NCBI GenBank assembly: GCA_000018565.1
Contig: CP000875.1
Span: forward strand, 4,355,199 to 4,419,198
DNA: 64,000 nt
Source of the DNA: Herpetosiphon aurantiacus DSM 785
GTDB taxonomy: Bacteria > Chloroflexota > Chloroflexia > Chloroflexales > Herpetosiphonaceae
Direction of reading: 5' to 3'
The translations under genes and the position numbers were made by a program. Position 1 is the stretch's first letter. Every line of letters starts with the position of its first letter. This document shows positions 1 through 64,000 of this stretch, one piece after another. Below the pieces are notes generated by a model. It was not told the DNA's origin, ran no database searches, and was given only the letters and a program-made list of their open reading frames with translations.

Positions 1-1362
1 CTAAGCTGCCAAGTCAATTATACGCTTACTAACCAATGGGGCAGCGGGTTTCAAGCCGATGTGGTGGTGCGCAACACCGGAACCAGTGTGATCAACGGCT
101 GGACGGTTGCTTGGAGTGCTGCCAGCGGCCAGCAAATTGGCCAAATGTGGAATGCGACGTTTACCCAAAGTGGCAGCCAAGTCAGTGCCAAAAATGTTGA
201 TTGGAACGCCAGCATCGCTGCTGGTGGCAGCCAAAGCTTTGGCTTTACCGCTACCACGACTGGTAGCTTGGCCGTGCCCAGCAGCTTTACGGTCAATGGC
301 GTTGTTTGTGGCGGTAGTGTTAGCCCAACCGCAACCCGCACGCCAGCCGCGACTGCCACGCGTACTCCAATTGCCACTGCAACCCGCACGCCAGCTGTAA
401 CCGCCACGCGCACCCCTGTGGCAACTACTACCCGTACTCCAATTGCCACGGCTACCGTCGTTCCAACCAATCCACCAGTCAGCAATGGCTTGATTGGCTG
501 GGCCACGGTTGCTGGTTCGGGCTTAAGCACAACTACTGGCGGCACTGGTGGTAGCACAGTTACCGCAGCCAACTTTACTGAATTGCAAAACTACGCCAAA
601 TCGTCATCGCCCATGATTATCAAGTTCTCGGGTACGATGCAAGGCACACTGACGGTTGCCTCGAACAAAACGATTATCGGCAGCAATGGAGCCTTGATCC
701 AAGGTAATGTCAAAATCTCAGGCGCTCAAAATATTATTTTGCAAAATTTTGCGATCAACGGCAATAGCTGCTCAAGCTACGATAACTGCCGCGCTGGAAG
801 CGATGCCTTGGGGATTAGCAATTCGCACCATATTTGGGCCGACCACTTGACGATTACCAATGGCCAAGATGGCAATTTCGACATTAACAATGGCTCTGAT
901 TTCATTACGGTTTCGTGGAGCAAATTCGGCTATACCACCAACAAAGAGCATCGTTTCTCGAACTTGATTGGTAGCTCAGACGATGCAGCCTCGACCGATA
1001 GCGGTAAATTGAACGTGACCTTCCATCATAACTGGTGGTTTGGTGGGGCAATGCAGCGCATGCCACGTACGCGCTTCGGCAAAATTCACGTATTCAATAA
1101 TTTGTACACCACCACTGGCAACGATTATTGTGTTAGCTCAGGCTATCAATCCAAAGTGTTGCTCGAAAATAATGCCTTCATTGGGGTCAACACGCCGCAC
1201 CGCTTGCACGATGGCGATCTCAAGGCGGTGGGCAATCTCTACCAAAACACCAGCGGCGATCAAATTAGTACTGGCGTTGCCTTCACGCCGCCCTACAGCT
1301 ATAGCGCCGAAGCTGCTAGCTCACTCAGCAGTTCAGTCCAAGCTGGCGCAGGAGCGAAGTAG
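1..1362 (+). CDS. CBM2-linked pectate lyase, family PL1 (5' end cut by window)
   Basis: The reading frame is open from base 1, so the signal peptide and first CBM2 strands lie outside the window. Codons 1-105 form a family 2 carbohydrate-binding module (CQVNY...NQWG...VVVRNTGT...GWTVAWS...NGVVCGG). Codons 106-160 are a low-complexity linker built from TATRTP-like units. The rest is a PL1 beta-helix lyase: HHIWADHLTI, the INNGSDFITVSW strand and the RMPRTRFGKIHVFNN block starting at base 1057, which in this family carries the catalytic arginine. The enzyme is expected to be secreted and to cleave polygalacturonate by beta-elimination. It lies upstream of a second CBM2-pectinolytic gene whose CBM2 DNA is almost identical. 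The PL1 call is firm; substrate preference (pectate or pectin) is inferred. Confidence 0.93.
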   Translation, partial: LSCQVNYTLTNQWGSGFQADVVVRNTGTSVINGWTVAWSAASGQQIGQMWNATFTQSGSQVSAKNVDWNASIAAGGSQSFGFTATTTGSLAVPSSFTVNGVVCGGSVSPTATRTPAATATRTPIATATRTPAVTATRTPVATTTRTPIATATVVPTNPPVSNGLIGWATVAGSGLSTTTGGTGGSTVTAANFTELQNYAKSSSPMIIKFSGTMQGTLTVASNKTIIGSNGALIQGNVKISGAQNIILQNFAINGNSCSSYDNCRAGSDALGISNSHHIWADHLTITNGQDGNFDINNGSDFITVSWSKFGYTTNKEHRFSNLIGSSDDAASTDSGKLNVTFHHNWWFGGAMQRMPRTRFGKIHVFNNLYTTTGNDYCVSSGYQSKVLLENNAFIGVNTPHRLHDGDLKAVGNLYQNTSGDQISTGVAFTPPYSYSAEAASSLSSSVQAGAGAK

Positions 1363-1493
1363 CATATTAGGGGCTGGGGATCGGGAAATAGAACATAGAG
1401 CATAGAACATAGAACATTGTGAATATGGCTATTGGCTATCGGAATATGCTTGGAATTCCAATGATTCAGTAATTCTATAGCTGTAATGGTTCA

Positions 1494-1600
1494 TTCCCTC
1501 ACCTCCAGCCCCTCTCCCACTGCGGCGGGCGAGGGGCGCATGCCTGGAGCCGTTCCACCTCGCCTCGCGTGCGGGAGAGGGGGTCAGGGGGTGAGGGAAC
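1494..1600. repeat. GC-rich hyphenated inverted repeat, family A copy 1
   Basis: The gap 1363-1729 holds no gene. It contains a short AT-rich stretch of repeated GAACATAGA-like words (about 1386-1418), then a long inverted repeat: the left arm begins TTCCCTCACCTCCAGCCCC and the right arm ends GTCAGGGGGTGAGGGAA, with a GC-rich core containing ACTGCGGCGGGCGAGGGG. Relatives occur at 4110-4303, 18103-18145 and 45080-45295. The gap ends with the ribosome binding site AAAGGAG for the next gene. Confidence 0.75.
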
Positions 1601-1729
1601 GCTAGCGGTTGTTCAGGCGATAAACCATTACACTATCGCCAATGTTCTTCGTATGCTTCACGATTAAGCAATGTCCCGATCCCCTATCCCCAACAACCGA
1701 TCCCCACGTTACAAAGGAGCACCAAAACC

Positions 1730-4051
1730 ATGAACTATCGCTGGCGAATATGCCTGCTATTAATTGCAACAATACTGAGTACATTTAGTTACACCAATAC
1801 CAATGCCCAAAGTGGCCTAAGTTGCCAAGTTAATTATGCGCTTACCAACCAATGGGGCGGCGGGTTTCAAGCCGATGTGGTGGTGCGCAACACCGGAACC
1901 AGCGCGATCAACGGCTGGACGGTTGCTTGGAGTGCCGCCAGCGGCCAGCAAATTGGCCAAATGTGGAATGCAACCTTTACCCAAAGTGGCACGCAAGTTA
2001 GTGCCAAAAATGTTGATTGGAATGCCAACATCGCCGCTGGTGGCAGCCAAAGCTTTGGCTTTACCGCTACCACGACTGGTAGTTTGGCCGTGCCTAGCAG
2101 TTTTACGGTCAATGGTGTTGTGTGTGGCGGTAGCGTTAGCCCTACGGCAACCACTCCAGCAGCAACGGCAACGCGCACGCCAACCAGTGTGCCAACCGCA
2201 ACCCGTATTGCGACTAGCATACCAACCGCAACAAATGCGGCAACCAGCGTGCCGACGGCAACGCGTGCACCAACCAGCGTGCCCACGGCCACCCCAAGCA
2301 CAACCACAGGCCGCCAAATGGAAAAACTCAATCGCGGGATCATCAGCGTGCGCCAAGGCAGCAATAATTTTGTGAGCTGGCGCATGTTTGGCACTGATCT
2401 TAGCGCGATTGGCTTTAACCTCTATCGTGGCACCACCAAAGTTAATTCCAGCCCAATTACCAATGCTACCAGTTATTTGGATAGCGGCGCGGCGGCCAAT
2501 AGCGTTTACACCGTGCGGCCTGTGATCGATGGCGTTGAACAAACTGCCTCAGAAAACTCGCTCAATTTTGCCAATGGCTATCTCGATGTGGCCTTGCAAA
2601 TTCCGGCTGGTGGCACGACACCTGATGGCGTGGCCTATACCTACACCGCCAACGATGCCAGCGTCGGCGACCTCGATGGCGATGGGCAATACGAAATTGT
2701 ACTGAAATGGGATCCAACCAATTCCAAAGATAATTCGCAATCTGGCTATACTGGCAATGTTTATCTCGATGGCTACAAATTGAACGGAACCCGTTTATGG
2801 CGCATCGATTTGGGCCGTAATATTCGGGCTGGGGCGCATTACACCCAATTTATGGTCTACGATTTGGATGGCGATGGGAAGGCCGAAGTTGCCGCCAAAA
2901 CTGCCGATGGCACGCGTGATAATTCTGGCACCGTGATTGGCAACGCCAGCGCCGATTATCGCAATTCCAGCGGCTACATTCTTTCTGGCCCCGAATATCT
3001 GACGGTATTCAATGGCCAAACGGGCGTGATTCGCTCGACCGTCAATTATGATCCTGCACGGGGCACGGTTTCGTCGTGGGGCGATAGCTATGGCAACCGC
3101 GTTGATCGCTTTTTGGGTGGAATTGCCTACCTCGATGGTCAACGCCCGAGCCTGATTATGAGCCGTGGCTACTACACCCGCAGCGTAATTGCCGCTTGGG
3201 ATTTCCGCAATGGCAGTTTGACCAAGCGTTGGACGTTTGATAGCAATGTGTCGGGCAGCCAATATGCTGGGCAAGGCAACCATGGCCTTTCGATCGCCGA
3301 TGTTGATCAAGATGGCAAAGATGAGATTATCTTCGGAGCCATGACGATTAATGATAATGGCCAACCACTGTGGAACACTCGCAATGGTCATGGCGATGCG
3401 ATGCACGTCGGCGATCTTGACCCAAGTCGGGCTGGCTTGGAAGTGTTCAAAGTCAGCGAGGATTCATCAAAGCCTAGCTCGTGGTTTGCCGATGCCCGCA
3501 CAGGCCAAATTTTGTGGCAAACAGCGGCAGGTGGCGATAATGGGCGCGGCGTTTCGGGCGATATTTGGTCGGGCAGCCCGGGCGCTGAATCGTGGTCATC
3601 GATGGATAGCAATTTGCGTAGCGTCAGCGGGGCAACTCTTGGCCGCAAACCATCAGCAACCAACTTCTTGATTTGGTGGGATGGCGATCCAATGCGCGAA
3701 TTGCTTGATGCCACCCGTATCGACAAATATGGCACATCAGGCGATACGCGCTTGCTGACTGGCAGCAATGTTAGCTCCAACAACAGCACTAAATCGACCC
3801 CAGCGCTCAGCGGCGATATTTTGGGCGATTGGCGCGAAGAGGTGATTTGGCGCACCAGCGATAACACCGCGCTGCGGATTTATTCAACTAGCACCAGCAC
3901 CAACCGCCGCATCTTCACCTTGATGCACGATGCCCAATATCGAGTGGCAATTGCTTGGCAAAACACCGCCTACAATCAACCACCGCATCCTAGCTTTTTC
4001 TTGGGCGATGGCATGAGCAATCCACCGCAACCGAATATCTACTTGCGCTAA
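1730..4051 (+). CDS. Secreted CBM2-rhamnogalacturonan lyase, family PL11
   Basis: The start is supported by AAAGGAG about 10 nt upstream and by a classical signal peptide (hydrophobic LLLIATILSTF, likely cleavage after residue 26, TNA/QS). Residues 30-135 are a CBM2 module and 138-195 a Thr-Pro-Ala linker with repeats such as TSVPTATRAP. Residues from about 197 to the end match family PL11 (YesW/YesX type): RQMEKLNRGIISVRQ, a small beta-sandwich, then a beta-propeller with calcium-binding loops DLDGDGQYE, DLDGDGKAE and DVDQDGKDE, ending in SFFLGDGM. The family cleaves the rhamnose-galacturonate backbone of rhamnogalacturonan I. With the adjacent PL1 lyase and the downstream GH3 enzyme it forms a pectin-oriented degradation locus. 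Total length of 773 residues fits CBM2 plus linker plus PL11. Confidence 0.94.
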   Translation: MNYRWRICLLLIATILSTFSYTNTNAQSGLSCQVNYALTNQWGGGFQADVVVRNTGTSAINGWTVAWSAASGQQIGQMWNATFTQSGTQVSAKNVDWNANIAAGGSQSFGFTATTTGSLAVPSSFTVNGVVCGGSVSPTATTPAATATRTPTSVPTATRIATSIPTATNAATSVPTATRAPTSVPTATPSTTTGRQMEKLNRGIISVRQGSNNFVSWRMFGTDLSAIGFNLYRGTTKVNSSPITNATSYLDSGAAANSVYTVRPVIDGVEQTASENSLNFANGYLDVALQIPAGGTTPDGVAYTYTANDASVGDLDGDGQYEIVLKWDPTNSKDNSQSGYTGNVYLDGYKLNGTRLWRIDLGRNIRAGAHYTQFMVYDLDGDGKAEVAAKTADGTRDNSGTVIGNASADYRNSSGYILSGPEYLTVFNGQTGVIRSTVNYDPARGTVSSWGDSYGNRVDRFLGGIAYLDGQRPSLIMSRGYYTRSVIAAWDFRNGSLTKRWTFDSNVSGSQYAGQGNHGLSIADVDQDGKDEIIFGAMTINDNGQPLWNTRNGHGDAMHVGDLDPSRAGLEVFKVSEDSSKPSSWFADARTGQILWQTAAGGDNGRGVSGDIWSGSPGAESWSSMDSNLRSVSGATLGRKPSATNFLIWWDGDPMRELLDATRIDKYGTSGDTRLLTGSNVSSNNSTKSTPALSGDILGDWREEVIWRTSDNTALRIYSTSTSTNRRIFTLMHDAQYRVAIAWQNTAYNQPPHPSFFLGDGMSNPPQPNIYLR

Positions 4052-4076
4052 ATTGATCTAGCCCAAAATCACGCAC

Positions 4077-4105
4077 CAAAGGCCGAGGAAATTCCTCGGC
4101 CTTTG
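4077..4105 (+). terminator. Terminator hairpin after the PL11 gene
   Basis: A perfect inverted repeat with arms CAAAGGCCGAGGAA and TTCCTCGGCCTTTG begins 25 bp after the PL11 stop codon and is followed by ATAGTT. The T-tract is short, so termination may be partial. Confidence 0.75.
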
Positions 4106-4109
4106 ATAG

Positions 4110-4303
4110 TTCCCTCACCCCAACCCCTCTCCCACTGCGGCGGGCGAGGGGCATACCAATGGCATGATGGGATGGTTCCCCCTCTCCTCGCGTGCGGGAG
4201 AGGGGGCTAGGGGGTGAGGGCATGAACAGCGACGGTGAATCCAACCCCATGATTGTTAAAACCTACCCTTGTGAGGAGAGGGGCAGGGGGCGAGGGAACG
4301 CCA
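4110..4303. repeat. Family A repeat, one full copy and one partial copy
   Basis: Bases 4110-4220 repeat the layout of the element at 1494-1600: TTCCCTCACCCCAACCCC at the left, GGGGGCTAGGGGGTGAGGG at the right, ACTGCGGCGGGCGAGGGG inside. A partial copy follows at about 4270-4303 (GAGGAGAGGGGCAGGGGGCG). The short phrase AACCTACCCTTGT flanks it and recurs near the other copies (about 4333, 18285, 45190), so it seems to belong to the element. Confidence 0.75.
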
Positions 4304-4392
4304 ATCGACGATGCAACTCACCCAATCATGGTTAAAAATCTACCCTTGTAAATTCAGTGGTGAGGGCAAATTTTTTCAGTCTTGTTACCAAC

Positions 4393-4469
4393 TTGACAGA
4401 GTTTATGCTTAACGGCACAATTGCAAGCGCTTACAGAATATCCGTTAACGATACCGGAAACGTTACCGG
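4393..4469 (+). promoter_or_regulatory. Promoter with LacI/CcpA-like palindromic operators upstream of the GH3 gene
   Basis: TTGACA (4393-4398) and CACAAT (4416-4421) are separated by 17 bp. Directly downstream lie three palindromes. TGCAAGCGCTTACA (4422-4435) pairs in all but one position and has the central CG of LacI-family operators. CGTTAACG (4443-4450) is perfect. CCGGAAACGTTACCGG (4454-4469) pairs in 7 of 8 positions and again has a central ACGT. The placement around the expected transcription start suggests repression by a LacI-family sugar sensor; this is inference. Confidence 0.6.
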
Positions 4470-4536
4470 AGATAAAAACAGTAATTTCAACCAAATATTC
4501 CTAGTCCCAAATCCCAAAAACCGATCCTGCATGCGT

Positions 4537-4574
4537 GGCAACTGCCATTTCTGGGCTGTCGAATGGCAATTGCC
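4537..4574 (+). promoter_or_regulatory. Hairpin in the GH3 mRNA leader
   Basis: GGCAACTGCCATT (4537-4549) and AATGGCAATTGCC (4562-4574) form a 13-bp stem with one mismatch and a 12-nt loop. It ends 44 nt before the GH3 start codon. There is no T-tract. It could be a regulatory leader structure, a further operator, or debris from an intergenic repeat. Confidence 0.4.
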
Positions 4575-4618
4575 GACTTGACTATGACAGTCATTCGGCT
4601 CAATGAGGACAAACGAAT

Positions 4619-6784
4619 ATGCAGTATGAGCAACAAATCGAAGCATTGTTGGCCCAAATGACTCTTGCCGAGAAGATTGGCCAAATGCGCCAGCTTCATG
4701 GCACTGGCGAAACCCAGCAGCAACTGGTGCGCGAAGGCAACTTGGGGTCGGTTCTAAATGTGATTGATGCTGATGCCCACGAGATTCAGCGCATTGCCGT
4801 TGAAGAATCACGCTTGGGCATTCCGCTGTTAATTGGCCGCGATGTGATCCACGGTTTTCGCACAATCTTCCCAATTCCACTTGGCCAGGCTGCTTCGTTT
4901 AATCCTCAGCTTGTGCGCGAAGCCGCGCGGATTGCCGCCCGCGAAGCCTCGGCCTCTGGGATCAACTGGACATTTGCCCCGATGATCGATATTTCACGCG
5001 ACCCACGGTGGGGGCGGATCGCCGAAAGCTGTGGCGAAGATGCCTATCTTTCAAGTTTGATGGGTGTGGCGATGGTCGAAGGCTTTCAAGGCGACGATTT
5101 GACCGCCCCCGATGCGATTGCTGCTTGTGCCAAACATTATGTGGGCTATGGCGCTAGCGAAAATGGCCGCGATTACAACACTGCTTGGATTCCCGAAGTG
5201 CTCTTACGTGATGTTTATTTAGCACCATTCAAAGCTGCCGCCGATGCTGGCGTGGCCACCATGATGAGCGCCTTCCACGATTTGAATGGTGTGCCAACCT
5301 CAGGCAACGAATTTACGCTGCGTCAAATTTTAAAAGGCGAGTGGAATTACGATGGTATGGTGGTCAGCGATTGGGCCTCGGTTGCCGAAATGATCGCCCA
5401 TGGCTATGCCGCTGATTTGCGCGATGCTGCCTTGAAAGGTGTAACGGCTGGGGTCGATATGGAAATGGCCAGCACCAGCTACGCCGAATATCTGGCTGCG
5501 TTGGTTGAAAGTGGCGCACTCAGCCTCGATTTAATTGATGATGCTGTGCGGCGGGTGTTGCGCATCAAGTTCCGTTTGGGTTTGTTCGATCAACCGTATG
5601 CTAACGCTGCGGCGGCTGATTCAGTCGTTGCGCCTGATCATTTGGCTTTGGCTCGCCAAATTGCCAAAGAAAGTTGTGTGCTATTGAGCAATCAGCAAAC
5701 TTTGCCGCTCAACCCACAACAAACGCGGGTGGCAATTGTTGGGCCGCTCGCCAACCATGCCGCCGATCAACTTGGCTGCTGGGTATTCGATGGCAAGCCC
5801 GAAGATAGCCAAACTCCATTACAAGCGATTCGCGAATTGCTTGGTGACGAGCGGGTGCAATTTGCCCAAGGCTTGCCCGAAGCCCGCAGCTTAGATCAAA
5901 GTCTATTTGGCGAGGCAGTCGCGGCGGCTCAAACTGCTGATGTGGTTATTGCCTTCCTTGGTGAAGATGCTGGCTTGAGTGGCGAAGCCCATAGCCGCGC
6001 ATTCATCGATTTACCTGGCGCACAACTGGCCTTAGTCGATGCCTTGGTGGCAACCGGCAAACCAGTGGTTGCGGTTGTGATGGCTGGACGCTCGTTGGTG
6101 TTGGGCGAATTGCAGGATAAAGTGCAGGCGATTTTATATGCTTGGCATCCTGGCACCATGGCTGGCCCAGCGCTCGCCGATTTGCTGTTTGGCTTGGATA
6201 ACCCTTCAGGCCGCTTGCCAATTAGCTTCCCGCGCACCGTCGGCCAAGTGCCAATTTATTACAATCGCAAAAACACTGGTCGCCCACCAAGCGAAGATGC
6301 ACCGAGTATTCCCACGGGCACGCCGCTTGATCCGAGTGGTTTTACCTCAAGCTACCTCGATGTTGATCATCGGCCCTTGTTTGCTTTTGGTTATGGCTTG
6401 AGCTACAGCACATTTAGCTATAGCAATTTGCGTTTATCTAGCCAAAAACTGGCGGTTGGCGACACACTTAGCATCACCACTACGGTGACCAACACTGGCA
6501 AGTATGCTGGCGCAGAAGTGGTGCAATTGTATATTCGCGATCTGGTTGGCTGTATGACTCGCCCAATCAAAGAACTCAAAGGCTTCCAACGAATTCATTT
6601 GGAGCCAGGCCAAAGCCAAACTGTAACATTTGAACTTAGCAGCGCTGACTTGAGTTTCCATAACAACGCCATGCAACGGATCGTCGAGCCAGGCGAATTT
6701 AATCTCTGGGTTGCGCCAAGCAGCATTGGTGGTTTGCAGGCAAGCTTTGAATTAGTAGCCAAGAGCAAAGAACATCGAGCATAA
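4619..6784 (+). CDS. bglX: GH3 beta-glucosidase, cytoplasmic
   Basis: The 721-residue protein has the full GH3 architecture. The N-terminal TIM barrel includes GIPLLIGRDVIHGFRTIFPI, the KHYVGYGASENGRDYN loop and GMVVSDWASV, in which Asp251 is the expected nucleophile. An alpha/beta sandwich domain starts near residue 360 (CVLLSNQQTLPLNP). A C-terminal fibronectin III-like domain follows FGYGLSYSTF and ends near VEPGEFNLWV. There is no signal peptide, so it probably hydrolyses imported oligosaccharides in the cytoplasm; the exact glycoside is not predictable. The start is supported by GAGGA 9 nt upstream. Expression is probably controlled by the operator cluster at 4393-4469. The symbol denotes family resemblance only. 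Confidence 0.92.
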   Translation: MQYEQQIEALLAQMTLAEKIGQMRQLHGTGETQQQLVREGNLGSVLNVIDADAHEIQRIAVEESRLGIPLLIGRDVIHGFRTIFPIPLGQAASFNPQLVREAARIAAREASASGINWTFAPMIDISRDPRWGRIAESCGEDAYLSSLMGVAMVEGFQGDDLTAPDAIAACAKHYVGYGASENGRDYNTAWIPEVLLRDVYLAPFKAAADAGVATMMSAFHDLNGVPTSGNEFTLRQILKGEWNYDGMVVSDWASVAEMIAHGYAADLRDAALKGVTAGVDMEMASTSYAEYLAALVESGALSLDLIDDAVRRVLRIKFRLGLFDQPYANAAAADSVVAPDHLALARQIAKESCVLLSNQQTLPLNPQQTRVAIVGPLANHAADQLGCWVFDGKPEDSQTPLQAIRELLGDERVQFAQGLPEARSLDQSLFGEAVAAAQTADVVIAFLGEDAGLSGEAHSRAFIDLPGAQLALVDALVATGKPVVAVVMAGRSLVLGELQDKVQAILYAWHPGTMAGPALADLLFGLDNPSGRLPISFPRTVGQVPIYYNRKNTGRPPSEDAPSIPTGTPLDPSGFTSSYLDVDHRPLFAFGYGLSYSTFSYSNLRLSSQKLAVGDTLSITTTVTNTGKYAGAEVVQLYIRDLVGCMTRPIKELKGFQRIHLEPGQSQTVTFELSSADLSFHNNAMQRIVEPGEFNLWVAPSSIGGLQASFELVAKSKEHRA

Positions 6785-6802
6785 AACATAAAACCAGTTT
6801 CG

Positions 6803-6875
6803 ATCCACGAAGGACACGAAGAACCACGAAGACTGATTAATCTGCCTTCGTGCTCTTCGTGTCCTTCGTGGTTAA
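6803..6875. repeat. CACGAAGGA repeat, family B copy 1 (inverted repeat)
   Basis: The left arm CCACGAAGGACACGAAGAAC and the right arm containing CTTCGTGTCCTTCGTGG are near-perfect reverse complements around a short AT-rich loop. The same words recur at 9075-9115, 16378-16470, 16530-16618 and 28240-28291. The copy also forms a strong hairpin after the GH3 gene and may act as a terminator. Confidence 0.75.
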
Positions 6876-6939
6876 ATATGTTCTTTTGGATTAAAATAGA
6901 TCTGTCCAGTGTTTAACTTCATCCACAAGGAACAAAAAT

Positions 6940-7368
6940 ATGTCGCTTGCCTTGAATGTACTTAATCAGAGCCAGCCAAGTTGTGCTGGTTGTGGTGGTT
7001 TATGTTGCCGCTCGTTTGTATTGCCAATTGATACTCCCGAAACCCGCGAGGATTTTGATGTGCTGCGCTGGCTGGTGTTGCATCGTGGAGTCAAATGCTT
7101 AATCAAACAATCGGTTTGGGAATTAGAAATTGACCTGCCATGTGAACATTTGCAGGAAGATAGCCGCTGTGGAATTTATATGCAGCGCCCAAATGTTTGC
7201 GTTGAGTATGAAGTAGCAACCTGCGAACGGCATCAGCCACCGCATTTCGAGGCCGTGATCGATAACGAACATGCTTTGCGGGCTTGGGTTTTCTCGCGCT
7301 ACGGCATGTATCCCGATGACCCCGATTTTCCCTATGGCGAGCAAACGATTCGCGTTGGTTTGTTTTAA
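6940..7368 (+). CDS. YkgJ/UPF0153-type cysteine-cluster protein
   Basis: This 142-residue protein begins with a CAGCGGLCC cluster (residues 16-24) and has further cysteines in LPCEH, SRCGIY, NVCVEY and ATCERH. That spacing is the signature of the YkgJ (UPF0153) family, thought to bind zinc or iron, with no settled biochemical role. The start codon follows AAGGAAC at suitable distance. It lies 54 bp ahead of the carboxylase gene on the same strand, so the two may be co-transcribed, though no functional link is evident. It has no signal peptide or membrane segment. Confidence 0.8.
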   Translation: MSLALNVLNQSQPSCAGCGGLCCRSFVLPIDTPETREDFDVLRWLVLHRGVKCLIKQSVWELEIDLPCEHLQEDSRCGIYMQRPNVCVEYEVATCERHQPPHFEAVIDNEHALRAWVFSRYGMYPDDPDFPYGEQTIRVGLF

Positions 7369-7422
7369 GCGCGATCATCGGTATCATGTGCCCAGCGAAC
7401 GTCTAGTGATAAGGAACGATCA

Positions 7423-9030
7423 ATGTCGATCATTCAGAGTACGCTCGATATCCATAGCCCTGAATTTCGCCAAAATGTTGATTTTCATCGCCAATTAAGC
7501 GCTGAATTGCGCCAAAAGACCCAGCAAATTGCCCAAGGTGGCAGCGCCGAAGCGCGTGCCCGCCACGAACGTCGTGGCAAATTACTGGTACGCGATCGGA
7601 TCGAGCGTTTGCTTGATCCTGGTAGTGCTTGGCTCGAAATCGGCACATTAGCCGCATGGCAAGTCTACGAAGATGATGTGCCAGCAGCAGGTGTAATTAC
7701 TGGCATTGGGCGGGTGTCGGGAGTTGAGGTATTAATTGTAGCCAACGATGCCACGGTCAAAGGTGGCACATACTATCCATTAACTGTCAAAAAACATTTG
7801 CGTGCCCAAGAAATCGCGCTGCAAAACCATTTGCCTTGTATTTACTTGGTCGATAGCGGTGGCGCGTTCTTGCCGTTGCAAGCCGAGGTTTTTCCCGATC
7901 GCGAACATTTTGGGCGGATTTTCTACAATCAAGCGCAAATGTCGGCCTTGGGTATTCCGCAAATCGCGGTGGTAATGGGCAGTTGTACCGCTGGCGGAGC
8001 CTATGTGCCAGCCATGAGCGATGAAGTCGTGATTGTGCGCGAACAAGGCACGATCTTTTTGGGTGGCCCACCTTTAGTCAAAGCAGCGACCGGCGAGATT
8101 GTGAGCGCCGAAGATTTAGGCGGCGCTGATGTGCATACCCGCTTATCTGGTGTGGCCGACCACTTTGCCGATAACGATGAGCATGCCTTGGCAATCACGC
8201 GTTCGATTGTAGCCAATTTGCAGCATCGCAAAGCTAACCCATGGCCGCTGCGCACGCCCGAGGCGCCACGCTACGATCCTCAAGAATTGTATGGCATTAT
8301 TCCCGCCGATACGCGCAAACAATTCGATGTGCGCGAAATTATCGCCCGCATCGTCGATGGCTCGCGCTTGGATGAATTCAAGGCCCGCTATGGCACAACC
8401 TTGGTGACAGGCTTTTCCCACATTTATGGTCATCCAGTCGGCATTTTGGCTAACAACGGCATTTTATTTTCCGAGAGTGCCCTCAAGGCAGCGCACTTTA
8501 TTGAGCTTTGTAACGAACGCGCCATTCCGCTGCTGTTTTTGCAAAATATCACGGGCTTTATGGTTGGCCGCGAATACGAGCAACGCGGGATTGCCAAAGA
8601 CGGAGCCAAGATGGTGATGGCGGTTTCCAATGCGCGTGTGCCAAAATTTACCGTGGTGATTGGCGGCTCGTTTGGCGCTGGCAACTATGGCATGTGTGGC
8701 CGAGCCTATAGCCCGCGCCAACTCTGGATGTGGCCCAACAGTCGCATCTCGGTGATGGGTGGCTCACAGGCTGCCAACGTGCTGCTAACCGTGCGCCGCG
8801 ATGGCCTGCAAGCCAAAGGCCAAGACATGAATTTGGCCGAGCAACAAGCCTTTATGCAGCCAATTCTCGATAAATACGAGGCTGAGGGCAACCCCTATTA
8901 TTCCAGTGCTCGCCTGTGGGATGATGGAATTCTTGATCCGGTTGATACGCGCATGGCTTTGGCGCTGGGTTTATCGGCAGCCGCCAACGCACCATTAGCT
9001 GATGTTAAATATGGTGTGTTTCGAATGTAA
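7423..9030 (+). CDS. mccB: Methylcrotonyl-CoA carboxylase, carboxyltransferase (beta) subunit
   Basis: The 535-residue length and motifs fit MccB: the N-terminal [61 protein letters not shown], then the C-terminal crotonase half with [31 protein letters not shown] and [12 protein letters not shown]. The enzyme transfers carboxylate from biotin to 3-methylcrotonyl-CoA in leucine breakdown; geranyl-CoA is a possible alternative acceptor. The start is preceded by AAGGA. The biotin carboxylase/BCCP alpha subunit is not next to it and must lie elsewhere. The acyl-CoA dehydrogenase at 16788 might belong to the same broad catabolism but is not adjacent. Confidence 0.92.
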
Positions 9031-9041
9031 TGCGCTGAGCC

Positions 9042-9069
9042 GCCCCCTTGATTCATGGATCGAGGGGGC
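9042..9069 (+). terminator. Hairpin after mccB
   Basis: GCCCCCTTGAT and ATCGAGGGGGC pair with one mismatch around a short loop, 12 bp after the mccB stop. Only AATTT follows, so it is a terminator-like hairpin with a poor T-tract. Confidence 0.6.
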
Positions 9070-9074
9070 AATTT

Positions 9075-9130
9075 GATCCACGAAGGACACGAAGATCACG
9101 AAGTGTTGAAACCACAAAGAGCGCAAAGGA
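9075..9130. repeat. CACGAAGGA repeat, family B copy 2
   Basis: ATCCACGAAGGACACGAAG is followed by ATCACGAAG and ACCACAAAGAGCGCAAAGGA, the same vocabulary as the copies at 6803 and 16378 but only the left arm. The rest of the gap up to 9347 holds the promoter candidate listed next and no gene. Confidence 0.65.
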
Positions 9131-9237
9131 TTAGCTTTAGCCACGAATTCCAGGAATAATACTCCGATAGCCCATAGCCGCATCCTTTATCCCTTTACTT
9201 CATGCTTGATTGGTAAATGCTCGTTCCTAGCCTCACT

Positions 9238-9266
9238 TACGGCTGCTTGCAAGCATCGTGTATAAT
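9238..9266 (+). promoter_or_regulatory. Candidate promoter for the SPFH-sugar kinase-GGDEF-TPR run
   Basis: A perfect TATAAT lies at 9261-9266, with only a weak TTACGG 17 bp upstream. The spacer contains a perfect 10-bp palindrome, GCTTGCAAGC (9245-9254), which could be an activator or repressor site. The coding start is 82 bp downstream of the -10. Confidence 0.5.
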
Positions 9267-9347
9267 AGGCCGCAGTAGTTGTTAGTAGTTGTTAATGGTT
9301 TTGAGCCTTGCTGCTGGCTTGCGGCTTAACTGCATGGGAGGCCAACG

Positions 9348-10652
9348 ATGAGCCGTTTATCGCCCTCTGTCCTCGTGATTATCCTGCTGGTAAGCTGTTT
9401 ATTTATCTATATTGGGCCAGCACAATATCAAGCAAATCAAGGTCTGGTTGGGATAATCCTGTTGTTAATTGTCCTGATTGGGCTTTTTTTGGCGTTTAGT
9501 CGCGGCTCAGTCGCCCAACGCGAATCATCGCGCAATATGTTGGGCACATTAACTGGTATTACCGCTGTTTCATGTGCAGCCCTGCTTGGACAACAAGCCT
9601 TAAATGGCAATTTGCTGGGATTGATGTGTGCTCCCGTGCTCCTGGCTGGGGTCTATATGGTCTTCTTGGCCATGACTGCCCGCATTGGTCAGCATGTTGA
9701 AGAAGGCGAAGTATTGTTAATTCAACGCCGCATGGATCATCAGCATATCATTCGCCCGCCAGGTTTGCATTCGCCGATTGTGCCAGCCCTCGAAGTTGGC
9801 GTAGCGGTTATGCCAACCTACAATATTCAAACCGATGTTGAAGTTGAAATGGTTGATACTGCTTCGCTGCATACGGTCGATAAAATTGTCGTCGATACTC
9901 AATCGCGAATTATTCAGCGCTTTCCTGACGATGGTTCAAGCATGCCTGTTGAAATGCGTTACGAAGGCTTTTTGAAATTACCCTACAACTACCCCAATCG
10001 CGACCATATTTTTAAAGAAATTGCCGATCGGCGCAATATGGATGTGATGCAAGTGCGCATGAGTGCCGATTTTTGGATCGAAGCGATTCAATCGCAATTA
10101 CGCCGCGATGTTGAAGAAGATTTACGGGCAATTATTCACGATAATACCTTTTATAATCCTGAAAAGCGCAGTTATGGTAAGCTGGCACCGGCAGATATTT
10201 CGGCCCGTCGTGCCGAAATTGCCGCCCAATTGAAAAATCGGGTGCAAGAAAAAGTGCAACAATGGGGCATCGAAGTGCTCGATATTGGCATTACCCAAGT
10301 TGTGCTCAATCCTGATCGAATTAAGGCCTTCTATCGGGCGATCACGGCTGATCTGGAAATTCAAACGGCTAATCGTTTGTCGGAGCAAGAAATTAAGCGC
10401 ACAATCGCAATGGCCGATGCTGAAGCCTATCAACGCAAGAAATTGGCTGAAACTGATCTGGAAATTCAACGTCAACGCAACGAAATTGAAAATGCTTCCA
10501 GTTTGCAAATGCTGCAAGATTGGATGAATACGATCATTGCTGATAATCCTGAAATGAAACCTGATGATTTGAAACATTTGCTGACTCTGGCGCTCGATGA
10601 GCACGAAAAACGTAAAGCCTACCGCGAACACAATCTGATCGAACAAGAATAA
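9348..10652 (+). CDS. SPFH/band-7 domain membrane protein
   Basis: Four hydrophobic segments occupy roughly residues 6-24, 34-51, 66-86 and 88-110. A soluble band-7-like region runs from EEGEVLLIQRRMDHQHII through VEMVDTASLHTVDKIVV and ends with QVVLNPDRIKAFYRAITADLEIQ. A long charged helix rich in Glu, Arg and Gln follows, which is usual for SPFH oligomers. Such proteins scaffold membrane microdomains or regulate membrane proteases; the partner here is unknown. GGGAGG 10 nt upstream supports the start. It is the first of four co-oriented genes with short gaps, ending with the large TPR protein. Confidence 0.75.
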   Translation: MSRLSPSVLVIILLVSCLFIYIGPAQYQANQGLVGIILLLIVLIGLFLAFSRGSVAQRESSRNMLGTLTGITAVSCAALLGQQALNGNLLGLMCAPVLLAGVYMVFLAMTARIGQHVEEGEVLLIQRRMDHQHIIRPPGLHSPIVPALEVGVAVMPTYNIQTDVEVEMVDTASLHTVDKIVVDTQSRIIQRFPDDGSSMPVEMRYEGFLKLPYNYPNRDHIFKEIADRRNMDVMQVRMSADFWIEAIQSQLRRDVEEDLRAIIHDNTFYNPEKRSYGKLAPADISARRAEIAAQLKNRVQEKVQQWGIEVLDIGITQVVLNPDRIKAFYRAITADLEIQTANRLSEQEIKRTIAMADAEAYQRKKLAETDLEIQRQRNEIENASSLQMLQDWMNTIIADNPEMKPDDLKHLLTLALDEHEKRKAYREHNLIEQE

Positions 10653-10677
10653 CCATATAGCGAGGGAGTTATTTGGC

Positions 10678-11616
10678 ATGGAACATTTGGATACAGATTG
10701 GCGCGTGGTGGTTATTGGTGGCGCAGGGCTGGATATCAAAGGGCGTTTGCTTGAGCCATTGATTGAAAAAACCTCGAATCCAGGCCGTTTAACAATTAGT
10801 GTTGGCGGAGTTGCCCGCAACATTGCTGAAAATTTGGCTCGCTTGGGCGCACAAAGCAGCCTGATTGCCGCGGTAGGCAACGATGAATTTGGGCGCTTAA
10901 TCATCCAACAAACTGAAGATGCTGGTGTTGATACCGATGCCATGATGATTTTAGAGGATCAACATTCGGCAGCCTATTTGGCGCTGCTCGATCGCAATGG
11001 CTTGTTGTATACGGCGCTCGATGATAGCCACTGTGCGCGGGCATTAACGCCCGATTATATTTACGATAACGTGCAGCTATTGCGGGCAGCCGATGCAGTC
11101 TTTATTGATGCCAATTTGGCACGGGCAACTGCCGATGTGATTTTGCAAATTTGTGCCGAAGAAGATATTCCAGTCTGTTTCGAGCCTGTGGCCTATGGTT
11201 TAGCAGGTCGCTACCGTGATCGTTTGCGTGGGATGTATTTGATTACGCCCAACGAGCGTGAGGCCGAAGCATTAACTGGCTTGCCGGTGACCTCGCCTGC
11301 CGAGGCGACAGCAGCGGCCAAAGAATTAGTGCGGCTTGGCGTGGAAATTGCGATTATTACTTTAGCCCGTGAAGGCCTCGTCTATGCCACCGCCGATGGT
11401 CATGGCCATATTCCAACCTTGGTGCGCGATGTTGTCGATGCCACTGGAGCAGGCGATGCCTTGGCCGCAGCCGTCTTATTTGGCCTAATGAATGAGTTGA
11501 CCTTGGATGAAGCTGTGCGCTTGGGAGCAAGTGCCGCCGCATTAACCGTGGCCTCACCCGACACCGTGCGCCGCGATTTGAGCCTAGAGAGTTTGTACGC
11601 CCAGTTGTTAATCTGA
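10678..11616 (+). CDS. PfkB-family kinase, most like pseudouridine kinase
   Basis: This 312-residue ribokinase-type protein has both family signatures: GGVARNIAENLARLGAQ and GNDEFG near residues 42-68, and DATGAGDALAA near the C-terminus, where Asp260 is the expected catalytic base. The GGVARNIAENLARLG form is characteristic of PsuK/YeiC pseudouridine kinases. ITPNEREAEALTG also fits that group. No pseudouridine-5'-phosphate glycosidase (psuG), the usual partner, is present nearby, so substrate assignment is tentative and another nucleoside or sugar is possible. GAGGGAG precedes the start. It sits 25 bp after the SPFH gene. Confidence 0.8.
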   Translation: MEHLDTDWRVVVIGGAGLDIKGRLLEPLIEKTSNPGRLTISVGGVARNIAENLARLGAQSSLIAAVGNDEFGRLIIQQTEDAGVDTDAMMILEDQHSAAYLALLDRNGLLYTALDDSHCARALTPDYIYDNVQLLRAADAVFIDANLARATADVILQICAEEDIPVCFEPVAYGLAGRYRDRLRGMYLITPNEREAEALTGLPVTSPAEATAAAKELVRLGVEIAIITLAREGLVYATADGHGHIPTLVRDVVDATGAGDALAAAVLFGLMNELTLDEAVRLGASAAALTVASPDTVRRDLSLESLYAQLLI

Positions 11617-11653
11617 GCCTAGTATTTTTGCTAGGTGCTGCCTTGGGAACAGT

Positions 11654-12892
11654 ATGCCTGAACGTATTCTCGTTGCTGACGATAACGAAGCCCTAAGCCA
11701 ATTGCTTGAACTGATTTTAGTTGAGCATGGGTATGAGGTTACTCTTGCCAACGATGGCGGCGACCTGTTAGCCAAGGCCCAACTGCAAATTCCCGATTTG
11801 ATGATTGTTGATATTTTGATGCCGCGCATCGATGGCTATGAGGCGATTCGCCAATTGCGCAACGATACACGGCTGGCCCATATTCCAATTATTGTGCTCA
11901 CTGCGCGTACCGCGATTGAGGATGTGGTGACTGGCTTTGAATTGGGCGCTGATGATTATATCGTCAAGCCGTTTCAAATGCCTGAACTGCTGGCCCGTGT
12001 TCGCGCCCAATTGTTGCGAGCAACCCGCCGCCCTGTGCTCAACCCACTGACTGGCTTGCCCGGCAATATTTTGATCGAAGAAGAAGTTAACCATCGCTTG
12101 CGCCAGCAACAAGCCTTTGCTTTGTTGTACCTCGATTTGGATAATTTCAAAGCCTATAACGATAGCTATGGCTTTGCCCGTGGCGATTTGGTGATCAAGC
12201 TGTTGGCCACAATTTTGACGGAAATCAAGGCTGAATACAACGATGAAGGGCTATTTATTGGCCATATTGGCGGCGATGATTTTGCCCTGATTATGGCATC
12301 GGAACATGTCAATGCCCTCTGCGAAGATTTGATTCGGCGCTTTGATCAGCGGATTTTGACCTTGTACGATCCCAATAGTAGCAACAAACCTGTGCCGATC
12401 CAGACGCTCTCGGTTGGCGTGGTGCTGCATCGTGAAGATATGCAACAAACCTATCACGACCTAAGTCGCACCGCTGCCGAGATGAAGCGGGTTGCCAAAC
12501 AACAAACTGGCAGCGTCTATGTGGTTGATCGGCGTGCGCAAAAACAGACGATTGAGCAAGATCGGCGCAAACGTGGCCCAACAATTGGGGTTATCGCCCA
12601 AGATGTTGGCTTAGTCGATATGCTGAGCGATTTGCTCCAACAACAATCATTATTTGTAATCGAGGCCGATAGTGAAATTATGCCCGATGCTTTGGTGTTG
12701 GGCTATCGCGATGTCTTGCCGCATGTGCCCGAACGTTGGCAGAGCTTGCCACAAATTACCCTAAAACTTAATCAATCAAGCTATGAACAAGGTTTTGCCC
12801 AGCTTCAAATTCAGACTGGTTTGAAGCCGACCATTCCTATTCACGAGTATCTTTCGTTGGCTTTGCACTTGGTGCGGCTGGAGGCTCGATGA
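11654..12892 (+). CDS. Response regulator: receiver, GGDEF-like domain and possible pseudo-receiver
   Basis: Residues 1-120 are a CheY-like receiver with the acidic pair at 9-10, phospho-acceptor Asp53 (MIVDILMPRIDG) and Lys105 (DDYIVKPF). Residues 128-285 form a GGDEF-type domain beginning NPLTGLPG and containing DLDNFKAYND and GGDDF (206-210). The canonical Glu at the fourth position is Asp, so cyclic-di-GMP synthesis is uncertain. The last 110 residues (from GPTIGVIAQDVGLVDMLSDL) alternate hydrophobic strands and helices like a degenerate second receiver. The stop overlaps the next start by 4 bp (ATGA), so the TPR protein is translationally coupled. No histidine kinase is adjacent. Confidence 0.85.
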   Translation: MPERILVADDNEALSQLLELILVEHGYEVTLANDGGDLLAKAQLQIPDLMIVDILMPRIDGYEAIRQLRNDTRLAHIPIIVLTARTAIEDVVTGFELGADDYIVKPFQMPELLARVRAQLLRATRRPVLNPLTGLPGNILIEEEVNHRLRQQQAFALLYLDLDNFKAYNDSYGFARGDLVIKLLATILTEIKAEYNDEGLFIGHIGGDDFALIMASEHVNALCEDLIRRFDQRILTLYDPNSSNKPVPIQTLSVGVVLHREDMQQTYHDLSRTAAEMKRVAKQQTGSVYVVDRRAQKQTIEQDRRKRGPTIGVIAQDVGLVDMLSDLLQQQSLFVIEADSEIMPDALVLGYRDVLPHVPERWQSLPQITLKLNQSSYEQGFAQLQIQTGLKPTIPIHEYLSLALHLVRLEAR

Positions 12893-15800
12893 TCGGATGG
12901 ATTTTTGTCATTTTGTTGTGTGGGCTATTTGGCTATAACTTGTATCGCACTGGCCATGTGCAGCGCTTGATTGCAATTCGCCAGCGCCGCCCATCTGCCC
13001 GCCCGACTGGCGCAATTGCTCCAACCCTACGTGCCCGCGATTTGCGCACCCAGCGCTCGTGGGCAGTCCGCATTCGTGATGAAGTTCAATCGCGCGGCAA
13101 TATGGGCGTGGTTATTTTCTTCCTGATTATCTTAATTGCTTTTTTTCTGAGTTTGAACTTACTGGGCTTTTGGGGTAGTCAACCGACTGAAACTGTTCGG
13201 GCACGGGTAATTCTCTCACCATTTACCAGCAGCGCAGGCCAACCAGCCCAAGAAGGTTTTGCCGCAGCCACCACCATGGCCCAGGCTTGGCAAGCTCGTG
13301 CTAATGATTTGCAATTTGCTGTGCTCAAAACCCCAATTGCCGATGCCCAAAGTGCTTGGAATTTAGCCGATCGGCCCAAATATGATCTGGTGATTTGGGG
13401 CACAATTGTCGCTGGCGGTGATGCCAATAGCGCTAGCATCGAGCCGCAATTGCTCTGGACTCCACGCCAACCCTTGCCGCATGATCGCTCGTTGGGGTTA
13501 CGCGAACGCTTGAGTTTACCACTCGTATATCGTTTGGCCGACCAGCCATTTAATGCCCAAGCCGTGCTCGGTGAAATTTTGGTCGTGATCGATCTCTATC
13601 AAATGGGCGAGTACGATCAAGCGATCCAAGCGATCAATAGTTTGCTTGATCGCTATGCCGTGGATGGGCCGTTACGCCCCGATTTGCTCTTGGGGATTCG
13701 TGGCTCGATTGCCGCCCTGCAAGAGCAATGGAGCTTAGCCGAGGGTGATTTTCGGCGAGCCTTAGAAACTGCCGATAAACCTGAATATTGGAATAACCTT
13801 GGGGTTGTGTTGCTAGAACAAGGCCGTTTTTCTGAGGCAACTCAAGCCTTCAACACTGCTCAAGAACGCCTCAAAGGCACAAATAGCGATCTTACGGCGC
13901 TGCATTTGAATCGTGGTTTGTTGGCGTTACGTGGGGTTGACCCAGCGGTAGCGGTTGGTGAGTTGGCCTTAGCGGTCAAGCTCAATCCTAATGGCATCAG
14001 CAACAAATTAGCCTTGGTCGAGGCTCAATTACAAGCGAATCAATTGGCGCAGGCGATCGAAACCATCAATAATCTGAATGGCTATGCGAACGCTGATCCG
14101 TTGGTTCAATTGATGACAGCGCGGGTTCAAGTAGCCCAGTTGGTCAACAATGGCGATCAGCCGCTGTGGGAATTGGAGATTGTGCCGCCATTGCCTCGCG
14201 AAACCCTGACGATTGTGCGCCAACGGCTTGATAGTGCGGTTGTTACACTTGAAACGATTTCGATCGAGCAACGCCAAATTGCCGCCCGTGATGATGCAGC
14301 AGGCTTGCCAGAATCAGGGCGGGTGCACGAAGCTCATTCGCGCCAAGCCTTTGAATTGCTCAATCAGGTGCGCTATTGGCAAGCGGTCGCGATGACCGAA
14401 GAGGGTATTTCAGCCTCGCTTGAGCAAAAAGGTCGGCTGCGCAGCATGTGGGATGGCATGTTTGGCGATGATTCTCCGCTGGAATTAGCCCAAAATGTGA
14501 TCGATCCACTCGCCAAAGCCCAAGACCAGAATTATCCAATTTTAATTCAGGCAGGGCGGGTGCATCGAATTTTGGGTGCGCCAAAAACAGCTATGGATTA
14601 CTACACCAAAGCCAGCGAACTCAATGCCAATCGGCCTGAGGGCTGGTATGGCTTGGCAATCACGCGCTTTAATACCGAAGGCCCAAGCCCAGAACGCAAC
14701 CAAGCAGTGCGTGATTATTTGCAAAAAACCATTGCTGCCGCCCCAAATTTTACGCCTGGCTATATTTTGGCTGCTCGCTTAGAGGTTAGCGATAAACAAT
14801 GGGCCGCCGCCTTGCCCTATCTACAATGGATTGTGGCTAATCGCCCTGATAACCTTGGGGCACGGATTACCCTGGGCACAGCTCAACGCGAGCTTGGGGC
14901 TTTGGCCGATGCTGAAGTGACGCTTTTGCCTTTGGCGAATGCGAATAACAGCCAAGCCTTAGTTGAATTAGGCAAAGTCTATGCCCAAGCAGGCCAAGAT
15001 CAATCGGCTGAAGATATCTTCTTGCGGGCATTGAATGTTGATAGCAGCAATGCTAGCGCTGCTTATGAGATTGGCCGCTTGCGCCAAAACCGTGGCGATT
15101 ATGCAGGAGCCGAAAAAGCCTATCAAGTTGCAACTGAAATTAATACCAGCTACGTTGAGGCGCATCTCGCATTAGGCCAATTGTATGCGCGGTATCTCGA
15201 CCAGCCAGATAATGCCGTTGCGGCCTATCAACGCGCAATCGACGCTGGCGGCGAAGATCCACGCAATTTCGAGGATATGGGCCGCGAATTTTTGGAGATT
15301 GGGCGTTATAGCGAGGCCGCCGATGCCTTGGAACAATCGGTGCGGCTCAATCCGAATGTGCCTGAATCACGCCATTATTTGGCCCAAGCCTACCTTGAGC
15401 AAGGTCGTTTTGAAGCAGCTCGCGAGCAAGAACGCGCAGCGATTGCCCGTGATGCTGATGGCGTGTACATCGAAGCGCAGCTTGGCATAGCCGAGAGTTT
15501 TCGGCGCGAACGGCGGTTTGATGAGGCAATTACAGCCTACAACGAAATTTTGGATAACGATTCGACGATCATTCCTGCTTACATTGGTTTAGGCCGTACT
15601 GCCGCCGATCGGGGCGAGTGGCAAGTGGCGATTGGCTATTATAATCAAGCCCTCGCCCGCGAACCCAATAGCACCAACGCCCATTTTTGGCTGGGCCAGG
15701 CCTTGGTCGAGCAAGGTTTCTATGAACGGGCACTTGATGAATTTAATTTGGTGCTAGCGACCGATCCAAATAATGCCGAAGCCTTGTTTGGGGCTGGTCG

Positions 15801-16374
15801 GGCTTATTGCAACATGGCGATTAACAGCTATGCCTATGACCCAGCACAAGCTGCCGAATACGATGCTGAGGCGCGGCGTTTGCTTGATCGAGCTTTGAAT
15901 TATCGGCCAAACGATGCGCGGGCCTTGTTTGAGCGCGGCAAACTCAACGAGCGCCAAAACCAAATGGCCGCCGCGATTAGCGATTATGGTCGGGCCGCCC
16001 AATTGGATGCGCAAAATAGCGAAGCATTATATTTGCAAGGCAAGCTCTATCTCAGCCAAAACAACCTACAAGCAGCCGAAGAAGCGCTTGATCAATCGGT
16101 GCGGCGCAACCAAAATGACCCAACCGCCTTATATTGGCTTGGTCGAACCTATCGCGCCCAAAACCGCACCAATGATGCAATTAAATCGTTTGAACGAGCC
16201 TTGAGTTTGAATGGCAATTTTCATGAAGCCCGCTACTACCAAGGCCTAACTGCCGAAGAAGCCAACCAAATCGATCTAGCGCGTGAAGCCTATCACTTAA
16301 TCAGCCAACAAGCCAGCCCCGATGATCGTTGGCGCTTACAAGCCGAAGAACGTCTGCGCGATTTAGGTCAGTAG
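12889..16374 (+). CDS. Large membrane-anchored TPR protein
   Basis: The 1161-residue protein has two N-terminal membrane helices (about 2-20 and 73-95) separated by a basic stretch. The following region, with RVILSPFTSSAG and YDLVIWGTIVAGGD, resembles the N-terminal domain of FlgO/TolB-like proteins; that comparison is tentative. From about residue 230 to the end there are many TPR units, recognisable as A-L-G-Y-A-P spaced helices, for example YWNNLGVVLLEQGRFSEATQ, AYEIGRLRQNRGDYAGAEKA and ARALFERGKLNERQNQM. Probably an extracytoplasmic or cell-surface assembly scaffold. Its start overlaps the stop of the receiver-GGDEF gene, suggesting regulated expression as one unit. Confidence 0.82.
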   Translation: MIGWIFVILLCGLFGYNLYRTGHVQRLIAIRQRRPSARPTGAIAPTLRARDLRTQRSWAVRIRDEVQSRGNMGVVIFFLIILIAFFLSLNLLGFWGSQPTETVRARVILSPFTSSAGQPAQEGFAAATTMAQAWQARANDLQFAVLKTPIADAQSAWNLADRPKYDLVIWGTIVAGGDANSASIEPQLLWTPRQPLPHDRSLGLRERLSLPLVYRLADQPFNAQAVLGEILVVIDLYQMGEYDQAIQAINSLLDRYAVDGPLRPDLLLGIRGSIAALQEQWSLAEGDFRRALETADKPEYWNNLGVVLLEQGRFSEATQAFNTAQERLKGTNSDLTALHLNRGLLALRGVDPAVAVGELALAVKLNPNGISNKLALVEAQLQANQLAQAIETINNLNGYANADPLVQLMTARVQVAQLVNNGDQPLWELEIVPPLPRETLTIVRQRLDSAVVTLETISIEQRQIAARDDAAGLPESGRVHEAHSRQAFELLNQVRYWQAVAMTEEGISASLEQKGRLRSMWDGMFGDDSPLELAQNVIDPLAKAQDQNYPILIQAGRVHRILGAPKTAMDYYTKASELNANRPEGWYGLAITRFNTEGPSPERNQAVRDYLQKTIAAAPNFTPGYILAARLEVSDKQWAAALPYLQWIVANRPDNLGARITLGTAQRELGALADAEVTLLPLANANNSQALVELGKVYAQAGQDQSAEDIFLRALNVDSSNASAAYEIGRLRQNRGDYAGAEKAYQVATEINTSYVEAHLALGQLYARYLDQPDNAVAAYQRAIDAGGEDPRNFEDMGREFLEIGRYSEAADALEQSVRLNPNVPESRHYLAQAYLEQGRFEAAREQERAAIARDADGVYIEAQLGIAESFRRERRFDEAITAYNEILDNDSTIIPAYIGLGRTAADRGEWQVAIGYYNQALAREPNSTNAHFWLGQALVEQGFYERALDEFNLVLATDPNNAEALFGAGRAYCNMAINSYAYDPAQAAEYDAEARRLLDRALNYRPNDARALFERGKLNERQNQMAAAISDYGRAAQLDAQNSEALYLQGKLYLSQNNLQAAEEALDQSVRRNQNDPTALYWLGRTYRAQNRTNDAIKSFERALSLNGNFHEARYYQGLTAEEANQIDLAREAYHLISQQASPDDRWRLQAEERLRDLGQ

Positions 16375-16377
16375 GCC

Positions 16378-16618
16378 GATCCACGAAGGACACGAAGGCC
16401 TGAAACCGCGAAGCGCACGAAGGACGCGAAGGTTTGTTTTTTTGCCACGAATTGCACGAATTTCACAAATTGATCTTCCAATAGCCAATCGCCTATAGCC
16501 CATACTCTCTGCGCCTCTGCGTTAAAATCTTGATCCACGAAGAGCACGAAGAGCACGAAGGACTGAAACCGCGAAGCACACGAAGGCCGCGAAGGCTTGT
16601 TTTTTTGCCACAGATTTG
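16378..16618. repeat. CACGAAGGA repeats, family B, two degenerate copies
   Basis: ATCCACGAAGGACACGAAGG starts the first copy (16378-16470) and ATCCACGAAGAGCACGAAG the second (about 16530-16618). Each is followed by GAAACCGCGAAG, then CGCGAAGG and GTTTGTTTTTTTGCCAC or a close variant, so the two copies are direct repeats of a unit longer than 80 bp. No gene is supported in 16375-16787. Confidence 0.7.
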
Positions 16619-16720
16619 ATGGATGATCCTTCGCTATCTAGCACCTGATCCCTGGCCCCTAGCTCCTCATTCCTGCCATTTTTTGACTTTTGACTTCTGC
16701 CTTTTGATTTTCAAAAAGTG

Positions 16721-16729
16721 TGGTATAGT
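16721..16729 (+). promoter_or_regulatory. Extended -10 promoter for the acyl-CoA dehydrogenase
   Basis: TGGTATAGT matches the extended -10 pattern (TG, one base, then TATAGT at 16724-16729). TTTTGA lies 16 bp upstream as a weak -35. The start codon is 58 bp downstream of the -10. Confidence 0.5.
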
Positions 16730-16787
16730 GAATAACGCAGTGCGTCATCCTCGATCCGACGCAAGATCATATAAGGAGAATCCATCA

Positions 16788-17975
16788 ATGACGATGCAAG
16801 AGCACACCGCCGACCCCGCCTTGGACTTCTACCAATTTGATTTGCTGTTAACGCCTGAAGAGCGTGAAGTACGTGATCGGGTGCGTGGCTTTATGCAGCG
16901 TGAAGTTAAGCCGATCATCAACGAATATTGGGAGAAGGGCGAATTTCCGTTCGAGTTAATTCCTAAGTTGGCTGAACTCAAGGTCTGTGGCGGCACGATT
17001 CAGGGCTATGGCTGCCCAGGCTTATCGAGCGTGGCAACTGGCTTGGTTGCTGCCGAAATGGCCAAAATTGATGGCTCAGTTTGTACCTTTTTTGGCGTAA
17101 CCAGCGGCTTGGCGATGTCGAGCATCTATTATTGTGGCTCAGAAGCCCAAAAAGAATATTGGTTGCCCAAATTGGCTTCGATGGAAAAAATTGGGGCATT
17201 TGCCCTGACTGAGCCAGATAACGGCTCAGATGCCTCGCATATTCAAACCACTGCCCGCCTAGAGGGCGACCACTATGTGCTCAACGGCCAAAAACGCTGG
17301 ATTGGCAACGCCTCGTTTGCCGATGTAATTATTGTTTGGGCACGCGATGAAGCCACCAATCAAGTGACAGGCTTCTTGGTCGAAAAAGGGACTCCAGGCT
17401 TTGAAGCAACCGTGATGCATGGCAAAATTGCCAAACGCGCCCTGTGGAATGCCGAAATCAAGCTCGAAAATTGTCGCATTCCCGCCAGCAATCGTCTCGA
17501 AAAAGCACGATCGTTCAAAGATACAGCGGTTGTGTTGGCCAACACCCGTTTTGGCGTAGCATGGGAAGGCGTGGGGCATGCCCAAGCTGCCTATGAAATG
17601 GCCTTGCGCTATAGCCAAGAACGCAAACAGTTTGGCAAGCCAATCGCTGGCTACCAATTAATTCAAGAAAAATTGGTTAAAATGCTGGCAGAAGTGGTGG
17701 CGATGGAATTAACCACTTGGCGTTTGAGCGTATTGCGCGACCAAGGCTTGATGACCGATGGTCAATCGTCGCTGGCCAAGATGAACAATTCAGCCAAAGC
17801 TCGCCAAATTGTGGCCCTAGGCCGCGAAATCTTTGGTGGCAACGGCTTGTTGCTCGAAAATCATATCGCCCGCCATTTTGCTGATATGGAAGCGGTGTAT
17901 ACCTACGAAGGCAGCAACGAAATCAATACGCTCGTCGTTGGTCGCGAAATTACCGGCGTACCAGCCTTCGTCTAA
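16788..17975 (+). CDS. Acyl-CoA dehydrogenase, glutaryl-CoA dehydrogenase-like
   Basis: The ATG at 16788 is chosen because AAGGAG sits 10 nt upstream and the first residues (MTMQEHTADP) lead directly into the family's N-terminal helix; the frame is open further upstream but that part has no family character and spans the promoter. The resulting 395 residues are typical. Motifs include GAFALTEPDNGSD, LNGQKRWIGNAS, RKQFGKPI, the flavin-contacting FGGNGLLLEN and YEGSNEINTLVVGREITG, where Glu374 is the likely catalytic base. The ending resembles glutaryl-CoA and related dehydrogenases more than short-chain ones. Reaction: FAD-dependent alpha,beta-oxidation of an acyl-CoA; substrate not assigned. 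Confidence 0.9.
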   Translation: MTMQEHTADPALDFYQFDLLLTPEEREVRDRVRGFMQREVKPIINEYWEKGEFPFELIPKLAELKVCGGTIQGYGCPGLSSVATGLVAAEMAKIDGSVCTFFGVTSGLAMSSIYYCGSEAQKEYWLPKLASMEKIGAFALTEPDNGSDASHIQTTARLEGDHYVLNGQKRWIGNASFADVIIVWARDEATNQVTGFLVEKGTPGFEATVMHGKIAKRALWNAEIKLENCRIPASNRLEKARSFKDTAVVLANTRFGVAWEGVGHAQAAYEMALRYSQERKQFGKPIAGYQLIQEKLVKMLAEVVAMELTTWRLSVLRDQGLMTDGQSSLAKMNNSAKARQIVALGREIFGGNGLLLENHIARHFADMEAVYTYEGSNEINTLVVGREITGVPAFV

Positions 17976-18102
17976 ATTACAATTTATAATTTATTCCAAG
18001 CTTTTGATCGCAGGCCAACTAGGTCTGCGATTGGGCTTTAAAGTGCATCATAGGGCCGATGTTGTAGATCATTGCCACTGCTATGCTCAAGGCTTGAGTG
18101 AT

Positions 18103-18258
18103 GCCCTCACCCCCAGCCACTCTCCCACTGCGGCGGGCGAAGTTCCGCTACAAACCACATATTTGGTGGTTCATCGGGGGATGCCTTTCAATCCCTAATT
18201 GTGATTGAGGGGGTGCAGGGGGATTAAAGCCCCCTGCGTCTCCCGCCTTGAGGCGGGA
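18103..18258. repeat. Mosaic of palindromes with a family A half-copy
   Basis: The gap 17976-18343 has no gene. It begins with an AT-rich tail, then a family A left arm (CCCTCACCCCCAGCCACTC, then ACTGCGGCGGGCGA). Three separate hairpins follow: AACCAC/GTGGTT (18153-18171), GCAGGGGG/CCCCCTGC (18215-18237) and TCCCGCCT/AGGCGGGA (18241-18258). The last two stand side by side and could end transcription in either direction. Confidence 0.65.
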
Positions 18259-18343
18259 CGGAAGGGTGGTGATCAACCAATTCTAAATTCTACCCTTGAA
18301 AGGATGAAACTAGGCACGAGGGCACTAAAACAGGAGCAAAGCA

Positions 18344-18967
18344 ATGTCAATTCAACAGGCCTATAACCAATGGGCCAGCAGCTACGATAACGATCGCAAC
18401 CGCACTCGCGACCTTGATCAACAGGTGATGCAGCAGCTTTTGCAAGGCCACCACTATCAAGCAATTTTGGAATTGGGTTGTGGTACTGGCAAAAATACCC
18501 AGTTTTTTAGCACGATTGGCACAGCAGTTGTGGCACTAGATTTTTCAAGCGGCATGTTGGAGCAAGCACGTAGCAAAATTAATGCTCAGCATGTGCAGTT
18601 TCAGCAAGCTGATTTAACCAAAGCATGGCCAGTTGCCAGGGCTTATTTCGATCTAGTCGTAACCAATTTGGTGCTTGAACATTTAGCTGATCTCGATCAT
18701 TTTTTTGCCCAAGCCAACCAAGCGCTCATGCCCAATGGTCAATTATTGATCTCCGAACTGCATCCATTTCGCCAATATCAAGGCTCGCAGGCGCGTTTTC
18801 AAGGCCAACACGGTCAAATTGAAGTTCCAGCATTTACCCATCATATCAGCGATTTTGGGCGAGCTGCCACGAAGCACGGCTTACAACTCAGCCAATTGCA
18901 CGAATATTGGCATGCTGATGATGCCAATCAAGCGCCACGTTTGCTAACGCTGAGCTGGCACAAATAA
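18344..18967 (+). CDS. Class I SAM-dependent methyltransferase
   Basis: The 207-residue protein opens with AYNQWASSYDNDRNRTRD, the substrate-proximal helix common in small-molecule methyltransferases of the UbiE/Methyltransf_11 type. Motif I is ILELGCGTGKNTQF. VVALDFSSGMLEQAR places the acidic ribose-binding residue, and FDLVVTNLVLEHLADLD gives motifs for the post-binding strand. The C-terminal part (LLISELHPFRQYQGSQA and the His-rich end) resembles biotin-pathway or quinone-type methyltransferases, but I cannot choose a substrate. It stands alone between repeats and the kinase gene. GGAG lies about 9 nt before the start. Confidence 0.85.
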   Translation: MSIQQAYNQWASSYDNDRNRTRDLDQQVMQQLLQGHHYQAILELGCGTGKNTQFFSTIGTAVVALDFSSGMLEQARSKINAQHVQFQQADLTKAWPVARAYFDLVVTNLVLEHLADLDHFFAQANQALMPNGQLLISELHPFRQYQGSQARFQGQHGQIEVPAFTHHISDFGRAATKHGLQLSQLHEYWHADDANQAPRLLTLSWHK

Positions 18968-19162
18968 GCGAACGCTGGCAGAGATTGTGCTAGCAATCAC
19001 CATTTAATTGCAGCGCTTGCAACGTCACTATGTACAATCACGTAGAAGCGCCAACATACTCTCAGCAGAATCTCAGCTTGCCAAGCCAGCCCAACTATTC
19101 ACAAAAGCCCTGAGATCGTCTAGACTGAGCCGACACAATGAGTTATTGTGAGGTCTTTTTAT

Positions 19163-21913
19163 ATGCAAGATCCCCAGTTGATTGGGCGCATGCTTAATCA
19201 TTTCAAAATTGTCGATAAACTTGGCCAAGGCGGCATGGCTATGGTTTATCGTGCTTACCAAGAAAACCTGAATCGTACTGTGGCGCTCAAATTGTTGCCA
19301 CCAGAGATGACGTTTGATCAAAGCTATATTGCGCGGTTCCAGCAAGAGGCGCGGGCCGCCGCAGGGCTTGAACATAGCCATATTGTGCCAATCTACGAAG
19401 TTGGCCAAGCTGAAGGCTTTTACTACATCGTCATGAAATATATTGAGGGCAATACGCTCAAGGAAAATATCGAGCAAGAAGCCCCAATGTCGGTTCATCG
19501 AGTGCTGGAGTTGCTTGAGCCAGTTGGCAAGGCGCTCGATTATGCCCATCGCAAGGGTGTCATTCACCGTGATATCAAGCCTTCGAATGTGATGCTCACG
19601 CCTGAAGGCTGGGTTTATTTGACCGACTTTGGCTTGGCTCGCGGTGGGAGCAGCGATTCGGGCTTGACCCAAGTTGGCACGGTGATGGGCACACCGGAAT
19701 ATATGTCGCCTGAGCAGGCTCAGGGCTTGACAGTTGGCGCTGCTAGCGATCTCTATGCCTTGGCGGTTATGGCTTACGAAATGCTGACCAAACAGATGCC
19801 ATTTGTCGCCAATAATGCCCAAGCTGTGCTTTTAGCGCGGGTTATTCGTGCACCACGCGCTCCCAGCGATCTGATTCCGACCATGCCATCGGCGGTCGAA
19901 GATGTCTTGATGAAGGCGTTGGCTCGCACGCCTGAGGCACGTTATCCAACAGCGGCGGCTTTTTTCGAGGCCTTGCGGCAAGCGAGTAATGGTGCACGGC
20001 CAAATGTGGCTGCGGCTACGCCATTTGCCCAAAATCAGCCAGCCCAATATGCGCCAACATCGCCGAGTAGCCCACAGGTCTATCCGCCAACGCCGCTGAG
20101 CAATCAACAGGCGGTTGCGCCGCATTACCCACCAACGCCGCTGAGCAATCAACAGGCGGTTGCGCCGCATTACCCGCCAACGCCAGTGAGCAATCAGCAG
20201 GTAATGCCGAATTATCCACCGACCAATCCCAGCAATCAACAAGTGGTGATCCATAGCCAATCGCCCTATGATGGCTATGTCGCGGCCAATACCCAAGCCA
20301 CTCGGCCAGCAATCATGCCAAATGCGGCCCAGCCAGCACAATATAACCAACAGCCAATTAGCCAACCCAGTCCAGTTGCCTATACAGGTGCTACCTCAGT
20401 TCTGCGCAACAAGCAAAAATTGACGATTTGGGTTGGCCTAGGGGTTTTGCTGTTGGTGGCAGTTGTGGTTGGGGTTATTTTGGCTTCTGGCAGTGATGCC
20501 GAAGATATTATTGCTCAAGGCGATGCTGCCTTTGAACGCCGTGGCGGCTTGATCGAAGCAATTAATCTCTACAAAGAAGCGACCGCTGCTGATGATGAGA
20601 GCTTCGAGGCCCACGAAAAACTAGCCATTACCTATCTGATGCGTGGCCAAACGCCTGATGCCGATCAAGCAATTCGTCAAGCAATTGCGATTGATGCCAA
20701 CCAAGCCAGTGCCCATGCTTGGCTCAGCCAAGTGCATTCCGATAATCGTCAATTTAATGAATCTTTGGCTGAAGCCGAAGAAGCCGTCCGTTTGGATGCG
20801 AATCATCCTTTGGCCTATATGGCGCGGGCTACTGCACGAGCTGATGTCGGCAACGAGCAAGGTGATAGCGAGTTGCTGGCCGATGCCTTGGCCGATACCA
20901 ATAAAGCAATCGAGCTGGCAACCAATCGTTCACGCTTTGAGCAAGCTATGGCCTACAGCGCCAAAGGCTACGTTCAATGGGTCACCTATCAAGATCAAAC
21001 CAGCCGCGACGCTGGCGCTGGCAAAGAATTTGTCGTCGATGGGATTGATAATTTCAATCGGGCGATTGGTTTGCAAGAGCAATTGCCGTTGCTGCGTAAT
21101 AATATTGGCTATTTTTACGCCGAACAAGCGCGGGTTGCCCTGCACCTCGGCGAAGATGAAACCGCAGCTCAGCGCTTTGAAAAAGCCTATCAATCATTCG
21201 ACGATGCCCTAGCGCTTGACCCAAATTATGGTTTGGCCTTTGCAGGCAAGGGTTGGACGCAAATTTACGAGCGTAAATATGAAGAAGCCCAGCAGTTTTT
21301 CGATCTAGCGCTTGAGCGTAACCAGCGTGACCCCAACGCCTTGAATGGACGAGCATTGACCAACTGGTGGCTGGGTCGCAACAACTCCAGCGATCCCCAA
21401 AGCGATTATGCCGCAGCGATTCGCGATTATGAAGCGGCGATTGCCGAAGCTCCATCGTGGCTATCGGTCTATGTCGATTTGGGTTATGTCTATCTCTACG
21501 ACACCAAAGATACTGATAAAGCCATCGAAACCTTTAAAAAGGCTTTGGAACGTGACCCGGAATACCCAAATGCAATTGCTGGCTTAGCCGATACCTACTA
21601 CGACACGCGCTACTATGATGAAGCGTTGAAGCTCTACGAACAAACGATTAATCTCCAGCCTGATTATGCGACGGCCTACCTCGGCAAAGCCAATATCTTG
21701 TACAATAACAAAGATTATGATGCAGCGATCGATCAATATAGCACGGCGCTTGATTATAATCCCTCGTTGAAAAATGCTTATATTGGCAAAGCCTATTGCT
21801 ATCAAGCCAAAGGCGATATCGACGAGGCTCGCCAAGTTTTGCAAGATGGATTAGAATCAGTGGCCTATGTTGATCAATCCGAATTGCAAACTATTTTGGA
21901 TAAGATGAAGTAA
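19163..21913 (+). CDS. Transmembrane Ser/Thr kinase with TPR ectodomain
   Basis: The ATG at 19163 follows GTGAGG by 9 nt; an in-frame GTG at 19148 overlaps that site and is less likely. The cytoplasmic kinase domain (about 14-275) has GQGGMAMVYRA, Lys43, HRDIKPSN with Asp137, DFGLAR with Asp155 and GTPEYMSPEQA, so it should be active. A Pro-Gln-rich linker (about 280-415) contains 15-residue tandem repeats. One membrane helix (about 420-442, WVGLGVLLLVAVVVGVILAS) leads to a C-terminal region of TPR units, such as AIAGLADTYYDTRYYDEALKLYEQ. This is PknB-like topology with TPRs in place of PASTA domains. The next gene starts on its stop codon. The signal it senses is unknown. Confidence 0.9.
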   Translation: MQDPQLIGRMLNHFKIVDKLGQGGMAMVYRAYQENLNRTVALKLLPPEMTFDQSYIARFQQEARAAAGLEHSHIVPIYEVGQAEGFYYIVMKYIEGNTLKENIEQEAPMSVHRVLELLEPVGKALDYAHRKGVIHRDIKPSNVMLTPEGWVYLTDFGLARGGSSDSGLTQVGTVMGTPEYMSPEQAQGLTVGAASDLYALAVMAYEMLTKQMPFVANNAQAVLLARVIRAPRAPSDLIPTMPSAVEDVLMKALARTPEARYPTAAAFFEALRQASNGARPNVAAATPFAQNQPAQYAPTSPSSPQVYPPTPLSNQQAVAPHYPPTPLSNQQAVAPHYPPTPVSNQQVMPNYPPTNPSNQQVVIHSQSPYDGYVAANTQATRPAIMPNAAQPAQYNQQPISQPSPVAYTGATSVLRNKQKLTIWVGLGVLLLVAVVVGVILASGSDAEDIIAQGDAAFERRGGLIEAINLYKEATAADDESFEAHEKLAITYLMRGQTPDADQAIRQAIAIDANQASAHAWLSQVHSDNRQFNESLAEAEEAVRLDANHPLAYMARATARADVGNEQGDSELLADALADTNKAIELATNRSRFEQAMAYSAKGYVQWVTYQDQTSRDAGAGKEFVVDGIDNFNRAIGLQEQLPLLRNNIGYFYAEQARVALHLGEDETAAQRFEKAYQSFDDALALDPNYGLAFAGKGWTQIYERKYEEAQQFFDLALERNQRDPNALNGRALTNWWLGRNNSSDPQSDYAAAIRDYEAAIAEAPSWLSVYVDLGYVYLYDTKDTDKAIETFKKALERDPEYPNAIAGLADTYYDTRYYDEALKLYEQTINLQPDYATAYLGKANILYNNKDYDAAIDQYSTALDYNPSLKNAYIGKAYCYQAKGDIDEARQVLQDGLESVAYVDQSELQTILDKMK
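20081..20257 (+). repeat. 45-bp tandem repeats in the kinase linker
   Basis: Two units of 45 bp (20081-20125 and 20126-20170) differ at very few bases. A diverged 42-bp unit (20171-20212) and a more diverged fourth follow. Each encodes a variant of YPPTPLSNQQAVAPH. The near-identity of the first two units at the DNA level points to recent slippage or unequal exchange. Confidence 0.85.
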
Positions 21914-22194
21914 TGCGACCAATTATTCTGGCACTTCCAGCAGTCTTTATGTGCTGCGGCATCATCTGGATGGCGGCAGCCACCACCTTTTTATCCAACA
22001 AAACAGGCCGTGTGACCGATCTACGCCGTTTGTTTGGTCGAATGAGCCTGATCGTCGGAGCGGTTATTTTGGTTTGGGCGGGTGTAGTAATCGCCATGGA
22101 TATTGTCAAAATTGCCTATCCCTTGGTGTTTGCGGTGGTTGGGGGCTTATTACTGTTTCAAGGCTGGGCGTTTAGCCGTTTCAAACTTTTTTAA
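21913..22194 (+). CDS. Small three-helix membrane protein of unknown function
   Basis: The ATG shares its A with the stop codon of the kinase gene (TAATG), which indicates translational coupling. The 93 residues contain three hydrophobic stretches: about 3-24 (LALPAVFMCCGIIWMAAATT), 42-62 (LIVGAVILVWAGVVIAMDI) and 65-86 (AYPLVFAVVGGLLLFQGWAF), joined by short basic loops (NKTGRVTDLRRLFGR). I do not recognise the family. The coupling to the kinase suggests it accompanies that protein in the membrane, for instance as a stabiliser or accessory subunit, but this is inference only. Confidence 0.7.
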   Translation: MRPIILALPAVFMCCGIIWMAAATTFLSNKTGRVTDLRRLFGRMSLIVGAVILVWAGVVIAMDIVKIAYPLVFAVVGGLLLFQGWAFSRFKLF

Positions 22195-22213
22195 CCGAAT
22201 CAAGGAGTCTGTT

Positions 22214-22741
22214 ATGGCGGTTGTACCACTGATCGAGCTTGGAAATCCGTTGTTACGCCAGCCAGCAACTCCATTTGCCGACCCAACCAGCCCCGAAGTG
22301 GCCCGCATTTTGAACGACATGCGCGATACCTTGGCCGATATGCGACAACGAATTGGCTATGGCCGAGGTATTGCCGCACCGCAAATTGGCGTGCTCAAGC
22401 GCTTGATTTTGATTGATACCCCCGACACCAATTTAGTGCTAGTCAACCCGCGTTTTGAGCGCTGGAGCCGCGAGGAAGACGAACGCTATGAATCATGTTT
22501 TAGCTTTCCTGGCATTTGGGGTTTGGTGCAACGCCCACTTGGTGTAACTGTGGTCGCCTATACGTTGGCGGGCGAGGAGCAACGCATCGAAGCGAGTGGC
22601 AGCCTCTCACGCATTATTCAGCACGAAATGGATCATCTTGATGGCTTTGTTTGGCTTGATCGTGGCCCTGATTTGCACAGCCTCTGCACCACCCAAGAAT
22701 ATGAAAAACGCTATATTAGCCGCGAACGCGAATCACATTAA
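22214..22741 (+). CDS. def: Peptide deformylase
   Basis: The start at 22214 is set by AAGGAG 6 nt upstream and by the conserved opening (PLIELGNPLLRQPATPF); the frame extends upstream over the previous gene without support. The 175-residue enzyme removes the formyl group from nascent N-terminal methionine. Metal-site motifs are GRGIAAPQIG, ESCFSFPGIWG and HEMDHLDG, which supply Gln, Cys and two His ligands plus the catalytic Glu. The middle motif normally reads EGCLS, so Gly to Ser and Leu to Phe are changes that leave the ligand intact. Its 3' end overlaps the convergent gene by 9 bp. Confidence 0.93.
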   Translation: MAVVPLIELGNPLLRQPATPFADPTSPEVARILNDMRDTLADMRQRIGYGRGIAAPQIGVLKRLILIDTPDTNLVLVNPRFERWSREEDERYESCFSFPGIWGLVQRPLGVTVVAYTLAGEEQRIEASGSLSRIIQHEMDHLDGFVWLDRGPDLHSLCTTQEYEKRYISRERESH

Positions 22742-23080
22742 TACTGTGAGCATGGTTTGGGCTGCTTGAGCCGCTAGTTGCGCATGGCGATCGTCGATTC
22801 CATAGACCGCAATGTAAATCGTAACCTCGGCGTTGGTCGTAGCATTCAAGGGTTTGGGTGGGTTGCTCCACGAATTATGCCCATTGGCCTCAGTTCGCGA
22901 AACATAACAAACTTGATCGCCCGTATCCAACAGCAATTTACAATGGCCCAACCACTCAGGCGCAGCGGTGCAAATGCACTCATCAGCAGCTTGTAAGGCG
23001 GCCTCAAATAGCGCTTGAATTGAGGTTGTTGGCGAAACTGCGAGTTGAGCAACAATAGTTGCTGCGCCAATTTCTAGCAT
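22733..23080 (-). CDS. Hypothetical protein next to a CobW-type GTPase
   Basis: This 115-residue protein lies 12 bp downstream of the GTPase gene on the same strand and is probably co-transcribed. It begins with a hydrophobic-amphipathic helix (IGAATIVAQLAVSPTTSIQA), has a cysteine pair in DECICTAAPEW and further cysteines in GHCKLL and DQVCYVSR, then two short beta-rich stretches (AEVTIYIAVYGI) and an Ala-Gln-rich C-terminal helix. I do not recognise a family. The cysteines and the neighbour suggest a link to metal handling, but nothing in the sequence proves it. Its 3' end overlaps the def gene. Confidence 0.6.
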   Translation of the reverse strand: MLEIGAATIVAQLAVSPTTSIQALFEAALQAADECICTAAPEWLGHCKLLLDTGDQVCYVSRTEANGHNSWSNPPKPLNATTNAEVTIYIAVYGIDDRHAQLAAQAAQTMLTVLM

Positions 23081-23092
23081 GCTTTGGCTCCT

Positions 23093-23701
23093 CTAGCGCA
23101 GTGGCTCACTAAATGCCCGCACCATCAACGTTGTGGCCGCAGGATCATCAGCGGTAAATGGAATCACTGGCACATCGGGGCGTAAACTGCGAATCTCGGC
23201 GGCGACATGCTCAAGCACGCTTGGCTCTACTAAATCGCTTTTGGGCAGCACAATCACATCGGCGATGTTAATTTGGCCGCGCAATAATTGGCCCAAGCCA
23301 TAACTATCGTGCCACATTTTGCCAAAGCGCACCGGATCGACCAACGCAATAAAGCGCCAATTGATCTGGCTAATCATCGGGTGTTGCAAACTGGCTTTGA
23401 GCAATTCGGGTTTAGCAATGCCGCTAGCTTCGAGCAGCAGCCAATCTGGCTCATAATGTTCGCTCAAGCGTTGCACGGTAATTTGCAAGGGCAAGGCCAA
23501 ATCGCAACAAACGCAGCCAGCACGCAGCTCGCGCACGGTCATGCCCTGCGATTGCAAATAGCGCCCATCGATGCCGACGCTGCCACGCTCGTTTTCAATA
23601 ATTGCCACGTACTCGCCACGGTCGGCCAAGGCATTGGCAACCGCCAACAACAAGGTCGTCTTGCCAGTTCCCAAAAATCCGGTTAATACTGCCGCTCGCA
23701 T
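23093..23701 (-). CDS. Short CobW/G3E-family GTPase
   Basis: The ATG at 23701 is preferred: GGAGGG lies 7 nt upstream, whereas a TTG two codons earlier nearly touches that site. The 202 residues have the Walker A GFLGTGKTT, the GCVCCDL metal-binding motif diagnostic of the COG0523/CobW branch, the ALVDPVRF and ASGIAKP segments and a KSDLV guanine-specificity motif. It stops after the GTPase core; the C-terminal CobW_C domain of the usual 300-400-residue proteins is absent. Family members insert or traffic zinc, cobalt or nickel. Which metal is served here cannot be read from the sequence. The 115-residue partner follows directly. Confidence 0.85.
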   Translation of the reverse strand: MRAAVLTGFLGTGKTTLLLAVANALADRGEYVAIIENERGSVGIDGRYLQSQGMTVRELRAGCVCCDLALPLQITVQRLSEHYEPDWLLLEASGIAKPELLKASLQHPMISQINWRFIALVDPVRFGKMWHDSYGLGQLLRGQINIADVIVLPKSDLVEPSVLEHVAAEIRSLRPDVPVIPFTADDPAATTLMVRAFSEPLR

Positions 23702-23762
23702 CGCCAAGCCCTCCGATTAATCCATCAATTGTATTATATGCCAGATGTTTAATCAGCGTCGG

Positions 23763-26396
23763 CTAATGCAGCAAGCCTTCATCGCGGGCGATGGCTACGG
23801 CTTCGGTACGGCTGCGGGCATTCAGTTTGCCCAACAAATTGTTGACATGGCGTTTAACCGTGCCAATCGCAATCACCAAGCGCTCGGCAATTTCAGCATT
23901 GCTATGGCCTAAAGCCAATAATTTTAGTACTTCGATTTCGCGTTCGCTGAGTGGTTCGTTAAGGCTTTGAGCAGCGCTGGACGTGCTACTTTGTTGCAGC
24001 ATGGCCGCCACAATCGCCGCCCGTTGCGCAGCATAGCTTGTGCCTTCACGCAGTAATTGGGCCAAGCCAGCGCCAGCATCAATAAACGTGCGCAAAGCTC
24101 CTTCTTGCTCGCTGATCGCCAAGGCTTGCTCTAGCTGGGTTTGGGCTGGTTTGAGATTATGTTGAGCGGCATAAGCGAGAGCCAAGGTCAGCAGCCATTC
24201 AAGCCGATTGCCCCCAAATTTGAGCGTTTGTTCAAGCAATGGCTGAGCTAGTTGCAAGGCTTGGGCTGGCTCGTTATTGGCAATCAACCAGCGGGCGTAG
24301 GTATTGGCCGCGCTGACCTGCTGCCATTGCCATGTCGTTTTTTGCACGGTCTGCGCCCAGCGCCGCACTGTCGCTACATCGCCCAAAATCAAGGCCATCC
24401 GCGCTTGCGAGGCTTGAACTTCGTTGATAAAGCGCCCAACATTGTTGCGCTGGGCAAAATGCAAGGCTTGCTCAGTCGAGGCTTGGCTGCTGCGCCGCTC
24501 GTTGTTGGCATGCTCAACCCGCGCCCGCAAACGGTAGCCATCGGTGGCAATATCCAAATAGCCATTAATTTGAGCAATGGCAATCGCTTGTTCAGCATGA
24601 ATTTGGGCTTCCTCAAGCTGATTCCATTCGTAGCAAACTTCGCCCAAGCCAACGTGAATCAAGCCTAAGGCTGGCACTTGATGCCAACCACGTTCGCTGG
24701 CTAGCTCGATGCCCCGCCGATAGGTCGCGGCAGCTTTGCGTAAATGGCCTTGTTGGGCCTGAATTTGGCCAAGATCGGCTATCGCCAAGAGCATAGCAAA
24801 GGTGTTGCCGCTACGCTGATTGATCGCAACTGCATCGCTCGCAGCGGCCACAGCAATGGTTAAGTTGCCAGTCAGCCGAGCCGATACGGTCAAATTGCCC
24901 AATAAAATCCCGCGCAATACCAAATCGTCATGTTCAACCAGTTCAAGCGCTGCCTGTGAATGCTGCATCGAATGCTCAATATTATCGCCAAAGCGTAACA
25001 GCACCGCCTCGATTGTGGCAATTTCGGCGTTGGCCCGCGCTTGTTCAGCTTGGGGCAAGGCTTCGAGATGGGCACGAGCCTGTTGGAGATGTTCTTCAAT
25101 CCCTAAAATATCGACCGTCAATAATTGCGACCAAGCAGCAATCAAGGCCAAATGGCTCGATTGGCTCAGCTGAATCGCTGGCAACCGCGCCAGCCAACTG
25201 CGCACGCTCAAAGCTTCGCCACGCATCAAGGCATCACGGCCAAACTGAGCAATCAAGTTGGCGGCTTGTTGATGATCGTTGGCCGCAAGGCTATAGTTGA
25301 TTGCACTGTTTAGATCGTTGTTGGCAGCATGCCAAGCGCTGGCACGTTGCAAAAATTCGGCAGGAGCTTGTGGATCAAGCTGCTGGAGCCGAAAACGCAA
25401 AAATTCAGCAAACAAATGGTGATAGCGATACCAGCGTCGCTCATCATCAAGTGCCACCAAAAAGAGCTGAGCATCAGCTAATTGCGCCAACATCTGTGCC
25501 CCAGTGCCTGGCTGCCAATCCAGCAGTTGGTCACATAAAGCTCCGGTCAGGCGCTCGGCAACACTGGTAGCTAGCAGAAATTCAAGCGTTGCTGGATCAA
25601 GCTGATCAAGCACTTCTTCGGCCAAATAATCGAAAATATAACGATGGCTACCGCTAAATCCGCTCAATATTTGCTGCACATTGGCCCGATCTTTCGCCGA
25701 AAGTGCGGCTAATTGAATGCCAGCGACCCAGCCCTCGGTGCGTTCAGTCAGCCAATCGATTGTGCTTTGATCAGGCAAATCGCCAAGGGTTTGCGCTAAT
25801 AATTGGGCGGTTTCAGCTGAATTGAATTGCAGCACGCTGGCATCAAGCTCAGTCAAATAACCTTTGCCGCGCCAACGACCCAAGGGCAATGGCGGCACAT
25901 TACGACTAGCAATAATCAGGTGGAGTTGGGCAGGCAATTGATCGATCAGCCAAGCCAAGGCACGATGCACAACCTGAGCATCAATCCAATGATAATCATC
26001 GAGCACCAGCAGCATTGGGGCTGGCTGGGCCACACTAATTTCGTTGATCAATAAAGTTAAAACGGCTTCAATCGCTGGTTGTTGTAAACCATTCAACAGC
26101 GCCATGGCATTGCGGCCAAGCGTTGGCTCTAGCGTTTGCAGGGCCACAATTAAATAGCGAGCAAAGCGAATTGCATCATTATCGTTGCTATCGAGGGTGA
26201 GCCAAGCCACCCGCTGACGAGCATTAGCCAAGCTACTAAGCAAGGTGGTTTTGCCACTGCCTGCACTGGCGGTAATTAAGCTCACTCGCCCACGACAGGT
26301 CAAGCGTTCAAGCACATGCTGGCGCTCAACCAACGTACTGGGAATCTGGGGAGCCGCCAACTTGGTTAATAAAACTAATTGATGCAAATCGCTCAT
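23763..26396 (-). CDS. MalT-like LuxR-family transcriptional regulator (LAL type)
   Basis: The 877-residue protein has the three parts of large ATP-binding LuxR regulators. The N-terminal NTPase has a Walker A at 46-51 (ASAGSGKTT) and a Walker B with Asp133-Asp134 (LLVLDDYHWID), plus the winged-helix segment LDPATLEFLLATSVAERLTG. A long superhelical TPR-like middle runs from about 330 to 790. The last 60 residues are a LuxR helix-turn-helix (LSEREIEVLKLLALGHSNAE, then IGTVKRHVNNLLGKLNARSR). It starts two turns downstream of guaA on the same strand, separated by a perfect hairpin. The effector and targets are unknown; no obvious sugar operon is adjacent. Confidence 0.92.
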   Translation of the reverse strand: MSDLHQLVLLTKLAAPQIPSTLVERQHVLERLTCRGRVSLITASAGSGKTTLLSSLANARQRVAWLTLDSNDNDAIRFARYLIVALQTLEPTLGRNAMALLNGLQQPAIEAVLTLLINEISVAQPAPMLLVLDDYHWIDAQVVHRALAWLIDQLPAQLHLIIASRNVPPLPLGRWRGKGYLTELDASVLQFNSAETAQLLAQTLGDLPDQSTIDWLTERTEGWVAGIQLAALSAKDRANVQQILSGFSGSHRYIFDYLAEEVLDQLDPATLEFLLATSVAERLTGALCDQLLDWQPGTGAQMLAQLADAQLFLVALDDERRWYRYHHLFAEFLRFRLQQLDPQAPAEFLQRASAWHAANNDLNSAINYSLAANDHQQAANLIAQFGRDALMRGEALSVRSWLARLPAIQLSQSSHLALIAAWSQLLTVDILGIEEHLQQARAHLEALPQAEQARANAEIATIEAVLLRFGDNIEHSMQHSQAALELVEHDDLVLRGILLGNLTVSARLTGNLTIAVAAASDAVAINQRSGNTFAMLLAIADLGQIQAQQGHLRKAAATYRRGIELASERGWHQVPALGLIHVGLGEVCYEWNQLEEAQIHAEQAIAIAQINGYLDIATDGYRLRARVEHANNERRSSQASTEQALHFAQRNNVGRFINEVQASQARMALILGDVATVRRWAQTVQKTTWQWQQVSAANTYARWLIANNEPAQALQLAQPLLEQTLKFGGNRLEWLLTLALAYAAQHNLKPAQTQLEQALAISEQEGALRTFIDAGAGLAQLLREGTSYAAQRAAIVAAMLQQSSTSSAAQSLNEPLSEREIEVLKLLALGHSNAEIAERLVIAIGTVKRHVNNLLGKLNARSRTEAVAIARDEGLLH

Positions 26397-26409
26397 AGTG
26401 CTCTTTTTG

Positions 26410-26439
26410 CAACATCGGCCATTTTGGTGGCCGATGTTG
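26410..26439 (-). terminator. Perfect hairpin between guaA and the LuxR gene
   Basis: CAACATCGGCCA and TGGCCGATGTTG form a 12-bp perfect stem with a 6-nt loop. No T-tract follows on the minus strand (CAAAAAGAG instead), so it may attenuate rather than terminate, or protect the guaA message end. Confidence 0.55.
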
Positions 26440-26464
26440 CTGCTAGGATGACTGGGCTTTTAGA

Positions 26465-28009
26465 TTATTCCCATTCGATTGTGGCTGGTGGTTTTGATGA
26501 AATATCATACACCACCCGATTAACTCCCGTCACCTCGTTGACAATGCGGCTGGAGACTTTGGCCAACAATTCATAGGGCAAGCGAGCCCAATCGGCGGTC
26601 ATAAAATCTTCGGTGCTCACCGCACGAATCGCAATGGTATCGGCATAGGTGCGATAATCACCCATCACGCCGACACTTTGCACTGGCAACAACACCGCAA
26701 AGGCCTGCTGCGTCGCGCGATACAAGCCTGCTGCCCGCAATTCTTCAAGGAAAATTGCATCGGCATGGCGCAAGGTTTCTAAGCGCTCAAAGCTGATTGC
26801 GCCCAGCAACCGCACCGCTAAACCTGGCCCAGGGAAGGGATGTCGCCAGACCCAATCTTCGGGCAAACCCAAGGCCAAACCGGCTGCCCGCACTTCATCC
26901 TTAAACAGCATGCGTAATGGCTCGATCACCTTGAGTTTCATATCATCGGGCAAGCCGCCAACATTATGATGGGTTTTGATCTTGACTGCCACATTGCGAT
27001 CTGGCGCTGTCGATTCGATCACATCGGGATAGAGCGTGCCTTGTACCAAATAGGCCGCGTCATCGAGGTTACGGGCTTCGCGCTCGAAAATGCGAATAAA
27101 TTTTTCGCCGATGATCTTGCGTTTTTGCTCAGGATCGGTCACGCCTGCCAGTGCTGCCAAAAATTCTTCAGCGGCATCAACCGTAATCAATTCGATTTGG
27201 AAGTGATCGCGGAAGGTGCGTGAAACTTGCTCGGCCTCGCCGCGGCGCAACAAACCGTTATCGACAAAAATACAGGTCAAGCGTTCGACAATGGCTTGGT
27301 GGGCCAACAACGCTGCTACCGCCGAATCAACTCCACCGCTGAGCGCACAAATCACTTGGCCGCTGGGCGCTTGCTGCTGAATTCGCTCAACCGCCTCTTG
27401 GATAAAGTGGCTAGGCTGCCAACTGCCAGCACATGCGCAAATGCGGTAGAGAAAATTGTGCAGCACTTGCTTGCCATAGGGTGAGTGCACGACCTCAGGG
27501 TGAAATTGCAAGCCATACCAGCGTCGATCTTCATCGGCAGCAGCGGCATAGGGCGAGTTGGGGCTGATCGCGATTGGATGCCAGCCAGCAGGCAGGGTTT
27601 CCAAGCGATCGCCGTGGCTCATCCACACCGAATGTTCGGTCGGAATATCGGCTAAGAGTGGCGATTCAGCGGTAATGGTAATCACGGCATGGCCAAATTC
27701 GCGGTCGTTGGAAGGCTCGACTTTGCCACCCAAATGATGGGCCTGCAATTGCAAACCATAGCAAATGCCCAACACAGGCAGGTTGCTGGCCAAAACCCAT
27801 GCTGGCAGTTGCGGCGCACCCTCGGCATAGACGCTATTCGGCCCACCCGAAAGAATGATGCCTTTGGGGTTGAGCGCAGCAACCGTGGCCTCGTCGGCAT
27901 CGAACCGCACTAACTCGCTATAAACGCCCGCTTCACGAACCCGCCGCACAATCAATTGACTATATTGTGAGCCATAATCAAGCACCACAATTGCTTCATT
28001 CTGTGTCAT
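26465..28009 (-). CDS. guaA: GMP synthase (glutamine-hydrolysing)
   Basis: The ATG at 28009 follows GAGGAAAC and gives the usual 514 residues. The class I amidotransferase half carries Cys83 (GICYGLQ) with His170 and Glu172 (GLQFHPEV). The ATP pyrophosphatase half carries the P-loop SGGVDS at 224-229. The C-terminal dimerisation domain ends [16 protein letters not shown], the hallmark end of GuaA. It converts XMP to GMP using glutamine and ATP. The gene stands alone, followed by a hairpin and the LuxR regulator. The upstream region is filled by repeats and I see no guanine riboswitch in it. Confidence 0.97.
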
Positions 28010-28077
28010 TGTTTCCTCAGTTTGGCACAACAACGGCGTTGTTATTTTGGTTGAGCATACGATGGGGCTAGTTTAAC

Positions 28078-28291
28078 ATAGGAACGCAGAACATAGAACA
28101 TAGGAGTTGGGGATCGGGGATCGGTTGCTGGGGGGTCAGGGCACAGTGGTGAGGATTCAGGGGTCAGCTTTTAAAGCAGAGGCGCAGAGATCTGAGGGAT
28201 GAGGGATGAGGGATGAACATACGGGTTTGGGAAGAAAAGATCATTCGTGGAATTCGTGGCTAAAATAACCTTCGTGTGCTTCGTGGATCGA
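28078..28291. repeat. Cluster of short repeats between guaA and a lipoprotein gene
   Basis: The divergent gap 28010-28379 contains CAGAACATAGAACATAGG (about 28090-28106), GGGGATCGGGGATCGG (about 28110-28126), three copies of GAGGGAT(GA) near 28192-28216, and a family B remnant reading AATTCGTGGC...CTTCGTGTGCTTCGTGGATC (about 28250-28290). The same words occur at 1376-1418, 1676-1705, 6770-6795, 44200-44222, 44990-45012 and 45300-45335. I see no gene here. Confidence 0.6.
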
Positions 28292-28379
28292 CAGAGGCAG
28301 GAACAAAATCTGCTATGCTAACGTTGAATCTAGTAAGCACGTTGGCACAAGGCCAGCCTGATTAAAGGAGTTTTACCGA

Positions 28380-28829
28380 ATGCGTAAGGGATTTTTGCTG
28401 CTCGTTTTGACCTCCGTTTTAGCAGCATGCGGCACCGCAGAAAGCACACCAACCACCGTTCCTACGGCCACCGTTGCTGCAACTCCCACTACCGATAGCG
28501 CAGCCTACCCCACCCCTGATCTTGCGCAAAGCGAGATTAACCCAATGATGATCGAAAGTGTTGCAGTTTCGGTTAAAGAATCAATGCCGCCCCAAGTATC
28601 GGTTGAAATTAACGGCATGCTCAACGATGGTTGTACTTCTTTCCACGAAGCCAAACAATCGATCGACGGCAACACCATCAAAATTGAAGTCACAACAATT
28701 CGCCCTAAAGATGCCATGTGCAACCAACAGATCTCGCCATTTAGCACAATTATTCAAATCGAGGGCGAGCTAAAGCCAGGTGAATATACGATTTTAGTCA
28801 ATGATGTCGCCGAAGCGCTTAAATTGTAA
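28380..28829 (+). CDS. Small lipoprotein of unknown function
   Basis: A lipoprotein signal peptide is clear: MRKGFLLLVLTSVLAAC, with the lipobox LAAC giving Cys17 as the acylated residue. A Thr-Pro-Ala linker (about 20-45) leads to a compact domain of about 100 residues with SVAVSVKESMPPQVSVEING, two cysteines (DGCTSF and DAMCNQQ) that could form a disulfide, and alternating beta strands ending GEYTILVNDV. This looks like an immunoglobulin-like or inhibitor-like beta-sandwich, but I cannot name a family. AAAGGAG precedes the start. It stands alone and is followed by a terminator-like hairpin. Confidence 0.8.
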   Translation: MRKGFLLLVLTSVLAACGTAESTPTTVPTATVAATPTTDSAAYPTPDLAQSEINPMMIESVAVSVKESMPPQVSVEINGMLNDGCTSFHEAKQSIDGNTIKIEVTTIRPKDAMCNQQISPFSTIIQIEGELKPGEYTILVNDVAEALKL

Positions 28830-28852
28830 ACTTGCAGATAACGTATTATGCA

Positions 28853-28883
28853 GCGGGGAGCTTTGGCTCTCCGCATTTGGTTT
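28853..28883 (+). terminator. Terminator after the lipoprotein gene
   Basis: GCGGGGAGC and GCTCTCCGC pair with one mismatch around TTTG, then ATTTGGTTT. The rest of the gap up to 29215 has no gene; it holds an inverted repeat GCAAGCCCAAA/TTTGGGCTTGC (29016-29065) with a further half-copy near 29141. Confidence 0.65.
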
Positions 28884-29215
28884 AATCTGAATGTTATTGA
28901 GGCTCGGAAAAATAGTAGATTCGACGCAGTTGTTGGACGAAATTACGGCTCCATGGCCAGCTAAATAGCACTGGATACAACATACACAACTCTTTCAGCT
29001 GAGTTCAATCGTTGCGCAAGCCCAAATCAGGTTTTTTGCAACATCCACCGGCGCTTTGGGCTTGCTTAGGTTAACTGTAGCAATTGCTTATGAAAAAGTT
29101 GTGGAGAATTGTTGAACATTTCTAAAATATTGAGCCAATTTGGGCTTGCCGAGCAGCAATCAAGGTTGTAAGGTAGAGCAATATCAGCAATGGGGCTGAT
29201 CTAGAAAGGGCTGCT

Positions 29216-29671
29216 GTGATGATTGTTGATCTCTCGACGCGCTTGGATTGTGCCGCCAGCACCGCAATTGAGCATGTAACAACCTCGCGTCTCTTGGAGT
29301 ATGTCGCTAAGCCTTTGGTGACCTTTGTGCCCAAACAACCCAACCAACTGCCCGATATTTGGCGCGATGGCACCTATTGGGTCGAATTGCGCTTGTTTGG
29401 GCTGATTCCGATTGGCAAGCAGGCGATTGTGATCTCGCACCCCCAGCAACACCCCTTTACTTTACGCGATAATGGCCATAGCCCGCTCATCAAGCGCTGG
29501 GATCACACGATCGAGGTCGCTGTTGAAGGCACAAGCACCCGCTATCGGGATCATGTGGTGGTTGAGGCGGGCTGGCTCACTCCATTCATTTGGCTGTTTG
29601 CCCAGGTGTTTTATCGGCATCGTCAGCGCCGTTGGCGGCGCTTGGCAGCAAGGCATTTTCGCTATGAGTAA
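29216..29671 (+). CDS. SRPBCC (START-like) superfamily protein
   Basis: The 151 residues read as a small helix-grip fold: an N-terminal strand and short helices (LDCAASTAIEHVTTSRLLEY), paired strands around TYWVELRLFGLIPIGKQAIV, KRWDHTIEVAVEGTSTRYRD, and a long amphipathic C-terminal helix (WLTPFIWLFAQVFYRHRQRR). Such proteins bind hydrophobic ligands; the C-terminal helix is unusually hydrophobic and ends in many Arg residues, so membrane contact is possible. The assignment rests on pattern only. Its last 8 bp overlap the next gene, so the two are translated together. Confidence 0.65.
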   Translation: MMIVDLSTRLDCAASTAIEHVTTSRLLEYVAKPLVTFVPKQPNQLPDIWRDGTYWVELRLFGLIPIGKQAIVISHPQQHPFTLRDNGHSPLIKRWDHTIEVAVEGTSTRYRDHVVVEAGWLTPFIWLFAQVFYRHRQRRWRRLAARHFRYE

Positions 29672-30095
29672 TCCACTGCTCGATCAAACCAATCTGGTAG
29701 TGCAATTGTGCATCACGGGAACCCAAGCCGAAATGCACGATCGAATTGGGGCAGCCCAGGCGGCTTATCAACAAGCTTGGGCTGTTGCTCAAACAGCGTT
29801 AGATCGTTGTATCGCGGCCCATTATTGTGCACGGCATCAACCACTTGCCACGATGCTCGAATGGAATCAAATCGCCCTTGAAGAGGCTAAATTGGTGGAA
29901 TCAAGCGCAATCAGCGAATTTCTGCCTTCGCTGTATTTAAATTTGGCTTGGTCGTATGAGCAAAATGCCCAACTCGACCAAGCCTTGGAGCAGTATCAAG
30001 CGTGTTTGACCAGTTTGGCTGCATTGGCCGAAGGTTCCTATCGCACGATGATCAACGATAGTGCGCTGGCAGCCTTGCAACGGCTAGATCGGTAG
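29664..30095 (+). CDS. Small helical protein with TPR-like unit
   Basis: The start at 29664 lies within the end of the preceding gene (ATGAGTAA overlap) and is preferred to upstream in-frame codons, which would lie deep in that gene. The 143 residues are all-helical with AAQAAYQQAWAVAQTALDR, then SLYLNLAWSYEQNAQLDQAL and EQYQACLTSLAALAE, which form at least one TPR pair. No enzyme motif is seen. The coupling to the SRPBCC-like protein suggests a joint role. The 3' end overlaps the convergent TRIC gene by 12 bp. Confidence 0.65.
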   Translation: MSNPLLDQTNLVVQLCITGTQAEMHDRIGAAQAAYQQAWAVAQTALDRCIAAHYCARHQPLATMLEWNQIALEEAKLVESSAISEFLPSLYLNLAWSYEQNAQLDQALEQYQACLTSLAALAEGSYRTMINDSALAALQRLDR

Positions 30096-30692
30096 CGTCC
30101 AATCGTAGCGCACCGCACCCAAACGCATCGCCGCAGTAATTCCAGTACAAACTAAAACTGCTAAGGCATCAAAGCCGAGATAGGTACATAAGAGATACCC
30201 GCAGGCTCCAACAAAAGCACAAGTAACATACAATTGGGTGCTGCGCTGAAACACCAGCGGAATTTCATTGCACAAAATATCGCGCAACATACCGCCAACT
30301 GAAGCGGTGATAACACCCATCAAGGCCGCGATAAAGACTGGCATCGAAGCCTCTAAGCCATAGGCCACCCCAACTGCCGTAAACAAACCCAAACCAAACG
30401 CATCGGGGATCATAATCGCCTTTTCGGTCAAGGCGACCCAATCGGCCTTGGCTACAAAAAACGAGCCGATCGCCAAACCAAGCATCAACATTGGATAAAT
30501 CGGCTGTTGTACCCAATAAAACGGGCGGCGATCAAGCAAAATATCGCGCACCGTTCCGCCACCAAACGTCGTCACAAAAGCCACCGTGTACACGCCAATT
30601 AAATCGAACGAACGGCGGCGAGCAGTAATAATGCCCGAAATGGCAAAGGCAATCGTGGCACAAATTTCAATAATTGAGAGTAGCGTTTGCAC
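30084..30692 (-). CDS. TRIC-type cation channel family (UPF0126) membrane protein
   Basis: The 202-residue protein has seven hydrophobic segments and an internal duplication typical of the family: FAISGIITARRRSFDLIGVY with TFGGGTVRDILLDRRPFYWV in the first half and FIAALMGVITASVGGMLRDI with CNEIPLVF in the second. The two GGG.(V/L)RDIL motifs are the signature of bacterial homologues of trimeric intracellular cation channels. The start is a GTG, supported by AGAGG 5 nt upstream. It probably conducts potassium or related cations at the inner membrane. It is separated from the upstream GNAT gene by a strong terminator. Confidence 0.88.
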   Translation of the reverse strand: MQTLLSIIEICATIAFAISGIITARRRSFDLIGVYTVAFVTTFGGGTVRDILLDRRPFYWVQQPIYPMLMLGLAIGSFFVAKADWVALTEKAIMIPDAFGLGLFTAVGVAYGLEASMPVFIAALMGVITASVGGMLRDILCNEIPLVFQRSTQLYVTCAFVGACGYLLCTYLGFDALAVLVCTGITAAMRLGAVRYDWTLPI

Positions 30693-30724
30693 AACAACCT
30701 CTACGTTGATTTAAGTTAATACAA

Positions 30725-30752
30725 AACCGCGCCGAAAACATCGGGCGCGGTT
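30725..30752 (-). terminator. Intrinsic terminator after the GNAT gene
   Basis: On the minus strand AACCGCGCCCGA and TCGGCGCGGTT pair with one bulge, followed by TTGTATT; the stem end adds further T residues. It separates the GNAT gene from the TRIC gene. Confidence 0.75.
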
Positions 30753-30806
30753 CATGTCGCGATTGTCTATCACTATACCATGAAGTTACGATCGGTCTAT
30801 AGCTAT

Positions 30807-31373
30807 TTAGGGCATAGTTGGGCTAGACGGGTAGGCTCCATGGGCGGCTAAATATTCATCCTGCAACAAATCCATCACTAGATCATCGTGCCAACGGCCA
30901 TTGCGAAAATTGATCTGGCGCAAACGCCCAGTGACTTGAAAGCCAACTTTGCTATAGACGCGCTGCGCCCGTTGGTTGTAATCGCGCACCGTCAATTGCA
31001 AACGGTGAAAATTCAGCTCAGCAAAAACATAACGCACAATTACATGCATCGCTTCGGTGCCATAGCCGCAGTTCCAAAAATCTTTATCGAGCATAATCCC
31101 CAATTCGGCTGAGCGATTTTTTAATTGCGCCCCCCAAACATTGGTAAAGCCAATCAACTGGCCAGTCTCGCTGAGTTCAATCGAGAAGCCCACATCGCTG
31201 CCACCATCGCGAAACCAATGGTCAAACATCATCACATTGGTGGTTTCATGGCGCAACCGAATATCGCCATCGGTTTGCAGAGCCATAATTTCTGGGTCAC
31301 CCCACCACTGATGAAAAATCGGCAGATCTTCTTGACCAACTGACCGCAGGGTCAAACGATTTGAGCTAAACAT
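30807..31373 (-). CDS. GNAT-family N-acetyltransferase, RimJ/RimL-like
   Basis: The ATG at 31373 is chosen because GGAG lies 8 nt upstream and the sequence from there (MFSSNRLTLRSVGQEDLPIF) is the usual family opening. The 188 residues include FSIELSETGQLIGFTNVWG, then AELGIMLDKDFWNCGYGTEA, which carries the acetyl-CoA pyrophosphate loop, and FAELNFHRLQLTVRDYNQRA with VYSKVGFQVTGRLRQ. This subclass acetylates protein N-termini, ribosomal proteins or small amines. No substrate can be named. The LRV-like gene starts 75 bp away in the opposite direction, so the promoters of the two must lie in that short gap. Confidence 0.85.
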   Translation of the reverse strand: MFSSNRLTLRSVGQEDLPIFHQWWGDPEIMALQTDGDIRLRHETTNVMMFDHWFRDGGSDVGFSIELSETGQLIGFTNVWGAQLKNRSAELGIMLDKDFWNCGYGTEAMHVIVRYVFAELNFHRLQLTVRDYNQRAQRVYSKVGFQVTGRLRQINFRNGRWHDDLVMDLLQDEYLAAHGAYPSSPTMP

Positions 31374-31448
31374 GGGGTATACTCCAGTGTAATTAAGCAG
31401 CGCTGATTGTAGCACGGTATCAGCAATTTTGGGGTGAGAGGAATGAAC

Positions 31449-32798
31449 ATGCTCGATCTGAACCAAGTTGATCAAGCCGCCATGCTCAGCCTTGCCCGCA
31501 ACCCCCAAACCGACCCACAACAATTAATTGCGCTTACCGAGTGGCTTAAACTCCAACAAGGCGCTGATTCGGCTCAGCCTAGCACGAGTTTCGCTTACCT
31601 CAAGAGCCAAGCACCGCAAGGCCCACTGGCAGTTATCTTAGAACGCCGAACCTCGCCGCTACTCGAAGCCTTGATTGCCAACCCCAATCTTCCGCCAATG
31701 CTGGCTTTAGAATTTGCCGCCGATGTGCCAGCTGCATTTTTTGCCAATCCGGCATTGCCCATATGGTTGCAACACGATCCTGCGTTGTTTAAGCGTATGG
31801 AACCACTACGCTGTATGCAGTTTTTAAGCTATCCAGCTATTCCCCAAGTTATTTTAGCGTCGATTCAAAGCATTAGCCCTGAAATTGCTCAAACCGTGCA
31901 CCTGCATAGTGCTTCAAATCCTCAGCTTGATGCCGATTGGTATGCCGACTATCAGCATTACAGAGAGCAAGTGGCCTTGCCCGATGCCACAGCAACAACA
32001 TTACTGCAAGAATTAATTGGCTTGAATGCGATTAATCAGCCGATGTTGAGCTGGCTACGCCAATCACCAGCCGAGCAGCATCAAGCCTTATTTAATCGAG
32101 CGCCAGCTACGCCACAGCCTGTGATTGAGCCACAAACGCTTAACTTTACCCCAAACTATCCACGATTGCTCGAATCTCCGTTGGCCGAACGAATTCAAGT
32201 AGCGCATTCCAATGATATTAAGGGCTTGGCAATTTTGGCTGAAGACGACGATCTTAGCATTCGACTGCTAGTGGCCCAAAATCCGGCAACTCCGCGGACT
32301 GTTCATCAACTACTGGAGCTTGATGATTCGCAGCATGTGCGAGCGGCACTAGCGCGGAATCCCAACATTAGCCCAAAATTACTGCTGACACTAGCGCGTG
32401 ATTACACGTGGTCGGCAGTGCCAATTCGTGTGGCAGCAGCCCTCAATCCAGTCGCAACTTCCGAAATTCTAGAGTTGCTGGCCCAAGATCAAGCCTCGTT
32501 GGTACGTCAAACGGTTGGGCAAAACCCGCAGGCCTCAGCTGAAATACTTGATCATGCCCGCCAGCGAGCACTAATCGAAGCCCTGTATGCGCTCGATCCC
32601 TGGCTGCATATGCTGGCATTGGGAAACCCCGCGACCCCAATTGAGCATTTGGCGAAGGGCGCTCGCTCCCCGTGGTGGTTGGGGCGAGCAGCTTTAGCCG
32701 AAAACCCGAGTTGCCCAAGCAATGTGCTTGAGCAATTGACCAATGACGGAAATTGCTATGTGCAACGCTTGGCACAAACTCAATTGAATGCTCGTTAA
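31449..32798 (+). CDS. Leucine-rich-repeat-variant/HEAT-like solenoid protein
   Basis: The ATG at 31449 is favoured: GAGAGGA ends 6 nt upstream; an in-frame GTG and ATG just before overlap that site. The 449 residues are all-helical. The second half repeats a 25-30-residue unit of the form IRLLVAQNPATPRTVHQLLE, VRAALARNPNISPKLLLTLA, and VRQTVGQNPQASAEILD. The A-x-NP-x-(T/S) core with a following Leu-rich helix is that of leucine-rich-repeat variant (LRV) proteins, which form a right-handed solenoid. There is no iron-sulfur cysteine cluster at the N-terminus. Probably a cytoplasmic protein-binding scaffold; partner unknown. Confidence 0.75.
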   Translation: MLDLNQVDQAAMLSLARNPQTDPQQLIALTEWLKLQQGADSAQPSTSFAYLKSQAPQGPLAVILERRTSPLLEALIANPNLPPMLALEFAADVPAAFFANPALPIWLQHDPALFKRMEPLRCMQFLSYPAIPQVILASIQSISPEIAQTVHLHSASNPQLDADWYADYQHYREQVALPDATATTLLQELIGLNAINQPMLSWLRQSPAEQHQALFNRAPATPQPVIEPQTLNFTPNYPRLLESPLAERIQVAHSNDIKGLAILAEDDDLSIRLLVAQNPATPRTVHQLLELDDSQHVRAALARNPNISPKLLLTLARDYTWSAVPIRVAAALNPVATSEILELLAQDQASLVRQTVGQNPQASAEILDHARQRALIEALYALDPWLHMLALGNPATPIEHLAKGARSPWWLGRAALAENPSCPSNVLEQLTNDGNCYVQRLAQTQLNAR

Positions 32799-32802
32799 AT
32801 AA

Positions 32803-32836
32803 CAACGAGCCGCGATCAGAAAATCGCAGCTCGTTG
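32803..32836. terminator. Bidirectional terminator between convergent genes
   Basis: CAACGAGC and GCTCGTTG, extended by GCGAT/ATCGC with one unpaired base on each side, form a strong hairpin between the LRV-like gene and the convergent kinase gene. It is placed to end both transcripts; T-tracts are short. Confidence 0.7.
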
Positions 32837-32847
32837 CAACAGATTGC

Positions 32848-35112
32848 TTATTGCCAATAGCCGATCATCAAATCGCCGCCACGGGTCGGAATCCCGCTGC
32901 CGCCAAGAACTGCCTGCCCAGAGCCATTGTAGACCGTAAACGTCACTTGTTGACTAGCAATCAGCCCACAGACATTCGTATTGCCAGCGCCATCGAGGTT
33001 GCCACGATTGCCTAAACCATCGACCGTCACAAACCAGCCACCCGTATTTGCCCCACGAACATGCACTGCAAAACAGGTTGGGTCAACCGCATTTTCAGCA
33101 TATTTTTGAAAATATAGACGTTCTGGTGTCCGAGCAACCGTAGGTTGTGGTCTGGCGGTTGGGACAGGTGTTGGCGTTGGTGAAATTGCCCGTAACCCAG
33201 CTTGAGCTTCACTTACATCAAGATTAACATCCTGATCTTTCAATTCAATCGCCTGACGATAAGCCTCACGAGCAGCTGCTAAATCGCGGGCTTCGACCGC
33301 AGTTCGAGCCTCCAGTAGATAGGCTTGATACAGTTTTTCAATCACGCCTAATTCTGATCGCAGGCCATTAAATTCTTGCGCCGAATTAATTTGTTCCAAG
33401 GTTTGGCGCAGCTGCTCAATTGAGGCTTCCGTTTTTCCATCACTTAATGCCTGTTGACCAGCTTGGTAGCTGTTGAGCAGATTGTTGAGGCGTTTGGCCA
33501 ATGCATGATTCGGATCAAAGCGAAAGGCTTCAGCCAAATATTGTTGGCTGATTGCAACAGCTTCAGGGCTGTTTAGTGCCCCCAAGGCCCAATTAAAATA
33601 GGTTGCTGAACCAATACTTTCAAGTTCTAAATAAGTTGGTTCAAGCTCCCATACCCGATTAAACGCTTGAGCTGCCAACGGCCAATCTTGGCGATCATAG
33701 GCTTCTTGTCCAAGCGCATATTCAAGCCGTTTGGTCTCTAGTGGATCAACCGTTGGCGTAGAGGTTTCGATTGCTTGGACTGAAACGGTTGCTGTTGCTA
33801 GCGGCTCTGGCACTGTCGAGGCCATCGCCACTGAAGTACTAGGAGTATCACCATCTGCATTGGCCGAATTATTACCAAAAAATGTACTACCCAGCCAGAA
33901 GATTAACCCTAAAACAACAACTCCAGCAGCAACTTGCCAACGCTTATCATCGAAAAGTTTTTGCCATGCTGGCGGTTTAGCCGGACCATACCAGGTTGGG
34001 CTAGCGCTCGGACTAGCGGGCAACGGCTGATTAACGTTTGAGTTGACTGCGCCAATTGGTTGAGCGTTTGGCATAGTGCGGGCGGGTTGTTTAAACTCAG
34101 GTTGGATGACTGTCTTGATATGACGTTCATTGGTTGCTGAATTTCCGAAGCCCATATTTGGGCGGCTTGGTGCTTGCATGAGTGTTGCATGGCTTGGAAC
34201 TGGCACATTGGCTCGCGAATTCGAGCGAGGAAAGCGAGCTTTTTCAAGCGCCTCTAGAAAATCGGCCATCGATGCAAAACGCTCATCCGGGTCACGCATA
34301 ACTGCGCGTGTGATTACATCGGCGATGCCTGGTGAGACAAATTGAGCAAATTCACGCAATGGTGGCAAGGGGGTATGTTGAATTTTTCTAATCGTCACTC
34401 CCTCATGGCTATCAGTTTCATGCCAATAGGGGTGGTTGCCCGCCAAGGCTTCGTATAGAATCAAGCCTAAGGCATAAATATCTGCTCGGGCATCAGGCGT
34501 AATTCCATCAAACACTTCAGGCGCAGTATAGGCAATTGTGCCAACAAACCCGCCTGTTCTGGTAATCCGCGCTTGATTGCGGGCAAGCGCAATCCCAAAA
34601 TCGGCTAGCACTGCCTCGCCGTTGCCACGAAATAAGATATTACTTGGTTTGATATCGCGGTGAATAAAATGCTTGCCATGAGCATAGTCTAAGGCTGAGC
34701 CAATTTGTCTGCCCATATCCAATGTTGCTGCTAAATCTTGCTTAGGTTGGCGCTGCAAGCGTTCAGTTAATGTGCCGCCATCAATATATTGCATGGCGAT
34801 AAAGGGAATCCACTGCTGAATCGGGGCATACCATGTCTGGGCAGTTTCGTAAATTGCCACAATATGTGGGTGATGTAATTGACTGACGGTGTTGGCCTCT
34901 TGAAAGAAGCGTTGCAACATATCGGGGTCATTAATTGCCAGCGGGTTTAACAATTTTAATGCCACTGTTTGAAACGAGGGATGATCCGCTTGATAGACTT
35001 CGGCCATCCCACCTGCGCCAATTTTATGCCGAACTTGGTATTCACCAAACTGCTGCTGGGCATACATTCCCATTGGTTGATGATTGAATTGAGGATGTGC
35101 AGAATTATTCAT
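32848..35112 (-). CDS. Transmembrane Ser/Thr kinase, downstream member of the tandem pair
   Basis: The 754-residue protein has a complete kinase domain: GAGGMAEVY, Lys53, HRDIKPSN with Asp153, DFGIAL with Asp171, and GTIAYTAPEVF. A Pro-Ser-Asn-rich linker (about 295-385) precedes one membrane helix (about 392-412). Outside, a Thr-Pro stretch is followed by TPR-like helices (about 450-640) and a 90-residue C-terminal domain (665-754) beginning RLYFQKYAENAVDPTCFAVH and ending TRGGDLMIGYWQ. That last domain is nearly identical in the neighbouring kinase at 35531. AAGGGG precedes the start. Both kinases share the promoter core ATTATCACATTATT. The domain probably binds an extracellular ligand. Confidence 0.92.
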   Translation of the reverse strand: MNNSAHPQFNHQPMGMYAQQQFGEYQVRHKIGAGGMAEVYQADHPSFQTVALKLLNPLAINDPDMLQRFFQEANTVSQLHHPHIVAIYETAQTWYAPIQQWIPFIAMQYIDGGTLTERLQRQPKQDLAATLDMGRQIGSALDYAHGKHFIHRDIKPSNILFRGNGEAVLADFGIALARNQARITRTGGFVGTIAYTAPEVFDGITPDARADIYALGLILYEALAGNHPYWHETDSHEGVTIRKIQHTPLPPLREFAQFVSPGIADVITRAVMRDPDERFASMADFLEALEKARFPRSNSRANVPVPSHATLMQAPSRPNMGFGNSATNERHIKTVIQPEFKQPARTMPNAQPIGAVNSNVNQPLPASPSASPTWYGPAKPPAWQKLFDDKRWQVAAGVVVLGLIFWLGSTFFGNNSANADGDTPSTSVAMASTVPEPLATATVSVQAIETSTPTVDPLETKRLEYALGQEAYDRQDWPLAAQAFNRVWELEPTYLELESIGSATYFNWALGALNSPEAVAISQQYLAEAFRFDPNHALAKRLNNLLNSYQAGQQALSDGKTEASIEQLRQTLEQINSAQEFNGLRSELGVIEKLYQAYLLEARTAVEARDLAAAREAYRQAIELKDQDVNLDVSEAQAGLRAISPTPTPVPTARPQPTVARTPERLYFQKYAENAVDPTCFAVHVRGANTGGWFVTVDGLGNRGNLDGAGNTNVCGLIASQQVTFTVYNGSGQAVLGGSGIPTRGGDLMIGYWQ

Positions 35113-35252
35113 TGTCGCCCCTTACCCGTCTGAACAATTGAAATCATCACAAAAGAATAGCATTAAAACTCTAAATTAGGGCTATTTTGCAGCGCCTAAA
35201 AGCTCAATACTTAAAGGATAAGCATCTATAAACTTGGCTAAATGACCAAGTT

Positions 35253-35281
35253 ATTATCACATTATTTAAGCTGCTTCGCAA
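35253..35281 (-). promoter_or_regulatory. Promoter of the downstream tandem kinase
   Basis: On the minus strand TTGCGA and GATAAT are separated by 17 bp. The 14 bp at the -10 end (plus-strand ATTATCACATTATT, 35253-35266) are identical to those of the promoter at 38582. The rest of the gap 35113-35530 is AT-rich and, apart from the terminator listed next, holds no gene. Confidence 0.6.
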
Positions 35282-35459
35282 GGGAAAATAAATTTTGCTA
35301 GGATTCCATAGCATTGTATGCTAATGCTATATTACTTATAGATGCATAGAGAGGAGATATTTTCAGTTATTTAAGTATCAAAATGGGTAGTGGTAAGGAA
35401 GATGATATTTTTATAATCCGAAAAACATGGTATCAAGTGTGGTGTAGAGAGTTAAAGAT

Positions 35460-35497
35460 AATTCCCCATGTGCTTGATCTGTGGCATATGGGGAATT
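35460..35497 (-). terminator. Terminator after the larger kinase gene
   Basis: AATTCCCCATGTG and CATATGGGGAATT pair in 12 of 13 positions around a 12-nt loop, 34 bp after the stop codon. ATCTTTAACTC follows on the minus strand. This separates transcription of the two tandem kinases. Confidence 0.75.
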
Positions 35498-35530
35498 ACG
35501 GGATGGATTATCGAAAGATGGTATAAATAT

Positions 35531-38500
35531 TTATTGCCAATAGCCGGTCATCAAATCGCCGCCACGGGTCGGGATGCCGCCGCCACCTGGCACAGCCTGC
35601 CCAGAGCCATTGTAAACCGTGAAGGTCACTTCTTGGCTGGGGGACAATCCGCAAACGTTGGTGTTGCCAGCGCCATCGACATTGCCGCGATTGCCCAGTC
35701 CATCGACCGTCACAAACCAGCCGCCCGTGTTAACCCCACGGATATGCACCGCAAAACAGGTTGGATCAACCGCGTTTTCGGCATATTTTTGGAAGTACAA
35801 GCGTTGAGCTACCGGGGCAGTCGTTGGTGGTGCTGGCTTCGTTGGGGTCGCTGGCACCGCAGTTGGTTGGGTTGCCGCAATGCCTGTATTAGCTGCTGCA
35901 ACATCTAAACTGTTGTCCAGATCCTTGAGGGCGGCAGCTTCACGATAGATTGCATTGGCTTCGGTTTCGTTACCAGCCTCCTCTAGCTCGCGCCCGCGCC
36001 CAAGATAGGCTTCATACAATTGCTTGACCGTTTGTAGCTTACCCATAATTTCGCCAAACTCGCCGCTGCCAGCAGTTTGGGCTTCTTTATAGCCATTAAT
36101 CGCTGCTTGCCAATCTTGTTGTTCGGCGGCAGTTTGGCCATTGCGATAGAAATTCAGCACTTTGGCTAAGTTGCCACCTGGTTGATGGTCGGGCTTGAAA
36201 CCAAAGGTTTTGTTGAGAATTTCAAGGCTTTCTGCAACGTTTTCAGGGCCAGTTAATTCGCTGACCGCCCAATTGTAGTAAGTTGCCGAGCCAATGTTGC
36301 TCAAATCAAGATAGGCTGGATCGATGGCGAGCACTTTGTCAAAGGCCGCTGCTGCATTTGGCCAATCTTGTTTAGCGTAAGCTTCTTGCCCAACGATATA
36401 TTCTAAGCGTTTGGCCTCTTGGGGATCGGCAGTTTCGGCCACAGTTGGAGTGGCCGCATTGGTTGCCGCAACCGTTGGGGTACTCTCATCAACCGCAACT
36501 TCTGCGGTAGCTGTAGCGCCGCTAGCAAGATTTGGGTCATCTTCACCTTGGCCAAAGCTCAAAAATGCAATCACAATCAAGGCTAAAAGTGCGCTACCTA
36601 AGGCCACGAGAACCTTTGGCGAACGGAAGAAATCCTTGGCTTTGGCAAGTGGCGATGCTTTTGGCGGCATGGCATAGGGCGGTGGAACAGGCGCATAGTC
36701 AGTTTCCGCCGCCTGAGTTGCTTGAACAGGAGCCGCAGGTCGCGCCAGTTCAATCCGTTGGGCGTTAATTGGCCGCGCTGGCCCTTTTTTGGGCAGTTGT
36801 TGGTTTGGCTGCGAAGCCCCAGCCATTGGTGGATAGGCCTGATTGCCAGTCGGCGGCATATAGGTTTGGTTACCAGTTGCTGGCGGTGGATAGGCTTGTG
36901 GCTGATTCGGCGGATAGGCCGGATACATCACGGTGCTTTCGTTATCAACTGGCTGGTTGGTTCGGCTTGGAATTGGCCGATTGGGCACGCTTGCAGTTGG
37001 CGTGTACATCATTGTACTTTGGTTATCCAGCGGCATGGTTGGCGCAGCTGGCAACGGCTGGTTGGCCTGCGATTGGACACTTGGCAAGGGTTGATTGGGC
37101 TGGGTAATCGGTGCTTGCCGTAACGGTGGGTTAGCCGCTGGTGGCGTATAAATCTGGGTCGCATCAACTGGCGGCTTGGCCGCTGGCGCAGCCTGTTGCA
37201 CCACCGGATTCGGGGTCGGCGGCGTATAGATTTGGGTCGCATCAACTGGCGGCTTGGCCGCTGGCGCAGCCTGTTGCACCACCGGATTCGGGGTCGGTGG
37301 CGTGTAGATTTGGGTTGGCTCGTTTGGTGGCGGCGCAGCCTGTTGATTCACCACCGAATTGGGGGTTGGTGGCGTGTAGATTTGGGTTGGCTCGTTTGGT
37401 GGCGGCGCAGCCTGTTGATTCACCACCGGATTTGGGGTTGGTGGCGTGTAGATCATCGTGCCTTCATTAGACTCAGGCATGGCCGCAGCCGCCGCAGATG
37501 AAGCAGCAACCCCAGCTACAAAGGCTTGCGTTGGGTTATCGCCACTTGGCTGATTGCGTGGTGGTGGGCGATTTGGCGCTCCAGGCCGACCAGCAATTGG
37601 AATCATCGGGCGACCACTGGCATTCAATTGTTGCGCAGGTCGATCGCTGACCCGATTGAATTTAGCTTGTTTCAAGGCCTCAACAAAATCCGACATTGTA
37701 GCAAAGCGCCGAATTGGATCTTTGGCGGTTGCTTGAGCCAGAATTTCAGCCGTCAACGGAGGCACATGCGGCGCAACATCTTGCAATGGTGGCAGCGGTG
37801 TCGTTAAAATTTTGCTCATGGCAATTTGGGCATTAGTGCTGATGTTGGCATAGGGGTTATGCCCAGCCAACGATTCATACAAAATCAAGCCCAAAGCATA
37901 AATATCCGAGCGCACATCGGCGGTTTCGCCCTCGAAAATTTCGGGCGCAGTGTAAGCGACCGTACCAGCAAAACCGCCAGCCTTGGTCATGCGGGCCTCG
38001 TTGTTGGCGAGGGCAATCCCAAAGTCGGCGAGCACAGCATGGCCGTTGCTGCGAAACAAAATATTGCTCGGCTTGATATCGCGGTGAATAAAACCCTTGC
38101 CATGGGCATAATCCAAGGCTGAGCCAATTTGCTCACCCATTTCAAGCGTCGAGTTTAATGGCTGTTGCGGCTGTTGACGCAAGCGATCGGTCAGCGTGCC
38201 CCCAGCGATATATTCCATTGCGATATAGTGGATCGGCTGGTAGGGGTTTTGGGCTTGGGCAATGTCGCTGGCTTCATACAATTGCACAATGTGCGGGTGG
38301 TGCAAGGTACGATTGGCCCGCGCCTCACGCATAAAACGCTGAAGTGTATCGTTATCGTGGGCAAAATAGGGTGGTAATACTTTGAAGGCAACCAGACCAT
38401 AGGCTTGATGCTGCGCTCGATAGACTTGCGCCATCCCGCCACGGCCAATCTCTTCTTGCAATGTATACTCACCCAGTTGGGTATGTTCAAATGATTTCAT
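35531..38500 (-). CDS. Transmembrane Ser/Thr kinase, upstream member of the tandem pair
   Basis: The 989-residue paralogue has a kinase domain with GRGGMAQVYRA, Lys40, HRDIKPSN with Asp141, DFGIAL with Asp159 and GTVAYTAPEIF. A very long Pro-rich linker (about 285-615) includes tandem 24-26-residue repeats of the TQIYTPPTPNPVV type. A membrane helix (about 628-652) is followed by a short TPR-like region and the same C-terminal 90 residues as its neighbour (RLYFQKYAENAVDPTCFAVH at the start, TRGGDLMTGYWQ at the end), differing at only about nine positions. Since the kinase and linker regions diverge far more, the ectodomain is either under strong constraint or has been homogenised by recombination. 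Confidence 0.92.
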   Translation of the reverse strand: MKSFEHTQLGEYTLQEEIGRGGMAQVYRAQHQAYGLVAFKVLPPYFAHDNDTLQRFMREARANRTLHHPHIVQLYEASDIAQAQNPYQPIHYIAMEYIAGGTLTDRLRQQPQQPLNSTLEMGEQIGSALDYAHGKGFIHRDIKPSNILFRSNGHAVLADFGIALANNEARMTKAGGFAGTVAYTAPEIFEGETADVRSDIYALGLILYESLAGHNPYANISTNAQIAMSKILTTPLPPLQDVAPHVPPLTAEILAQATAKDPIRRFATMSDFVEALKQAKFNRVSDRPAQQLNASGRPMIPIAGRPGAPNRPPPRNQPSGDNPTQAFVAGVAASSAAAAAMPESNEGTMIYTPPTPNPVVNQQAAPPPNEPTQIYTPPTPNSVVNQQAAPPPNEPTQIYTPPTPNPVVQQAAPAAKPPVDATQIYTPPTPNPVVQQAAPAAKPPVDATQIYTPPAANPPLRQAPITQPNQPLPSVQSQANQPLPAAPTMPLDNQSTMMYTPTASVPNRPIPSRTNQPVDNESTVMYPAYPPNQPQAYPPPATGNQTYMPPTGNQAYPPMAGASQPNQQLPKKGPARPINAQRIELARPAAPVQATQAAETDYAPVPPPYAMPPKASPLAKAKDFFRSPKVLVALGSALLALIVIAFLSFGQGEDDPNLASGATATAEVAVDESTPTVAATNAATPTVAETADPQEAKRLEYIVGQEAYAKQDWPNAAAAFDKVLAIDPAYLDLSNIGSATYYNWAVSELTGPENVAESLEILNKTFGFKPDHQPGGNLAKVLNFYRNGQTAAEQQDWQAAINGYKEAQTAGSGEFGEIMGKLQTVKQLYEAYLGRGRELEEAGNETEANAIYREAAALKDLDNSLDVAAANTGIAATQPTAVPATPTKPAPPTTAPVAQRLYFQKYAENAVDPTCFAVHIRGVNTGGWFVTVDGLGNRGNVDGAGNTNVCGLSPSQEVTFTVYNGSGQAVPGGGGIPTRGGDLMTGYWQ
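37147..37455 (-). repeat. Tandem repeats in the linker of the larger kinase
   Basis: Two units of 78 bp (about 37147-37224 and 37225-37302) are almost identical and encode TQIYTPPTPNPVVQQAAPAA plus a short spacer. They are followed by two units of 72 bp encoding TQIYTPPTPN(P/S)VVNQQAA plus PPPNEP. The near-identity of adjacent units suggests recent amplification. Confidence 0.8.
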
Positions 38501-38581
38501 TGCTGTAATCCTACAACGTCAACTGCGGAGTATCCGCTTCGAGTATCAAGTGCCGAAAATTGCAGGCTAGATTGATGCCCC

Positions 38582-38610
38582 ATTATCACATTATTCGCCA
38601 ACATTGACAA
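38582..38610 (-). promoter_or_regulatory. Promoter of the larger tandem kinase
   Basis: TTGTCA and GATAAT are spaced by 17 bp on the minus strand, 82-110 bp upstream of the start codon. The plus-strand string ATTATCACATTATT (38582-38595) recurs exactly in the neighbouring kinase promoter at 35253. Confidence 0.65.
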
Positions 38611-38658
38611 GCACGAAATTGAGTATTTAAAAATTTCATTAATTCGGGCCTAAATCCC

Positions 38659-38707
38659 TTGCTAGCGCATTGAATCGAATCATACTCACTTGAAAATGCT
38701 TGCTAGC
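38659..38707. promoter_or_regulatory. Direct repeats TTGCTAGC spaced 41 bp in a divergent intergenic region
   Basis: TTGCTAGC occurs at 38659-38666 and 38700-38707, a spacing close to four helical turns; each contains the palindrome GCTAGC. They lie between the divergent kinase and ATP-grasp promoters and upstream of both, where a regulator could act. No protein is assigned. The region 38501-38905 has no gene. Confidence 0.35.
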
Positions 38708-38829
38708 TATATGGATATTCAGAACAAACCTGATCTGTTTCAGTAAATTCTGATTAAATACAAATCATTTTGACTATATATAATTGTTAGGTTTTACTAA
38801 TTTTGTGCTGCACTGTGGCAAAATACCAC

Positions 38830-38857
38830 TTGCAACTAGCGCAGAGTGCGGTATGCT
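38830..38857 (+). promoter_or_regulatory. Promoter of the ATP-grasp operon
   Basis: TTGCAA (38830-38835) and TATGCT (38852-38857) are separated by 16 bp. The start codon lies 48 bp downstream of the -10, preceded by AAGGA. Confidence 0.55.
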
Positions 38858-38905
38858 ACATGCCAACCACCAGAGCTTCCCGCCTAAGTTTTTTAAGGAC
38901 GATCC

Positions 38906-39766
38906 ATGAATCCGAATATTCGTTTGCTGTCGCTGGCTTGTGAACGGCTCGGTTTGACGTATGAACATTTACACTCGACGGAAAACATTCTGCGCATCGT
39001 TGGTCCTACCCGTAATTGGCTGTTTGTCAATTGGAAAGCACCGCTCAACGACAACACAATGAGCGAAATCTGCCGCGATAAAGATTATTTTTATACCCTC
39101 ACCCACAATTGGATTAAGCAACCACAAACTGAATCGTACTTCCACCCACTTGGGCCGGATCGTTTTGCCAAATATCGCGCCTTCGATAGCCTCGAAGCAA
39201 TCGCCGACGATGTGTTGGCCAAATTCGCCTTGCCCGTAATGATCAAACGCAATCGTGGCTCGGGCGGCTTGAATGTGTTTCGCTGCCACGACCGCGAGGG
39301 CATCATTCGCGCCTTGACCAAAATTTTCGATGGCGCAAGCAAAGATTTTGATTATATTGCGCTGGCTCAGGGCACAATTGAGATTGCTCACGAATATCGC
39401 GCAGTCTTTTTGGATGGTCAGTTGATTTTGCTCTACGAAAAAAATATCGATCAAGCCATGTTTGAAGGCAATCTTAGCCCATTGCACTGGAATGGTGGCC
39501 GGGCAGTGGTGATTGACGATCAAGCCTTACATACGACAATTAGTAATTTTGCAGCCTCGCTATTTGAAGCCTTGCCTTTGCGCTGGACAGGCTTGGATAT
39601 TGCTCAAGATCGCAATGGTGAATGGTGGCTGATTGAAGCCAATGCCTCGCCTGGCTTTGAATATATTGCCCGCGATGCTGGCGATGATGTGATCGTCGGC
39701 GTTTATACCCATGTGCTCCAAACTTTAGGCGTTGTTAGCCCCAAACTGGTAGGAGAATTGGCATGA
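38906..39766 (+). CDS. ATP-grasp ligase of unknown substrate
   Basis: The 286-residue protein shows the ATP-grasp fold: a pre-ATP domain (residues 1-90), the nucleotide-binding loop LPVMIKRNRGSGGLNVF, AQGTIEIAHEYRAVFLDGQL, and the metal-binding end TGLDIAQDRNGEWWLIEANA followed by SPGFEY, whose Glu and Asn coordinate magnesium. It resembles RimK-like and glutathione-synthetase-like ligases, which join a carboxylate to an amine or thiol. No partner carrier or precursor peptide gene is visible. It overlaps the next gene by 4 bp (ATGA), and that one overlaps a HAD phosphatase gene, so three enzymes are made from one message. Confidence 0.82.
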   Translation: MNPNIRLLSLACERLGLTYEHLHSTENILRIVGPTRNWLFVNWKAPLNDNTMSEICRDKDYFYTLTHNWIKQPQTESYFHPLGPDRFAKYRAFDSLEAIADDVLAKFALPVMIKRNRGSGGLNVFRCHDREGIIRALTKIFDGASKDFDYIALAQGTIEIAHEYRAVFLDGQLILLYEKNIDQAMFEGNLSPLHWNGGRAVVIDDQALHTTISNFAASLFEALPLRWTGLDIAQDRNGEWWLIEANASPGFEYIARDAGDDVIVGVYTHVLQTLGVVSPKLVGELA

Positions 39767-40239
39767 GTGAGCAGCGCGACCAATGGATTGCCCAAATTGA
39801 ACAATTGCCTGCGCAACTAACTGAGTTGGTGCGACCACTCAGCCCAAGCCAACTGACCACACAATTTTTAGCTAACGAGTGGAGCGTAGCCCAAAATATT
39901 CATCATCTGGCCGATTCGCATATGAATTCGTATATTCGTTGCAAATTGATTGCCAGCGAGGAAAATCCTACGCTCAAGCCCTATGATCAAGATTCGTGGG
40001 CGGCGTTTGGCGATGCGCAGCAAGCTGATGTCGAAATTTCATTGCAATTGTTACGTTCGTTGCATGCTCGCTGGGTGCAATTTTGGCGCGAATTGCCTGA
40101 AGACGATTGGCAACGCACTGGTTTTCACCCCGAAAACGGCCCAGTCAGCTTAATCAGTTTGGTCGAAACCTACGCCAACCATGGCCTTGGTCATATCGAC
40201 CAAATTCAGCGCACCTTGGCAGCTGAGCCACAAGCATGA
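39763..40239 (+). CDS. DinB/YfiT-family putative metal-dependent enzyme
   Basis: The 158-residue four-helix protein has the DinB-fold metal triad candidates: His in NIHHLADSHMN and the HGLGHIDQI pair near the C-terminus. EWSVAQNIHHLADSH is the typical first helix of the family. Members include thiol transferases that use bacillithiol or mycothiol and a number of uncharacterised hydrolases. The start overlaps the stop of the ATP-grasp gene and the stop overlaps the HAD gene. That context raises the chance of a small-molecule pathway, but I cannot name the thiol or substrate. Confidence 0.82.
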   Translation: MSEQRDQWIAQIEQLPAQLTELVRPLSPSQLTTQFLANEWSVAQNIHHLADSHMNSYIRCKLIASEENPTLKPYDQDSWAAFGDAQQADVEISLQLLRSLHARWVQFWRELPEDDWQRTGFHPENGPVSLISLVETYANHGLGHIDQIQRTLAAEPQA

Positions 40240-40841
40240 GCAAGCTCCAAGCGGTGTTGTTCGATGTTGATGGGGTGCTATGTGTGCCGATGTTTCGCTT
40301 TGCTGCTTATTTGGAGCGCGAACATAACCTCAGCTTCAAACATACCCAGCCATTTTTTCAAGGGGTATTTTTGGATTGCATTGATGGCAAGGCCGATCTG
40401 CGAGAGGTTTTGCCATCGTACCTGGAGCAATGGGCTTGGCCTAGCGACCTTGATAGCTTCTTGGCGCGTTGGTTTCACGAAGAGAGCTTGGTTGATGCCC
40501 GGGTGTTGAATGCGATGCAACTGCTGCGTGAGCGTGGAATGAAGTGCTATCTTGCGACCAACCAAGAGCGCCATCGTAGCAACTATCTTTGGCACGATTT
40601 AGGTATGTGGCGCTGGTGCGATGGCATGTTGGCTTCATGGGGCATTGGCGCACGCAAACCAATGCCCGAATATTTCGAGCGGGTTACCCAGCAACTTGGG
40701 CTAGCACCCGCCAGCATCGCCTTTTGGGATGATGCCCAAGCCAATGTTGTTGCCGCCCAAAGCCATGGTTGGCAAGCCCAACACTATCGCGATTACAGCA
40801 ACCTAGCGGCTTGGCTCAAAACCACTATTCCTCAAAGTTAA
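40236..40841 (+). CDS. HAD-superfamily hydrolase
   Basis: The 201-residue protein has HAD motif I FDVDGVLCVP (nucleophile Asp and acid/base Asp), motif II in CYLATNQERHRS, a lysine in GARKPMPEYF and motif IV in FWDDAQANVVAAQSHGW. The helical cap between motif I and II is of the C1 type (YihX/epoxide hydrolase-like subgroup). It is likely a phosphatase for a small phosphorylated metabolite. The ATGA overlap with the DinB-family gene makes it the third member of the operon. A perfect inverted repeat starts 7 bp after its stop codon. Confidence 0.87.
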   Translation: MSKLQAVLFDVDGVLCVPMFRFAAYLEREHNLSFKHTQPFFQGVFLDCIDGKADLREVLPSYLEQWAWPSDLDSFLARWFHEESLVDARVLNAMQLLRERGMKCYLATNQERHRSNYLWHDLGMWRWCDGMLASWGIGARKPMPEYFERVTQQLGLAPASIAFWDDAQANVVAAQSHGWQAQHYRDYSNLAAWLKTTIPQS

Positions 40842-40847
40842 ACTCCC

Positions 40848-40891
40848 GAACGAGGCTGGAGCTACTCGGTTTGTTCGCTCCAGCCTCGTTC
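40848..40891. terminator. Perfect 15-bp hairpin at convergent gene ends
   Basis: GAACGAGGCTGGAGC and GCTCCAGCCTCGTTC pair perfectly around a 14-nt loop; CTTG follows on the plus strand. The structure includes the last codons and the stop of the minus-strand gene at 40862, so part of that gene encodes the terminator of its neighbour. Confidence 0.8.
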
Positions 40892-41311
40892 TTGCAATTC
40901 GTCGCGTAAACGCTCGGTCAAACGCTCGGCATCAGTGCGCCAACTATGGGTCGCTGGAGCCAACTTCAAAAATTGGTCAAAATCGGCAATTGCCCGCGCC
41001 GCCGCATGCAAGCCATGAAAGCTATGCAAAATGCCACGTTGCAAATATGGCTCGGCCCACGCAGGATCAAGCTTGATCAGATCACCAAAATCGCGCACGG
41101 CTCCAGCATAATCATCAAGCTCACGCCCACGAATTACCGCCCGCCGCAAGACGGGCATGCCCCACCACGGTGCATAGGTTTGAGCACGGGTATAGGCATT
41201 GAACGCCCAGCGATACATTTGCTTGGAAAGCGTGCGATTGCCCCAATAGGTACAACTTTGGCCCCAGGCAAACCACATTTTGGCCTTGAAAGGAATTTTT
41301 GGTTCGCTCAT
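40862..41311 (-). CDS. Small TPR-like protein
   Basis: The 149 residues contain two or three TPR-like helix pairs (MYRWAFNAYTRAQTYAPWWG, AVRDFGDLIKLDPAWAEPYL, AIADFDQFLKLAPATHSWRT) after an aromatic N-terminus (AKMWFAWGQSCTYWGNRTLS). It has no signal peptide. Its start overlaps the end of the GNAT-methyltransferase fusion gene by 4 bp, so the two are co-translated. The protein probably mediates an interaction. Its last eight codons form one arm of the hairpin at 40848-40891. Family otherwise unrecognised. Confidence 0.7.
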   Translation of the reverse strand: MSEPKIPFKAKMWFAWGQSCTYWGNRTLSKQMYRWAFNAYTRAQTYAPWWGMPVLRRAVIRGRELDDYAGAVRDFGDLIKLDPAWAEPYLQRGILHSFHGLHAAARAIADFDQFLKLAPATHSWRTDAERLTERLRDELQERGWSEQTE

Positions 41312-42402
41312 GCAGGCTCCTTTCGCGCAATCGTTTTAACCCATGGCGGGCAATTTGGCCGACTATCATCAATGTTCCATTGTTCCAGCACGTGCAAGCC
41401 AACCCCCGCCAAGGCCTTAGCTACCAACTCAGGTTGATGATAGGCAAAAAAGCGTCCATCGGCCTGCATCTGTTCACCTTCGCCAATTTTTAGGCTGAGA
41501 TAACAAATCCCGTGCGGTTGCAATACCCGAGCAATTTCGCTCAAGGCTAGCGAAAATTCCAAATGTGGTAGATGCAATAATGAGGCTTGGGCCCAAACGC
41601 CTTGCACGCTGGCCGCTGCAATTGGCAAACTCCGCGCATCGCCAGCAACCAAAGCAACTTCAGCCTGTTTGGCAAATTGCAACATGGCCCACGTTGGGTC
41701 AAGCCCAACTACTTGGTAGCCAGCTTCGCGCAGCATCAGGGCATCGCGGCCAGGCCCACAACCAACTTCAAGAATTTTAGCGGGTGCGGCCAAGTAGTGC
41801 ATAAAACGATCACGTGATTTTAAAGTCCAAGCACTAATTGCCCCCCGCCGTTGCTGATAATCATCGGCAATTGTTTCGTAAGTTGCCACGGTTTGATTAG
41901 CCATACGCTCAGTTGGCTTATGTAGGATGGCGTAAAAATTACCAGGAGCGCTGGTCATTTCGCGCCGTTCATGATAGCGATAGCCCCAACGCTCATACAT
42001 CGCCTGATTTTCGGGCGAAACTTCCAGCGCACCCAACGAAATGCTTTGATAGCCTTGGGCGCTGGCCCATTGTTCGACTGTCTGCACCAAGAGCTTGCCA
42101 TAACCGCGACCTTGAGCTGCAGGATCGACGCTCAAACGCCAGAGGTGCAAATCGGTGTCGGTTGGGCTGAACGTGCCAACCCGTACTGCTGCGACAATCT
42201 GGCCGGCCTCTTCGACCACCAAAATCTGCCAATTGGGATGCTTGGCCTGCGAGGCGCTCAGGCTCTCGACAGTTTCGTTATAGACATAGGCATACAGCTC
42301 GCTTTTGGCTCGTTGCGGGGCGTAGGCCGCATAGGTTACCGCAATCACCGCCGGATAATCGGCGCTACTGGCCAAACGAACTTGCACTTGTTGACGTTCC
42401 AT
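41308..42402 (-). CDS. Fusion of GNAT acetyltransferase and SAM methyltransferase
   Basis: Residues 1-165 are a GNAT domain: LHLWRLSVDPAAQGRGYGKL contains the acetyl-CoA loop, and EVSPENQAMYERWGYRYHER is the typical C-terminal pair of elements. From about residue 168 a class I methyltransferase begins: YETIADDYQQRRGAISAWTL, motif I ILEVGCGPGRDALML, VVGLDPTWAMLQFAK, and GVWAQASLLHLPHLEFSLAL. A short Pro-Thr-Glu-Arg-Met joint connects them without frameshift; the methyltransferase could also start internally at that Met. Such a fusion suggests successive modification of one substrate, but no substrate is evident. The small TPR gene follows with a 4-bp overlap. Confidence 0.85.
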   Translation of the reverse strand: MERQQVQVRLASSADYPAVIAVTYAAYAPQRAKSELYAYVYNETVESLSASQAKHPNWQILVVEEAGQIVAAVRVGTFSPTDTDLHLWRLSVDPAAQGRGYGKLLVQTVEQWASAQGYQSISLGALEVSPENQAMYERWGYRYHERREMTSAPGNFYAILHKPTERMANQTVATYETIADDYQQRRGAISAWTLKSRDRFMHYLAAPAKILEVGCGPGRDALMLREAGYQVVGLDPTWAMLQFAKQAEVALVAGDARSLPIAAASVQGVWAQASLLHLPHLEFSLALSEIARVLQPHGICYLSLKIGEGEQMQADGRFFAYHQPELVAKALAGVGLHVLEQWNIDDSRPNCPPWVKTIARKEPA

Positions 42403-42467
42403 TGCGCTCCGACCTTAAACAGCAAAATACTCCGCTCTCTACTATACATCAGAAGTTTAAAGCAGGA

Positions 42468-44150
42468 TTAATCGTTGGTTTGACCAGTCGCTAAAATAAT
42501 TTTCAAGTGGCTTTCGCCATAGGCAGCGGGGTAATCTAAGGGCGAGGCCGGATAATTGGCTTCAATCGTGCCATGCCAACGCCCTTGCTGCATACCGCGT
42601 TCGACTTGACCACGAAATTGCCGCCGCGAAAGCCCAACATGGTTACAGCAAGCGATTAAATGGCCATCGGCTGGCAACAACTGCACCGCCAAGGCTACCA
42701 AATCGGCGTAATCTTCTTCGGCTCGCCAACGCTTACCCCGATTGCGGGCAAACGACGGTGGATCAAGAATCACCACATCGAATTGACGGCCTTGACGCAC
42801 CCAACGACTGAGCCAATCGAAGACATCGCCAAATACAAACTGACGATCTTCAACGGCCAACTGATTCAGGCCATAATTAATTTTGCCCCAATCCAACGAG
42901 CGCCGCGAAAGATCAAGATTGGTCACGATTGCCTCAGGGGCATCGGCAACGGCTGCCACCCCAAAGCCACAGGTATAGGCAAAGGTGTTGAGCACCCGCA
43001 ATTGACGCTTGGCAAGCAAATTGCGCACCCGTTGGCGAGTTTCACGCATATCAGCATATAAACCAATGCTCAAGCCGTCGTTAGGCCGCAATTCATAGCT
43101 TAACCCAGCTTCTTGCACCACCACTTGCTCGATTGGCTCACCCCACACTGGCCTAGTTGGAGCTAACTCAGCCATCGCGGCCTCGTCAACTTTGGCAGCA
43201 GCCCGAGGGCGATATTTAGCATAAATCGCCTGCGGCTGCCATTGCGCAACCAAGGCGTTGATTAAGCTGGCTGGCACTTGGCGCACATGTTCGTCATAGC
43301 ACGAGGCAATTAATACCTGATCAAGTTTATCGACCGTCCAATGCTGCAACCATGGATGGGTCAGACCATCGCTTGGGCCATGAAACACCCGAAAGATCGT
43401 CGTAGCAGGATCGGCTGCCAGGACAGCCCGCCGTTCAGCCGCTAACTCGATTAAGCCATTCAGCGCAGCTAGCTCGGTGCTTTGTTGTAATTCGGGCAAG
43501 CCTTGCGCCACCCGCGTGAATAAGGCTGGAGTTGGCGCTTGAATATGCAATGGTTGTTGAGTAAGCGGGTGGGTGAAGCGTAATTCGCTGGCATGCAGCA
43601 TCAGTCGGGGGGCAGCTCGCGCCACATCATACAGCGGATCGCCAACAATTGGATGGCCCAAACATTCGCAGTGCACCCGCAATTGGTGAGTTCGGCCAGT
43701 TTTTGGCTGTAATTCCAACAAGCTAAATCGCTGATCAGGACTGCTGACCAAGACCCGATAATGCGTAATTGCTGATTGAGCACGCCGATCATGGGCTGAG
43801 GCAACCTGGATCATGCCATCGCCAGCAGGCGCAAGCGCAGCATCGATGACCCCTTGAGTTTGGATGGGCACGCCATACACCAAGGCTTGGTAGGTTTTCT
43901 CAATCGTATGTTCAGCAAAGGCCGTGGCCAAATTGGCATTGGCGGCGGGGTCAAGCGCAAACAGCATCACGCCCGAGGTATCGCGATCTAGCCGCTGATG
44001 AATCGCCAAATACTCAAGTTGCAATTGGGCACGCAAAGCGCGTTCAACATCGGTTAATGCCAAATCGCCTTGGGGTGCGTGGGTTGCCACCCCGGTTGGT
44101 TTATTGATCACCAGGATTTGCTCGTCGCGGTAGAGAATTTCGATGTGCAT
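42468..44150 (-). CDS. Fusion of RluA-type pseudouridine synthase and RlmI-like rRNA methyltransferase
   Basis: Residues 1-225 are an RluA-family pseudouridine synthase: VINKPTGVATHAPQGD, HQRLDRDTSGVM with the catalytic Asp55, and GRTHQLRVHCECLGHPIVGD. There is no N-terminal S4 domain. Residues 240-560 form a SAM methyltransferase of the RlmI/RlmK type: LRPNDGLSIGLYADMRETRQ, VLNTFAYTCGFGVAAVADA, and VVILDPPSFARNRGKRWRAE, ending with LIACCNHVGLSRRQFRGQV. The PUA-like domain of classical RlmI is replaced by a linker of unclear fold. The protein may isomerise a uridine and methylate a nearby cytidine in rRNA. The start has AAGGA about 11 nt upstream. Length and frame are intact. Confidence 0.9.
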   Translation of the reverse strand: MHIEILYRDEQILVINKPTGVATHAPQGDLALTDVERALRAQLQLEYLAIHQRLDRDTSGVMLFALDPAANANLATAFAEHTIEKTYQALVYGVPIQTQGVIDAALAPAGDGMIQVASAHDRRAQSAITHYRVLVSSPDQRFSLLELQPKTGRTHQLRVHCECLGHPIVGDPLYDVARAAPRLMLHASELRFTHPLTQQPLHIQAPTPALFTRVAQGLPELQQSTELAALNGLIELAAERRAVLAADPATTIFRVFHGPSDGLTHPWLQHWTVDKLDQVLIASCYDEHVRQVPASLINALVAQWQPQAIYAKYRPRAAAKVDEAAMAELAPTRPVWGEPIEQVVVQEAGLSYELRPNDGLSIGLYADMRETRQRVRNLLAKRQLRVLNTFAYTCGFGVAAVADAPEAIVTNLDLSRRSLDWGKINYGLNQLAVEDRQFVFGDVFDWLSRWVRQGRQFDVVILDPPSFARNRGKRWRAEEDYADLVALAVQLLPADGHLIACCNHVGLSRRQFRGQVERGMQQGRWHGTIEANYPASPLDYPAAYGESHLKIILATGQTND

Positions 44151-44203
44151 TATGATTTCATTCCTTCAATCAATTGCTGCGGGGAATTAGGAATAGTATA
44201 CCC

Positions 44204-44977
44204 TCATCCCTCATCCTTCATCTGTTCAGTCAGTGTTTCGCCGAAGCGCTCCCCGCGCGAGAGATTGATCAATTCAAACAAATCATCCTGTTCAACATTA
44301 ATAATTTCACGTTTGGCGAGCTCTAAAATCGTCCAAAGGGCCACAATCACTTCGCTACGAGTCGTCGCGAGGCTCAGCAGATCGTCGAAGGCGACATAGC
44401 GTTGGCGCAACAAACGTTCGCCAATCAGCTCGGCCATTTCGGCAATTGTAATAACTTTGGCCTTGGGGATGGCAATTGGTGGAGTTTCACGCTCGATCAG
44501 GCTCAAACGCCGCGAGAGGGCATTAACCAAGGCACTTAATTTATGGGTTGCAATTTGGGGCGCTGGTAAATCGGGCTGGGGTGGCAGCGCAACCCGCTCC
44601 CACACGCGCAAACCAGCGCTTTCCCATTCGCGCAATTGGGTTGCAGCTTGTTTAAATTGTTGATATTCGCGCAAACGCTGGGCCAGTTGCTCAGCCACAT
44701 CTTCTTCAGGCGGGGCGGGTGGTGGCTCGCGTCGAGGCAGCAAAGCCCGCGATTTAATCAACAATAATTGGGCCGCCAAGGCAAGAAAATCGGCCACGGT
44801 CAAAGGGTCGGGGTCGGGAATGGCTCGCACATGGGCCAGATATTGATCGGCAACCGCTGCCAACGAAATTGCCGTGATCGCCAATTCTTCACGCTCAATC
44901 AAGCGCAACAACAAATCCAAAGGGCCAGCAAATTCGGGCAATTGCAGATTATAGGGGTGATGGGTTGCTAAGGGCAT
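44204..44977 (-). CDS. scpA: Segregation and condensation protein A
   Basis: The 257-residue protein has the ScpA kleisin signature: an N-terminal YNLQLPEFAGPLDLLLRLIE, then AADQYL-like helix, LTVADFLALAAQLLLIKSRA and LLPRREPPPAPPEE, a variable middle, and a C-terminal winged helix (RSEVIVALWTILELAKREI, QDDLFELINLS). It bridges the SMC ATPase heads in chromosome condensation. No scpB follows; the downstream gene is the RluA-RlmI fusion, 53 bp away. There is no clear ribosome binding site at the start, but the conserved N-terminus begins only about six residues in, so the chosen ATG is likely right. Confidence 0.92.
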   Translation of the reverse strand: MPLATHHPYNLQLPEFAGPLDLLLRLIEREELAITAISLAAVADQYLAHVRAIPDPDPLTVADFLALAAQLLLIKSRALLPRREPPPAPPEEDVAEQLAQRLREYQQFKQAATQLREWESAGLRVWERVALPPQPDLPAPQIATHKLSALVNALSRRLSLIERETPPIAIPKAKVITIAEMAELIGERLLRQRYVAFDDLLSLATTRSEVIVALWTILELAKREIINVEQDDLFELINLSRGERFGETLTEQMKDEG

Positions 44978-44989
44978 AATCGTATTGAT

Positions 44990-45335
44990 GAGGGATGAAG
45001 GATGAGGGATGAAATCATCGCATATCGCCCATTATAGAAGAGAGATGTAATAGTTTATCGTATGAACAACCGCCAGCATGCCCTCACCCCCTAGCCCCCT
45101 CTCCCGCCCAGCGAGCGAGGGGGGAATCATCTATATGGAACGCCCTGCTCCCGCCGCCGTGGGAAAGGGGTCGAGGGTGAGGGGACTTAAAACCTACCCT
45201 TGTAAGCTAGCCCCGCTCCCGCACGCGAGGCGAGGGGGAAGCAGCCTATCATGAGCCGACAACTCCCCTCGCCCGCCGCGGGGGGTGAGAGAACGAAACT
45301 ATCCCGATCCCCAACAACCGATCCCCCGATCCCCA
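44990..45335. repeat. Repeat-filled gap: GATGAGG words, two family A copies, ATCCCC words
   Basis: The gap 44978-45339 has no gene. It contains GATGAGGGATGAAGGATGAG (44990-45012), a full family A copy (about 45080-45180, CCCTCACCCCCTAGCCCC at the left, GGTCGAGGGTGAGGGGA at the right), the phrase AACCTACCCTTGTAAG, a second shorter copy (about 45205-45295, CCGCACGCGAGGCGAGGGG to GGGGGGTGAGAGAACG) and CCCGATCCCCAACAACCG (45303-45320). The same elements are scattered elsewhere in the window. Confidence 0.7.
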
Positions 45336-45339
45336 GCTA

Positions 45340-46590
45340 CTACGGATAAATCCCACGCATCGCCATCGCACGGACGACGCGATCAACGGCTAGCAGATAG
45401 GCCGCTGTGCGTAATGGCACAAAACGTTCTTGGGCGACGGTAAAGACCTCGTTAAAGGCCCGTTCCATGGTCGTGGCTAATTCGCCATGAACTTCGCGTT
45501 CGGTCCAAAAAAACTCTTGCAAGCCCTGGACCCATTCGAAGTAGGAAACCACAATCCCGCCTGCATTGGCCAAGATATCGGGCACAACCATAATTTGTTT
45601 GTTGGCGAGAATCGAATCGCCGGTTGGCGTGATTGGACCATTGGCTAATTCGACCACAATTTTAGCTTGAATTCGGCCAGCATTGGCTCCGCTAATATCG
45701 TTTTGGCCTGCTGCGAGCACCAAAATATCGCATGGTAATTCGAGCAATTCGTTATGGCTAATCGGCTTTGTGCCAGCCAAATTAGCTACGCCATCGGTCT
45801 GAACTCGATGTTCAATCAAAGCAGCAACATCGATTCCAGCCTCGGATTCAGCGACAATGCCGGTAGTATCATCGCTGGCAGCGATAATCCGACAGCCCAT
45901 TTCCGCCAAGAATTGCAGCACCAAACGCCCAGTCGAGCCGGAACCTTGCATCACCACCCGTGCTCCCGCCAAATCGAGGCCAATTTTGCTGGCTGCTTGG
46001 CGCACGGTATAGCACAAACCACGGGCAGTTCCTTGGCCATGGCCCTGTGAACCGCCAACTTGAACTGGTTTACCGGTTGCAACCGATGGCATTGTGTAGC
46101 CATGATGCATCGAATAGGTATCCATAATCCAAGCCATGGTTTGCTCATTGGTGTTAAGGTCGGGCATGATCACATCACGTTCAGCGCCGATCAATGGAGT
46201 AATTTCGGTCACATAACGCCGAATAATCCGCTCAAGTTCGCCACTAGTCAATTCGCGATGATCGCAAACGATCGCGCCCTTGGCTCCACCATAGGGAATT
46301 TGCACAATCGCGCAACTCCAGGTCATCCACATCGCCAAAGCTTGCATTTCATCGAGCGTAGCCGACGATTGTAAGCGCAAGCCACCTAGGGCTGGGCCAC
46401 GCGTAATATTATGATGGACACGATAGCCAGTTAAAGTTCGCACCCGCCCATTATCCAGCTTGACCGGAAAATGCACGATCAACTCACGCCGTGGCTCGCG
46501 GAGCATATCGCGAACTTCCGGTTCTAAGGCCAGCAATTCAGCGGCAATATCAAATTGGCGCTGGGCGGTTGCCATTGTGGTTTCAATCAT
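45340..46590 (-). CDS. Glutamate/leucine dehydrogenase-family protein with altered substrate site
   Basis: The 416-residue protein has the family layout: YGGAKGAIVCD with Lys104, IMPDLNTNEQTMAWIMDTYS with catalytic-type Asp144, the dinucleotide loop GSGSTG (216-221) and NAGGIVVSYFEWVQGLQEFF. Two substrate-side positions differ. The usual MTWKCA-type segment reads MTWSCA, so the Lys that contacts the amino-acid carboxylate is Ser92. The usual GGIRFHP reads GGLRLQS. Also ELANGPITP replaces EGANGPTTP. GAGGAG 7 nt upstream fixes the start. It may be an NAD-linked dehydrogenase with a different substrate, or a non-catalytic partner subunit. The upstream neighbour is the 2H-like membrane protein. 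Confidence 0.85.
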   Translation of the reverse strand: MIETTMATAQRQFDIAAELLALEPEVRDMLREPRRELIVHFPVKLDNGRVRTLTGYRVHHNITRGPALGGLRLQSSATLDEMQALAMWMTWSCAIVQIPYGGAKGAIVCDHRELTSGELERIIRRYVTEITPLIGAERDVIMPDLNTNEQTMAWIMDTYSMHHGYTMPSVATGKPVQVGGSQGHGQGTARGLCYTVRQAASKIGLDLAGARVVMQGSGSTGRLVLQFLAEMGCRIIAASDDTTGIVAESEAGIDVAALIEHRVQTDGVANLAGTKPISHNELLELPCDILVLAAGQNDISGANAGRIQAKIVVELANGPITPTGDSILANKQIMVVPDILANAGGIVVSYFEWVQGLQEFFWTEREVHGELATTMERAFNEVFTVAQERFVPLRTAAYLLAVDRVVRAMAMRGIYP

Positions 46591-46629
46591 CGTAAAACTC
46601 CTCGGCAGTGAGTGTAAAGCAACGCTGCT

Positions 46630-47589
46630 TTAGGCATAATCGTTAAGTGCATGTATCTTAACACACTCCGCATGGTTCGTGCGAGCGCCCAAACGAAAAC
46701 GCCGTACTTCGTGCCACATCCGGCCAAAACGTTCTTCAAACAAGACCAATTCAGCTACATGCCAGCGTTGTGGTTGCCAGGTTTCGGCGACCCAGGTTTG
46801 AGCGCTCGCCAAACTGCTATATTGCAGCAATTTGCCAATCGTTAAGGCTGGCCATGGCTGGCGTTTGATTGGGCGCGTTTGCGGCAAGCTCGCTTGGAGT
46901 TGTTCGAGCAAGTTTTTGCCTTGGCTAGGGAGCAGCACCAAACGATGCTGATTTGGGGCAATTTGCAAGTGCTCAAGGGTCAGATCAAAACTCGACCATT
47001 GGCTCAAGGTGGTTGCCACCGCTCGCTCAAAATCATCACGATCGCTGGGATGGCTGCTTGGCACAAGCACGATATGCGGCGGCAAGCCATGGCGATAACT
47101 CGGATCGTAGCGCTGGCGATAGTGATCAAGCATTGCCACTACATCGGGCGGCGGCACAATTGCCAAGCGAATTGGCCGATGCTTGCGCTGATAGCGCGTG
47201 CGATATTCCATAAAACGCCGAATTTGCTGGTTCATGGTGCGCAACGAGCTGATACCAAAGCGCCCCAGCCATGCCAAAAATCGATTGGACGAACCAGCCA
47301 AACGATGCAAAACCTGTTTATAAGCTACTCGCGTTCGGCGAATCAGCCGATGGCGTGGGCCAATCAAGGCCGAGCCAATCACCAAGAAGATAATCCCTTG
47401 GAGAATTGGCAGAATCACACCCAAGATGCCGATAAAAATCAAAAACCAGCCCAATATTGGTCGAACCCGTGGCCAGATACGCAAAAACCACCCCCAGAGA
47501 ATTTGGCGTTCTTGGGGGCGGTAGCTACACCACACTAAGTTTAGCAATAAGATTCCAAGTAGTAAGCGCATAATTTCAGTTTGATCCAC
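46630..47589 (-). CDS. Membrane protein with degenerate 2H-phosphoesterase-like domain
   Basis: The N-terminal part has a short hydrophobic stretch (8-20) and a helical hairpin (43-76, LGWFLIFIGILGVILPILQG) like small PGPGW-type membrane proteins, followed by a very basic segment (78-142). Residues 165-300 resemble the 2'-5' RNA ligase/2H phosphoesterase fold. The first motif reads HIV at 172-174 in PPHIVLVPS, and the second reads ALT at 248-250 in QPWPALTIGK where the family has HxT. One of two catalytic histidines is therefore lost. The ORF begins at GTG 47589, with an ATG at 47571 as alternative; no clear ribosome binding site distinguishes them. Function unknown. Confidence 0.6.
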   Translation of the reverse strand: MDQTEIMRLLLGILLLNLVWCSYRPQERQILWGWFLRIWPRVRPILGWFLIFIGILGVILPILQGIIFLVIGSALIGPRHRLIRRTRVAYKQVLHRLAGSSNRFLAWLGRFGISSLRTMNQQIRRFMEYRTRYQRKHRPIRLAIVPPPDVVAMLDHYRQRYDPSYRHGLPPHIVLVPSSHPSDRDDFERAVATTLSQWSSFDLTLEHLQIAPNQHRLVLLPSQGKNLLEQLQASLPQTRPIKRQPWPALTIGKLLQYSSLASAQTWVAETWQPQRWHVAELVLFEERFGRMWHEVRRFRLGARTNHAECVKIHALNDYA

Positions 47590-47635
47590 GTTGATCGTCA
47601 GTAGTCATCAGCGCGATTAAGCAAAATCTGCGCCG

Positions 47636-49384
47636 CTAGCGTTGCCAAGCACCCACATTCCAAGTAATTGGAGCCAATGGTTGCGGTTGCACACCTCGCA
47701 CATTCGGCGCAAGCAACACCGTGGTTTGGCGGGTAATCACGGGCAAGACTGGCAATTCGCGGGTGAAAATTTGCTGTTGTTCGCTATAGGCAGCCTTACG
47801 CACCGCCGGATCAAGCGAACTGGTCGCGGTACGAATCGCCCGATCGGCGGTATCCATACACCAACCAGTAAAATTATCGCCGGAGTAGCCGTTAATTTGG
47901 TTAGGAATCGCGGCACAACTCCACAACACCGCGCCATCGGGATCAACGCTGCGCAGCCAGCCAAACAAGGCCAATTCAAAGCGTCGCCCAAATAATGGCC
48001 CTTGCTGGCTATACAAATCGGTGGTTGATAAGGCTTCAACCTTAATATCAATCCCGATTGCCTGCATATCGCTGACAAATTGCTCACTCAGGCGTTGGCG
48101 AATCGGGGTTTGAGCCGAAGTGGTTAATGTCAATTGGAAGGGCGTACCATCAGGGCGTTCGCGCAAACCATCATCATTGGTATCACGATAATTCATTTCA
48201 TCAAGCAATTGGCGTGAAAGCGCAGGATCAAAGGTATAACTGACCACTGTTGTTGGATCAAAAGCCCATGATTCAGCCGCCAACCAACTATGCAAAACTG
48301 CTTTGGGCGTGCCATACAAGGTTGTGCTAATCGCCTCACGGTCAAAACCATGGGCAATCGCTTGGCGCATCCGAATATCTTGCAAAGCTACAACCGCCAA
48401 ATTCATGTCGATATGTTCCCAAATTGGGTTGGGAGCTTGGAGCAATTGCAAGGTTTTGGATTGCACATCAGTTTTCAGATCAAGCGCTAATTGCTCCAAC
48501 GAACCTTCTGTCCAAGCCACATCGACCCGCCCGCTCAGCACATCGTCGCGCATCATGGCAATATCAGGATATAAACGGGCAATAATCGTGCTAGGCAATT
48601 GTTCCGTTTGACCTTCGCGTCGCACAAATTCCAACTGCGTGCCTGCCGTCCAGGCTTTGAGCGTATACGGGCCATAGCCAACTGGCGACTGGGCCAAACG
48701 ATCGCTAACTTCTTTGGCACTTGGCTGACCTTCAAACAAATGCGCTGGCAATGGAGTCCAGACCGTCACCAAATAATTTGGGTCGTCGCGTTCGGGCGGC
48801 AAATAAGCACGAGTCGTATATTGATCAATCGCCACATAATCGGCGGTTAAGTCGCTTTGGGTTGCCAATTGGGCGGTTGAGGCGCTACCACGCAACAAAT
48901 TATAGGCAAAAACTGAATCAGCTGCGGTTAATGGTTGGCCATCTTCCCATTGCAAATTTTTATTCCAGCGATAGGTGACGGTCAACTGACGCACGCTGGT
49001 AATCGTTTCGGTTTGCGTGGTGGTAATTACGCCATTCGCATCAAGATTAACCGTGGTTGTAATATATTGCACATCACCATTTTCGAATGATGGCACGCGC
49101 TCCAAAACGCCAGTTGTGGTATAGGCTTCAGCAACCACCGTCAAAGGCGCAGGGTAAAGCAATTCAATCAATGGAGCTGCGCCACGAAAGGCATAACTGT
49201 AGGGATACAGATCAACTGGCTCCTCCGTTAAGCCCAACGTCCAAAGATTGGAAGTGGCAGGGTTGGTCGTTGGCAAGGGAGTTGGCACTTGGACAGTGGG
49301 CTGACCAGCTGGTGCACCACCCTCAATACTACAACCAATCAAGCTAAAACAGAGCAACAGCGCAAGGCTAAAACGCAATTTCAT
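47636..49384 (-). CDS. Orphan peptide-type ABC solute-binding lipoprotein (family 5)
   Basis: The Met at 49384 gives the natural lipoprotein signal MKLRFSLALLLCFSLIGC with lipobox LIGC; in-frame codons upstream would only lengthen it. The 582-residue protein matches family 5 binding proteins: RWNKNLQWEDGQPLTAADSV, QSPVGYGPYTLKAW, DIRMRQAIAHGFDREAISTT. It resembles the binding protein at 54049 in the LPSFE(N/D)GD opening and in WEDG(Q/T)P(L/I)TAAD, so the two are paralogues. It has no permease of its own and stands downstream of the terminator that ends the dpp operon; it may feed that transporter. Gap to the next gene is 46 bp. Confidence 0.88.
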   Translation of the reverse strand: MKLRFSLALLLCFSLIGCSIEGGAPAGQPTVQVPTPLPTTNPATSNLWTLGLTEEPVDLYPYSYAFRGAAPLIELLYPAPLTVVAEAYTTTGVLERVPSFENGDVQYITTTVNLDANGVITTTQTETITSVRQLTVTYRWNKNLQWEDGQPLTAADSVFAYNLLRGSASTAQLATQSDLTADYVAIDQYTTRAYLPPERDDPNYLVTVWTPLPAHLFEGQPSAKEVSDRLAQSPVGYGPYTLKAWTAGTQLEFVRREGQTEQLPSTIIARLYPDIAMMRDDVLSGRVDVAWTEGSLEQLALDLKTDVQSKTLQLLQAPNPIWEHIDMNLAVVALQDIRMRQAIAHGFDREAISTTLYGTPKAVLHSWLAAESWAFDPTTVVSYTFDPALSRQLLDEMNYRDTNDDGLRERPDGTPFQLTLTTSAQTPIRQRLSEQFVSDMQAIGIDIKVEALSTTDLYSQQGPLFGRRFELALFGWLRSVDPDGAVLWSCAAIPNQINGYSGDNFTGWCMDTADRAIRTATSSLDPAVRKAAYSEQQQIFTRELPVLPVITRQTTVLLAPNVRGVQPQPLAPITWNVGAWQR

Positions 49385-49586
49385 GAGCATCAATCCAAGG
49401 TCAAGCATCAAGCAAGCAATTAACAACGTGCTGATGGTTGACGCTCTAATTTATTCAAACCGCAACGTTCGATCACTTTTAAGCAACAGGCAGTGTAGCG
49501 CAGCCCGCCACTTTTGTCTAATATTTGTAGGCCATATTTCAGGGAACACAGGGGTTTCTCATCAGATCTTTAGCTCGTTAAACAAC

Positions 49587-49615
49587 GAACCGAGGTAGCA
49601 AAGCCGCCTCGGTTC
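49587..49615 (-). terminator. Terminator of the peptide-transport operon
   Basis: GAACCGAGG and CCTCGGTTC form a 9-bp perfect stem; on the minus strand it is followed by GTTGTTTAAC. It lies 24 bp after the last gene of the operon. Confidence 0.75.
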
Positions 49616-49639
49616 TGGTGTTATTGCCCAACAATACGC

Positions 49640-50629
49640 TTAACCTTGAGCAAAGTGACATGCCACAAAATGGCCTGGCTCTTTTTCCTCAAAGATTGGG
49701 TCATCGTGTTTACAAATATCTTGGGCCAGCCAGCAGCGCGGGTGGAAGCGGCAGCCACTTGGTGGATTAACTGGACTAGGCACATCGCCTTCCAAAATAA
49801 TCCGGTCGCGCTTGATAGTTGGGTCAGGCAAGGGAATTGCCGACATCAAGGCTTTGGTATAGGGATGCATTGGTTTGCGGAAGAGTTGATCGCGACTTGC
49901 GAGTTCGACCATACGACCGAGATACATCACACCGACCCGATTGCTGATATGCTCAACAACACTCAAGTTGTGGGCAATAAACAGGTAGGTCAGGCCCAAA
50001 TCTTTTTGCAAGTCGTTCAACAGGTTGAGCACTTGGGCTTGAATCGACACGTCCAAAGCTGAAACTGGCTCATCGCAGACGATCAGCTTGGGCTGCATCA
50101 CCAAAGCACGGGCAATCCCGATCCGTTGGCGTTGGCCACCCGAAAACTCGTGCGGGAAGCGGCGCATGTGACCGGAATTAAGGCCCACCCGATCCAGCAC
50201 CTGGGCAACTTGGTCAAGTCGCTCTTTGGGCGTACCAATATTGTGAATCGTCAAACCTTCGGCAATACTTTGGCCCACTGGAATCCGTGGGTTAAGCGAG
50301 GCATAAGGGTCTTGAAACACAATTTGCATATCACGGCGCAAGGTTCGCATGCGGCTAGAGCTTGCCTTGAGCACATCTTGGCCTTCAAACAGCACCTCAC
50401 CACCCGATGGTGGGATCAGGCGCAAGACTGTGCGGCCCGTCGTAGTTTTGCCACAGCCCGATTCACCGACCAAGCCAAGGGTTTCGCCCTTCTTGATGCT
50501 AAAACTCACCCCATCGAGCGCCTTAACTTGGGCGACGGTGCGGCGCATCAAACCACCCTTAATTGGAAAATATTTCTTGAGATTACGAACCTCAAGCAAA
50601 TTCTCACTGGTACTGTTGGAAACAGTCAT
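49640..50629 (-). CDS. dppF: Peptide ABC transporter ATPase (DppF/OppF type)
   Basis: The 329-residue ATPase has Walker [10 protein letters not shown], signature [15 protein letters not shown], Walker [13 protein letters not shown] and the C-terminal oligopeptide-transporter extension CRFHPRC...ICKHDDP with conserved cysteines that can hold an iron-sulfur cluster. The opening [16 protein letters not shown] followed by [11 protein letters not shown] is typical of the F subunit. AGAGG precedes the start. It is the last gene of the operon, 12 bp after the D subunit. It powers import of di- or oligopeptides, or other substrates of this family; the substrate is not deducible. Confidence 0.93.
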
Positions 50630-50641
50630 GTCAAACCTCTT

Positions 50642-51616
50642 CTAGTACAACCAGCAACGTACCAGTCGATCACCTTCAAGCTTGATCAACGGGGGTTCTT
50701 CTTGCGTACATTGATCCATTTTGTGGGCACAGCGTGAAGCAAACCGACAACCTGCTGGCGGGTTCAACAAACTTGGAACTTGGCCAGGAATTGTCTCTAA
50801 TTCATCGCGCACATTGCCCAAAACTGGCGTTGAAGCGATCAAGCCTTGGGTATAGGGGTGTTTGGGTGCTTCAAACAGCGCATGGACAGGCGCATATTCA
50901 ACCGCCTTACCGGCATACATCACCATCACATTTTCGGCCATTTCGGCCACCACCCCTAAATCGTGGGTAATCAAAATAATTGCAGTATTAACCTTTTCGC
51001 GCAACTCGCGCATCAGATCCAAGATTTGGGCTTGAATCGTTACGTCAAGTGCAGTCGTTGGCTCATCGGCAATCAACAATTCAGGGTTACATGCCAAGGC
51101 CATCGCGATCATCACCCGTTGGGCCTGACCGCCAGAAATTTCGTGGGGGAACGAACGCATCCGACGCACGGGGTCGGGCAAACCAACTAAAGTAAGCAGC
51201 TCAATCGTGCGTTTATTGGCTTCCTCGCCCGAAAGCCCTTGGTGAATTTGCAAGGCCTCGATAATCTGTTCGCCGATGCGGAAAACAGGATTCAGACAGG
51301 TCGTTGGCTGTTGGAAAATCATTGAAATCCGATTGCCACGGATTTTGCGCATTTCTTCTTCACTCAGGTCGAGCAAATTCTCGCCATCGAACATAATTTC
51401 GCCTTCGATGACTTTACCAGTTTTGCCCAACAAACGTAAGATCGACATGGACGTTACGCTTTTGCCACAACCAGATTCGCCGACGATGCCCAAGGTTTCG
51501 CCACGACGCACCTGAAAATCGAGGCCATCGACAGCATGGACAGTGCCTTCATCGGTGAAAAAGTAGGTTTTGACACCCTTGAGTTTCAACAAAACATCGG
51601 ATTGAGCCACAAGCAT
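50642..51616 (-). CDS. dppD: Peptide ABC transporter ATPase (DppD/OppD type)
   Basis: The 324-residue protein (from ATG 51616; an in-frame TTG five codons earlier and a GTG two codons later are alternatives, the site AGGGG lying close to all) has Walker [11 protein letters not shown], signature [15 protein letters not shown], Walker [13 protein letters not shown] and the C-terminal CRFASRC...CTQEEPP extension. [19 protein letters not shown] is the usual D-subunit opening. It forms a heterodimer with the F subunit. Gaps in the operon are short: 25 bp to the C permease and 12 bp to the F subunit. Confidence 0.92.
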
Positions 51617-51641
51617 GCCCCTATCTAGCAAGAATTACAGG

Positions 51642-52613
51642 TTAGCGTTTGGCGCGTGGGTCAAGAGCGTCGCGCAAGCCATCGCCAATGAAATTGAAGC
51701 ACAATGAACAAATAAAGATTGCCAGCCCCGGGAAGAAGGCTTGCCATGTATATTTTTCAAGAATGGTCGTATTAACACCTTTGAGCATATTGCCCCATGA
51801 TGCGGCGGGCAGTTTCACGCCGAAGCCCAAGAAGCTGAGAGCAGCCTCGGTGATCATCACACCACTCAAGGCCAACGAGGCATTGACAATGTTGGGAGCT
51901 AAGGCATTTGGCACAAGGTGGCGGAACATAATCCGCAAGTTGGAAGCACCCAAAGCACGTGATGCTGAAACATATTCTTGTTCACGCAAACTCAAGATTT
52001 GGCCACGCATCAAACGTGCGCCGCCCGTCCAACTAAAGAACACCAGAATCAAAATCAACAGATTGATCGTTGGTTCTAAGATCGTTGAAATAATCAAGAG
52101 AATTGGCAGCAACGGCAAGGTGTTGAGGAAGTCTACAAAGCGCATAGCGAATGCATCGACCAAGCCCCCAAAATAGCCACTCATCACACCAACGATGATG
52201 CCGATTAATTCGCTCAGTAAGGTAACGGCAACCGCGATATACAGCGAAACCCGCCCAGCATAGAGCAAACGCGTCAGCAAATCGCGGCCAATATTATCCG
52301 AGCCAAGCCAGAAGGTCAGGGTTGTACCTTTGGGAGTCCGAACCTCGCCACCGATACTATTGTAATAAAGATCTTTGGGCAAGGTATATTCGGTGCCTGG
52401 CGGTTGGTCTTTCTTGGTAACGGCGCTATCGGTTTCGCCAAAAGGCATAAACAACGGCCCAAAAGTAACCGCCAAAATCATCAAAGACAAAACGACAACA
52501 CTTCCAACCGCAAAGCGGTGGCGGGTAAACCGTTTGAGCACCTCAAGCCATGGACGCTCATATTCTTCTTTTTTAGGCTCATGAGCTTCGACTTGCGTTG
52601 TTGAAACAGCCAT
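51642..52613 (-). CDS. dppC: Peptide ABC transporter permease (DppC/OppC type)
   Basis: The start at 52613 is chosen because AAAGGAAG lies just upstream; a GTG five codons earlier overlaps that site. The 323-residue permease has a charged N-terminus (AHEPKKEEYERPW) then about six membrane helices, an extracytoplasmic loop containing the substrate-entry region (TEYTLPKDLYYNSIGGEVRT), and the EAA motif region in ASRALGASNLRIMFRHLVPN. EAALSFLGFGV is characteristic of the C subunit. It pairs with DppB to form the membrane channel. Confidence 0.92.
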   Translation of the reverse strand: MAVSTTQVEAHEPKKEEYERPWLEVLKRFTRHRFAVGSVVVLSLMILAVTFGPLFMPFGETDSAVTKKDQPPGTEYTLPKDLYYNSIGGEVRTPKGTTLTFWLGSDNIGRDLLTRLLYAGRVSLYIAVAVTLLSELIGIIVGVMSGYFGGLVDAFAMRFVDFLNTLPLLPILLIISTILEPTINLLILILVFFSWTGGARLMRGQILSLREQEYVSASRALGASNLRIMFRHLVPNALAPNIVNASLALSGVMITEAALSFLGFGVKLPAASWGNMLKGVNTTILEKYTWQAFFPGLAIFICSLCFNFIGDGLRDALDPRAKR

Positions 52614-52665
52614 GGATCTTCCTTTCACAAGGTTAATGAAACCAATCGCACCCTACCAGTAGCAA

Positions 52666-53733
52666 CTAGTCAAGTCGAATTCGTGGGTCAACAATGGTAT
52701 AGAGCACATCCGCCAGCAACGTCGCAAACACCAACAAGATCGACGAAATCAGCAAGAAGGCCATCGCCAAAGGATAATCTTTGAGGTTCAGAGCGCTAAT
52801 AAAGGTAAAGCCGAGCGCTTTATAATTAAAGACTGTTTCGGTAAACAGTGCGCCACCAAACACCCCAGGAATCGCAAAGACGATGATCGTGATCAATGGA
52901 ATCAAGGCATTGCGGAAGGCATGCTTGTAGATCACGACGCGTTCTTTGACCCCTTTAGCGCGGGCAGTCCGCACATAATCTTGGCTCAACACTTCAAGCA
53001 TACTCGCCCGCATAAAGCGGCTCCAGTTGGCCAAGTTGAGCATTGAAAGCACCGTAACAGGCATAACCAAGTGCATCACCCGATCAAGCAACGAGCCAGC
53101 GACGACCGTGCCAAGAATCGGAACCTCGTAATTACGCAGGGCCAGAATATCGCCAGCGGGGAAGTAGAACCAGCCATTGCGTTTAAACCACAGCGATACC
53201 GCGATAATCAACAAACCAAACCAGAAGGCCGGCAGTGATAAGCCAATAAAGCTAAATGTGGTCAACACATAATCAAAAAAAGAATATTGGCGCACTGCTG
53301 AGAAAACCCCCAGCGGAATGCCCAGCACCAACGAAATAATTGTTGATGAAATCATCAACCACAGGGTATCGGGCAATTTATCGCCAATAATCTCCAAGAC
53401 TGGCTTATTACGTTGAAACTTCCACGATGTACCCCAATCCCAGCGCAAGATCCCCTTGCGTTCGCCCTGATATTCTTCAAACCCAATTTTATCCATCCAG
53501 GTATCACCAGCGAGCCAAGTTGGATACCACAAGAACCAAGGCTTATCGGCCCCTAGCAACTTGATTTGACGTTGAATATCTTCGGGGCTAGGCCGATTCT
53601 TGGGGTCGGTAACTTGGGTTAGCTCCTCAAGTGGGCCACCAGGAGCCAGGGCAAACAGCGAGTAAATCACTGCTGACGATAAAATAAGGACGAGAATCGC
53701 TTGGAACAAGCGCCGAATGAGATATACGGTCAT
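52666..53733 (-). CDS. dppB: Peptide ABC transporter permease (DppB/OppB type)
   Basis: The 355-residue permease begins YLIRRLFQAILVLILSSAVI, as usual for the B subunit, has an extended periplasmic loop (about 35-115, including PGGPLEELTQVTDPKNRPSP), further membrane helices and the EAA loop YVRTARAKGVKERVVIYKHA followed by FRNALIPLITI. AGAGG precedes the start. It follows the binding-protein gene after a hairpin and a 315-bp gap, so it may be expressed at a lower level than that gene. Confidence 0.92.
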   Translation of the reverse strand: MTVYLIRRLFQAILVLILSSAVIYSLFALAPGGPLEELTQVTDPKNRPSPEDIQRQIKLLGADKPWFLWYPTWLAGDTWMDKIGFEEYQGERKGILRWDWGTSWKFQRNKPVLEIIGDKLPDTLWLMISSTIISLVLGIPLGVFSAVRQYSFFDYVLTTFSFIGLSLPAFWFGLLIIAVSLWFKRNGWFYFPAGDILALRNYEVPILGTVVAGSLLDRVMHLVMPVTVLSMLNLANWSRFMRASMLEVLSQDYVRTARAKGVKERVVIYKHAFRNALIPLITIIVFAIPGVFGGALFTETVFNYKALGFTFISALNLKDYPLAMAFLLISSILLVFATLLADVLYTIVDPRIRLD

Positions 53734-53999
53734 GCGGTACCTCTACACTTGCTTGAATGGTTAATGCCAAGATAAACAGTTGTTAACTACTACACTCTAC
53801 TTTGGCAAATTACGTTCAAAAAAAGAGCAATCAATTTTAAGCTTGGAAAACTGGCCTATTGTACCATTTATCTCGCATTACAAAAAAAACCACACAAGCA
53901 CGACAATCACTGTCTGGTGGTTCCATTCCGAGTCTGACAACATTGTCTTGATTTAGCTGCATGGTGCTCGCGAAAGCTGTAGGGAAAGAGAGGGATCGA

Positions 54000-54033
54000 C
54001 TGCGGAGCCACGTGTAGGCACGTAGCTCCGCAG
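54000..54033 (-). terminator. Attenuating hairpin between binding-protein and permease genes
   Basis: CTGCGGAGCCACGTG and CACGTAGCTCCGCAG pair in 14 of 15 positions with a 4-nt loop, 16 bp after the binding-protein stop. TCGATCCCTCTCTTTC follows on the minus strand, a poor T-tract. The remaining gap 53734-53999 is gene-free; a weak TACAAT-type -10 (53863-53858) may give a secondary promoter for dppB. Confidence 0.7.
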
Positions 54034-54048
54034 CTGGAAGGTTACCGA

Positions 54049-55968
54049 TTACTCAGTAACATCCCAGGTTTCGATGTTCCAGAAGTCAACTTGGCTGGTT
54101 GGGTTCAATTCCAAGCCGCTAACCTTGACGTTGTAGGCACCAACATTGACACGTTGGTACAATGGGAAGGTTGGCAATTCGGCATTGAAGACTTTTTGAG
54201 CTTCGATGACCAAAGGAATCCGCTTGGCGCGGTCGGTTTCTGATTGTGAGGCCAAGGCTGGCTTGTCGTAATCTGGGTTACACCAGCCAGTGTTGTTTTG
54301 ACCACCAAAGCTGTTTTCTTCGGTTGGCACTTGTTCACAGAGGTACAGAGCGGTCGAAGGCTCTGGGCCACTGACCCAAGCGTACAAACCTAAGTCGAAG
54401 CGGCGGCCTGACAAGATACCTTCTGAGCCGTTCTTGAACAAGACATCGGTTGCTGGAACGAAGTTCAAGGTAACATCGATACCAACAGCTTTCAGGTCTT
54501 CTTGGATCAACTGAGCAACGGCTTCGCGGGTTTGGTTGTTTTCGGTGGTGTAGAATTGGATGGTGAGCTTGGTGCCATCTTTTTCAAGAATGCCATCAGC
54601 GCCAGCAACCCAACCAGCTTCAGCCAAGAGAGCCTTAGCTTTTTCTACATCATATTCGTATGCTTCCAAGCCTTCGCCGTTTGGTGGATAAGCCCAGTGG
54701 TCGGCTGGCAAGAAGGTGTTCATCACAACGGTCTTGCCGAACAAGACGTTATCGATGATTTGTTTGCGGTTGACAGCGTAAGCAACAGCTTGGCGCAACT
54801 TGACATCAGCGAATACTGATGGTTGGCCGTCGTTGCGCTCGACACCGAAGTCCATGTGTTCCCACACGGTTGCTGGAACATATTGGCCCTTGAGCACGCC
54901 AGCAGCTTCGAGTTCGTCGAGCTTAGGAGCGTTAGCCAAGGTCAAACCAATTGAACCAACTACGTCGATTTCGCCGCTTTCCAATTGTTGCAACACTTGA
55001 TCTTCGCTGGTCAGATACTTGAAGGTAACATTACCAACGAGAGGGAAACCTTTTTTCCAGTAGGTTTCGTTTGCAACCAACTTGGTGCTTTCTTGTGGGG
55101 TGTTTTCAGCAATCTTGTATGGGCCATATGCCAATGGCTTGCTAGCGTAGTCGCTACCACCAATGGTTGCTGGATCTTCGCCTTCCAAAACGTGCTTTGG
55201 TTCAGGCCCAAAGGTGTTCAAGAAGTAGGTTGCATCGGTGTAACCTGGTGCAGCGTACCATACCAAGGTTTTTTCGTCTTTGGCTTCGTATTTTTCGGTG
55301 CGATCAAGCACGAAGCGGCTAGCGTTCTTGATGCCTGGATCTTGGTACAATTCAGCAGCAAACACGAAGTCGGCAGCGGTAATTGGCGTACCATCTTCCC
55401 AAGTCATGCCATCGATCAAGGTCCAAGTCACAACAACTTGTTCCAATTCGATTGCTTCGGTCAAGCTAGCGGTATCGGTGATCAACTCATCATCGATCAC
55501 GATGTTGCCAGCATAGGCGCTATCAACTGAGACGGTTTGGGTCACTGCATCGCCATCTTCGAAGCTTGGCAATTTGGTGAAACAAACTGGTTGATATTCG
55601 TAGCTCAAAGTGGTGAAACAAGCTGGTTGAATCGCTGACAACACTTGGGTCGTGGCGCTTGATTGTGATTCAATGCCGAACAAGGTATCTGGCGATTGGG
55701 TCATACCGATGATGATGGTTTTATCCATATCAGGAGTAGTACCGGTGCTTGGTTCGGCGGTTGCTTCAGCAACGGTTGGTTCGACGGTTGCTTCAGCAGC
55801 AGTTGGTTCAGCAGTTGCTGCTGATGAGGTATCTGTAGTTGCGGTTGCTGGGGCAGTCGTTGCTGGAGCTGTGGTTGGAGTTGTTTCGCCACCACAAGCA
55901 GCAAGGATCGGAACAACAAGGACCAACATGAGCGCAAAGCTCATCAATTGGCGCTTTGATCGAAGCAT
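54049..55968 (-). CDS. dppA: Peptide ABC transporter binding lipoprotein (DppA/OppA type, family 5)
   Basis: A lipoprotein signal (hydrophobic LMSFALMLVLVVPILAAC, lipobox LAAC) is followed by a Thr-Ala-Glu-Pro linker to about residue 80, then a 560-residue family 5 binding protein (IIIGMTQSPDTLFGIESQ; WEDGTPITAADFVFAAEL; KPLAYGPYKIAENTPQE; FADVKLRQAVAYAVNRKQII). It is anchored outside the membrane and delivers substrate to the permeases encoded downstream. AGGAGG precedes the start. Transcription begins at the consensus promoter at 56138-56165 through a leader of about 160 nt. A hairpin after the stop codon should raise its level over the other subunits. Confidence 0.92.
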   Translation of the reverse strand: MLRSKRQLMSFALMLVLVVPILAACGGETTPTTAPATTAPATATTDTSSAATAEPTAAEATVEPTVAEATAEPSTGTTPDMDKTIIIGMTQSPDTLFGIESQSSATTQVLSAIQPACFTTLSYEYQPVCFTKLPSFEDGDAVTQTVSVDSAYAGNIVIDDELITDTASLTEAIELEQVVVTWTLIDGMTWEDGTPITAADFVFAAELYQDPGIKNASRFVLDRTEKYEAKDEKTLVWYAAPGYTDATYFLNTFGPEPKHVLEGEDPATIGGSDYASKPLAYGPYKIAENTPQESTKLVANETYWKKGFPLVGNVTFKYLTSEDQVLQQLESGEIDVVGSIGLTLANAPKLDELEAAGVLKGQYVPATVWEHMDFGVERNDGQPSVFADVKLRQAVAYAVNRKQIIDNVLFGKTVVMNTFLPADHWAYPPNGEGLEAYEYDVEKAKALLAEAGWVAGADGILEKDGTKLTIQFYTTENNQTREAVAQLIQEDLKAVGIDVTLNFVPATDVLFKNGSEGILSGRRFDLGLYAWVSGPEPSTALYLCEQVPTEENSFGGQNNTGWCNPDYDKPALASQSETDRAKRIPLVIEAQKVFNAELPTFPLYQRVNVGAYNVKVSGLELNPTSQVDFWNIETWDVTE

Positions 55969-56131
55969 TCTTGCCTCCTAAATCAAACAGTTGAAAGGAC
56001 GATTTATAAATCGAACATTCCTATATCAGAGGGATATAGGGCCAACAGGTGTCTCGTTGGTGACGCGACCACCTCCTTCCAATGTGGTTTTTGGGGATAG
56101 TATAAGTAGCACAGATGCAATCTGTATTCAG
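55969..56131 (-). promoter_or_regulatory. Structured mRNA leader of dppA
   Basis: Reading on the minus strand from the expected start near 56131: CAGATTGCATCTG with 5-bp arms (56124-56112), an isolated AAGGAGGTG that perfectly matches the 16S 3' end but has no start codon at a usual distance (56078-56070), a stem CCTATATC/GATATAGG with 5-nt loop (56040-56020), and the perfect 14-bp palindrome CGATTTATAAATCG (56013-56000). The true ribosome binding site AGGAGG follows. The function of these elements is not known; operator or translational control are both possible. Confidence 0.5.
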
Positions 56132-56137
56132 AGCATC

Positions 56138-56165
56138 ATTATAACCATTAAAAAGCTGGTGTCAA
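56138..56165 (-). promoter_or_regulatory. Consensus promoter of dppA
   Basis: On the minus strand TTGACA (56165-56160) and TATAAT (56143-56138) are perfect sigma-70-type hexamers with a 16-bp spacer. The promoter lies between ftsZ and the dpp operon and faces away from ftsZ's own promoter region. The surrounding gap 55969-56304 has no gene. Confidence 0.8.
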
Positions 56166-56304
56166 AATTTGTAGTACTTTTTGCCTAATCTTTGGGCAGT
56201 TTGCCCAACGACCTAGCTAACTATCTAAAAATATTTACGCTCAATTTGGGCAATTTGCTCGCCCCAAGGGGGTAGTACCACTCCCTCAGAGCGAGCCAAA
56301 AGCC

Positions 56305-57474
56305 TTACTTGCGGCGTTCACGGTTGCGCAAGAATGGCGGAATATCTAAATCGTCGTTGCTACCAAACGAGGTTGGCGGGGTGGGCCGTTGTGGTTGTTG
56401 TGGTTGAGGTGCTGGCCGCACTGGTTGCTGGGTTGGTTGTTGGTAGCTGGTTGGTTGGCTCGTCGGTTGGCTTTGCGCCGATGGATATGAACGTGAGCGA
56501 TTGTTGCCTTGTGGTCGCGCTTGATCAAAGCCCGTCGCAATAATCGTGATTTTAACTTCATCAGCTGGCAGGTTGGGGTCAATCCGTGCCCCGAAAATAA
56601 TGTTGGCATCAGGATCAGCTGCCTTGGAAATAATCTCGGCAGCTTCGTTGACTTCCAACAAGCCCAAATCTTCACCACCAGTCACGTTGAACAGCACACC
56701 CTTAGCGCCATCAATCGAGATTTCGAGCAAGGGTGATGAGATCGCCATATTGGCAGCATCGATCATGCGATTATCGCCGATGCCATGGCCAATTGCCATC
56801 AAGGCTGTGCCCTGTTGCGACATAATTGTTTTTACGTCGGCAAAGTCGAGGTTAATCAACCCACGGCTGGTAATCAAATCGGAGATCCCTTGAATCCCTT
56901 GGCGCAGCACATCGTCGGCCATGCGGAAGGCTTCGTTCATTTTGGTGTTTTTCGAAGCAATTTGCAGCAAACGATCATTTGGCACCACAATCAAGGCATC
57001 AACGCTTGGCTTGAGTTGGTCAATTCCCGATTCGGCAACTTTGCGGCGATGGTTGCCTTCAAACAAGAAGGGTCGTGTCACCACACCAACCGTCAAAGCG
57101 CCAATTTCTTGGGCAATCGAAGCAATCACGGGCGAAGCACCCGTGCCAGTACCACCACCCATGCCAGCAGTGATGAAAACCATATCCGAGCCACGCAACA
57201 CATCGTGCAGCTCATCATGGGTTTCTTCGGCGGCTTTTTGACCAATTACGGGATTACCACCTGAGCCAAGTCCGCGCGTCAGTTTATCGCCAATCCGCAC
57301 GCGAATCGTGGCAGGTGAGTGAATCAGGGCTTGAGCATCGGTGTTGACGGTGATAAATTCGACCCCTTGCAGGCCTGATTCGACCATGCGATCAACCGCA
57401 TTCGAGCCGCCACCACCAACCCCAATCACCTTGATTTGGGCGAAATTTTCAATTAAGTTACTATTGAAATCCAT
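56305..57474 (-). CDS. ftsZ: Cell division GTPase FtsZ
   Basis: The 389-residue tubulin-like protein has [10 protein letters not shown], the GGGTGTG loop at 106-112 and the T7 synergy loop NLDFADV at 208-214. A Gln-Pro-Ser linker (about 320-370) leads to the C-terminal anchor peptide [16 protein letters not shown], which binds FtsA. GGAGG precedes the start. It polymerises into the division ring. It is the last gene of the dcw cluster, 70 bp after ftsA; no clear terminator follows, and the dppA promoter lies about 140 bp further on. Confidence 0.98.
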
Positions 57475-57544
57475 GTTAAGTTTGCCTCCAGATCAGCACC
57501 AAAGCCCAGCAATGGCGTGGATCGACTGTAGCCACGATGCTTGT

Positions 57545-58792
57545 TTACGGTAAAAATTCCCGTAACCACATTTTGAAGCGGTCGTAGGTTTGTTTCCAGT
57601 TGGTCGTTGCTGGTTGGCTCGCAGCATGGCCGCCAACGCTGCCCATTCCATGACGCAAGCCCCAACGGACAAGCCCCACAGCCGTGGCATAGGGTGGTGC
57701 ATCTATTGCTTCAGCTAATCCAGTCAAATTCGTTGGAATGCCAATGCGCACTGGCATTCCTAAAAGTTGGCGTGCCATCTCATCTAAGCCAGGCAATTGA
57801 GCCGAGCCACCTGTCAGGACAATCCCCGCAGGCAGTAGGCCTTCATAGCCAGAACGACGGATTTCATTGCCAATCATGTCGATTAGTTGTTCGGCTCGCG
57901 CTTGCAGAATTTCATTCAATTCAACTCGCGAGACTTGTTGATGTTCGCCTGGCGAAAAGCCATCGGTATCGATCAGATCATCAGCAGGGTCATGGCTGTC
58001 GATATCGGTTACTTTGCCATAGCGCAATTTGAGATATTCGGCGGTGTTATGCGGTGTATGCAGCACATAAACCAAATCGTTGGTAAAATGTGCTCCGCCA
58101 ATTGGCAACACCACGGTGTGCCAAATGCCACCACCAATAAAAATCGCAATGTCGGTTGTGCCGCCACCAATATCAACCAGCACAACCCCACGGCTTTTAT
58201 CTTCTTCGCTCAGCACCGCCTCGCCTGAAGCCAAGGGTTGCAGCACCAGGTCGTCGATGCCGACCCCCGCCCGTTCAACGCTCTTGATTAAGTTTTGAAT
58301 CGCCATTACCTCGCCAGTAACGATATGCGTTTCAACTTCAAGCCGATAGCCTGCCATACCCACTGGGTCGCGAATACCCTCATGGCCATCAACGATATAG
58401 GCCCGTGGAATCACATGGATCACTTCACGTTGGGTTGGGATGGCAATCGCTTGGGCGGCTTCGACAGCGCGGGCAACGTCTGTGCGCGAAATTTCATGAT
58501 CAGGCCGTGAGATGGCGACCACCCCACGACTATTAACTGAGGAAATATGGCGGCCCGCAATCCCGACAAAGGCAGTTCCAATCCGATAACCCGAAAGCCG
58601 CTCGGCCTTTTCAACCGAGGTCGCAATCGCGCTAACCGCCTCGTCGATATTGACCACGACCCCACGGTCGAGACCCTTGGAAGGAGTGAGGCCAACCCCT
58701 AAAATATTCACTTTGCCTGTATCGTGAACTTCAGCAACCAAAGTACATATTTTGGTTGTACCGACATCAATACCGACAATGGTGCGATTCAT
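57545..58792 (-). CDS. ftsA: Cell division protein FtsA
   Basis: The 415-residue actin-like ATPase has phosphate-1 VGIDVGTTKICTL, the 1C subdomain (RGVVVNIDEAVSAIATSVEK), phosphate-2 VLVDIGGGTTDIAIF and the adenosine motif IVLTGGSAQLPGLDE. The C-terminus ends FKMWLREFLP, an amphipathic membrane-targeting helix. It anchors FtsZ filaments to the membrane. The promoter at 58847-58875 should drive ftsA and ftsZ independently of the genes upstream. GGGG lies just before the start codon. Confidence 0.97.
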   Translation of the reverse strand: MNRTIVGIDVGTTKICTLVAEVHDTGKVNILGVGLTPSKGLDRGVVVNIDEAVSAIATSVEKAERLSGYRIGTAFVGIAGRHISSVNSRGVVAISRPDHEISRTDVARAVEAAQAIAIPTQREVIHVIPRAYIVDGHEGIRDPVGMAGYRLEVETHIVTGEVMAIQNLIKSVERAGVGIDDLVLQPLASGEAVLSEEDKSRGVVLVDIGGGTTDIAIFIGGGIWHTVVLPIGGAHFTNDLVYVLHTPHNTAEYLKLRYGKVTDIDSHDPADDLIDTDGFSPGEHQQVSRVELNEILQARAEQLIDMIGNEIRRSGYEGLLPAGIVLTGGSAQLPGLDEMARQLLGMPVRIGIPTNLTGLAEAIDAPPYATAVGLVRWGLRHGMGSVGGHAASQPATTNWKQTYDRFKMWLREFLP

Positions 58793-58846
58793 GGAAAACC
58801 CCTTGTGTTAGGCTAAAATGTTGCCTGTCAAGCAGGGTTGCTGGCG

Positions 58847-58875
58847 ATTATACGAGATAGCAGATCGCTTTGCAA
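58847..58875 (-). promoter_or_regulatory. Promoter of ftsA-ftsZ
   Basis: TTGCAA and a perfect TATAAT are separated by 17 bp on the minus strand, 55 bp upstream of ftsA. The gap 58793-59045 otherwise holds no gene. Confidence 0.7.
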
Positions 58876-59045
58876 CCACGCTGCATTGCGTCAACAACCT
58901 ACACTAGGTCGCAGAAGAAGCTGCATCTTCAAGGCTGGAACAATGCTCAATGTCGGGTTGCTCGAAATAATGAATGATGAGAGCGCGACATTGCGAAAAA
59001 GTGCATCTATCAACCGTACCACAGCCTTGTTTTACTAACCTGCGC

Positions 59046-59372
59046 CTAGCCAACCAGGTGTTGTCGAATGCGACTGGCATTTTCAAACAAACGGACACCA
59101 AAGGCCACCACTGCCGCCAAATAGAGGTCAATGCCTAGCCGCTCACCAAGAAACGCCAGCACAACCGCCAATACAGTGTTGCCAATTAATCCCGAAATAA
59201 AAATCCGATTCCGATAGCGTTTTTCGATTGTTGCTCGCGTTGCCCCAACAATCGAATCAAGCGCTGATAAAACTGCCACCGCTGTATAACGGGCAAATTG
59301 CGAGGGGATTGTCAGACCGGAAACAAGTCCAATCGCCACCCCGACTCCCAGCCCCGCCAGCGGAATCCACAT
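59046..59372 (-). CDS. sbp: Small basic protein of the division cluster (DUF1290)
   Basis: The start at 59372 is chosen because the family begins MWIPLAGLGVGVAIGLVSG; the frame continues upstream but that part lies over the end of ftsQ. The 108 residues contain three membrane helices (1-22, 28-45, 60-105 region) and the conserved block IPSQFARYTAVAVLSALDSI with VGATRATIEKRYRNRIFISG. The same small basic protein stands between divIB/ftsQ and ftsA in Firmicutes and other Gram-positive lineages; its role is not established. It lies 29 bp after ftsQ and is followed by the ftsA promoter region. Confidence 0.85.
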   Translation of the reverse strand: MWIPLAGLGVGVAIGLVSGLTIPSQFARYTAVAVLSALDSIVGATRATIEKRYRNRIFISGLIGNTVLAVVLAFLGERLGIDLYLAAVVAFGVRLFENASRIRQHLVG

Positions 59373-59401
59373 AGCTTGTCGCTGCTCCACGCATGTGCTC
59401 C

Positions 59402-60250
59402 TTATTGCGACCCTGCCGTTGGCGTTGGAGTCGCCTGCGGTCGATAGTAGGGTTTTTCCGGTCGTAAATCGATAAATGTCCATACAGTGTTACTTGCTTG
59501 AACTTGTTGCAACGTTGCAAGTTTCAAATCAAGGCTCACCTGCTGTTCAGCCAACCGCCCAAATACCGCTTGATTGGTATCATTGTAAACCGAAAGCCCA
59601 TAGTATGGGTCCCATTCGTAGCGCGTCGGTTGCCAACCAAGCTCTTTGGGAATGCGCAAATAGAGCGTTTGAGCCAAATTCAGCGCATCCGTGTCAATAT
59701 AGCTCCCCGCCGAAATCGGAATCGTGCGGGTATCGTAAATCACTAAGGTTGCCGTCGTAATCGACGTAGCTAAGCCTAACACTTCGCCACCCGCCGTCAC
59801 TTCGTAATTTGTACCACCCATATTCCAAACCACGGCGGCCTGACGCTCTTGCACCCGCACCAATACGCGGGCGGGAATCCGCAACTGCACGCTGGCGGTG
59901 GACACATAGGGGTTTTGGCTAATTCGCGCGGCCACTTCCGCCGGATCAATATCCCAAATCGAGATGCCTTGCAGATTGGCTAATTGGCTAATCGTGGCAG
60001 CATTAACCGAGCGATTGCCCTCGATCTCCAATTCGCCAACCACAAAGGCTGGCGAACGAAAGACCACAATCAAACAGCCAATACCGACCAACAACAACAC
60101 CAACGCCGCTAATTTGCCATTTAAGAGCATGCTGCGCAGAATGGTTCGTGCCGTTGGGCGCACCATCGGCGTGGTGGTACGCACGCCCAGCGGCGCACGC
60201 CCACGCGGTTTGCGGCTAATCAAGCGGCTTGTGCGACGTGGATTACTCAT
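59402..60250 (-). CDS. ftsQ: Cell division protein FtsQ/DivIB
   Basis: A very basic cytoplasmic N-terminus ([18 protein letters not shown]) precedes one membrane helix (about 48-67, [18 protein letters not shown]). A POTRA domain follows: [20 protein letters not shown], then [20 protein letters not shown] with [20 protein letters not shown]. The C-terminal FtsQ domain ends in a Tyr-Arg-Pro-Gln stretch with Thr-Pro. The 282-residue length is normal. It links FtsA/FtsZ to septal wall synthesis. The start overlaps the end of ddl by 4 bp. Confidence 0.93.
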
Positions 60251-61332
60251 CGGCCTCGCTCGTGATAACGCTCAATCGCCAAATCGATCAGCCGATCGAG
60301 TAATTCGCTATAGCCAAGGCCCGTAGCTTCCCACAATTTGGGATATTGGCTCATCGCCGTAAAGCCAGGGAAGGTATTAATTTCGTTGATATAGATCGCG
60401 CCAGTTTCGCGCTCGACAAAGAAATCGACCCGCGCCAAGCCAGCCCCGTCAATCGCTTTGAAGGCGGTAACTGCCATCTCGCGCAGCTGTTCGCTGGTCG
60501 CAGCATCAAGCTCCGCCGGAATTGCAAATTGGGTTTGGCCTTCAAGGTATTTATCGGCATAGTCGTAAAAATCGTTGGCAGGCAGCACTTCGCCTGGCAC
60601 TGAGGGCTTGGGATCGTCGTTGCCCAAAATTGCGACTTCAATTTCACGGGCATTGATGCCTTGCTCGACTACAATTCGCCGATCATAACCAGCGGCCTCG
60701 GCCATGCCAGTCGCCAATTCAGCTCGATTGCTGACTTTGCTAATACCAACGCTGCTACCTAAGTTGGCGGGCTTAACAAACATTGGATAGTGCAACGTAG
60801 CCTCAAGCCGCTCGTAGACAGCTTCGGGCTGGGTTTGCCAATCACGGCGCAAAACCAACTGCCAGGGCACTTGGGGCAAACCAGCGGCGGCAAAAGCCGA
60901 TTTCATCAAGCCTTTATCCATCCCAACTGAAGCCGCCAAAACTCCACAGCCAACATAGGGCAGATTGGCGAACTCAAACACCCCTTGAATCGTGCCATCC
61001 TCGCCAAATGGGCCATGCAAGACTGGAATAATCACATCCAAAGCCGCAACGTTGGTTTGTTCGGGCAAACTGCCAGCACTTTGCACAATCGCTGTTTCGC
61101 TGACGACACCAGCTTGCGGTGTACGGCCAAGCATCTTTTGGTCGGCCTGTTGCTCCAAGGCCAACAACGGATCACCGCCGCTGAGCCATTGGCCATTACG
61201 GGTGATTCCAATCGGAATCACGGTATATTTTTCAGGATCAAGCGCATTCATCACGGCCCGCGCCGATTTCAACGACACTTCGTGCTCGCCCGATTTCCCG
61301 CCAAAAACAATTCCAACCCGCCGTTTTGTCAT
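60247..61332 (-). CDS. ddl: D-alanine--D-alanine ligase
   Basis: The 361-residue ATP-grasp enzyme has [19 protein letters not shown], the glycine-rich [55 protein letters not shown] and [20 protein letters not shown]. This is the Ddl signature set and does not show the lactate-ligase substitutions that I can recognise. It makes the dipeptide end of the peptidoglycan precursor. The gene overlaps both ftsQ and murB by 4 bp, giving tight translational coupling. Confidence 0.96.
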
Positions 61333-62237
61333 AACGATTGATCCTCACTGGTGATCACGCGAACTTCTAATTCGAGTTCGATACCAAATTGTTTGAGCAC
61401 TTCGGTTTGGGCATATTCGGCCACCCGCAAAATATCGTTAGCCGTCGCCCCGCCCAAATTCAAGATATAGTTGGCATGTTTTTCGGCAATTTGGGCCGCG
61501 CCCATGCGAAAGCCTTTCAAGCCAGCAGCATCGATCAAACGGCCAGCCGTGGTATTGGCAGGGTTTTTAAACACCGAGCCACACGACGAGCCAGCGGGCG
61601 TGCGTTGCTTACGACCTTCGGCAATCTCAGCCATTTTGCTGGCGATCCACACTGGGTCATCGCGCCAAGCAGTCAACACGGCATCAAGCACATATGGAAT
61701 GCGCGTGGTTGGGCGATTGCCTGCCAGTCGTTTGAGTTGGCTGGTGCGATAGTCGAATTGAAAATCAGCCGCCGCCCACTCGACAATCTGGTTATCGGGC
61801 ATTAATAAACGGGCCGATTGCAGATGTTTGACAGTTTCGCCACCATAACAACCAGCATTACCATAAATTGCCCCGCCGATTGTGCCGGGCAAACCTTCGG
61901 CCCATTCGAGGCCCGCAATGCCTTGAGCCGCCAAGCGCCGCACTGTGCCAGCAGTTGGTGCACCAGCCTGCACATGAATCGTCAATTGATCGCCATGTTC
62001 ATGCAATTCAAAGCCAGTCGCGCGGTTGCGAATCACCAAGCCATTCCAGCCTGCATCGCTCATCAGCAAATTCGAGCCGCCGCCCAGCATAAAAATTGGC
62101 AACTGCCGAAGTTCAGCCCATTGCACCGCCTCAACCTGTTGCTCAGGGCTGGTAACGTTTACAAAATACCGCGCAGGGCCACCAATGCGCCAAGCTGTGT
62201 AGGGCGCGAGTAGCTCATGTTCGCGAAGATCGATCAT
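61329..62237 (-). CDS. murB: UDP-N-acetylenolpyruvoylglucosamine reductase
   Basis: The 302-residue flavoprotein has the FAD-binding [14 protein letters not shown] and [20 protein letters not shown], the [20 protein letters not shown] block, and the catalytic serine in [20 protein letters not shown], with C-terminal Glu in a [11 protein letters not shown] end. It is a type II MurB (no long insert). It reduces enolpyruvyl-UDP-GlcNAc to UDP-MurNAc. Its start lies 2 bp after the stop of the TPR gene (TAAGCATG), and its stop overlaps ddl. Confidence 0.96.
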
Positions 62238-62239
62238 GC

Positions 62240-63520
62240 TTAAACCTGTATTCCTATAGTTCGCAAGCGTTCACGCAAGCGTTTTTGTTCATCGTAATGG
62301 CCAAGACCTTGGCGCAATAAAAAGGCCGTATGCCAATGCTTGGCCGCATCATGGCGATCATTCCACTCATAGGCCAAATCGCCCAAACGCTCGCTGGCCA
62401 AGGCAATCCCGACTGTATCGCCCAATTGTTGGGCATTAGTCAGGGCAATATTGTAGTTGGTGCTGGCCGAGCCATAATCAGCTTGCGCCCGATAGGCATC
62501 GCCCAAGCGATTGTGCAGCATAATCTGGCCAACTCCAGGCGTGCGCCGATCCTCATATTGCAAGGCTTTGAGCAACGACTCAATCGCCGTTTGATAATCG
62601 CCGCGGGCATGGTGAATCACCCCAAGCACGGTGTAGGCGCGGGCGGTGCCAACCGCATCGTTTAATTTTTCGCGCAGCATCAGGCTTTCAGCTTGGCAAC
62701 GCAGCGCTTGATCCAAATCGTTTAATTCGAGATACGAAAGCGCCAATTTTTCATGAACAATCGCCACGCCCAACGTGCCAGGCAGATGTTCCTCGATTTC
62801 TAAGGCGCGTGAGTAGTAATCGGCTGCTTGTTGGCCGGAACCAATCAACCGATACACATCACCAATGCTTGTGATAATTTTAGCGATTGTTAGCCGATCG
62901 TCAATCACCGCTCCGCGTGCTTGTGCGGCGTTATAGAGGTGAATTGCTGCGGTATGGTGGCCTTGGAGTTGCTCAGTTTTACCAAGATGCAACAAAGCTT
63001 CGGCCTCAAGCGGCACATTGTTGGTAGTTCGAGCCAAATCGAGCGCCCGTTTTAATGTTTGCTCGGCGCTGCTATAATCGCGGATTGCTCGTTGCGAACG
63101 CCCCAAGGCCACCAACGAACCACCCTCAATTTGCACCGATTGCGCGGCGCGGGCTAAGGTCAACAATTGCTGAGCGTAAAACAAGGCATCATCGTGATTG
63201 CCCGCCCAATCCAGCACCGTCCAAGCCAAGCTGTAGGCCCGAATCGCAAAATTAGCGCGTTGCTCCTCGGCCAAACGGTTCAGATATTCCAAGGCCCGTT
63301 CACACCAAACTCGCGCATCAGCAATATTATGTTGAGCAATCACCGTTTCTGCTTGATCAAGCGCAGCCGTAATTGCGGCGGGCCATTCACAGGCCAATGC
63401 TAAATGCCATGCCATAATTCCATCCAAACCTTCAGGCCGCCCTGTCTGTTCAGCGTAGAGTTGACGCAAGCGCTCTGCCGCATCACGATGAAATTGGCGA
63501 TAGGCAGCATCAGCAATCAT
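62240..63520 (-). CDS. TPR protein embedded between murC and murB
   Basis: The 426-residue protein is almost wholly TPR/SNAP-like helices: IEGGSLVALGRSQRAIRDYS, LEAEALLHLGKTEQLQGHHT, TIAKIITSIGDVYRLIGSGQ, VAIVHEKLALSYLELNDLDQ and TARAYTVLGVIHHARGDYQT. The N-terminal 90 residues (DAAYRQFHRDAAERLRQLYA; WHLALACEWPAAITAALDQA) resemble the arm after the NTPase of LAL/AfsR-type regulators, but no NTPase or DNA-binding domain is present. There is no signal peptide. It starts 4 bp after murC and ends 2 bp before murB, so it is a built-in part of the operon. It may be a cytoplasmic scaffold for Mur enzymes; this is inference. Confidence 0.88.
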   Translation of the reverse strand: MIADAAYRQFHRDAAERLRQLYAEQTGRPEGLDGIMAWHLALACEWPAAITAALDQAETVIAQHNIADARVWCERALEYLNRLAEEQRANFAIRAYSLAWTVLDWAGNHDDALFYAQQLLTLARAAQSVQIEGGSLVALGRSQRAIRDYSSAEQTLKRALDLARTTNNVPLEAEALLHLGKTEQLQGHHTAAIHLYNAAQARGAVIDDRLTIAKIITSIGDVYRLIGSGQQAADYYSRALEIEEHLPGTLGVAIVHEKLALSYLELNDLDQALRCQAESLMLREKLNDAVGTARAYTVLGVIHHARGDYQTAIESLLKALQYEDRRTPGVGQIMLHNRLGDAYRAQADYGSASTNYNIALTNAQQLGDTVGIALASERLGDLAYEWNDRHDAAKHWHTAFLLRQGLGHYDEQKRLRERLRTIGIQV

Positions 63521-63524
63521 CGAA

Positions 63525-64000
63525 TCACCTCAGCGCCGCCACCAACCGCTCGCCAACCACAACCCCATCGCCAGCTCCCAAGGTCAGCACCACATCGCCA
63601 GCCTGCACATCGCGCAGCAATTGCTCAAACGCTTGGTCTAAATCGCCGACTGCCAAGGCATTGGGATGTTGCATGCCAGCCACGATTTGAGCGGTTGGGT
63701 CGCCCTTGCTGGTTTCGCGTGCCCCATACACCGCGCCAATTCGCACCAGATCCGCCTGCTCAAAAGCAGTTTGAAAATCAGCTAGAAACGCTTCCAAGCG
63801 GCTAAAGGTATGTGGCTGAAAATAGGCCACAATTCGTTGCGCTGGAAAGCGCTTGCGAGCTGCCGCCAAGGTCGCACGAATTTCCACCGGATGATGTGCA
63901 TAATCGTCGAATACGCGTACAGCACCAACTTGACCTTTTGGCTCGAAGCGTCGCGCTGCCCCTTGATAGTGGGCAATCGCTGCCACCGCTACCGCTAAAT
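63525..64000 (-). CDS. murC: UDP-N-acetylmuramate--L-alanine ligase, C-terminal part (cut by window)
   Basis: The frame is open through the window edge, so only about 158 C-terminal residues are visible. They include ARRFEPKGQVGAVRVFDDYA followed by HHPVEI, the MurC-specific DDYAHHP motif, AYFQPHTFSRLEAFLADF, and the final LTLGAGDGVVVGERLVAAL. These belong to the central ATPase/C-terminal binding domains of the Mur ligases. The enzyme adds L-alanine to UDP-MurNAc. The stop lies 4 bp before the embedded TPR gene. Confidence 0.95.
   Translation of the reverse strand, partial: LAVAVAAIAHYQGAARRFEPKGQVGAVRVFDDYAHHPVEIRATLAAARKRFPAQRIVAYFQPHTFSRLEAFLADFQTAFEQADLVRIGAVYGARETSKGDPTAQIVAGMQHPNALAVGDLDQAFEQLLRDVQAGDVVLTLGAGDGVVVGERLVAALR

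Follow-up and report, generated by a model that had tools for sequence, protein, structure and literature searches.

Herpetosiphon aurantiacus is a predatory filamentous bacterium, part of whose dcw cluster lies on the minus strand of the window (the whole stretch of DNA analyzed here, 64,000 nucleotides of the DSM 785 genome). The genes read, in order, murC (63525..64000; the 3' part, matched by TIGR01082, with the rest beyond the window and the full gene in locus L039), a gene for a TPR solenoid protein of 426 residues (62240..63520), murB (61329..62237), ddl (60247..61332), ftsQ (59402..60250; POTRA_1 domain), sbp (DUF1290; longest frame 59046..59483), ftsA (57545..58792) and ftsZ (56305..57474). 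This is the order given in a preliminary description of the locus, and it was confirmed with Pfam and NCBIfam models for MurC, MurB, Ddl, FtsQ and Sbp (both for murB and ddl; Pfam for ftsQ and sbp) and, for ftsA and ftsZ, from ORF translations and synteny. The true start of sbp may be downstream of its overlap with ftsQ.

Upstream of the window the cluster goes on with genes for a CvpA-like membrane protein, murG, ftsW, a rhomboid-family protein, murD, mraY and murF. The rhomboid-family protein (319 aa; PF01694, E 4e-36) is encoded between murD and ftsW at L039 14510-15469, corresponding to 68311-69270 in window numbering and hence outside the window, and tblastn places such a gene at the murD-ftsW position in almost every locus read from the order. 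The CvpA-like gene is situated between murG and murC (L039 about 11375-12004; its PF02674 match is weak and below the cut-off) and occurs at this position in the Herpetosiphonaceae and in several genomes of family f4. The cluster varies in other ways across the order: four loci of genus g6 in group f3 (L114-L117; genomes G134, G438, G439 and G441) encode two tandem ftsZ and a divergent ftsA (45-47% identity), and all of them except L116 have two tandem MraY-like matches; between murB and ftsQ, where most of the other genomes read give a ddl match, four further loci (L043, L113, L120, L121) give none.

The TPR gene is closely packed between its neighbors. Its ATG start codon is 4 bp from the murC stop, and its own stop is followed after 2 bp by the murB ATG; because the reading frame upstream of the ATG is open for just three codons, the start is nearly fixed. 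The preliminary description had reported these two gaps, the 426-residue product and a junction free of repeat debris, all of which our ORF and Pfam analyses and an empty search for flanking repeats or insertion scars bear out. Promoter-like and terminator-like sites around the gene are as numerous as expected by chance, and together with the spacing this favors a predicted co-transcription with murC and murB. The spacing likewise suggests that the three genes are co-translated, a suggestion strengthened by a relative (G070) in which the murC-TPR and TPR-murB junctions are both -4 overlaps. Since the ORF belongs to a conserved family, it is a real gene and not a chance reading frame.

The product is a bona fide TPR protein: it scores 96.4 bits against TPR_12 (cut-off 30.1) and 66.3 bits against the MalT-type model TPR_MalT (cut-off 45), and TPR_1 also matches above its cut-off (69.7 bits). 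An AlphaFold model built with 20 homologues (mean pLDDT 92.4, pTM 0.81) consists of 21 helices and no other elements, a confidently predicted all-helical solenoid. Two parts can be distinguished. An N-terminal arm (residues 1-105; 63206..63520, minus strand) contains the invariant residues H11, W38, H39, W72 and R94, and is followed by a TPR superhelix of about eight helix pairs (residues 109-421; 62258..63196, minus strand), delimited by the AlphaFold helices, conservation and Foldseek. The best Foldseek matches are the TPR domains of LGN/Pins (GPSM2), which have the same type of superhelix repeat, are also the top natural profile matches, and were solved with peptide partners (the entry titles name Inscuteable, NuMA and Frmpd4); the closest, 4wnd, has a TM-score of 0.84 by target length, and with about 20% identity this eukaryotic protein is a structural analogue rather than a family assignment. 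A search of a viral structure library with the model returned generic repeat proteins only.

The groove of the superhelix is unusually conserved. Groove positions average 3.31 bits and outer helix-B positions 2.35, and the concave-face positions 2, 5, 9, 12 and 13 of the repeat are more conserved than other non-structural positions (permutation p 0.00015). Residues R141, R144, K181, Q184, T217, D221, R224, R294 and D341 of the concave face are invariant in the alignment. Part of this pattern may reflect the TPR subtype and not a ligand; some subtypes favor these residues, so the conservation supports ligand binding in the groove and does not prove it.

The arm has its own likely origin. Searching the whole genome with a profile of the arm recovered just two matches besides the gene itself, both of them weak (E 0.08 and 0.14) and located just past the NTPase of STAND proteins, one with a cyclase-AAA_16-TPR architecture and the other a BTAD-AAA_16 (AfsR-like) protein. 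Single-sequence comparisons with STAND proteins are modest (E 0.001 and 0.0003), and the reverse search, from a STAND-arm profile against the genome, reached the TPR gene weakly (E 0.14). The match is strong when profile is set against profile: hhalign aligned the arm with a profile made from five STAND arms encoded in this genome, over 76 columns and with a probability of 96 (E 4.4e-9), while the control, a TPR segment of the same protein family, gave a probability of 7. Two of the five proteins in the profile were domain-scanned, and the other three were chosen by similarity to the first. The arm is thus homologous to the one that follows the NTPase in STAND regulators, and the TPR protein has, like the cyclase-AAA_16-TPR, BTAD/AfsR-like and LAL/MalT proteins, the order of helical arm and then TPRs. 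It differs from them in domain content: the 426 residues contain no Pfam match to an AAA_16 or NB-ARC NTPase and no HTH, BTAD or cyclase effector domain. Given the arm homology, descent from a STAND regulator by loss of the NTPase is the simplest reading. The preliminary description, noting a resemblance of the N-terminus to LAL/AfsR arms, had proposed descent from a regulator that lost its NTPase and DNA-binding domains; the arm homology speaks for this proposal, whereas the direction of the change, from regulator to stand-alone protein, is only inferred.

In MalT-like regulators, arms of this type bind a small ligand or peptide. The TPR protein could accordingly be a stand-alone sensor, its former STAND arm binding such a ligand and reporting the state of wall precursors to an enzyme or regulator. 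The arm homology, the above-threshold match to the MalT-like TPR family and the conserved groove with its charged positions, both basic and acidic, are consistent with this function. The protein has, however, neither a catalytic nor a DNA-binding domain, and a sensor would consequently need an output partner; we regard this function as unlikely.

Intact homologues of the TPR gene are present in 24 of 82 genomes of the order, with a broken copy in one more; they share 36-99% identity and are full length except for one at a contig end. Carriers comprise all nine Herpetosiphonaceae genomes, nine genomes of group f3 (including Roseiflexus) and six of group f2 (including Chloroflexaceae), the group names being those of a genome-contig search that found 20 loci, all of them in Herpetosiphonaceae, Roseiflexus, Chloroflexaceae, Chloroflexales or unplaced Chloroflexota assemblies. 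In every genome with both neighbors on the same piece (21 of 21, from three families), the gene is located exactly between murC and murB, a fixed cluster position across genera as expected of a dcw member. The remaining three are a copy cut by a contig end (G403), a locus at a contig end (L099) and a piece of a metagenome assembly without murC (L097, genome G408), on which murG, the TPR gene and murB were detected and murC and murD were not found. The gene is single-copy, with no second copy or other location in the carrier genomes.

Where the gene is missing, murC lies directly next to murB, the gap between them ranging from -8 to 421 bp. A search for a relocated gene in the genomes lacking a junction copy gave no match at E <= 1e-15, with the exception of a match confined to the TPRs (26% identity) in a 1146-aa frame of G402. 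No full-length homologue was found outside the order among 400 genomes of the phylum. In all 77 genomes outside the order with murC and murB on one contig, the two hits are 45-688 bp apart among the best-scoring matches listed, a spacing too short for the TPR gene. In this comparison of murC-murB junctions across the Chloroflexota, which the preliminary description had suggested, the gene is fixed at this place in 21 genomes of the order and absent from many relatives.

The history of the gene follows that of the cluster. When its tree is compared with one built from seven dcw proteins, 17 of 19 splits agree, and the TPR tree gives weak support to the two that conflict. A tree of the order rooted with six outgroup genomes (built by a quick method, with some long branches) sets the Herpetosiphonaceae and their sister family f4, which is without the gene, against the Roseiflexaceae and Chloroflexaceae. 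Because carriers are found on both sides of this tree, the simplest account would be a single gain in the ancestor of the order, before its radiation, followed by about six losses (a visual count on the rooted tree; without rooting, at least five changes are needed). Among close species the TPR gene has a dN/dS of 0.03-0.10, comparable to the values for MurC, MurB and Ddl and higher than those for FtsA and FtsZ.

These data bear on whether the gene is a recent insertion or a non-functional ORF. Its absence from many relatives would fit such an explanation, as would a copy in G347, found at the same place with its middle missing and out of frame; G347 is a metagenome-assembled genome, and the broken copy may be an assembly error. 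Against both, the gene is conserved in three families, with a tree congruent with that of its neighbors and low dN/dS, the rooted tree traces it back to the order's ancestor, and flanking repeats are absent. We consider this explanation very improbable, and recent insertion in particular to be ruled out by the distribution, tree congruence, dN/dS and rooted tree; the signs of recent insertion that, by the preliminary description, would speak against its idea did not appear. Vertical inheritance, purifying selection and a fixed place instead support the gene as a genuine and long-standing part of the dcw cluster. The earlier picture of a built-in member holds to that extent, but not for the many relatives in which the gene is missing. 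About six independent losses mean that the pathway does not require the gene and, as they occurred without visible change in the neighboring genes, that it is dispensable in the order.

Which partner the groove might hold was addressed in two ways. The tails of MurC, MurB, Ddl, FtsQ, FtsZ, FtsA and MurG, compared between carriers and non-carriers, contain no obvious motif that tracks the TPR gene. Distance-matrix coevolution, with just 11 genomes, gave small partial correlations, for Ddl (0.31), FtsW (0.29), MurC (0.26) and MurB (0.22). The whole dcw cluster is inherited together, so that synteny alone cannot prove a function for the gene. The protein could instead be a passenger, a TPR adaptor with a job elsewhere (for example, partnering a STAND regulator) and held in place by block inheritance of the cluster. 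TPR genes are very abundant in H. aurantiacus (135 genome-wide TPR_12 matches), and the repeated losses while murC and murB stay, like the lack of a partner motif in the tails, would fit such a role. A passenger would not be expected, on the other hand, to have remained unrelocated and unduplicated in every genome searched, nor to overlap its neighbors by 4 bp at several junctions, and we find this explanation doubtful.

We tentatively favor, at a probability of about 0.45, an accessory, soluble TPR adaptor of the dcw cluster that is ancestral to the order, is made together with MurC and MurB, and binds part of a partner protein. In such a scheme a STAND regulator would have had its sensor arm split from its NTPase, giving rise to a stand-alone TPR protein, whose groove would hold a short peptide or tail; the partner would most likely be a co-made protein, either a Mur enzyme or a member of the FtsQ/A/Z group, and the TPR protein would tether or tune wall-precursor synthesis in a non-essential manner. 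The narrower proposal of a scaffold or sensor for peptidoglycan precursors, derived from a STAND sensor arm, residing in the dcw operon of one order and repeatedly discarded, is in our view rather unlikely.

CpoB and LapB, likewise TPR proteins, couple or regulate the synthesis of the envelope. Both differ from the TPR protein in gene context and sequence, and the match to the LapB model is sub-threshold (21 bits versus 395). For the cytoplasmic Mur steps, one report on Bordetella pertussis describes MurG as a scaffold on which the Mur enzymes assemble (PMC6420597), and murG is found in the same cluster as the TPR gene. Unlike MurG, a glycosyltransferase, the TPR protein is a non-enzymatic solenoid and a separate gene product. 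Within the literature searched, no paper brings together the dcw cluster, murB and TPR.

What holds the cytoplasmic wall-precursor enzymes together, and whether they form a complex at all, is an open question in the field. The TPR gene is a member of the dcw cluster specific to this order that, by our reconstruction, has kept its place between murC and murB from the order's ancestor onwards, and it would illustrate how an arm of a signaling protein can end up as an independent operon component. If the adaptor reading is true, a non-enzymatic protein encoded between murC and murB, present in some close relatives and absent from others, would allow a direct test of the Mur complex. The TPR protein is a good candidate for a helper of wall synthesis that has so far gone unstudied.
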